A DNA stretch of 64,000 nucleotides. Origin: Oryzias latipes. Its lineage: Eukaryota > Chordata > Actinopteri > Beloniformes > Adrianichthyidae. Each line of letters starts with the position of its first letter. The first letter of the stretch is position 1. The translations under genes were made by a program, and so were the position numbers. The stretch is from NCBI RefSeq assembly GCF_002234675.1, contig NC_019872.2, positions 7,766,950 to 7,830,949 on the forward strand. The letters are read 5' to 3'. Shown here piece by piece: positions 1-64,000 of the stretch. A model generated the notes under the pieces. It worked only from the letters and a program-made list of their open reading frames with translations, was not told where the DNA came from and ran no database searches.

Positions 1-1479
1 ACAATCATTTGTCCAAGGTGAGCAGAAAAACAGGTACAATCAGGTGGACACATGTCGACACACACAAGTAACAAAGTGGCATTTGTTACAGTTAGATTAA
101 AAAAACATGTCAACAAAGGGGTCTATAGTGTCTGGAGCTGAACTTTAGTATCTGCTGGACTCAGCGCACTTGCATGTGAGTGATGTAGGTTTGACTTGTC
201 TCGTGGCTGACAAAGGGAGTAAAGACCTTCATTTACCGCACAAGCCTACACAGTAACTATGTCTGGGAACAGATGGGGAAGAGCAGGCAGGGATGGAAAA
301 CATTTGACCCTGGCAGCATTCAGGAGAGATGGTGAGTTATAAGTAGGCCCTCAGAGAAAGTTGGCATCTAATGTATTTAAATGCTACTGTATTATATATA
401 ATTATGAGTGTGTCATAGTCCCACAGACTTGGTTTGCTGAGACAGAATGTACTCCTCTACAGAATGCATTCATTTTCCCAAATTGCAAGCAGATCTTTGT
501 TTTGTTTTTTTCTTCCATGGTACTGGACTTATTTCTTTGTGAAGGTTTGAACTTTGAGAGTTAAAACTAAGAGAAAGTGTGTAAATGTTCTTGTCTCTCT
601 AAGTGTGTTGTTAGCGTAGACTGTAAAAGCAATGGACAGCTTAGCCCCTCCCGTCTTGTGTTCCCAAATAGGAAGTACCCTCTGGTCTCAAGAAGCCAAA
701 GCCCCGTAGACTTCTATTGAGAAATAGACAGTTATTACTCAGTCATTTATTTGTCAGAATAACTATTCTTGTTCTGATACCTTTTTCTTAATATCTTCTT
801 TCTAATCCTAATTTTTTTAAAAGATATTTTTCTTTATCCCACGTTATTCAAGTTACTAACTGATTAATTAGATGCCTCAGTAAAAGCATGTGGGTCTAAC
901 GTTGAATGTCTGAGGCATTTGATGGACAGATTTTGGGCAGCCAATGGCTGCAGACTGTGAAGGCCCTTTTCTTGTTATTTTGCAATTCTTAAGCGTCGTT
1001 GATTCTATTAAATCATAATTATGCGAATAATCAACTCACGTCATACAAAGTCATACAAAAACACGGAGGTGAAAAACACTTTGATTTACAGCAGATACAT
1101 TTACATTCCTGTCTGAGTAAAACTCATTACAATGCATGGAAGACACAGAGGATCTTTAGAGATTGGATTTATTCATTTTATAAGTTCTACAAAAGCATCA
1201 GAAATCACGTCTCCATGTCTGGTTCATGAGATCATTCAGTCTCCCGCTGCAAACACATCTTTCTGCAGGTACTTCCGTGTCTGTAACCCACATTAGTTCA
1301 AGAGGGGAAAAATAAATACAAGAATTAAACTACAGGATCTTTTTATAATTGTTTTAATGAAAATGAGAAAAATATGAGATTTCGGTGCAGCCGGCCAGCG
1401 GCCTGGGTACTAGCGTAGCAAGCAAACGTGCTCCGCCGCTGGGCATAGCGAGCTGCAACACTGGGATTCAGTGGAGCGA

Positions 1480-1560
1480 CCACAGGCTGGCAACCTGTCC
1501 AGGCTGTACCCCTCCTTCGCCCAACTCTAGCCGGGATGAGCTCCAGCAACTCTGAGGCGC
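1480..1560 (+). repeat. SINE 3'-region fragment
   Basis: GGCAACCTGTCCAGG and GCCGGGATGAGCTCCAGCA match the corresponding part of the complete SINEs at 23.1 kb and 55.8 kb, with substitutions. The tRNA-like head is missing or too diverged. Confidence 0.6.
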
Positions 1561-2161
1561 CAGCGGGTTAAGACAATGGATGCAGAGTTATTGGTCACGT
1601 GACTCATTTAAGTTGAAGAAAAAAAAACGTTTTTCCAATGCAGTTTTGCGAAATATGTCCATTTCAATATGCCTCAAAAATCCCCTTCTCCAAGCAATAT
1701 TTTTTTTTGCGCTAAATGCTGTTTTTTTCTAAATCCACGTTTCCATTAGGCAAATTTATTATGACAAATCCAATTTGCGCAATTTCATAGTCAATACAAA
1801 TGCAGCGTTCGAGAGGGCAAGGTGTGCAAAGAGGTGGGGATTACAATAAGATCACTCCTGTTTGGCGACAGTAGTTGCCATAGATACGATGACTCAAAGC
1901 GACTCGGACCAATCACTGTCCACTGGTTTAGGCGTGGCAGCGCCCGTCTCAGGAAGCAATGGTGAGGGATTTGGCCTCATTTCGCGAAAGCCGGAGGCAA
2001 GACATTTTCTTTGAGTGACAGCACACCTCGGCTCGTCCATGTTTTTACAGTCTATGGTTGTTAGAAGTTTTACAGCCTTAGAACATCTATTATTTTTTTA
2101 TACGTCATTTTTAGAACGTAACTCCCACGACAAACGAGAGGACACCAACTTTCACACCTTC

Positions 2162-2192
2162 CTTTGGTTTGGTTTGGTTTGGTTTGGTTTGG
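2162..2192. repeat. (TTTGG)n pentanucleotide microsatellite
   Basis: About six perfect TTTGG units just upstream of AGGAAG-poor AT-rich DNA; no gene nearby. Confidence 0.9.
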
Positions 2193-2641
2193 TTGTGATA
2201 CACGGTGCTTTCAGAAGTAAACCAAAGACCAAGCAGGCAATGATTAAATGATTATGCACTTAAGAGCAATACCGTCTGGCCAAGACGGGGGAAAAAGCAG
2301 GAAAGAATAAAAACCTGCCAATCCCACTCATCCTCTCACTATAGTGAATAAGTAACCAATACTTCCACTCTGTTAGGCATTCTACTAGATATTTCACAAC
2401 TTTTTCAGAAGGTCTACTTCTTCCGTTTTGTGCTGTGAGCTGTTTATTTCCAAACTCCTTTTGCTCCACTTCTGCTTTGTTTGACCCTAAAGTGAACCGA
2501 GACCTTTACTATAAAGTGGACAGGAGAGTTTGGTCCACTAATTCTCCTAACCAGCTTGTGCGGTGAGAATAGACCTTGAGTTACCTCATTTCTGAATCAC
2601 ACCATCAACTCCACAGTGTGACAGGAAAAGCCTCCCACCGT

Positions 2642-4109
<1,468 letters not shown>

Positions 4110-4117
4110 CCCACCGT

Positions 4118-7100
4118 TAATCCAGTTTCTCTTTTTTGACAGTTAAGAGTCAGAATCCTTTAATAATGTACTCTGAGAAATCTGTTTTTCCTGGCAATCT
4201 ACTTCAGAAACCGGGTTTCTAATCTTCTGGGATTATTAGAGAAACTAGTTTTCCTGTTTACACGACTAACATGAAACCAGACAGCTAAATGTAACTTGTT
4301 ACTTCAGTACATGTAAATCCACCTCAGAAAGCAGAGTTGCTTTTAATTCAGAATTCAAAGCCTAAAATGTGTAACTACATGCTAAAACATGTCTGATCTA
4401 AATTTATGTTTTAACTTTTCCTAAAAGAATAGAGCCACATGACTTCTGTTTTCTTGGAAACAATGAAAAATGTTAATATGTGCCAATGTGAGCACTGAGC
4501 TGCCAAAACAGAAAGAACGCTCAGTTTTTGGCAGTGCAATTGGATCTTCTATTCCAAACCTTTAGGGCAGAGCTTTCAGATTTAGATCAGCATCTTTTCC
4601 AACCAGCCCCACCCTGAGAGCGCCAACAGCCAGCCGTGTTTTCCAAAGAAACAAACATGCAAGGGTTTCAAACGCGGTCGAGAGTTCAGCTAAATCTTTG
4701 TGCAGATTCAAAAAATGTTTGCTTTGGCTTTAGAGGACGTTCCACACAGCGAGGCAAAGCTGAGACAGCAGATTCGAATCAAAGTCAAAGAACCTGAGCT
4801 GCTCTGCTGCAACAGGGCAGATGTGATTGCTTTAGAAGGATGGATTCTGTACTGGACACGTTTTAGTTTTATCTTGTGTTTCATTCATCTGTTCATGCAC
4901 TTATTCAGCTGTTTTTCCAGCAAAAAGCTGACAAAGGAATTTCAGGAAGGATGTTTTCCAATTTTCAAACTGCAATCAGGGGTTTTGCTGAAAGAACTAA
5001 TGAGGGTTTGCAAGCTGTTAAAATAGATTCTTTTTTATTCATTTCTTTTTCTTAAGTGGGGTTTTTGTTAAGTCCTAATGACTCCTTAATACCCGCTGCA
5101 GGCTTTTCTCTTTAAAGACCCACTCTGATCATCTTTTGATCTATTTTAAATGTCTTCATAGTAGTCTTTTAATTATTTTTATAAAATATTTAGCGAAAGC
5201 AAAAAAAACAAGACAGTTTCTGCAGTAGTTCATTAGAAATTTGCTTCTGAGTTGTTGGTGGGACTGTTGAAATGAAGCAACCCCGGCCCCCCTTCCCCTT
5301 TCCGTAGCTGAGAGCTCGTAGCAGGGAGCTTTTGGCCCGCCCTGCGTATTGTCTACGTCACAAATAAACTTTTTTTCAAACACTATTTTCCATCTGCTCC
5401 TGATTCACAACGATTTGAGGAAAGAAATACTCAGAAGTGCTATTTTAAGCTTAATTTTCTTTATCAATCTCCTCCATCCTCAGAAAATTGAAGAACATGG
5501 TAAAAACATGATTCAAAGAGGTTCATTGTGTCTATAAAATTAAATACGCAATGGTAAAAACAACCAAAACTCAATTTTCATCAGAGTGGGGGAAGATTTT
5601 TTATTTCTTAGACAAGCCTAAATCTAAAAAAAAAGTTTGATATTGAAGAAAATGCTTTATTAAATATGCATTATTTCTAATAACTATCACTTATGGATAG
5701 TGGATTGGATCAGTCTAAACTAATTGAATTCCCCAAAACATTTTGCAAAACAAACTTTTATAGTCGACATTTTTAGACTTTTCTTATTCCCATATGGCAA
5801 CTCTGTTAGTTCTTCCATCAATATTAAACCTAGAAATCTTAAAACCTGTTTCCGATCAACAGTTTTCTATTTCCAGAGTTTTTTCATCACTTTCACAATC
5901 TCAAAAAAATCTGAGCTACTTTTATTTAAACCCTTTAAATGAGTCTGACAGCTACCGTTTTTTTTTTCTTCCATCTGTTTATCAAGAAATGATGTATTTC
6001 AACACATCCCAAGAGGTATAAATACTGTAGCTGCAGGATAAAAGCCAAAGCTTTCCCCCATAAACTTTTCACGTTGCCAGAAAAGTTGCGCCTTAAGTCC
6101 GCTAAAACCTCCATCAGAAGCTGCCAGAGTGTCTGCCAGTGTCTGCGCTCTGTTCTGGTCAAATAACAGGCAGTTTCTTTCAGCCAAGCTGCTTAAAAGT
6201 TTGAGACTTTCTATATTTTATTGCACTGAGATCATGGTGATTGCTTTAACAAATCCACTTCAACTTATAGCTGCAGGCAGCATCACTGAAGTGCCAGACT
6301 TTGCGGCTGAGTATAATAGTTACCTTGAAGTTTTCCCTTAAATGTTTTATCATGTAAGAATTACTGTGGTAAGTCAGATCTTTTTTAATGAGTTTTGGAG
6401 AAGACGTGTAGTTTTTAGGAAATGGAAAAAACACACACAAATAAAGCAGGAAATAAAACATAGGAAGATAAAGAGAAATAATAGAACAGGGATTTCAAAC
6501 AACCCCCCGTAAAGCATTTCTTTACCTTGTTAGTTAAATCAGAACATGGGGAAAAAAAACAAGAAACTCTCTAACTGGAACCAGATTTGAGCAGCAGCTC
6601 AAGCTTTCACAAGTCAGTATGTATGCCGCCCACACACCAGAAAGCCTCATGCTTTAGTGTCCTTTCCAGATTTAAAAATGAAGTACATGAACTCAAAACC
6701 TGCAAAACGAGACTAAAATTAGGCAACTGCATTTTTTTTACTGCTGCATTTAGTTGTACCACCTAAAAAAAGTCATTTTCTTCTAAAACTTTTCTTCTAA
6801 ATCTTTCTCAAAATGTAAAGGATAATAATTTTTTTTTACTTTGTTAACTTTTTTAAAAACAAGTTGCCAGGTCTGAATAATAAAGCTTTCACGGATAATT
6901 TTCAAGAAATCTGCTTACCGCAGTCAGAGTGATGTCTGCACAGCTGAACCTGTGGCGCTGTGGAGCCAGAAGCTTCACCCACACAACTTTAAAGTACAAC
7001 CATCTGAAGAGCTCAACCAAGCCAGACAGACGGGCCCTCATTCTGGGACAGTCAGGTTTTCCTTCAAAATAAGAGACGTCCTCCAGAGTGTAGAGAGATT

Positions 7101-8495
7101 TCAAATTAAAGCAAAGAGGCTTAAACGTATCAGTCTTACACTGCCTTTATGCTGGTATAAATTGAGTCTGCGTTTCCAGTTCTTTATGCCCTTTTTCATT
7201 TATTTTTTTAATCTAATCCAACACAGCAATGTATCCCGAAACTACAGAAATTTAGTTTGAGAAATATATATGAAAAATGTAATGGTAAACCCTCCATTCC
7301 CCCCACTAAAATTTAAAAAGACATTAGTGGCATAAGTATAAAGATTTACTTAATCCTATCACAAAAAGTTGAAATTAATTAAAAATGAATTGTGTAGAAC
7401 TTCAGGGTGCACTAGCTCCCTCTACTGGTAGAACACTTTATGGCAAGAAATAAAGATTTTTTTTTTAGTCCCACCAAAAAGCATCACGTGTATTTTGTTA
7501 TAAATATTTTTTATAACTTTATTTATTTTTAAGTAGACAATTCTTTGCCACTGCTGATCTTGCATGCCCTACAATTTTCTGACTTTTCTCGTCTGACAGG
7601 CTGTAGCGTTTGAGTGTGTCATTTGGGAAGTTTTGTTATTTTTCCATACTTGCACATCTGGTTGTGCAGCATAACTACTCTAAACTATGCTCATCTGATC
7701 CAAACACTTTAAAGTTTACTCTTCTCAAAATAGCCATCCTCTATTTGCTCTGCTTTAAATAGAAGTTTCCAGGTTTGTGTGTGTCTGTTTCTAAAAATGA
7801 AAATAGTTTCCTGCATGAAACTGCATAGCTAAATGGGATCGTACTGTTTGGTATGTTGAGTTTGAGTTTTTCTGTGTCAACTGATGTAAAACTAAACTGA
7901 ATATTATGTTTGGGCTACTTCATGTAGGATTTCTCACACTTTTCCCAGCTCTGACAGACCTCAAGTAATGTTAGATTATTTCATGCATTAGGAACATAGA
8001 ACCACAGACATGAGTGGTTGGTAACCTCCTACCGTCCCTTATTGGTATGTGGAAAATGACGTAGCCAGGGCTTGTGAACAGGAGTTTACTTCACCCACGT
8101 CAACAATGCTTGTAGCTCTTTTTGGGTTCACACATCTCTGAAACTGAAAGCAGAATATGCACAGATTGACCTCAGGCTAAAAGTTAGACTGATTGCTTAG
8201 AGAAGTCTGTCGTCCTGTTGGCTGGTGAGTTCTGACTGAATTAAATCACCCAGCAAGAAAGTTTGGAAAGCAAGTTACTGAAAATGGAAAGATTTGAGCA
8301 GGAGAACAGGAATTCTGTGACGAAGGAGTCAAAGAGCACAAATACAGATTTAAACAGCAACAGAGCAGGTCTGAGTGTGACAGGTCACTGGATTACTAAT
8401 CCTTCTATGCTCTATTGTCGTCTGACAATTCTTTAATTCTAAAGAGTTTGTCTTCTGTCCTTGTGTGGTCTCTGCTTCTGCTTTGGTATTTGTGG
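4118..8495. other. Gene-free interval with one MITE
   Basis: Apart from MITE copy 1 nothing is recognised. There are poly-A/T runs and short frames without conserved motifs. It may be intergenic, or intron of a gene beyond the left edge. Confidence 0.5.
5112..5594 (+). mobile_element. MITE, copy 1 of the AAAGACCCACTCTGAT family
   Basis: Begins TAAAGACCCACTCTGATC and ends TTTTCATCAGAGTGGGG, giving inverted termini. The interior shares the segments TCTGCAGTAG..., CTGAGTTGTTGGTGGG and TCTGCTCCTGATTCACAACG with the other copies. Confidence 0.8.
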
Positions 8496-8679
8496 AACCC
8501 TTGTGCTATCCAAGGCACGTTAAGCTGGGGGTGGGGTCATCTTTATTTTCTTCAATGATTTGTGATCTTCACTGGTGTCCATGATTACATAAAATCTTTC
8601 CACCTTTATCCACCTTTGTCATGGTAGGGAGAACACGTCAAAGTAAGGGTGGGGTCATCTAAGATAACACAAGGGTCAA
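8496..8679 (-). mobile_element. Short MITE with CCCTTGTGCTATCC termini, copy A
   Basis: Ends AACCCTTGTGCTATCC and ATAACACAAGGGTC are inverted. The interior is the reverse complement of the copy at 12.7 kb (GTGATCTTCACTGGTGTCCA). Confidence 0.72.
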
Positions 8680-8793
8680 TATAAGATTGAGTAAAATCTG
8701 ATTATAGAGCCTCACTAACCTAGAATTCTATCTCACACACATCATAATTGTTTATATAATATGGAAAAGTCAAACTAAAATTTTGAACGGTAG

Positions 8794-10473
8794 TTTATTT
8801 CCTTTTATCACATTTTCCAAAGGGTTAAAACTGACGGCACAACTTCAGTAACACACTTGAAAAACCACAAGAGACTTGATTTCTGTCCAAATTATAAACC
8901 TGGAACTACGACGGTGAACAGCTCACAAAAAAATGGCAGAAACATTAAACAGTTGATCAAAACATTTTCACATCTTTTTCTGTGTGTGTGTGTGTAATCA
9001 TTTTTTTTCTGTTTGTATAAGTGTGTTTATGTTCTTAAGTACACTTCAACTTCGAACTGGACGTCAGAACACAGAGATGTGCATCGCTGGACCAGTTTGT
9101 TTAAAAATGGACAGAAAAGATTTCCTGCTGAAGCAATTTGTGGAAACATTTCCATTTGAACAACAAATATGACCAACTATTTTCAAAAAAAACAATATGA
9201 ACAACCTAAAAGTGTAGTGTTACACTTCAGGCAAATACAGAAAGAAATGATGTTGTTGTTAATAAAGGAGACATTACATAAAAACTTAACAGTCAGAGCT
9301 GATAAAATGAAGTGTAAAAGTGCACAAACCATCAGGTAAAAAGTCTGAAACGTCCTCCTCTGTCCTGGTACCTTTCACAAATCCATTCTTCACTTATTTA
9401 CATATACTGCATCTTTTCTTCAAAAATACAAAACTGAAAATAATAAGTAGTAGTGTTCAGAAAATGCTTATTATCCATTAGTTTTTGTATTTTCTTTTGG
9501 GTGTCTTTCAGTGGATTTATCTAGAATTTTTTTTTACATTTTTAATCAGAAAAATCAATGAACTGCTTGTTAAACCACAGGAGGGTAAATGATTGTCCAT
9601 TCAGACTGAAAATATGCGGTTTCAATGAAAAGGAATAACCCAACTCCCTTTACTACAACCAAGCAGAGGAAAACAGGACAGATGTTCACTTCTTTAACAC
9701 TAAACAGAGTTCCTCAGTAGGCACTTGGATTCCAGACAGTTCAGCAAACACTCCGCTATTTTAGATGACCCAACATCACAAAGACAGAGAAAAAGTCACC
9801 TTTTTGTTCGTTTGGTTGTTGTTTTTAAAGAAAGTTGAACCAAACTATGGTAAAAACAAACTTTAGCCCTATAAACTCCATTTAAATCAGGCCAGGTCGA
9901 CCTCTCACATCCGATAAAACAAAACCCCCACATTCACAGGGAAGCTCTGGTCTACAGGACAAAGTCCAAGCGTCTGCTACAGTTTCAGAAGGAAACAAAC
10001 AGCTGTCTCCTCCATAACATTCATTCGGTGAAAGTACCACGAAAGAAAAGTTGTAGTACCTTTGTTCACCACAACAAATAAATAACTTAATCAATCGTTA
10101 AAAATAAATAATTTCAGTGTTAACATGAGCTGCAGCCGTGTGGATGAGGCGCTCAGACCTGTCGGGACGCTGAAGTGCATGCTACTTCCACCGCTGAAGA
10201 CACGCCCCTCATCCACCCAACCCCACCTCTGATGATCCCAAACTGAGTTTCCTCCATTATAGCTAGAGACGTGCTAAGTTTAGGCCCCACAGCTTCAGCA
10301 GACACTTGTGACAGATCCCTCAATGCCCGACACCAGTGCTGAGACTTAAAGTGACAAATAAAAATGGTCCCATAAAGAACAGACTTAAAATTATGAAATA
10401 GAAACCTTGATCAAAACCTTTTTCCATCAGAGTTGATCGTTTGGGATTTCTGAAGCGGCGGACACAACCCTTC
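8794..10473 (-). other. Probable 3' UTR of slc9a6
   Basis: Sequence after the slc9a6 stop codon (TAG at 10476-10474 on the minus strand). No coding exon or transposon is recognisable here. The first canonical AATAAA on the minus strand that I find is at 8799-8794, which would give a UTR of about 1.7 kb. This end is an inference. Confidence 0.4.
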
Positions 10474-24703
<14,230 letters not shown>

Positions 24704-24849
24704 CGTGGCCTTGTGTGAGAAAATAACAACTGTCGTTTGCTGGTTTAGCTTAGAATTTACCCCTTCGAATGCTAATGACAGCTCTCCTCGTGACCGCAAC
24801 AAAAACACAAAGACTTCCTGTTTTCAAAATAAAAGCGGTCAAAGTTGGT

Positions 24850-26480
24850 TAAGAAACAACGACGACCCTCAGCGGCACAGCCCGGAAATTCTTTGCCTTA
24901 TTTTTGTTTTATTTGAAAGTTTCTTTGTTAATCAAATGCAAAAATGTATCGCCTATCAATAAAAAATGACATAACCCAAAAATACTAATATCTAAGACAA
25001 GACATGGTTATTTATATATTTATGTAGCTGACTTCCTCTCTGGTTTTGCCTTAAGGTTTATTATTTTTTATGTGTTACACTTCTGCTTGGAAGATAATTG
25101 AAGTTAAAAAAGAACAAGAGCAGAAATTTAAAAAGGCTAATTTTACTTCAATTTTAAATGAGAAGAATATATCTTTTACTGCAATGATTTTCAATTATGT
25201 GTTACACACTGATACATCTTGGGGTTCTCAGAGATATTGCAGAAAGTGGCTGCTGTCCAGATAAAAACGTTTGGCATGCTTAATTTTATTTGGTTTATTA
25301 CCTTAAAAAGTCAGTGTGTGTTTTGCTTTTTCTTGCGATTCGTATAGTATTGCTAAAAAAGCACGATTGCTATAGCCAGACAAATGGCTTTTACACCGGA
25401 TTTCTGTCATACTTGACTCCAGTGAAAGTTCAGCAAAGGTAACAAGCAAAAGATTGAAATTAAAAGGAAGACCAGGACGTTCGGGCATTTACTTTATGTT
25501 TTTAATTAATTTATATTATATTTATTTAAAGTACATCAAAAACCATCCTGATTATTTTTCTATCCTGATTTTCTGTTTTCTTCTGTTTTCTTTACATTTC
25601 AGAGCCCGGCACAAATATATATATTTTTTCCAAACCTAAAGAATACAGTACATAATAATTGATTATAATAATATAATAACTGATTTTTCCGCTTTTGAGC
25701 ACAAAGTCAAAATAACAAAAAACTCCTCTTTACCTTTAGTTTTTTTCTGTAAAAAGAGGAAAGAGGAAAATGATCAGTTCAATCCCCTTTTTTCTTTTTT
25801 TCTTTCTTTTTTTGGCGTCAATGTTCACATAAAAAAACTCAGAAGCGCGCACACAGAAATAATTGTTCTTAAAAAAAAGAATTTGAGATAAGTGGACGTC
25901 AAGCTGCAGTCTGCAAGTGCAAGTATTTGTCACCAAGCCGGGAAAATGTACTTAAAGTTTAATACGCACCACACACACACACAAAGATAATCAAAATGTT
26001 GCACACAAAGAGCAAGAAAAGCCCACTTTAGCTGTCCCTGGGTGTTTTTAGTTTTGAAACAGTTTCAGAAAGGAAGTCAACCCCCACGCTCTCACACAGC
26101 CACACACTTTTGACATTATATTAGGGGAAAGTATTTGACGGGGAAAAAAGGTCAGATAAAACAGGTGTCACACAGTTCTGACCTGATGAAAATTCTTTGA
26201 ATTGTATCATGAATCTACTGCAAAAATAATAGTCGCATGGTCTATATTTTCAAAATATCACAGAAAAAGTAAAAAGTGAGCTATTATCTTGTCTAATATT
26301 GTGACTTGACCATCTAAATTGTTGATTACTTATGAGAAAACATTTTTTGTAATTTCTGTGGCCAAAGAGTTGTCGCATTTTTTCACATTATCAAATTTGT
26401 TAACAGAATACCTTGAAATGAAAACAAAATCTAATATTCTATAAGTCAAGAATCCATTTAATTTATTTTGAACCTTTGCA
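24850..26480. other. Intergenic interval between divergent slc9a6 and il2rg
   Basis: The left end should hold the slc9a6 promoter, just upstream of the coding start. The right end should hold the il2rg promoter. The sequence is AT-rich without a CpG-dense block and without an obvious TATA box for slc9a6. Confidence 0.45.
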
Positions 26481-26585
26481 TTTTTCTTGATAGTAACATC
26501 TACTGATGTTCATTCTTTGTCATCCGTCTGTTTTCAAAGTGTCAGGCTGGTCTACACAAGCTTGTTTCCTCTATATCAGTTGACA

Positions 26586-26595
26586 GGAAATGAAA
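26586..26595 (+). promoter_or_regulatory. ETS-IRF composite element-like motif upstream of il2rg
   Basis: GGAAATGAAA fits the composite GGAANNGAAA bound by ETS factors with IRF4/IRF8. It ends 89 bp before the il2rg start codon. Its occupancy and the transcription start are unknown; this is a motif match only. Confidence 0.35.
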
Positions 26596-26684
26596 CCAAT
26601 GATGGTAAAGTTGATTATACACAGCAGGAACTGAGAGATGATCATGTGTCAGTTCTAGAAGCTGCCTGCTTTCTGTCTGCCACG

Positions 26685-29600
26685 ATGCTGGCACTATTAT
26701 TAATGCTTTTCTCTTTAAATGGGTGTTTGTTGGCCAAAGAAGCTCCCGGTAAGAACTGTTTTATTGTTGTTATTGTTTTAATATTAATTTTTGGGGGATT
26801 TTAATCACCGTTTTGCTTGTTGTTGTCAGTTTAAGTGAACCTGGAGGCTTTTGAGAGATGGCCAAAACATTTAGATAATGGGCTCATTTGATTTCAAAAG
26901 AGTTTTTACAAATGTTTCTTAATAATTAGTCAACAATCAGTCAAAATTGCGAAGAAGGGTGTAAGGGCATGGATGCCCAGTTCAGTTTACTCTGTTTATT
27001 TTAGTTTAGCAATTAGCTATTGAATTCTATGAATTTATGTTCTTTGTGATTCATGTTTATTATACAATTACCGGCATAAAGCCGATTGAGATGACTGTTG
27101 TTGTGAATATTGGGCAATATAAAAGAAAAAGAATTGAATTTAATTGAATAACTGTGCTCTACAATCACGTAACTCATTTTTAATGCTAATGAATTGTTTA
27201 AAAATTAATTTGATGGGGAATGAGAGCTCAAAAATAGAAATATAATCAATGCTCATTTGTTAACTTCAGTTTATTTCTAAAACTTACGTTCCATCTCTTC
27301 CAGATTTTTTAGTAAATTTCCATTTGACGTCATTTCCCTTTCTGGCGCTACATGGTTGTGTGTGTGTGTGTGTTTGATTAATCATTGCCGTAAGAAAAAA
27401 AACAAAAAAAAACAGCAGTCACCTCTAAATTACTTTTGAATACTGTTATACTTTTTGGTTTCATTTCATTTCTCAAATCAACCGATTGGATGACGCTTCT
27501 GACAATGAAAGGCCTTAAATAACAGAAGTTAAATGTGAGTGGTCTAAATGATCAAAAAGAAGAGGCTGACAGCTTCTCTAAAAGCTGAATGCAAACCACT
27601 GGAAACCTGCAACCGTTTCAGCAAGTTTCCTGTCTTTCCCTTTGCCTTGCCGCTTTTCTGTATATACCTGTATTAAAAGTTGACGCTTGCTTTGACAAGC
27701 TTAAAAACGTTATTTTTTATTTAGAAAAGCTGTCACTTTACAAAAAGAAAAAAAGCTTTTAGCGTAGGTTTTCTCTTACTGGAAGCAGACTGAACTAACT
27801 TTGAGACACCATTTTGAGAGTCTATCTCTTAGCGTTTACAGGTCAAAGGTGGGTGGCATTTGCTTTTTCACTGACTAGCATTGTATACGTCATCATGGGG
27901 CCACACATTTAAACCAGCTTACTCATGAGCTTTGGTGTCTTTAGGAGGTTTTTACTGTGCTGCATAAGATGTCAGGAGGTCAAAATGAGCACAGATGTTC
28001 AACGACTTCTCATGATTACTACTATGTGCAGTTGAACCAAAGCTAAATAAAAATAACATTTCAAAAGAAGCTTGGTAAGTTTGCATTTCTTCCTACTTTG
28101 GCTAAAGATTCTATAAAAATTCTGCAAACAAGATTAAAATCAGTTCTACAACCAGGTTGTTAAACTTGACACAAAGCATTTAAACCATTTAACAATTTCA
28201 TATAAAGCTCACATGTGCTCTTCATTTGCTGTACGGCTAAATGGAGAACAAAGGTTTTACACATTAAATACCTAATTCAATGAAAACAGTGTTTTTTGTG
28301 TTACTTTTCTAACAATGGAGGACATATAGAAAGACAATTAAGCTTATTAAGTTGTAACTGAGTCTTAATAAGACTTATTAAGTACCGTAAATAAAACAAT
28401 TTGACTGTGTGGGGTTTGAGGGCAGGTCAAAGTTTAGACCTCATTGGGAATTACATAATGCCATGATGCCATTGGTCCTAATTTTGCCATTGGTTTTTAA
28501 TTTTAGCTGTGATATTGTTTTGCAAAATCCTACTTTTTTTTTTAGCTTATTTCATCTTTTTTGTGTGTGTTTAGGAAATGTCAGGGGTCTTTAAAGCATT
28601 TGTTGTGTCAAACTTAAACAGCAGAAGGAAACAAAGCATGTGGTCATTTTAGTTTATCACTTACAATGTAAAAAGAACAATACATTTTTGGAAAAAGCTA
28701 AGAAATTTCTCCTGCAGTGTAGGACTTCACTCATAATTTCTTTTACTGATCATGCTAAATCTGGATCACAAAATTACCTTGTCTCTTCTTGTGTTTTTGA
28801 CAGATGTGGACTGTTTGGTGGTGAATTTGAAATATGTGTCCTGTTCTTGGAAAAAGACTACAGATGGCAATTATACCTTTACCAGCTGGTTAGTAACTCT
28901 GAGTGTTAGTCTTTTTACTCTTTTCAAAAAGCTTTTAAGTCCCATTTTAGTGCTTTATTTATTTTTTACTTTTAACATTTGTTTTAGTTGTTTATGCCGT
29001 CTGTTTTAATCAGATTAATCCTTTTTTTAGGTTCATTAGGAGTTCTTTCTCACATCTATATTTGTTCAACTGAAAAGATATATTATTTGGAACTTTTTTA
29101 ACGTATTCTTTTTGATTTTGTGAAATCTTTCAAAATGCACATTTAGTAGATTCCAATTACACTAACTTCTCATGAAAACAGATTTTTTTTAAGGTCATAG
29201 GAACCACTGTAACTGTCATCAATGGTGATAACAATGACAGCAGAAGTATAATTTTATTTGTTTCGGTCAAGTCTGAGTTAAAACTGTTTTCTAAATTGAG
29301 TAAATTAATTTTGTATGAGTTCCTCTTAAAAAAAAGAAGAATGGTGGGATATTAAAACCCAAGTGACTTTTCCAGTATCCATTAAAAATCAAATTAATGA
29401 TCAATTCGCCATCACTTGAGGATATTTATGTCACTTTACGTTTTTCTCTTCCACACTTACAGGATCATCCTGATCAGTTATTAGGGTGACACTCTCTGTT
29501 ATATTTTGCATTTATAGGTTTAAAGGAGATACCGTGCTTGAATGTGCAGAGTACTTGCCAGGAAACAGCACACACACTGGCTGTAACCGACCATACAGGG

Positions 29601-32027
29601 AAACACAGAGATTTGATCCGTTCTATACTGTGTTAAAAAACGGCAATGATAGCTCTCAAGCTCTCAAGCAAGAACATCAACTTCAGACGAAAGGTGAGCA
29701 CGTGCTGAAAATATGCCATGTGCGTTTCGGTAATACACTAATATGAGACAATACTGTGTTTCTGACGTTGAGTATGACTAAATATCTGTGTCATGAACAG
29801 TCAAGTTAAACCCACCAACCAATGTCACGGTCAAATATGGATCCGACCAAAACCTGTGGTTCTACTGGAACCAGACTTACAAAAACTGTATGGAGAGTGA
29901 GGTCCGCCACAGAAAAAAACAAATGAAGTGGGAGGTAGGTTCTTTTTTGCTTTTGTTTTTAAATCAATTTTTTCATGTTTCTGTCTTGCTGTTGTTTTCT
30001 TTTTCCAATCATCCTGTCATTTAAAGCCTTCTTTTTTCTTCAGCACTCCAAGGTTTTCAGGGACCAGTCTTATTGTATCAACCTGCCGGCAAGCAACTCC
30101 AGATATGAGTTGCAGGTGAGGATCAAACTGGATAACGCATGTGGAGGCGGCCCTGACTACTGGAGTGAATGGAGTGAGCCCGCCATCTGGGGCTCTAACA
30201 ACAGCACGGGTAGGACTCCTAAATGTACTGGAACAGTGTTCTCCACACAGCACACATGAAAAGGCTCTGTTTGCTTTTGTTACAAGCCCTTTAACTAGTT
30301 TACTCATACGTGAGTTCAATGAATTGTCCAATGAAAAAATACTTATGATTGCCCTGCTGAGATCAAATTAGTTTTTTTTTACACGTTTTATGCAATTTAG
30401 TTTCTCTTTTTTCAGGTGCTACTCCCATTACATTTATTCTGAAAAAAATGCAACACAGCTGATATGATTTATATTTCAGCTGTGTCAGCTGTGTGATCAT
30501 GAATTGTGACAAAAACCATCATTTAATGGCATATGTTATTCATACGAGTTGGCCACATTTATTACGTGTGGCTGAAATGCACATTGCTGCCCCGCATGAA
30601 TTTTAGCCCTAACCATAATCCTAACCCTAACCACCCCCTAATTCTGTGCGAATTGTCACATCCTTTAAAAGTTGGTATTTAAGGATTTAAAAAAAAACAT
30701 TTCAAGCTTAAAAAACACAAATGACAAATCAATTGCATATTTCTTGATTGATCAGACATATTTCTCACTTTTTATGCCATTACTTTCTCATTTTTCAGGT
30801 GCTACTCTCATTGCATGAAAATGCAGTACAGCTGATATTATTTATTTTTGCACAAAATACACATTTTTGAACATAAACTACCACAAAAAGTGCTAATTTG
30901 ACCATTCGTTTACAACCTCTCTACTAAATAACTTCGAAAACATATCAAATAAGTGTTTTCTTAATTAATGTACACATTCTGTCAGAAAAGACTCACTGAC
31001 CAAGTGTATTTCTTTCATTTATTTTCTCAGACTCAAATGTTATGGGTGGCTCAATGTCTGTGTGGTCAGTCATCTGGTCAGTGATGGGGGCTGTTGTTCT
31101 TATTCTACTGGTCATGATGTTGCTGCACCACGAAAGGTGAGGGCGAATATATTTAATCTCTTTTTTTAAAAATCCATTTTGCATTGCTTTTGTGTTCTTT
31201 CCTTTGATCATTTTGATCATGTGTGCTAAAGTATCATATCTCCCTCTCACACACATGTAGTCTGACTTGCCAGAAATATTTTTACTGCTCAATAGCTAAA
31301 GTTTCCTGCCTTTATTTAGATTACAGTTAGCATTTTTATTCACATTGTTTTAGTCCAAACTGATGGGAAGAAGAGACACTGTAATTCAGTTTGGCAGCTG
31401 GGGAGTAAAAGTTATCTTTGAAGTGTTTGAAGAACATGTTTACCTTCATCATCTCAGGCTCAGAGTCATCCTCATCCCTGTGGTTCCTAAGCCGTCTCTG
31501 GTCACCCATGATATTGAGGTTAGTAACTCTTCTGAAATGTGGCAAAGGTCTCACATGAAATCTGTGCGTATAGCTTAGAAAATTGCTAAATGTATACAAT
31601 CTGCAAACTTAAAGTTTTTTTTATTACAATTTTTAAAGCTTCAACCATAAATAACTAAAGAATTCCTTAACAAAGAAAGCACCAGAAAAGGGAAAATCCT
31701 GTTAGTCAATGAGCAAATGTGGCAAATGTGCAGATTATCTGATGTGATAACATTTGGCATTTGTGCTTCTTTCTGAAGGACTGGTTTCAGTTTTCCAAAA
31801 ACCTTAAAGAGGGCTTTAAAGCGAACTACAATGAGCGGGCCTGCCCGGTGCGTGAGTACATCTATGTGTCCCAGTCTGACAGTGACAGCGTTGACAGCGT
31901 TGACAGCGTGAGCCTCTCAGTCAGTACCGATCAGACCGACTGCTCCGTCTTCATGGCTGTGGATGAACCAAAGGACTCATCAAACCCCCTGTCCTCCTCC
32001 ACCATCTCATCTGAAGAGAAGCCATAG
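26685..32027 (+). CDS. il2rg: Common cytokine receptor gamma chain (IL-2 receptor gamma)
   Basis: Shared signalling subunit for IL-2, IL-4, IL-7, IL-9, IL-15 and IL-21-type receptors on lymphocytes; in mammals it binds JAK3. Exons: 26685-26748, 28804-28888, 29518-29693, 29801-29934, 30044-30209, 31031-31136, 31458-31518, 31779-32027; all phases join to 346 aa. In order: signal peptide (MLALLLMLFSLNGCLL), first fibronectin-like domain with the cytokine-receptor cysteines (DCLVVNLKYVSCSW, then LECAEYL and GC), second domain ending in the class-I signature WSEWS, a stalk, one transmembrane helix in exon 6 (VIWSVMGAVVLILLVMMLL), then a proline-rich Box1-like PVVPKP in exon 7. The last exon holds the rest of the tail, with a DSVDSVDSV repeat not expected from the mammalian protein. 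Start chosen because it opens the signal peptide directly. Divergent from slc9a6 with about 2 kb between starts. Confidence 0.92.
30533..30780 (+). repeat. Local duplicated segment, copy 1, in il2rg intron 5
   Basis: About 240 bp matching 32227-32465 in the same orientation: TTGGCCACAT..., GAAATGCACA.TGCTGC, the telomere-like AACCATAA.CCTAACCC, GTGCGAATTGTCAC and AAACACAAATGACAAATCAA. Confidence 0.8.
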
Positions 32028-32175
32028 GTTTCTGTTCAAAATTTGAAAGCAATCAAGGTTGATTTTAGTAATCCCCTAAAAAGGCTGACATGGGTGTAAA
32101 AATACAGGTTTAATGCAATAATGAAAAGATTGCTGGATGATTTATGGGCAAAATAAAAGACCGGCAATTTCAAAA
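32028..32175 (+). other. Proximal 3' UTR of il2rg with AATAAA
   Basis: After the stop codon the first AATAAA is at 32152-32157. Later signals exist near 32739 and 33358, so a longer UTR is possible. Confidence 0.45.
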
Positions 32176-32226
32176 AGGAGACCAGTCATCATTTCACAGT
32201 TAATCCAGTTTGTTTTAAATGGCCGA

Positions 32227-32368
32227 TGTTATTCACTTGTGTTGGCCACATGGCCGAAATGCACACTGCTGCAGTGCCCGCATGTATTTTAACCTTAACC
32301 ATAACCCTAACCCCGCCCTAATTCCGTGCGAATAGTCACTTCCTTTAAAATTTCGTGTTCAAGGATTT

Positions 32369-32404
<36 letters not shown>

Positions 32405-32465
32405 TTAAAAACACAAATGACAAATCAATGGCATATTTCTTTATTGATCAGGCATATTTTTTGAT
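32227..32465 (+). repeat. Local duplicated segment, copy 2, just 3' of il2rg
   Basis: Second copy of the il2rg intron 5 segment, with a TA microsatellite (about 32372-32400) added in its middle. Confidence 0.8.
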
Positions 32466-33747
32466 TAAAAAAACGACAAAAGAAAAACATCTAATTGAAA
32501 CTCAATTTTTTACTTTACTTGAAAAATAGCAAATAATCAGTGTCAGGTTTGTATTTGTACTTTTATTTTGTAATTTTTCTGTTTTATAAATGTGTGGAAG
32601 TCTTACATTGCAATATATCCGCAGGTAAAACGTGACAGATTTTAATACCACCGTCCTAAAAGAGCAGTGTCTGATCCTCAAGCTTTTATGCAGTTCGGAT
32701 GGAATAGTGGAGGGAAGTTAAGTCAAATGTGCCAAATAAAAGCTTTTACTCTCTATAGCTGCAGTTAAACATAAAAAAAGCAATGCCCTCTTTATTATTA
32801 TGAATGCGCCCTAGATAATGTTTATCTTTTTTTACAGTCGTCAATATAAAAAAAAATCTCTTCTTTTGGATGAAAAATAACTATTTTACATGTATTAAAT
32901 CTGTTTTTTCATGTAAGTATTTTTCTAGTAAAATATCTTTACAATTTATATGAATGTCATTATGTTTCTAATTCAGTCTTCTATGTAAACTATGAGTATC
33001 AATATTACAATATTTCGCTGACAATTTAGTTGAAATTGATATGCAAGTTACGCGGTTTTAACGAGAATGTGTCAACCAAACATGTTAAAGTTTATCATCA
33101 TGTCAGCTTTAAGCAAACAGGGAATGAATGTAAGTAATCAATGGGCAAAAGTCGAATGTGTAATGTAGATTTACTTCATCTTGTATCATTGTTTGAGGTT
33201 TTTCATGTTGAAAATTTAACATAATTGCTCTGAAAAATACTTGTCTTACCTTTATTTTAAAATGACTAAGTTCATTACTAATCACACACGTAAACATACA
33301 GTATATGCCATTAAAATGTTGCTTTTTATTTGTATGATTGCCTTTCATTTTGGTTTTTAATAAAAATGTTTATCAGCTACCTGTAGAGTTTTTTTTCCCA
33401 CGTTACCTAACTTCAAGTGTCTCTCCACTTAGCAAAAAGTAGTACAGTTGAAGTTTATTTTATCAAGTATACTTGAGTATAAGTATAGTGTAAGCATAGC
33501 AAGTCTATTGTACAGTAGACCATGTGTACGAGTAGAATAGGATTTATACTAACTGAATACTCCTGACTAAATTTGGAACATTTTAGGTTTACAGCATACA
33601 GATAGTATAAAAAGTAAAATTCAACTATACCACCTCACTTTTAGCACTGACTAAGAATACTTTTAGTACATTTACATTTTGCTAGGAGTCTGTTGTCATT
33701 TTTGGACCAAATGATTTAAAATGTTAGGATTTTTATTATAGTACTTT
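32466..33747. other. Interval after il2rg, nothing recognised
   Basis: AT-rich, with candidate distal AATAAA signals near 32739 and 33358 that could belong to a longer il2rg 3' UTR. A SINE follows. Confidence 0.4.
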
Positions 33748-33762
33748 GTTATCTCTTGGACA

Positions 33763-33986
33763 GGAGCCGGTTGCTCGTGCTGGTTTGCGGCGCCTTCCAT
33801 CCGTGGAACCAGGGTTCGAATCCGGGCTGCTCCCTGTTCCCTTCTCTACCTCTGTGCCGGTCCCGAGCCCGGTTGCTTTGAGAAGGTTGCATCAGGAAGG
33901 GCATCCGGCGTAAAACATTGCCAAGTTTACCATGCGACTTGTTCGCTGTGGCAACCCCTGATGGGAAAAAGCTGAAAGTGGAAGAA
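33763..33986 (+). mobile_element. SINE with B-box GGTTCGAATCC
   Basis: 224 bp with a B box GGTTCGAATCC, a GGAAGGGCATCCGGCG core and a CTGTGGCAACCCCTGATGGG tail common in fish SINEs. It carries perfect 15-bp duplications GTTATCTCTTGGACA at 33748-33762 and 33987-34001. Confidence 0.87.
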
Positions 33987-34090
33987 GTTATCTCTTGGAC
34001 AAATCCTAAAATTGAATTGACTTTCATTATTTATTCCACTCCGAGGAAGTATCATGTTTTTTCCTCTGTACATGTTTACATTTACATTAA

Positions 34091-34693
34091 GTCCCCCCAC
34101 TCCAGTCCTCTTTTGATCTATTGTAAAAGGGTTCCCAGGGGTCTTTTAGTTACGATTTTGCCATTTTCAGGCAAAAAAAATAAAATAAAAATAACATTGT
34201 TATTTTTTCAGGACAGATTTTCTGTAGAGCGGTAGAACTAAATTTTGAAATTTGCCTCTGAGTTGTTGGCGGGACTTTTGGCACGGAGAAAAGCTTCCCT
34301 GACTTCCCATCATCCCTTTGTTTACACGCTGTCCCACTAGTTTACAGCCCGTCAAAACCTCAGCATAAAATTACCATGGCGAATAAAAAAGGCTAGCAAT
34401 ATCGCAGCCATCCAATTGTACATTTTGGGCCAAATGCCAGCTCAGACGAAGAAAACAAAGCCGTAAATAGATCTAGTCGTCTATAAGTGAATGCATCGAA
34501 ATCGGGCGGAGAGAGCTTGTGGCCCACCAACTGTAGCATGTACATCACAGCTACAGGCTTTTTTTTGTCTGCTCTTGATTCACAGCGATTTGATTAAAGA
34601 AATACTCAGCAATGTAATTTTGAACTTCATTTTCTTTACATGTGTCATTCATAACGAGAAAAAACGCCACAAGAACATGGAAAAAAGACTGAG
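34091..34693 (+). mobile_element. MITE, copy 3, upstream of snx12
   Basis: Begins GTCCCCCCACTCCAGTCC, with family interior (TTGAGTTG-type block, GATGCCAGCTCAGACGA equivalent, TGCTCTTGATTCACAGCG). The right terminus is lost. It ends about 280 bp before the snx12 start codon. Confidence 0.75.
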
Positions 34694-34975
34694 GTATAGG
34701 CCAGGTATAGGCCATTGCAGTTACAGCAGCATCCGCTAGGGGGAGTGCAGAGCCCCGCATAACACGGAACTGAAGTCTTCGCAATTTCCTCACAGAAGAA
34801 GGGTAGGGCGCAGGGCGGCTGGCCCCCAACAAGAAGAGCGCTACTTGGCCGACCCTACCGATCTGCTTTAGTCATCAATTGAGGCCTTCAGATGAGATTT
34901 AAGACGTATGCGTGTTTTTAAGTTGGTTTTTACGCTAATACTTTACTGGCCATCTAAAAATTACAGCCCGACAAA
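34694..34975 (+). promoter_or_regulatory. snx12 5' flank and 5' UTR
   Basis: A more GC-rich stretch (about 34733-34860, including GGGTAGGGCGCAGGGCGGC) between the broken end of MITE copy 3 and the snx12 start. The promoter location is inferred from position and composition only. Confidence 0.4.
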
Positions 34976-37900
34976 ATGACAGATCCTGTAGTAGCCGACA
35001 CTCGCCGGTTGAATTCTAAGCCCCAGGATCTGACGGATGCTTACGGTCCCCCGAGCAATTTTCTGGAAATAGATGTCTACGATCCCCAGATCGTTGGAGT
35101 GGGAAGAAACCGTTACACTACTTATGAAGTTCGAATGAGGGTAGGTTTAAAACGTCTTACCCGAAAGGGGAATTAGCTAAGCGTGCTAAGCTAACTGATA
35201 ATTACAATGTTTTTGCTGAGCTGTTAGCATGTCAAGGCGGAAGGCTAAAGTCGGCACAAGAACGGGACTGTGATGTGAACGGTAGCCGCCTAGAGTCGCT
35301 TCAGAGGCCGCAGAAGTAGGACTGGACACGCGGGGATTAAGGACGGCCTAGTTTTTGGTTTGCTAGCTGTGCTATTTTTGGCAGAAGTTTCATGAACGTC
35401 TGTGTTGGACGAAAAAACGTGTTTTAAACATACTTATGCTCAACTAAATACACTTTTACTTGTTTTAAATTCACCGCTGTGGATAACATACAAAATTGAT
35501 AAATAAAGTCAGAGAAGACAGCACAAGTCGTCCAATAAAAACTGGCCATTTTTTATTCCAGCAACTTTTGATAACTATCCTTAATAGAAATAGTTGGCTA
35601 TAGGCTATGTATTCTTTCTTTCAACAAATGGGTAACTGAAATAACTTAAACCTTTTTTAAGGGCAATATTTCGTCCTAATTTCTTTTTTTTTTCCTTTGG
35701 TATTTTCCTTTTTAGTCGCACAAATGTCCTGTAGTTTATTGGCTATCCACATCAGTGCTAGTTGCTGATTTATTCCCCTTAAACTGTTCAGCTTGTAACA
35801 AGGAGATGCTTAAAATCGCCAACATGGCACATTCCTAAGACATTTTCAGGAAGCAGACACAGGATAGACATGGTCATTACAAAACCGCCATTCTCTAAAA
35901 AAGTGTTGTCAGCAACGTTTCTCAACTTTATTATCAACAAACTGTGGCTTGTAGAATTACACTGCAACAACTGTTGATTCAGTATTTCACGTTTGGGTCT
36001 GCTGGGAACGTTTAAGCATTTTCAAGATCATGTTGGATCAAAACTATTGACTGTAGAGAAATGCCAGCCTTGTTTGAATAGGAAATAAAAATGTTTTACA
36101 TTTAGGTTTTGTGAAATTTACAGCAAACAATTACGAGACATAACAGCTCAAAATGTCCCTCAGTCTGTTACTACAAAGAAAAAGTTCATTGTTGTCTGCT
36201 CAAACCAGAATCTGTGTCCCTAACACAATCAAATATGGCGGAGTGGTACCTCAGCTCTGAATAAGTTTGTCGAACAGCAACTTTTAATGCATTATTTGGA
36301 AGAACATAACATATATTTTTTTAGTTTAGCCACTACTTTCCCCATTTTCCCTTCCAAATGTAACAAAAATAACTCCAGATTCTGTAACTATTATAAAAGT
36401 ATTTGTATAGTTTTAAAGTCCCACTCTAATCGTCTTTTGATTTAATTTAAAAGCGTTCCCAGTGTTTTTTTTTTAATTATGATTATGCCATTTTTTTAAA
36501 GCAATTCATTTCATTCATTCATTCATGAATGATGAAAAAAAAGGATGAATTTTTTAAAGCAAAAATCAAAAAGCCTGTCATTTTCTAGGACTTTTTTTTT
36601 TTCTGCAGAGTGGCAGTAGTTTAAGAAATTTGCCTCAGAGTTGTCTGTTGGTGCGGCGTGAGCCCGCTCCTTTCCCATCAGCCATCTGTTTACTGGTTTC
36701 CTGCTGGCTTACAGCCCCTCACACCCCAAACCTAACATTATCAGTGCACAAAAATTGCTGTAGCTGTCCAGCCGTACAGTTTTGAGCCTGATGCCAGTTC
36801 GGACGATGAAAATAAAGATGGATGGATATAGTTGTCTGCAAGTGGACACATTGGAATCAAGCAGAACAGGGAGTTTGTGGCTGTCTGTAATAGCTTCTGT
36901 ATCACAGCTTCAAGCTTTTTCCAACTGTGTTTTTTTTTTGTCTGATCCTTCTTCTGGACAATTTGAATGTAGAAATACTCAGAAATGCAGTTTTATGCTT
37001 TTATTTGTGTTTACATATATATATATATATATTTTTATTTTTTTTCCATCATGGGAAAAATGCCACAAGGACACCAAAAACTAAATTTTAATCGAAGTGG
37101 GTCTTTCATGAAACATTGTTTATAGCTGAGGTTGGCACCTATGACTAATTGCTTTTCCGCTATTTCTTAAAATTCTGTGAATTTCCAATCAACTGTTAGA
37201 ATAATAAACACAGCAGCATCACAAATAAATGTACAGGATGGTATGTTTGGCCTTACATGTGTTTTGCAAATGGTTACAAGTAAACTTTTGTCTGTTCTGA
37301 CAGTAACTTTCACCATCACTTTAACTGGTAAGCCAGTGACTTTTAACCAGAGAAATCGTCTCATTTTTCTTTTTTCTATGTAGACAAACCTTCCCATTTT
37401 CAAATTGAAGGATTCGTGTGTGAGGAGAAGATACAGCGACTTTGAATGGTTAAAGAATGAGCTGGAGAGAGACAGTAAGGTGAGTGGCCAACAATAACAC
37501 GATTCAGGCTAATAATTGAAGGAGGCCGACCTAATCGAGTAATTACAGTGACTGAGTGGACACACATCTACAAAACATTAACTTGCCTAAAGTAATACTT
37601 GCATTGCGAGGTTTGAACGGTTCTTTGTTTAGAGAATAAAAACGTATCTGTGGCGTCCTTTGTCACGACAGCTTTCCATCTAAATGTGGAGAAATGTTAG
37701 TCGATAAAGTGTCTGTCGTATGGATGCAGCTGCTCTTTTTTCTTTTTTTTTTCTTTTGTTCATATAAACTTGTCTTGCGTTTAGATTGTGGTACCACCCC
37801 TGCCGGGGAAAGCACTAAAAAGACAGTTGCCGTTCCGCGGCGATGAGGGCCTTTTTGAGGAGTCTTTCATCGAGGAGCGGCGAGTGGGCCTGGAGCAGTT

Positions 37901-39904
37901 CATCAACAGGTTGTTCAATAAAACAAACTGACCACTGACTGTCCTTTAGCTGGCGATTTGATTTACAAATCAAGATCGATCAATTTATCAAACCATTATT
38001 CTCTCCATTTAATATATATAATGTTTGTCTTTTATTAAATGTATGAAACTTAAAATATTATTTATATAAACACCATCATTTATACCTTTATTTACAACAG
38101 GAGATCAGAATAAAAAAAATCATAATGGATAAAATCGCAAACATTTTTAAAGATGAGAAATGGTTATTTATCACTTTAAACAAAAGTTTTTTATGCCAAA
38201 TTCCTAGTTTACTTCAGCAACAAACAAAACATAGACATCTCTGTCACTTTGCATCATTTTACAGCACATCTAGAAAATATTTTGCAGTCTTTCCATCCTC
38301 AAAGTTTTGCTGACTGCAGACATACCAGATATATGATAAGCTAGTGAATGAAGACACAGCAGCACCTAAATAAAACAACTGTAACAACTACATCCACAGT
38401 CCTTTAATCTAAACGGACAACACTGTTTCCAACAGACACGTTTTAGTGGAAATACTAAAAAAAAACACGTTTTTGAAGATTTGCATCAGTGCGACTTCTC
38501 TGCCATGATTGCAGGCAGTCATATGAGGTCACATAATTAAACAGGATATTTTCAGAAGTTTCTTTTCATATTCTGTATATGTTTTGTTTAAATTATAGAC
38601 TACATTTAAACAAAATGTTTTTTTTCCCAGAACTTATTTCAGCAAACTGTATTTTTCAAGTAACAACAGTTCCAAAAGATAGTGGGAGGAAGAAAAAAAA
38701 CATTTTTTACTCCCACCCCTTATACATGCACAGAGGACTATGACATATTGTAGCTGGTGGCTTATTTACATTTAAAGTTGATTCATTTAATATCACTTCT
38801 ATCTTTTAATGTGCATTATTCCTTTAATAACAATGAGCATCAGAATAATCCACATCAAAACTGTCTAATTTCACAAATTAAAATTACTAATAGTCTTTAT
38901 AGTCTCATTTTCAGGGTCTTTATTTTTTTATTTGTGAAAAACACTTTGATAGCTTGACTTGAAGGAGTTTAAACCTTTACTAGTAGGATAATTTGTTTTG
39001 TTTATATACTCAAAATACAACATTATTTTAGAATTTCAGAGCGATTAGATTGCCTGGAGTGTATTTTTACTGTACTATATTTACAAAAAAATGCAAATCA
39101 GCCAATCTTGAACTCCGCAAATAACTGCTTAATTTTGAAGGAACAGATCCTAGAAATCCGAGTTCTCGTAGACTTGTAACAACGCTAGTTAAAAATGTGA
39201 ACTTTGAATCAAGTTGTTGTCGGAAAAATGCCTTTAAAGTAGGTCTGCCCAAAATATCGCAAATTTATCGTTATCGCGATATCAAGCTGTGCAGTATGCA
39301 TATAGCAAAAGACGGCGAAAATTGCAATAAATAGTTACCTTAAATGTGCTAAAACAATCTTATGCCAGCTTGAAGTATTTAACGAATCAAATAAATCTCT
39401 TAATGCATTTGACCCTCAAAATGTCCACCAATGGGATGGAGCTGTTTCATGTCACATTTTCGCCTCCTATGTAGACCAGGGTTAACTGTTATTTAATTTA
39501 AGCTGTAGCAGTAAAATAGTAATTATGTTTTTGGTTGTTTTGCTATTTATCCATGTATCGCAAGTTATGTCATCATCGCAATATTGATCACTAATATCGT
39601 GAGTTTTCCTCATATCGTGCAGCCCTACTTTAAAGTGAATTATTATAGTTCAATTGAATAAGGCAAGTTTAAAAATGCAAAAGTGTGTTTTGTTTGGAGA
39701 GTTTTCCTAAGTCTTGTGTACAGAGTTTCATCCAATCCTCTGGAAAGCACCAAACCCTGGTAGATTGTTGTGTTTTATAATTCTACCGTCTGTTTCTGCA
39801 GAATTGCAGGTCACCCCTTGGCCCAGAACGAGCGCTGTCTTCACATGTTTCTTCAAGAGGAGGCCATCGACCGCAACTACATTCCTGGAAAAGTACGGCA
39901 TTAG
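34976..39904 (+). CDS. snx12: Sorting nexin 12, PX-domain protein
   Basis: Small sorting nexin that binds phosphatidylinositol 3-phosphate on early endosomes and acts in endosomal cargo sorting. Exons: 34976-35140, 37384-37479, 37785-37909, 39802-39904, giving 162 aa, the usual SNX12/SNX3 length. The N-terminus [19 protein letters not shown] and the C-terminus ending NYIPGKVRH distinguish it from SNX3, whose terminus differs. The PX domain shows [10 protein letters not shown] (phosphoinositide-binding arginine and tyrosine), the proline loop [15 protein letters not shown], and [14 protein letters not shown]. Exon 3 ends at AACAG/GTTGTT, a weak donor, but the reading frame and the conserved [12 protein letters not shown] junction support it. 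The coding sequence consists almost entirely of the PX domain. Confidence 0.96.
36414..37107 (+). mobile_element. MITE, copy 4, in snx12 intron 1
   Basis: Termini TAAAGTCCCACTCTAATC and AATCGAAGTGGGTCTTT pair as inverted repeats. Family interior throughout, with a short TA microsatellite at 37014-37032. Confidence 0.8.
39240..39627. mobile_element. hAT-type MITE in snx12 intron 3
   Basis: Same family as the element at 14.8 kb (CGTTATCGCGATATCAAGCT and AGACGGCGAAAATTGCAAT in common). Flanked by 8-bp duplications CTTTAAAG (39232-39239, 39628-39635). Confidence 0.88.
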
Positions 39905-40275
39905 GGTTACTGGGAGATGTGGGGGGGGGTTGAACTGTGGGGGTTTAGACTGGACTGCTCCTGGCTTTTCTCCTCCTTCACGACTTGTTTCAGTCCGTCT
40001 TTCTCTTTCTCTCACAGTCGTATGTCTTATCATGGAGTTAGAGTATTTAATGAAAAGGTTGACTGTTTCTGACAACTCTGTGACTCCTGTGCATTTGTTT
40101 TATAAGTGTACAGTAAGAAAAGCAGACCTCAGTAGTGGCAGAAAGTCTTGAATACTTTGCTCTCTATCAGAACCTTCAAGAATGAGATAATGTATGATAA
40201 AGTCAGCGTCCCCAATGAATGTCATAAGTTTATGATTGTAATATAATGTGAATAAAGTATAACTGTGTGCAGAGG
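39905..40275 (+). other. 3' UTR of snx12
   Basis: AATAAA at 40251-40256 is followed by GT-rich sequence (AACTGTGTGCAGAGG), as expected for a cleavage site about 20 bp later. This is the first AATAAA found after the stop. Confidence 0.5.
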
Positions 40276-43200
40276 CTACTGTTGACCTGAGAGGTGCGTG
40301 CACACTGGAAATGAAAATTCTGATCCTGTTTTGTTCTCTTTGTCTTTTTGTTGTGTTTCATAGGTATGAATGAAGTAAGTCTGCTTTATTTTTTACTCTG
40401 TCTCCTAAGAGCTTTTTCAAAATTAAAGGTGGCTGCATGGGCACTGCTAAGCCCAAAGGCGGTAGTTCACAGATACTTTCCTAAAAAAAAAAATAATAAT
40501 CTCATATTGAGGACATCATCTTATCCAATTAATCTTTCTAATTTCGTGGATATTACTTCCCTGCAGAAAAAAATGAAAGGAAACAAAAGGCAGTTTTTGT
40601 TTAACTTTCCGGTCCTAAATAAATGCAAGGAAGCTTTAAATTGTTGATGAACACTGGTTGAGTTAATCAGTTGAGCTGAGCAATGAGGCCCTTTAAACCA
40701 GGAAGTTCTGTGAACTATTTGATGGGGAATCAAGATTTTTCATCCCTCCTAACAAACGCTCTAATGAATCAAAACTAATACATTTTTTATTGCACTAACC
40801 ATGACCTGCATGGCATTCTTGCACGCTCCCTCTGCAGTACATTTGAAAGTTTTGCATCCTCTGATTACTATAATCTTACCCAGCCTGCTCATACACTTCC
40901 TAAAAAATACTGAAGAGTAAAGTTAAGCCATGCTTATAGGAAAGTTGATTTTTCAGAGTGTAGAAACTATACAATTCCATTTTAAATGTATTTATTTTTA
41001 TTTGTGCTCTATTCGTCATAAAGAGCGGAGAGCATTTGTTAGAAAGCGGCTAAAGAAAAAACAATCTACCCTGCATGATGCCTAATGGTCGAGTCTGCTG
41101 CACAGCTAGCTGTCTGTCCAGGAAATGTGTGCAGATCTAGATGTTGTTTACAGAACGCTGCATGCTGTGCTGTGCTGTGTAACGTAAAGCTGTGAGGTCT
41201 ACCATTCCAATTTCTGCTTCCCACCTGCTTGACTGCATAGGTTCTGGGTTAAATGCATTCATTTGAACATTGTGCATCTCTTGTTCATATCAATGTATGT
41301 GATTAACATATTTCTGCATTTAAAATACTTTTACTTAAAGGGACTCACAAATGAGTCAAATACACACACATAGGATTACTCTGTAGAAACGCTTTCTGTT
41401 CAATGTTGACAGGAAAATGTCTCAGCTGCAAGATATTTACAGACGTTTACGGAAAAAAATAGTCGTTTCTGTGGTATTTAGAGAGTAAACCAGCTAAAAA
41501 GAACTTTGGCAGAGGGATGCAATGATGAATTGAGTGTAAAGTTATTAAAAATGTTAACCGAAATATTCATGAACAGAAGATAAACAGAAAATAAAGTGTT
41601 GTTCAGAGAGGCGCTGTGTCAGAGCTCCAGTTACACACAGAAGTAGCACATGCTGGTGTTCAGTTCTCATGTCCTGCTTTTGTTTTCTGCCTTCTTCTCA
41701 TTTTAAAGAGGACACGGACTTCTGCGCCTGCCACCTGTACATTTCCGTCGACATCGCTTCATTATAGAGCTGACAGGAATGTCCGATGCACCATAGATAC
41801 GATTAAAACAAACTGAAAAACAGTGTTTATGAAGAGGTCCAACAGGATAAAACGTCATTCTGCACACTGTGTGAATTCCTTTTTGACTCCATGGACAACA
41901 TGCTACTTATATATATATATATATATATATTTTAGCCATTTTCTTGTTTATTTACAATATCTGTTTTAGTTGATCAATCCAAGATATTGTGTTTAGTTTC
42001 CAGCTAAAATGTTATTTTGATGATCCTGCCAAAGTCAAGCAGCATGTAGCATCTAGAACAATACAAAGTAAACCTTAATGAGTTTTCTGCACCATATTAG
42101 TGATCAGATCATCCCCCCATTTGGCTACGTGATGCGAAATCGACGAACGGGAATGCGGCGAATAACCATATCAAAGCACTGTGACAAAAGGTTTTCTCTT
42201 CAGCGATGTATCACTGGTTCAAGTTGTTCAGGATCTGGATTATTGTGGATGAGAAATTAGGCCTAATTTGTGCTCATTTTTCTGCTCTTTAATAATTTTC
42301 TCTATATTATTGTGAAGTACTACAATCTGTCACTAAAGTTCATCTTTTGGTTACTGAGAATCTTTCACCAATTAAAATTTCCTGCTGCCTGCCGTGTTGC
42401 GTCTCCTTTGACTTTTGAACGGAGGAGTTAGAAGTGGCTAAACTCACATTTCACTTTGTGGGTCGGGTGTCACGGAGAGGATCAGAGGGAGAGTTGGGGA
42501 GGAGGGGGGCCCAGTGGCAGATGACCTAATTCACCACTGAAACGGAAAAAGAACAGAAAGTACGTTTTTTTTATTTTTTTATTCTTGATTCCCAAATGTA
42601 CAAAAAAAAGTGAAAAACTGGCTCTGCGTGTACAATTACAAGACTGCTAAGCACAATGAACAGTTACCGTGTTGTATAACTGGAAAAAAAACATAATTAA
42701 GTCACTTTATATGCACAAAAAGTACCTTTCTCTCCCTAAGCGAAACTGTTTTGGTCTAAAAACAATTATGATAATCCGTAAACAACCAGTAAATGGCACA
42801 ACCAACAATCATGCATGCAATACCTGGAGCAGGTGTATCCAAACATTAAGTAAAGAGATATGAGGGAAAAATGTTCAGACTTGACCAGCAGTCTGAACTA
42901 TTTAGATGACGTCAAATGCAAATAAACAATTTTATTGCTATGTGCTTTTCTTGCCTTCACATAGAAAATGAATCCATCTAAATACGGTTTTACCTAAATT
43001 ACTGTCAATGTTTCACATTGTTCATTACCAATTAGCTTCTCGTTGGTAGCATATCTTGTCTGGTTGTCGTTGACATTGAACTCTTTGAAAACAGCCACAG
43101 TCTCTTGCCATTGAGACACAATTGTTTCATGTTTTACTGAAAAAAATATGCAAATTTCCACTTGTTGTGAAAGCGGTGACTCTCACTGTCAACTTTTCTT

Positions 43201-45200
43201 TCCAATTTACAGCTGACATTTTAGAAATGAGCCACAAAGTGTCGCAGAAGGGTCCTGCGACAGTGTTGCCACAGGATTACGAGCTTAAAATGTAATTTTG
43301 CCAACCATAATTTGCTTGAAAAGGCTGTAGAAAACAGTGGCTTTTCATTTGAATCTTTAGGTTCCTGTAAACTTTCTTCTGCTTCTTCTATTTTTTTGGA
43401 AACTCTGGGATTAACATAGAAGTGGGGATATTTGGGCCTCTGTTAGATTAAACTTGTCCCAGAAAAAGTGAAATTGTGCATTAGATCTTGATTCCAGGTA
43501 ATCCTAAAGTAGTGATTAATGCAAATGTTTCTGCATGAAGGGAAAACAAATTCCTCAGAGGAAAAATGTGTGTTTGGAGCCTTCAGCAGATCCCCACTGT
43601 AAAACATGTGATTTAAAAAAAAACAATTTGGGGAAATTGCTTTTTGAGTACGAACCATAAGGAATTTCTCTGTCACACATACGGCATTGGGGATGTACCT
43701 TCAGTGAGAGGACTGTGACCTGTAAAACCTGTGAGCTTTGATGTGTTCCCCTTGTCCTGAGTAATGAAAGTGGCCAGACAGGATGGGTACAAATTGCCAG
43801 TGCAGAGATTAGTCTGTTTTTTTTCCAGTCATTTTATCCATGGAGCCCAGGGTGAAGCTATGACGCTTGTTTTCTTAGTTCAGACAACCAGTTGGGTTAA
43901 CCTGATAACGTGGAAATAAATTGAAAGAGCAGCCCAAAGCAGTGAGACTGAGCACGAACAAAAGTCTATGCTGCCATTGGACAATGGAGATCAAGAAGGA
44001 AACACGTTAGAACTCACATCTGCATTTATTTAGATGGGTCTAAAGTAAACAGGACAAACGTCATATTTGAAGACATTTTATATTAAACCACAAATAAATA
44101 AATAAATACTTTACTGCATGTTTTTTTTATAGTACTGGGAATGAAGACCTGCAGGACTTGAGAAGAAGAACATAAAGATACAGAAAAACAAACCCATTGT
44201 GATGTCTCACCAAACACCTTTTCTGGTATAGAATATGTGCAAGTTAAACTGAATATGTATATAAATTTGTTCCCCTACATTGATTAATGAAATGCATTTT
44301 TTTGCATTCACAAATGTAGAATATCTTTGTTTCCACAAAACTAAAGGTAAACTGAGTTTTTCATCTGTTTTTCATCTGGAATTGTTAGATTATTTTTGTT
44401 GATTTCCAATAGTAATCGTGAGTCATACGGGAAAATGGATGGAAGATCTCAAGGACCAAGGTTGAAGACCACTCTGTTCTGTACACACAAAGAAAACATG
44501 TCAAGATTTCAGGGATTGTGTAAAGACCAACGCAAGACGTCTGCAGCAGATTATGTCTAGGAGGTAAGGTGTTTGTGGAGAGCCCATATGAAAATACATA
44601 CTCCCCCGTTCTAAAATAAGAGCCTCTGAAATCATCAAATTCGTTCTGCGGTTCCCAATGGTTACTTCATAAAGTTAAAAGCAACTGTGTAGTATGATCT
44701 CCAGCTGTAAATGGAACATATACTTTTGGATTTAAAAAATCTGTTCAAATTTCCAATTGATATTTAAACTTTTCCATTACTTTCCAGCTAACAAATGTGT
44801 AAAGCCTACAGGCATGCACACATCCATAAAGACAGAAGCATACAATGTTGGAGTACAAAAAAGAAATCAATTGTGATTATAGTAAAAGGAAAATCCATCA
44901 ATAAAGAAATAAAAACATCTCACAAAAAAGTAAACAAAACCAAAAAACACAAAATATTAGAGTAAATAAATAACACTTAACTGATTTTCTATTTATTAGA
45001 ATTTACACTTTTAGGTCCAATGTGTCACTTAAATAAATAGATTTTAGAAGAAAGCTTTTGTACCAAATTTCCCAAATGTTGATGTTACATATAATTTACT
45101 GTAAGGTTGCAAATTAATGAGTCTCCACAAATATATATTTTATTTTGTATTATACGTATTTCTATTTCTATTAACTATGCGGATTTAATAAAAAATACTA
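40276..45200. other. Gene-free interval between snx12 and the candidate slc7a3 promoter
   Basis: About 4.9 kb without a conserved coding exon on either strand. It contains short A/T runs and a TA microsatellite. Confidence 0.5.
41907..41931. repeat. Short (TA)n microsatellite
   Basis: About twelve TA units in the gene-free DNA after snx12. Confidence 0.9.
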
Positions 45201-45216
45201 AATCCCACCCTCTTGG

Positions 45217-45329
45217 GTTGCATCAGACAGCAATGACGAAATACTGACGTCCTGTTTTGAATGAGCCACAAGGCGGTTAAAGCTTTAGTCGAAGAGTATT
45301 GCGAGAAAGAAACTCTAAAAATTGCATCA
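45217..45329 (+). promoter_or_regulatory. Pair of C/EBP-ATF response element-like sites plus a CRE-like site
   Basis: GTTGCATCA (45217-45225) and ATTGCATCA (45321-45329) are the reverse complements of TGATGCAAC and TGATGCAAT, the form recognised by ATF4-C/EBP dimers in amino-acid-response genes. TGACGTC lies between them near 45246. They lie about 0.4-0.6 kb upstream of the candidate slc7a3 start. Motif evidence only. Confidence 0.3.
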
Positions 45330-45715
45330 TATTCTTCTGCGCGCCTGAACATGCAGCTTTAAAAAAAACTCAGTTGTTCATTTTCTGCTTTTTAACTATA
45401 TTTCAAACAGCGCAGAGGCAGATTTTTAAGCGTGCGAGTTTATCTTGTTCCTTAATGTTTATGTATTCACTGACAAATAAAGTTTGTTGAAAAAAAGTTC
45501 CTACGTTAGTCGGCGTGGGTTGTCCTTATATGGGCATTGCTACTACAGGAAAGTATAAGGTATGCGCGTTCGTTTTAGGGCTTGGCAATATATTACACAA
45601 GCTCGTTGTAGTAAACTTTAGTATAGCTTTTTTTTTTAAAAAAAAAAAAAGCTCATTAGGCTCTGTTAATGATCAATAAATGTACTGAAGTTGTAGCATT
45701 TGCGTAAATCCCCCC

Positions 45716-45880
45716 TTCCATTCATGAATGGAACGCTCCACCCTCATCGGTTTGTTTATACACATCCCACCCCTGATAAAACCCACACAGCCGGGCGGGA
45801 TATTTCATCAGCAAGCAGGCAGAGTAGACCACTCTTCTGGCGTCGTTAATTCATTCTTTGATACCAGAAGATAAAGGAAG
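45716..45880 (+). promoter_or_regulatory. Candidate slc7a3 promoter and non-coding first exon
   Basis: A locally C-rich block holds an 18-bp perfect palindrome (45716-45733), a TATA-like TGATAAAACC near 45773, and a possible 5' exon ending at AAGGAAG/GTACCAG (45880/45881). The coding exon 7 kb downstream is preceded by good acceptor sites (for example TTCTTCTCAG at 52930-52939), so a spliced 5' UTR is plausible. No transcript evidence is visible, and the block could serve another transcript. Confidence 0.33.
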
Positions 45881-48800
45881 GTACCAGTATTTGACATTTA
45901 TTAATAGCCTTTAAATCTTCACACTTGTATGTACGTCGTATTCTTGCAAAAATGTTTATTAAGTTACGCCATTTTTTTTAGAGTTTCACATAGACTGATG
46001 CAATCGTCCTCGTGTCAGTAATAATAGGCGCACACTTTAAAAGAACAAAACGTTCTTCGTCTGTATTTGTTCGTTTTTGTTCAAATTTGAAGCTGTATAT
46101 TTTCATGTTAGTCTCTGAGGACGTGTCACCTTAATCCGCGGTAGTTAACGCTTTAAAGGCGGTTTAATTTGTCATTTGAGCGGGGACTCAGCTGATGTGG
46201 CTAGCCTAGTATCGCGTAATGGAAAAACGCGAAGAGCCTGGAAACTTAATAAGAGCTCACCTCAACTACAGGTTAACAACTGTTTTCTCCAGTCCGTATG
46301 GGCGATTTTATTTTTTAACAAGTAAACGTTTGAATTCATTTTTTCCCTCTCGTTTTAGCCGACTAGCACCACACAGTGTTACTAGTGTGCTCGTGCAAAG
46401 GCGTGGAATGCAACGAGCGATGCTTTCAAAACCCTCCATAAGTGTCGGACAACTAAAAGTCTTTCTAATGATTATTAATGCTGGTATTTCCGTTGGGAAT
46501 GTGTTGTAAGCTTTAAATTAAGCTACCTTGTTTTTAAGCTATCTATCTATCCATCTCCATCCATCTATCTATTAAGCGAATTATCTACACACACCCAACA
46601 TGATTAAAATGAGAAAAATGCTATTTCCCAACGAGGCATAAATACAACGTTCAGAGCAAACTAATTTTATGATTGGACAGATGGTTGTAAGAAATGTCTG
46701 CCAACGTAAAGTTTTTATAGTCAATATCAACTGCGTGCACTAAGTTGGGGTAAATTTTTGTTGTCAGCCTAAGCTTCTCTGTTTTATCCTCTACTGTCTA
46801 AAATAGATTCTAGAGTTTATTTTGTTCATTTTACTGCTCTGTGCAAAAGTGTTTTTAATTTGTCAGACATCTGATAGATAGAAAAATAAAAAATTACTTT
46901 ATGCTTTAAACAAATTTTGTTTAACCACACACACATGTAATATAAAGTAAACCATTGTATTTATTTAAATTAAAATAGCTTTTGCTGTGGCTTTAACGAC
47001 ACAACTATGCTCACTGTGGACTCGTGTTTTGCATATATTTTTTTCTTTCTGCAGATAATTGAAATAAAAATATAGATGTTTTTTATGTAAGGTCAATTGA
47101 ACAACATAAATGATATAATTTCATGTTACAGTGTCCACCTGGAAGAATAGATGCACAATAAAATATTGTTAAATGTATGAAAACTTTATGATTGAATTGC
47201 ACTGTACATAATGAGTTATTCTAGATATTTGCAGATGTGCCATCAATTATTCTTCTAAATTTTTCTAAGTGGCTCACAATGGATTATTTGGTGGGTGAGC
47301 AATTGAGTTGCATAAGAAAGCATGAAGGTTGCCGTTTATTGTAGGTTCCTCATAGGTAATTAATGGCATACCGATTGACAGCTTTCCCATGGATACCCTA
47401 AATGTGGAATAACCAGATTCTTTGGTGTGCGAGTGAGTTATCCTCTTTTGTGCTCCCCTGGACTGTACGGGCGTTGTTGCAAAGGTGGTGTGGTCATGGG
47501 AAAGGGAACAGGTTCTTGGATGTCACATTCCATTTCACTGGGAGAGGACTTTTTTGGCAGGAGAGGTGGTGTCATGCTAGGTGACTTAAAGGGTCGGTCA
47601 GTTCAGTCTCTGCAGTTGGCCTTTCCACAAGTGTGCTAACAGGAGGGGAAAAAACTTCTATTTTTTCTTCTTTTCATAAAAGCGTATTTGGAACAAATGA
47701 ACAGTCCACCCTAAGATGCGTGAAGGCATTTTTGAAAAACGCTCTAACAGAAAAAAAAATAAAGCATTAGGGGGATCACAGATGTTTATGCTGATGAGTC
47801 TGGCATAGTTATGAAGTTGTTTTAGCTTTTAATTTTTTTTATTTGGGGACTGTTTATTTGAGGAGTGTGGGCCTGTTTGAGTAGTTTTTTTTCTGTCTTC
47901 ATAAGTTTAGAAACTTTAACACTGATGGGTTTTTTTTGGGCATTCTTTGCGCGTTCGAAAAGCAGTGTGTCTCAGCATGTTGCTGCGCTTCTAATAGATT
48001 CCTGCTCCTTTGTGACCTTTTTACAGCCAGTGTAGCTAAGCGATGGATAATTCTTCAGCTATGTGCACACTGAAATTACAGTAAATGTAAGCAAATATTT
48101 ACATAACAGCATGCACTAAAGTCACTTGCTGCCATTTCTTGGCATCTTTCATCCTTCTTTTAATCAAACCCACAAATGTGACGCAGTAATTGATAACTAA
48201 TTATCGTAGTACATTTTGAGAATGACGAGGCGCTGTGTGTTTTGGCTTTGTTTATTGTTGGCCCACAAAAAGCTGCATTTCTCATCATTAATTGTTGTTT
48301 GGTGGCAGTCACAACAAACCGGTGTTGGTAAAGATAGAACAAGGAAAAGCAAACAGCTATATGGGTTTAGCAGGTTTGGTACCTCAATAATCCTCTTACA
48401 GCTTGTGGCAGCACTTGCAGCAATGCTAAGTCAAGTAACAAGACCATTATCCCTGAAACCTGTTATAACCGGAGTGCTGTTGGAGCACAGTCTGCCAGAA
48501 GAAAGAGCCTTTCAGTTTTCACACAGAAAACAAAGAAGCAACTAAACAGAATGGGCACGTCAAAGTTTAGATTGTTTTTTTTTTTTAACAAGAAAAGAAC
48601 CACATATATGTAATTACCAGGCTTTCTTCTTAGTGAGAATATGCATGTCCTTGTTCAACCTACTGTACCTCTAACTTGCTTAAATACCTTTGTGTGACCT
48701 GATGTGGTTTTGGGTGAACCCCTGAAGTGATCACAACATCTCACCGGGTGCATTAATGTTTTAATAAATGTTTATTTTAACAACCTGGACACTCAGACTG

Positions 48801-49196
48801 GTGTGCCAGTGGAAAAATGCTCCTAGAATGTCAAACCAAGCGGGAAGCGAGAGTATTTCCACCGTGGACCAGTTTCCCATCAGCCTTCAGAGAGTCGAGT
48901 GTTTATTATTGCGGTTGAGAGCAGCTCTGTGTTGTTTTGATTTCATTGTTTGACAGTAATTGTGTCTCAACACCTAACTGTACATGGCAGGATATACTTC
49001 TTTTTTTGAAATGGTTGGACTAGAAAGGCTTTGATATTAGTTCATATTGTTTGGTGTATTAATAGAAGAATGATATTGTTCAGTAACACTGTGTAATTTT
49101 TCTTTTTGCATCCTGTGTATGTTTAGAAAAAAGTTGAGGGTGGATGGGAACTAAAATTGAATCAGCTTGGGGGGAAAAACAAAATGCAGAAATTTT
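45881..49196 (+). other. Probable 5' part of slc7a3 intron 1
   Basis: No coding exon recognised. Calling this an intron depends on the proposed 5' exon at 45.8 kb; otherwise it is intergenic. Confidence 0.3.
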
Positions 49197-50962
49197 AAAG
49201 ATGGAGAACATTTATATATTATAAAAAACAGCTTTAAATTGCATTTCTGGGTATTTCTTAATCAAATTCTTGTGAATCAGGAGCAGACAAAAAACAGCAT
49301 TGGAAAAAGCTTGTAGTTGTGATGTAGAAGCTACAATCGGCAGGCCACAAGCTCCATGCTCTGCTCCAGTCTGATGCACCCACTTGTAGACGACCAGATT
49401 CGACCTGGTGTCCGGCTCAAAACTGTACAGCTGGATATCTCCAATATTGCTCACTAGGCCTGGGCGAAAAATCATTTGAATGAATTAATTCAAATTTTTT
49501 GTTAAGGGCGATTTTTAAAAAATAACTAAATTGAGTTTTTGTGTAATGGCGCATTTTTGCCTCCCCAGAGCTTCCGTAGCGTTAGTTTCAGACGGCGGTA
49601 TGACAAAAGACAAACAACAACATCATTGCACCACGAAACAGCAAGGGACAACATGGCTACCAGTTGTTTGGAACTGGTTAGTTTGCTGCCACAGATGTGG
49701 AGGAAGAGACCCCCCCCATGCTGCAACATTTGCCCAAAGCCCACCACAGTCAAAGGAGGCAGCACCACAAACCTATTCCAACACCTGAGGGAAACCTTTT
49801 ATTACTGTTCTCCTTCACTCTATGGAAGGGATTCTGTAGCATAATTAAAAATAAAAGTCAAAACCAGAAATGCTTTTTCATTTTCAAAATGAAGCTGCAT
49901 TTTTTTTGACTCAAAATTAAAATGAAAAAACAATCCTTCAAAATGCTTTTTCCTTTGCTTCTTCAACACAGGTTTTTCTGTCACTTATTTAAAATGATAA
50001 TGAAAATAGTATTTGACATTTCATTTTCAAAATGTTCTCTGCTAAATGTGTAGCATAATTCATTTAGAAATGTCTAATTTGACGATTAAAATGGATTAAC
50101 AGAAGTGCTTTTCAATCTTCAAAATGAAACTGCATCAAATGTCTCAGAATTAAAATGAAAAATCAATACTTCAAAATGCTTTTTCATTTCTATTTAAAAA
50201 CCGCTTATTCTGTGTCATAATTAAAACGAAAATGCAAAGAGGGGATTGCATTTTCATTTTAACATCCACCCTGCAAACATCGCATTGCCCATTGTCGCAT
50301 ATCTCAATTCGAAAAAGCCTTTCCAGAGGGGGGGCGGGGCAATGACGTAGGCGCTATCTCCGTGTGTCCGGCTGCTAAGAGACAGACATGCTTGGAGCAG
50401 TGTTAGCGGTAGAGGAGAGGGCTTTGTGATGGTTGTACCTCCTGCTGCCTCATCACCGTGGTGATAAAAAAAGAACCCCACACAGTCACAGCTCTAGTTT
50501 ATATCTTGTGGGACGCAAAAAAATGCGACTTCTCCAGTACCGATAGCAGAACCGTTGAGGTCAGATCTTACGGATACTGCAGTCTTGAAGAATGGAATCG
50601 AGAAAAAATTGGAAATTGAATTAAAAAAAATGGAAAAACATGTGTGATTTAATTTTTAGGCCATATCGCCCAGCCCTATTGCTCACCATTTTTGTTGCAC
50701 TGCTAATGTTGGCTTGGGGTTGTGAGTGGTTATAAGAGGCTCCAAGCTAGCAAGACAGTGTGTAAACAGATGGATGGCGGGAAATGAGGGTGGACTTGCT
50801 CCACTCAAACAGTCCCGCCCATAACTCGGAGGAGAATTTGAATGAATTACTACGGCTTTGAAGGAACTGCCCTAGAAAACGACACTTTAAAAAAATTGGC
50901 TAAAACGGCACAACCATAATGGAAATGCCTTTACAATAGATCAAAAGATGATTCGAGTCAAA
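49197..50962 (-). mobile_element. MITE, copy 5, split by a hAT insertion
   Basis: The left half (49197-49454) and right half (50687-50962) together make one reverse-oriented family copy. They are interrupted at TTGCTCAC, which is duplicated on both sides of the inserted hAT element. Confidence 0.82.
49455..50678. mobile_element. hAT transposon derivative with BED-finger remnant
   Basis: 1224 bp with inverted ends TAGGCCTGGGCGA and TCGCCCAGCCCTA and an 8-bp duplication TTGCTCAC (49447-49454, 50679-50686). On the plus strand, 49722-49796 encodes CNICPKPTTVKGGSTTNL followed by FQHLRE, resembling the CxxC...HL part of a BED zinc finger of hAT transposases. The final histidine and the catalytic domain are gone, so it cannot move by itself. 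Confidence 0.85.
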
Positions 50963-52939
<1,977 letters not shown>

Positions 52940-53141
52940 CTCTAATCTGCTGCTGCAACATTCTGGGACAGCACACCTGCCACTTCCTACCAACACTAGA
53001 GGACCAGTAATAGACCCAAACCCCAAGTCCTTTCAGTAGGTGGTCACAGGTGTTCTTTGTAAACCGTGTCAGTCACACTCACCCACACTAGCAGAGTCAA
53101 AACTCCTAGCCTTCTTTAGCGCCCACTCAGTCCCTGTAAAC

Positions 53142-56100
53142 ATGGCCAGCAAGCTGTCCAAGTTTGGCAAAATGTTGCTGCGTCGCCGGGCATTAGACTG
53201 TTCTGGTGAAGAGACCCGCTTTGCCCGCTGCTTGTCCACTCTGGACCTCATTGCTTTGGGGGTGGGCTCCACGTTGGGCGCCGGCGTTTACGTCCTGGCT
53301 GGCGAGGTCGCCCGGGAGAAGGCGGGACCGGCTATTGTCCTCTGCTTCCTCATCGCCGCTCTATCCTCCATGCTGGCTGGTCTGTGCTACGCAGAGTTTG
53401 GCGCCCGGGTCCCAAAAACGGGGTCTGCGTACCTCTACAGCTACGTAACAGTCGGGGAAATCTGGGCCTTCATCACAGGGTGGAACCTCATCCTCTCGTA
53501 TGTAATAGGTGAGCTGCAATAAATAAATAAAAAAGACCTGGATGATGGACTCCCTGCCTGACCGTTGGTTTTATCCTCACAGGAACGGCCAGTGTGGCCA
53601 GGGCTTGGAGCTCAACCTTTGATAATTTGGTGGAGCAAAAGATCTCAAGCTTCTTCAAAGGCATCATGGAAATGAAGGTCCCGGGAAAGGTGCTGGCAGA
53701 GTACCCAGACCTGTTTGCCCTGATCCTTGTCCTCTTACTCTCTGGTGAGTTTCCTAAACCTCTAAAGATGATACACTCTACAATACATTTAAATACTTTC
53801 AAAGTATTGGTATTAGTTTTCTAAATGCTAACCAAACGGACAGAACAGTTGTTACACAAATCTTGCAGCTAATGTGGCCTGCCCTTAGTGTTAGAAAAAA
53901 CGCCTTTTGCACGGTTGATGTGGCCGAGTGATGGACCATCGGAGCTGTTAAAGTCTGACCTCATCCACCCACATAGCAGGATGTGTTGTTGCTGAGGAGG
54001 AATTTGTTCTCTTTCTGCTTTCAGGGCTTCTAGCTTTCGGTGTGAGCGAGTCTGCGCTGGTGAATAAAATCTTCACGGGTATCAATCTGGTGGTCCTGGG
54101 ATTCGTCATCATCTCTGGCTTTGTGAAGGGGAACACTGCCAACTGGAACCTTAAAGAAGAAGATTACATTACGTTCATAAATGCCACAAACAGCACCCAC
54201 AAGCCTTTGAAGTGAGTGTTTGATGTTGAGGAAAGATTCCAAAGTTTGAATGGGAACTGTGGTGCTAATCTGTTCTCTTTCTGATGCTTAGTGTGGAGAA
54301 GGACTTTGGTGTGGGCGGTTTTGCTCCGTTTGGCTTCACAGGAGTCTTGTCGGGCGCTGCCACCTGTTTCTATGCCTTTGTGGGCTTTGATTGCATCGCC
54401 ACAACAAGTGAGTGTTTTTTGTTTTCTGTGAGAACCTGGTGAAATGTCACAGAAAAGGACCTTCAGTTGCAAACGTAGGATTGTGTGCAACTTTGCAATG
54501 AAAAAAAAAACCTTTTTTTTCTCTGTTCTATCAGGTGAAGAGGCAAAGAACCCCATGCGCTCTATACCTATCGGCATCGTGGCCTCGCTGCTCATTTGCT
54601 TTTTTGCGTACTTTGGGGTGTCCGCTGCCCTGACTATGATGATGCCATACTATGAGCTGAATACCCAGAGTCCTCTGCCTGTAGCCTTCAGCTATGTCGG
54701 GTGGGGTCCTGCCAGATACATTGTGGCCTTTGGTTCTCTGTGCGCCCTGTCCACCAGGTATGGAAGGGAATCCAAATCTTGTCTGACAATCTTTTGAAAT
54801 GAAAATTGTAACACCGGTGCTGTTTTCTCAGCCTCCTAGGTTCCATGTTCCCAATGCCCCGTGTCATTTATGCGATGGCAGAGGACGGGCTGCTGTTCCG
54901 GGCTCTTTCCAAGATGAGTGAACGTACTAAAACCCCCGTCCTGGCAACCATAGTGTCTGGCATCGTTGCAGGTAAGAAGACGGTTGCTGGTTTCAGTTGT
55001 GTAGCTTCCTCATCATCTTGGCTCCAGGCAGCAGTCTGTCTTTGCTGTGTCTGTCTGTCAAGATCTGTCTGCACAGCAGCCTGTCTGTCAAGCTCTTTAG
55101 ATCAATAAAACCTTCTCAAGCAGCAAAAACGGCAGTTTCAGATGTGGAATGTTCTGAGCCCACTGGATTTTTCTAAAATGTGCTGTTCTCCAACAGCTCT
55201 GATGGCTTTTCTTTTTGACCTGGGAGCCCTGGTTGACCTCATGTCCATAGGAACTCTGCTAGCGTACTCCCTGGTGGCCATCTGCGTCCTAATTCTCAGG
55301 TAAGCCTCCTTTTATTTTCCCTAACCCCATTGTTAAAGACCCACTCTGAGGAAAATTGGGTTTTTAAAAATTTCTTGTGGCCTTTTTGTCACGATGAAGG
55401 ACTTGTATAAAGAAATTATGCTCAAAATTGCATTTTGAGAGCAGACAAAAAATGCTTATTGAAAAAGATTGTAGTTGTCACCTAGAAGCTCCCTGCTCTG
55501 CTCCATTCTTATGCATTCACTTGCAGACAAATACATCCTTGTACGTCTTTGTTTTCTGACTCTAAACTCTACGCCTGGATAGCTCCACCATTGCTCACTA
55601 TTTTTGTTGCACCAATAATGATAGGTTGGGGGGTGTGAGGGGCTGTAAGATAGCGGGAGTGCATGTAAACGGATGGGAAGAGGGGGCGGCCAACAGTTCC
55701 GCACATGTCACATGTCTTATCAACTACTGCCGCTCTACAGAAACTTGTGTACTAGAAAACAAAACGGGGTTTTTTCAGATTTTGGCTAAAAACGGCACAA
55801 TCAGGGGGCTACACGGTGGCGCAGTGGTTAGCACTCTTGCCTCACAGCAAGAAGGCCCCTGGTTCAACTCCCCGTGGGGGACGTGAAAAACACAACATCA
55901 ACGGGGGACCTTCCTGCATGCCTGGGTTCTCCCACCGTCCAAAAACATGCTTTGTAGGTTAATTGGTAACTCTAAATTGTCCCTAGGTGTGAGTGTGAAT
56001 GGGTGTGTGATTGTGGACACTCTACCCTGCGCCAGACTGGCGACCTGTCCAGGGTGCCCCCTGCCTTCGCCCACAAGTAACCGGGATAGGCTCCAGCAGC

Positions 56101-57158
56101 CCCGTGACCCCGAAAGGGAAAAACGGAATAGAAAAAGAATGAATGACAGCACAATCATAGTTCGGACCACTGGAAACGCTTTGACAATAGACCAAAGAGG
56201 ATCAACGTGGGACTTTAAAGCTGAACTCAGTTTCATGTGTAACTGACCCCTCTTACGCATGTGATCAGGTACCAGCCAGGCACCCTGAACTCATCCAGTC
56301 AGACGGAGAAGCTGATGGACGTGGAGAGGATCGAGAGCGGCGACGAGTACGGCATGGAGATGGACGACAAACCCCTGCGAGAGACCTTTACTGCCAAGCT
56401 GCTGTTTAGCCCCAGTGGAAAGATTCCAACTGAGATCTCTGGGACCATTGTTTACATTACCACTGCTGTTATTTGTAAGTTACCCTCCCATCCCCTGCTG
56501 TGCAGATATGAGCTCTAATGTAGTCCGAAGTGTCGGTGAGCTGACGATTTTTTGTCCCGCCTCTGCAGCTGTTTTCATCACTGTGCTGTGCATCATTCTG
56601 GCTAACTTTCTGCCGGAGCTGCTCAGAGGCCATCCGGCAGTGGTAGTCCCCTGCGCCATCCTGACTCTGCTCTGCGGCGTCTGTGTTGTCATCATCTGGA
56701 GGCAGCCTGAGAGCAAAGAGGCTCTCACCTTTAAGGTGGTCATGAGATCGGAGTTCTCCTCAAACGGGTGATCGGTTTGATGTTCACCCATGAGCTAAAT
56801 GATTCCTTTTTTCCTTTCAAGGTCCCTCTGCTTCCCTGGTTGCCTCTTTTCAGTGTTTTTGTCAACATCTACCTCATGATGCAGTTGGACGTCGCTACAT
56901 GGCTGCGATTTGCCGTCTGGATGGTCATCGGTGCGTGTGAACTTCCTTAATCCTGTCCTGAGGCGCCAGCATCTCGTTAACGAGTGTCTTTCTTCTCTCC
57001 CTCAAGGTTTTGCCATATACTTCCTCTACGGCATCAAAAACAGCAGCGAAAACGCCGACCGCTCGTTCCCACGCAAATACGAGCTCGCTTCACAAAACAA
57101 CAGCCCCGTTTATAAGGGCACCCCCGATGAGAGCAACCAAGAGGCCGGCAGCCTGTGA
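53142..57158 (+). CDS. slc7a3: Cationic amino acid transporter 3 (CAT-3, SLC7A3)
   Basis: Plasma-membrane uniporter for arginine, lysine and ornithine. Coding exons: 53142-53508, 53583-53744, 54025-54211, 54292-54407, 54535-54757, 54832-54971, 55197-55299, 56269-56474, 56569-56735, 56822-56930, 57007-57158; all phases join to 643 aa. The family core is plain: [20 protein letters not shown] in the first helix, the [19 protein letters not shown] segment, [45 protein letters not shown] and [20 protein letters not shown]. About 14 hydrophobic helices are expected. NATNSTHKP in the third extracellular loop offers glycosylation sites. SLC7A1 is the nearest alternative. The N-terminus, the [12 protein letters not shown] loop and the neighbourhood with il2rg and snx12 favour SLC7A3. 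Exon 5 ends with an A before GTGAGT, giving TTSEEAKNP where mammals have TTGEEA. Intron 8 contains a MITE with a SINE inside it. Confidence 0.88.
55334..56219 (-). mobile_element. MITE, copy 6, in slc7a3 intron 8, interrupted by a SINE
   Basis: Starts TTAAAGACCCACTCTGAGG and ends ATCAACGTGGGACTTTAAAG. A SINE at 55804-56148 splits it. Confidence 0.8.
55804..56148 (+). mobile_element. tRNA-derived SINE nested in the slc7a3 intronic MITE
   Basis: The head has an A box (GGTGGCGCAGTGGTTAGC) and a B-box-like GGTTCAACTCC. The body matches the copy at 23.1 kb. It is flanked by 9-bp duplications GCACAATCA at 55795-55803 and 56149-56157. Confidence 0.85.
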
Positions 57159-59005
57159 TGCGGACCCGCACAGACCTGGGGGGGCGTTACAAAGCAGCCA
57201 CACTCATTCGTGTCCGTCTGCAGTGTGGGTGGCTTGAAACGCTGCTTTAGGTTGAAAAGAAGGGGAGGCAAGAAAGCGCCACAAGCATCTTACCTCTGAC
57301 TCAGAGGATGGCTCGACACTGTGAGAGAGCCATTTCCTGGCCGATGTGTCTGTTTTTACCCAGTTTAATTCTTAAATTCGCCTTAGCCCTCAGCAGACAC
57401 TTATAGCAAAAGCTTCAAATGGACCCGACTAACCGAGTTCTGCTGTACTCCTTATGAACTGTAATCATGGAAAGATTTAACTTTGTTACTCTTTAGTGTT
57501 GGTCCGGTTCTTTTGTGCAGCTGCTGCGTTTACAAGTGTTGAGGCGGCACAGAGCAGCGGATGATAACTGAGCCCAAAAACAAAGCCAGGTGAAAACCCC
57601 TCATGAATGTTGGTAAAGACTAGAGATGTGCGTGTTACAGTGTGGCAGTCCAAGCGCGCGCCGGCTGCTCTGAGGCTGTCAGGTTTACTGCGTCTCTCTT
57701 TAGGCAGACTACATCCGTAGGAGGCTTGGAATACTTGTTTTTCCGGCTCAGTTACATTTTTTTTTTCTTTCTTTTTAAATGAAGAATTTAAACCGGTCGC
57801 TTTTTGAAGTAAACAGTATTGTCAAAGTCTCCTGAAATCTTGACTTCGGTTTAATGTCCAGTCATTTTGTGGCCTTTCACTTTAATCTCCATCAATCACT
57901 GCGTTTGTGGAGTCGAGGCGGTTGCTGGATGTACCCCCTCAAAATATCCGTTCAGATCGTCGCCTGGCGATGGCAAACCTGTCGCACGTTTGGGGGCGTG
58001 GGTCCAGATCTTTTAACACATTCTTTTTTTTCTTTTTTTACTAGGTTTTTCCTTTTGTGTAGTTTCAGTTGAAACTTGTTTCAGGCAGCTCTGTCTGTTG
58101 AGTTCCCATCACCTGCTTTAACTACTTGATAGAACTGTTAATATTTAAGTGTAACTAGCATTATTATTATTATTTGTTTGGGGTAGGTTTTGTTTCATGT
58201 GTAAATCAGTTTGCTTTTTAGATGTTGTACAGTTTGTAGATCACTGATCCTTTTTATGTGCTTTTACTTTGTTGAATTTTCACGTTGTTGTGCGTTTTTT
58301 CTGACCAAAACTTAATTTTTTTTCTTTCCTCCCAACTTTCTGAAACGAAGGACGACCACTGAAAGCTGGTCTTTAAATTATTATAAACCTATTCCCCCCC
58401 ACCCCCCCGAAATTCTAAATGCTTACATTTTTTTTGTTTTTTTTCTTTGGTCATAGCTCAAGTGCTTTACTGTAGAGTGTACAGTATTTGTTAAAAAAAT
58501 TGAATTTTTATTTGTATAACTCTGTAAAATGATTCAAACGCTGTCTTTTTGAATATGATGTTTGAGAAGGATTTTGTAAATTACTCTTGACATCAGATGC
58601 TGCTAAAAATCCTACTTTTAAATTCTTATATCATAAAAGTCCATCGTGACGTTTTTAAGGAAAGTATCTGTTGTGTTTTTGTAAAGCAGGATCAAGGCAG
58701 GCCTGCATTCAGTTTTTTTTACTCCAAAGTTAACAAGAAATACATTCTTGTGTCCTCAAAGTTCTGCCAGAGAGAGGCTTCCTGGCGGTGAAAGGCTGGT
58801 CCCTCATCCCCTGATCAAACCTGCTTTTCTGCAACTAAATTATCCTGAGCAGGTGAAGCGATGAAGCTGAATCGGCCCCTTTAGTCAGAGGCGTCACATC
58901 ACCAGCAACCATGGCGGTTGCTTTATATCCTGTACATACAGTAGGCTTGTATCATATGAGCTGTATTTTATTTTTTAATAAAAATGTGATTCATGCCTTT
59001 TTCCA
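57159..59005 (+). other. 3' UTR of slc7a3
   Basis: About 1.85 kb from the stop codon to AATAAA at 58977-58982, followed by a T/G-rich stretch typical of a cleavage region. It contains several poly-T runs and no coding signal. Confidence 0.6.
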
Positions 59006-61045
59006 GAGTTCATGTTGTCTTTTGCTGATGTTCCAGGTTTGTGTGCGAGTCACACAAGAACGCCGTCCCAATGCGGCGTTCTCCATTCAGCCCCTTGTTC
59101 TCACTTATACTGTTTTCAGTTTTATAGATGAGGATTTTAGAAACCTGAATGATTCAGCCGTTTAACAAAAAGGCTTTCCTATCACACAGGGATTAGTTTT
59201 TCTTTGAAAATTCTGACTGGATTAGGATTAAATTTAAGAGATGGATTAAAAAAAACAGACATCAAAACTATGAAGTTGCACATGACTTAATATGACGTAG
59301 TTTATATTTCATTATAAAAATGATGAATTTCAGCACATAGCTAGAGTTCTACACAACTATTTACAAATTAAAATTTGTATGCCGAACCAAAATCTATAAC
59401 GAATGTCTGCAGGGGTTTCTGGGAAAGTGTGTTTATTAAAATAGGACTCCATGGATTCACAAAGTTTTCTGGTTCACATTAATGTTGGGCTTTGAAACTA
59501 CAAACATTGAATAGATTTGTATGTTTTTGTAATGCATTTTAGAACTGGCAGCCAATTTCCAACTGACTTCTTATCTAGTCAGGAAAATGGAAAATCTTGA
59601 TTAAATTTATAAAACACAAGTTACTAAAACGTGCAGACACAACTGATCTCTTGCAGCAGTTTATTAATCTGAATATGTTGTTTTGTGATTTTCTTTGCAA
59701 AATTTGCATCTGTTATAAACACATTATTTAAACTTTTTAGCCAAATGATTTGAGTTTAGTTTTAAACTGGGGTCCGTGACCTGAGGCTCTTGAGCCACAG
59801 GTGTGTTCCTTGTTGGGGTTGTTAGTTAACTTTTGCCATTTCTTCATAGATCTTTGTACTGAGGTCATCCTAGGAGTAAAAAATAATTGTTTTTCTTTTT
59901 TAATGACTGTCGACACTAAATCTCTTTTGGATTTAGTGTCACAGCGAGGCACAGAGAGTGCAAGCTCCAGCCCAGCCCACCCTGCAGAGGGCCCCTCCTC
60001 GGGAAAGCGCACCATCCCCAGGCGAGCAACCCCCCACCATTGGCACAAGCCAGGGCCCCCCAAGGGAGACCCGCCCCATGCTCCAGGCCGCCACCCACCA
60101 GGCAAACGATGGTGACATTTGCCTGAGCTGATGGATTTCCTCCCTGCTCCACAGGCTAATGTCGCCCTCTACTGGACACATTCTGCCACTGCGTCCTCTT
60201 TGTGTTCAACATCCAAACTGCAGGTTTTTCATTTCACAAGCAAAATCTTTATTGATGTTTACAGGTTTTTCCTCATGGATGACACTTGTGCTATATTGAT
60301 CCCAGAGTCACAACAACATCAAACAGTCAACTATTACTGGGTTTTGATTTCAGATGAATTATTTATACATGGCGTAATGTGATATCAATGCCACCTACTT
60401 ACAGTTGAGAGATTAACATTCACAGGGTGGACATAACGTTGTGTCGACTGCATGCACTTCAACTCATTTTCTTCCTAAAGGCACTCGAGAGAGACACTTT
60501 TCCGCATCATAAAAGTAAACAGAACAATTCCGATTAACCACCACTGTTGAGAAAAAAGGCGTTTGCATTTCTTTACAACCGTAAACAAAGACAGTATGGA
60601 CTGACATCTGTGCAGTTTGTTACAAATGATCCTTTTAATTTCATCACTTCTTTTAATTTGATGTTTCTGAATGTGTTTCCTCTTTAAATGCAGGGATTGT
60701 TTACCTTTAGACTAAGAAAAACTGTTTTTTTTCCTTCTTTGGATACACTAAGTTAGAATAGAGCATGCACCTACTGTAAATATGTACATGGCTTGGTTTG
60801 AGGCTGCAAATGTGTGAATACTTTCTGACACTTTTTCAGTTGTATGAAATCCCAAAATGGTTCAATTTGGGGAATAAGAACTGTTTCTTAAATAAATGAA
60901 CAGTTAATAATGATGTAATATTTGAATAAATCTTATTTATTTATGAATATCACATTGCATTTCATATCCTGAGTACAGTTTGGCTGCACAGATGCTATTG
61001 GCATATAATTAAATGCAAAATGCATGGGCTGCATTGAAAGCACAT
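59006..61045. other. Intergenic interval after slc7a3
   Basis: No gene recognised. A GC-rich island at about 59945-60120 stands out from AT-rich surroundings, and a perfect 11-bp hairpin lies just before it. Confidence 0.45.
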
Positions 61046-61500
61046 TACTGCTCAAAGGTTTGGGGTAACTTGGGAAATCTCTTTGTTTTCCATGGATATG
61101 TAAAGCCTGAAATGAACAGCGAAAAAGAACAAGGAGTAGACACAAATAAACTCAATAAACCTTGCTCACTTAAAGTATTCTAACAACCAAAACAACCTGA
61201 AATGGCCCTCAAGATGGACCATCTTTACAGTTTTCCCCAAGTTAAGCTCCATTCTGGACACGTCTGTCCACAACACCTTCCAATGTCCAGCTTTTGTTCT
61301 TTTGCCCGTCTTTTTTATTTTTATTGGCCAGATTGAAGTGTTTCTTCTTCTGCCATGAAGTGTAACACCTTGCCGTTGATGCTGACACGTGTTGGACGGG
61401 CTTGACTTAATTTAATCAATCTACGGGGTCTCCGATTGAAACCGCACAATCTCATGGATTTGCCCTCCAGCACAGTGGTGCATTGAAAATGTCATCTTAC
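61046..61500 (-). pseudogene. Probable decayed Tc1-like element
   Basis: A terminus-like GCTCAAAGGTTTGGGGTAAC at the left edge resembles the fish Tc1 end with GTTCAAAAGTTTGGGGTCAC. The minus strand keeps scattered residues of a Tc1 helix-turn-helix and a GKVLWTD-like stretch. Heavily decayed. Confidence 0.45.
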
Positions 61501-61872
61501 CGTCGTTGCAGAGAGTTTCTTTTGCTCTCTGAAGGGAAACCATAACAGCACTTTAAAAGATTTTAACTTGTAGCATTTTTCATAGTTTCTAACCTTACAT
61601 AGACATACGGGTAAAGGTTTATAATGATAAACAATAATGTATTTATGGTTTTTCATGAAACGTGGTGGGTTTTTCTATTTTAAACATTAAAACAACAAAG
61701 TGGTAGTGTGTACGATTTGAGTTGTTAATGACAATCTGGTAAGTTTTTCAAAAAGGTTTGGAAACGTTTGATTATTAGTAATTCAAGTTAAAAAAAAGAG
61801 ACACAAACAGGGAGAAAAATGCGATTGAATTTCATTTAATATTTAAAATATAATAATGAAATATTGATTAGG

Positions 61873-62674
61873 TTTATTTTTGATAAATGTGGGTTGTTAC
61901 AACAGATCTAACCGCTGATTGTCCTATTTTTAAATATTTAGTTGCAAATATGCAACACAAAAAAAATTATTAATTATTAAGTATAGGATTTCACAAATAT
62001 TTCATTGCAGAGTGCAAAACAATTGGCCAGTCAAACCTCACTTCTGTCAATGCATTTCTTCACTTTTTACTCTGTGGAGGAGCGTTTCAGGATGAAAAAG
62101 TCCCACCTTCTCTGCTCCGTAGCAGCGTATGCTACACTAAGGCAGTCATTAAACGGTGGCAGAAACGTTCCCCTTCTGACTGCTAATGCATCCTTTTCTT
62201 CAGGAGTCAGGCACACTCTGAGACATTGGCTCGGCTGGAGTTCACTAGCGTCGGATTTTTAGGAGCAGATGTTCCAGTCAGAGGAGCTTCTCCCCCCCCC
62301 CCCCCTCAACAGTTTGTGGAAGAAGCATCGTCCATCTCGACACACGAGGAGAAACATAACGCACTGACTGTTGCTTGTGCCTAAGATCCTAGCCGGCCAC
62401 TTGAGTGTCACCATGCACACAAGGAAAGGCCAAATGTGGCATAAAGCTAAAGTGTTCCTAACATAAAAAGACACGCGTGTGCAGACAGAAAACAAGAGGT
62501 CTGTGCCTCTCTGGAGCCACGAGGTGGCTCCTAAATGAAGAAAGGAGGTCTCACACACACAGAAAAGAAAGTAGCTCAGCAGGAAAACAGGGAGTGCTGA
62601 CCCAAAAGCTTTGCCTGAGAGCAGCCACGGCAAAAGACAGAAATTGGGTTCGCTTGAGTTTTACCCCAACGCAA
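61873..62674 (-). other. Possible 3' UTR of rab39b
   Basis: Sequence after the rab39b stop on the minus strand, up to the first AATAAA I see (61878-61873). It includes a poly-C run at about 62290-62305. The true end is not determined. Confidence 0.3.
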
Positions 62675-64000
62675 TCAGCAGAAGCACTGCCGGCTGCCCT
62701 TGGTGACCTCCTCGGAGGAGTGGACGGTGTTGGGAACAAATCCACTCTTGACTCCTTCCCAGCCGTCCTGGATCTTGATGTCACCATTCCGCACCAATTC
62801 GAAGATGTCCCTCGTCAGATCCACAAATGCCTTAAAATCAGAAGCAGAGCACTGCAAGTGTCATATCATGACATTGTAAAACCCTCAGTCTCACTACAAA
62901 CACGTTTTCGGCTATTTTAAAAGCCTTCCCAATGTCATTTTTAGACAAAATCAAAAACCTTGTGTCATTTTGTGGGACATAGTTTCTGCAGAGCAGCAGG
63001 AATTCATTACAAGTTCGGCTTTGAGTTGTGTGGGGGACTGTTTGTGCGGAGCAAGCCTGCCCCATTTCCCATCATCCCTTTATTTACACTCTCTCCTGAT
63101 AGCTTACAGCTTCTCAGAAGCCCAACCTGACATTACCAATGCAATAAAAATGGCGAGCAATGTGTCAAATGAAGCAAAAGACGGGGAAAAAAGTGTCACA
63201 TCTGGGCACTAACCTTCTCCACGTTGATGGCGTCCCGTGCAGACGTCTCCACGTAGCGCATCCCGTAAGCCCCCGCCAGCTTCTCTGCCTCGTGCTGGGT
63301 CACCTGACGCTGAGCCTCCAGGTCACACTTGTGGCCAACGAGCAGGAAGACGATGCTGTGCGGCTGGACGTGGCTCCGCGCCTCCTCCAGCCAGTTGTGG
63401 ACGTTTTGGAAGGAACGTCGGTTTGTGATGTCAAAAAGCAACAAACCCCCAACGGAGTTCCGATAGTAGGCCCTGGTGATGGACCTTAATACATGGATGT
63501 GGGATTAAAACTCAAAGCATCAGCTACACCAGTATTCTGTAATGTAAACTTAAAAAAGGATTCTAAAGCTTAATCACCTGGAAGACTGAAATGGAAGGAC
63601 TATAATGGTGTTAGTTGAAAAACACAGAATTTTAGCAACAGATTAAAATTCAGTCTATGGCAAAGACTTGGCTGGCTGTCAATCATTTCTCACATTTGTG
63701 CGGAAAGAAAAAAAATAGAAAATATGAACATTTAATAGTGTTTTATCACATTCCAACACTATTTTTTAACAGAAATTAAATTCAGATGTGAAACTATGGC
63801 TGCAGACAAAAGAATTTATTACGAATTGTTTTACTTTTTTTGTGGTTTTGAATTTTGTCTTCCTGAATGTCAGTGTCCTTTTTTTTTTTTTTTAACCTTA
63901 AGTTTAGGTCTTAGTATTAATAATATGAACTTTTTCTTACCTGAACCTCTCTTGTCCTGCAGTGTCCCAGATCTGCAGTTTGATCCTCTTTCCTGGTTCA
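62675..64000 (-). CDS. rab39b: RAB39B small GTPase, 3' part (5' end outside the window)
   Basis: Neuronal Rab GTPase of vesicle traffic and autophagy. Three coding pieces on the minus strand: 64000-63941 (partial), 63484-63214, 62830-62675. The first encodes EPGKRIKLQIWDTAGQERFR, with the G3 motif WDTAGQE. The second encodes SITRAYYRNSVGG, LLFDITNRRSFQNVHNWLEE, the guanine-base motif GHKCDL and the G5 motif ETSARDAINVEK. The third runs from AFVDLTRDIFELV and GWEGVKSGFVPN to the double-cysteine end QCFC, a prenylation signal. Sequence and length match RAB39B better than RAB39A. The G1 P-loop and switch I lie beyond the window. The intron between NVEK and AFVDL is not present in the two-exon human gene as I know it, and it consists mostly of a repeat. 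Confidence 0.93.
62831..63212 (-). other. Extra phase-0 intron of rab39b, mostly MITE-derived
   Basis: A 382-bp intron with donor GAGAAG/GTTAGT and acceptor TGATTTTAAG/GCATTT. About 300 bp of it (62877-63180) is a copy of the MITE family seen elsewhere in this window, inserted in reverse relative to the gene. Confidence 0.8.
62877..63180 (+). mobile_element. MITE, copy 7, forming most of a rab39b intron
   Basis: Shares GGACATAGTTTCTGCAGAGC, the GGGGACTGTTTGTGCGGAGC block, CCCATCATCCCTTTATTTAC and the AATGCAATAAAAATGGCGAG segment with other copies. The left terminus is diverged and the right part is shortened. Confidence 0.75.

Follow-up and report, generated by a model that had tools for sequence, protein, structure and literature searches.

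An extra intron in one of two medaka rab39b duplicates, largely occupied by a truncated MITE

Gene structure of rab39b at the window edge

The window, i.e. the whole stretch of 64,000 nucleotides from Oryzias latipes analysed here (C14:7766950-7830949), carries rab39b on the minus strand at its right edge. The gene is composed of the following parts:

63941..64000 within the window, minus strand: coding exon 1, in whole 215 nt (63941-64155), its ATG outside the window, at what corresponds to 64155
63485..63940, minus strand: intron 1, after QERF(R) at c.215, by exon length at the position of the mouse Rab39b intron
63214..63484, minus strand: coding exon 2, 271 nt, final residues ...INVEK
62831..63213, minus strand: extra intron, 383 nt, GTTAGT...TTTTAAG, phase 0, after c.486
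62675..62830, minus strand: coding exon 3, 156 nt including the stop codon TGA, AFVDL...QCFC

The spliced coding sequence of 215 + 271 + 156 nt encodes a protein of 213 amino acids with a PF00071 domain (201.3 bits). Its best match among solved structures is human RAB39B (PDB 6s5f, E 5.9e-125), with a gap-free identity of 88.8% (183/206 residues); Rab2B follows as a distant second (9.4e-55). Judged by its protein, the gene is the rab39b orthologue, orthology being defined here by the protein and not by gene structure. Passages of PMC9071400 describe mouse Rab39b as having two exons, one of 215 and the other of 427 bp, and the relevant part of PMC8760075 agrees. The C14 gene departs from this two-coding-exon structure. 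The intron after QERFR, which the first-pass annotation had also recognised, is kept at c.215 as in mouse, and a second intron occurs at c.486. Since 271 + 156 nt equal 427 nt and the 215 nt are kept, the mouse second exon is cut cleanly in the medaka gene, with codons neither gained nor lost.

The extra intron lies between NVEK and AFVDL and has canonical GT-AG ends (AAG/GTTAGT and TTTTAAG/G), as the first-pass annotation had read it; it is in phase 0. The start proposed there (62831) was correct, whereas the proposed end (63212) fell one nucleotide short of the donor G at 63213. Reading through from exon 2 into the intron yields NVEK-VSAQM-stop, and its predicted removal restores the reading frame, as in a spliceosomal intron; that the intron is removed in vivo is a prediction from these sequence features. 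AAGG occurs at both junctions, a repeat which is to be expected from the ordinary splice consensus as well. The donor ranked mid among five donors with a rough weight table, a score without evidential weight. Upstream of the main acceptor, at a distance of 21 nt, there is a candidate alternative AG in frame; its predicted use would add CSASDFK between NVEK and AFVDL.

Elsewhere in the window, Pfam was applied to 10 of the 88 ORFs of at least 90 amino acids and gave one hit above cut-off, PF13520 (amino-acid permease, E 3e-12), in the ORF at 53040-53519. Perfect microsatellites are present at 3598-3734, (TGC)45.7, and at 51764-51911, (AT)74. An Rfam scan of the window yielded nothing at gathering thresholds.

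The MITE fragment and its flanks

The extra intron can be divided into the following features, listed from donor to acceptor:

63162..63213, minus strand: donor-side stretch of 52 nt, no MITE homology detected, second copy in the genome not found
62887..63161, plus strand: MITE fragment, consensus 5-300 with one internal gap, the 5' 46% of the 638-bp element, inverted relative to the gene
62883..62886, plus strand: CCTC in place of the family's terminal TTAA
62852..62853, minus strand: AG of the candidate alternative acceptor (ACTTGCAG), open frame HLQCSASDFKAFVDL
62831..62882, minus strand: acceptor-side stretch, 52 nt long, containing the TTTTAAG acceptor and the usual branch-point zone, second copy in the genome not found

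According to the first-pass annotation, about 80% of the intron was a reverse copy of a MITE dispersed through the window. Orientation and dispersal were borne out: the fragment is inverted with respect to the gene, the family occurs both in the window and throughout the genome, and the match of the intron copy to the family consensus (85% identity over 231 bp, E 2e-71) is far beyond chance. The proportion had been set too high, as the supported match covers 275 of 383 nt (72%).

Our genome searches covered the 734-Mb assembly in 25 contigs. They returned 15,571 first-look candidates for the MITE, and all of the 40 that were scored matched. The 638-bp consensus, made from the 30 best-scoring of these 40 copies, has the inverted termini TTAAAG[AT]CCCACTCCAAT (TIR AG[AT]CCCACTCCAAT). 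One ATG-started frame of the element gave no Pfam match up to E 1. Among the 30 aligned old copies, 15 retain TTAA at the 5' end and 19 at the 3' end, with 11 copies having it at both. With copies 10-18% off the consensus, these counts fit a family whose target appears to be TTAA. The K2P distance of the intron copy is 0.172 (275 sites), compared to 0.098-0.176 (median 0.144) for the 30 best-scoring copies from which the consensus itself was made, and 0.141-0.204 for the other seven MITE pieces in the window. To judge from this divergence, the intron MITE is an ordinary, old member of its family.

Of its two termini the intron copy shows only the 5' one. Homology begins at 62887 with consensus position 5, practically the element's natural end, and is preceded by CCTC instead of TTAA. 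A C7 copy (L035) reads the same, so a variant element may be the source of the CCTC. The 3' half of the element (338 bp) is missing together with the 3' target copy. The break at consensus position 300 lies at nearly the same place as those of the window copy at 50.7 kb (301) and of a further copy, L007 (302). In the 50.7-kb copy the break is caused by a 1224-bp insertion at 49455-50678 with inverted ends TAGGGCTGGGCGA and TAGGCCTGGGCGA, which is flanked on both sides by the 8-bp duplication GTGAGCAA and splits the MITE into 50679-50958 and 49200-49454. We take this insertion to be hAT-like, the class being assigned from the 8-bp duplication. Because the two pieces at about 50 kb are one split copy, the number of MITEs in the window is one below the simple count. 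One possible route to the loss of the 3' half in the intron is a nested insertion with a subsequent deletion; a genome search with the donor flank gave no match supporting such a history. Another window copy (55333-56218) is interrupted at 55804-56145 by roughly 340 bp of another repeat, which is related to 23253-23479.

When the intron was aligned with genome-wide copies, as the first-pass annotation had proposed, the MITE match was recovered at 62887-63161, whereas the flanks up to the splice sites scored mostly at chance level. In local alignments against 12 MITE copies, with shuffles that preserved base composition only and not dinucleotides, 172 of 300 shuffles reached the best score of the donor flank (63162-63213), and 72 reached its mean score. 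The corresponding values for the acceptor flank (62831-62882) were 55 and 8 of 300, the latter being borderline and leaving room for a trace of MITE homology. Two multiple alignments had extended the homology to about 63195-63196; this found no support in local alignment, the best score of 63162-63196 being reached by 150 and the mean by 87 of 300 shuffles. Searching the genome for a second copy of 62831-62930 returned the sequence itself and one C7 locus matching only 62883-62930, and a search with 63150-63300 returned itself alone, a missing match being no proof that a sequence is rare.

The MITE's 5' terminus is thus separated from the acceptor end by 56 nt, and 52 nt lie between the MITE and the donor. 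At its usual distance, the branch point would fall into the 56 nt on the acceptor side, outside the MITE. Minus the MITE, a remainder of about 108 nt would be left that should still be able to make an intron, and introns of about this length are of usual size in fish. Since both splice sites are located in the non-MITE flanks and the remainder would still be a workable intron, the MITE is most likely the later arrival. The first-pass annotation had named two readings, intron gain by insertion of the transposon and later insertion into a fish-specific intron. The second is favoured by our data. The first fits poorly with an element that contains no splice site, has lost its 3' half and is bordered by 56 + 52 nt of other sequence.

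An intron born from the MITE would have arisen by insertion into the exon followed by splicing out of the element, its ends having been blurred later; for NTE-1 in notothenioid slc26a2, a birth of this kind is proposed in passages of PMC12357937. Such an origin would agree with the MITE share of 72%, with the finding that the related genes detected lack the intron (see below), with the AAGG at both junctions and with this published precedent from fish. As in NTE-1, to go by the same passages, the splice sites of a transposon-born intron are expected in the element or in its target duplication. In rab39b, they are neither in nor beside the MITE but 56 and 52 nt away from it, and the junction AAG|G differs from the TTAA by which the family appears to be flanked. 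Furthermore, the flanks are not former exon, as no codon is lost from the protein; with every residue of the protein kept, insertion of a MITE into the exon could not have left 108 nt of foreign sequence beside it. We therefore regard it as unlikely that the MITE gave birth to the intron. Even less probable, and in our view very unlikely, is a capture of the whole intron as filler DNA in a single event, e.g. during double-strand-break repair, with the MITE piece and its flanks already within. A captured filler would account for a truncated MITE next to unrelated flanks, and repair-based gain is discussed for fish introns in passages of PMC3151243. Against it, the fragment begins with the element's natural 5' end, as would seldom happen in a random capture, and the genome searches revealed no locus from which the flanks could have been taken.

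Related genes and the position of the intron

A protein search of the medaka genome (150 of 179 candidates scored) detected three further rab39b/rab42-type genes, located on C18, C11 and C16. An exon ends after QERFR in all four genes. The extra intron of the C14 gene is absent from each of the three related genes found in this search as well as from mouse Rab39b and can, as far as tested, rightly be called extra, as the first-pass annotation had done.

The C18 sister (C18:19844480-19850344) shows 90.1% identity to C14 rab39b and 89.3% to human RAB39B and reads NVEHAF without interruption. It possesses an extra intron of its own, 5436 nt in length and in phase 0 at RQ|VT (CAG|GTATGA...TTCCAG|GTG), which is absent from C14 rab39b. 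This intron of the C18 gene holds two weak MITE pieces (E 2e-8 and 2e-7). In the neighbourhood of each of the two sister genes, on C14 and on C18, lies a gene which we take to be rab38-like, the arrangement to be expected if the chromosome blocks are duplicates. The genes on C11 and C16 (56% and 52% identity), presumably rab42-like from their sequence features, read through at both the NVEK|AF and the RQ|VT places. No gene for rab39a was found among the 150 of 179 candidates scored, i.e. between the hits of 82-98% to rab39b and those of 52-54% to the rab42-like genes; rab39a may have been lost, missed or be missing from the assembly. Because the three related genes found and the mouse gene are without the intron, a gain on the C14 branch would be the shortest history, with one gain instead of several losses.

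The position of the intron is apparently shared with other small GTPases. In eight other small-GTPase genes of the same genome an exon appears to end in phase 0 at the codon equivalent to NVEK|AF. Seven of them come from 20 loci: three ral genes (NVDK), three rap1 genes (NVNE or NVLD) and one rab2-type gene (NVEE); the 20 loci had been picked for matches ending near this codon, so that eight genes are not a rate. The eighth, a rab35-like gene (NVEE), was one of four loci, among which the rab2-type gene was met again. The acceptor side was read for two of the eight, one ral and one rap1 gene. At rab7/rab9-like, rap2-like, rab8-like and rab14-like loci, no exon end was found at the equivalent codon. 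All these gene names are our assignments from sequence motifs.

This match of position is suggestive of an ancestral intron, short of proof. A phase-0 intron inherited from an early small-GTPase gene would have to be lost from mammalian RAB39B, from the C18 copy and from both putative rab42-like genes. Exon ends at the equivalent codon in eight other genes speak for such an inheritance; the need for several independent losses versus a single gain speaks against it. Moreover, in a survey of Rab genes 71 different intron positions were distinguished along 501 aligned nucleotides, most of them particular to one subfamily, according to passages of PMC3504004. With 71 positions in 501 nt, a uniformly random intron would land on a used position in about 1 of 7 cases, and oftener if proto-splice sites are preferred, so coincidence by chance or through proto-splice sites is not rare. 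We consider inheritance of the intron from an ancestral small-GTPase gene to be improbable, if the least so of the alternatives.

Origin of the intron and its significance

Together, we think it probable that an ordinary spliceosomal intron was gained after the duplication in one of the two rab39b copies, and that the MITE landed inside this intron later and decayed. From the sequence comparisons we infer both gain instead of loss and the order of events, the intron first and the MITE second. The intron would have been gained at an AAG|G proto-splice site, by a route which is unreadable from the present sequence. Subsequently, a MITE of the apparently TTAA-targeting family would have inserted into the intron, inverted relative to the gene, and a deletion would then have removed its 3' half. 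The MITE would have enlarged the intron, of which about 108 nt of non-MITE sequence remain, and would not have supplied the splice sites.

Intron gain is rare in vertebrates and raised in teleosts (PMC12357937), and its mechanism is debated. Introns 3 and 5 of notothenioid slc26a2 (Torii et al. 2025, PMC12357937) are, in the parts of that study concerned with them, likewise teleost-specific and consist largely of interspersed putative transposons. In slc26a2 intron 3, gt-ag lies within the direct and inverted repeats of the element, whereas the splice sites of the rab39b intron lie outside the MITE. For the slc26 family the same passages also report new introns at positions used by other family members, regarded as convergent. 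Passages of PMC3151243 describe extra introns in MC5R, MC2R and other GPCR genes of medaka and further percomorphs, the majority of them at proto-splice sites; several of those from the medaka/stickleback lineage contain pieces of repeats, as does the rab39b intron. These introns belong to a different gene family, and the passages do not show transposable elements making them. Some Introners are DNA elements with TIRs and TSDs which create introns, and Introners recur as introns (passages of PMC9860276). The rab39b intron differs from such transposon-born introns in having its splice sites outside the element, 56 and 52 nt away.

Lineage-specific introns bearing repeats in medaka and its kin are therefore already known, as are introns made by transposable elements in another teleost group, to the extent that the cited passages cover them (PMC3151243, PMC12357937). 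What is new is a further case, with two duplicates carrying two different extra introns and a transposable element without splice sites. We found no earlier account of the extra rab39b intron or of MITE-linked intron gain in medaka in the literature searched, which does not prove that there is none.

It is quite unlikely that the intron was made directly by transposition of the MITE, with its non-MITE ends representing a second, unrecognised element or repair filler. If true, this would make an abundant MITE family a vertebrate source of new introns, and the MITE would have placed the intron at a codon boundary to which other small-GTPase genes had come independently. With the probable history given above, i.e. 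an ordinary intron which later received a MITE, an intron that is mostly transposon need not have been made by that transposon, and the location of the splice sites has to be considered. The codon shared with other small GTPases offers a test case for repeated insertion at one position. The two copies of the disease-linked rab39b, each with a different extra intron, provide a compact natural comparison.
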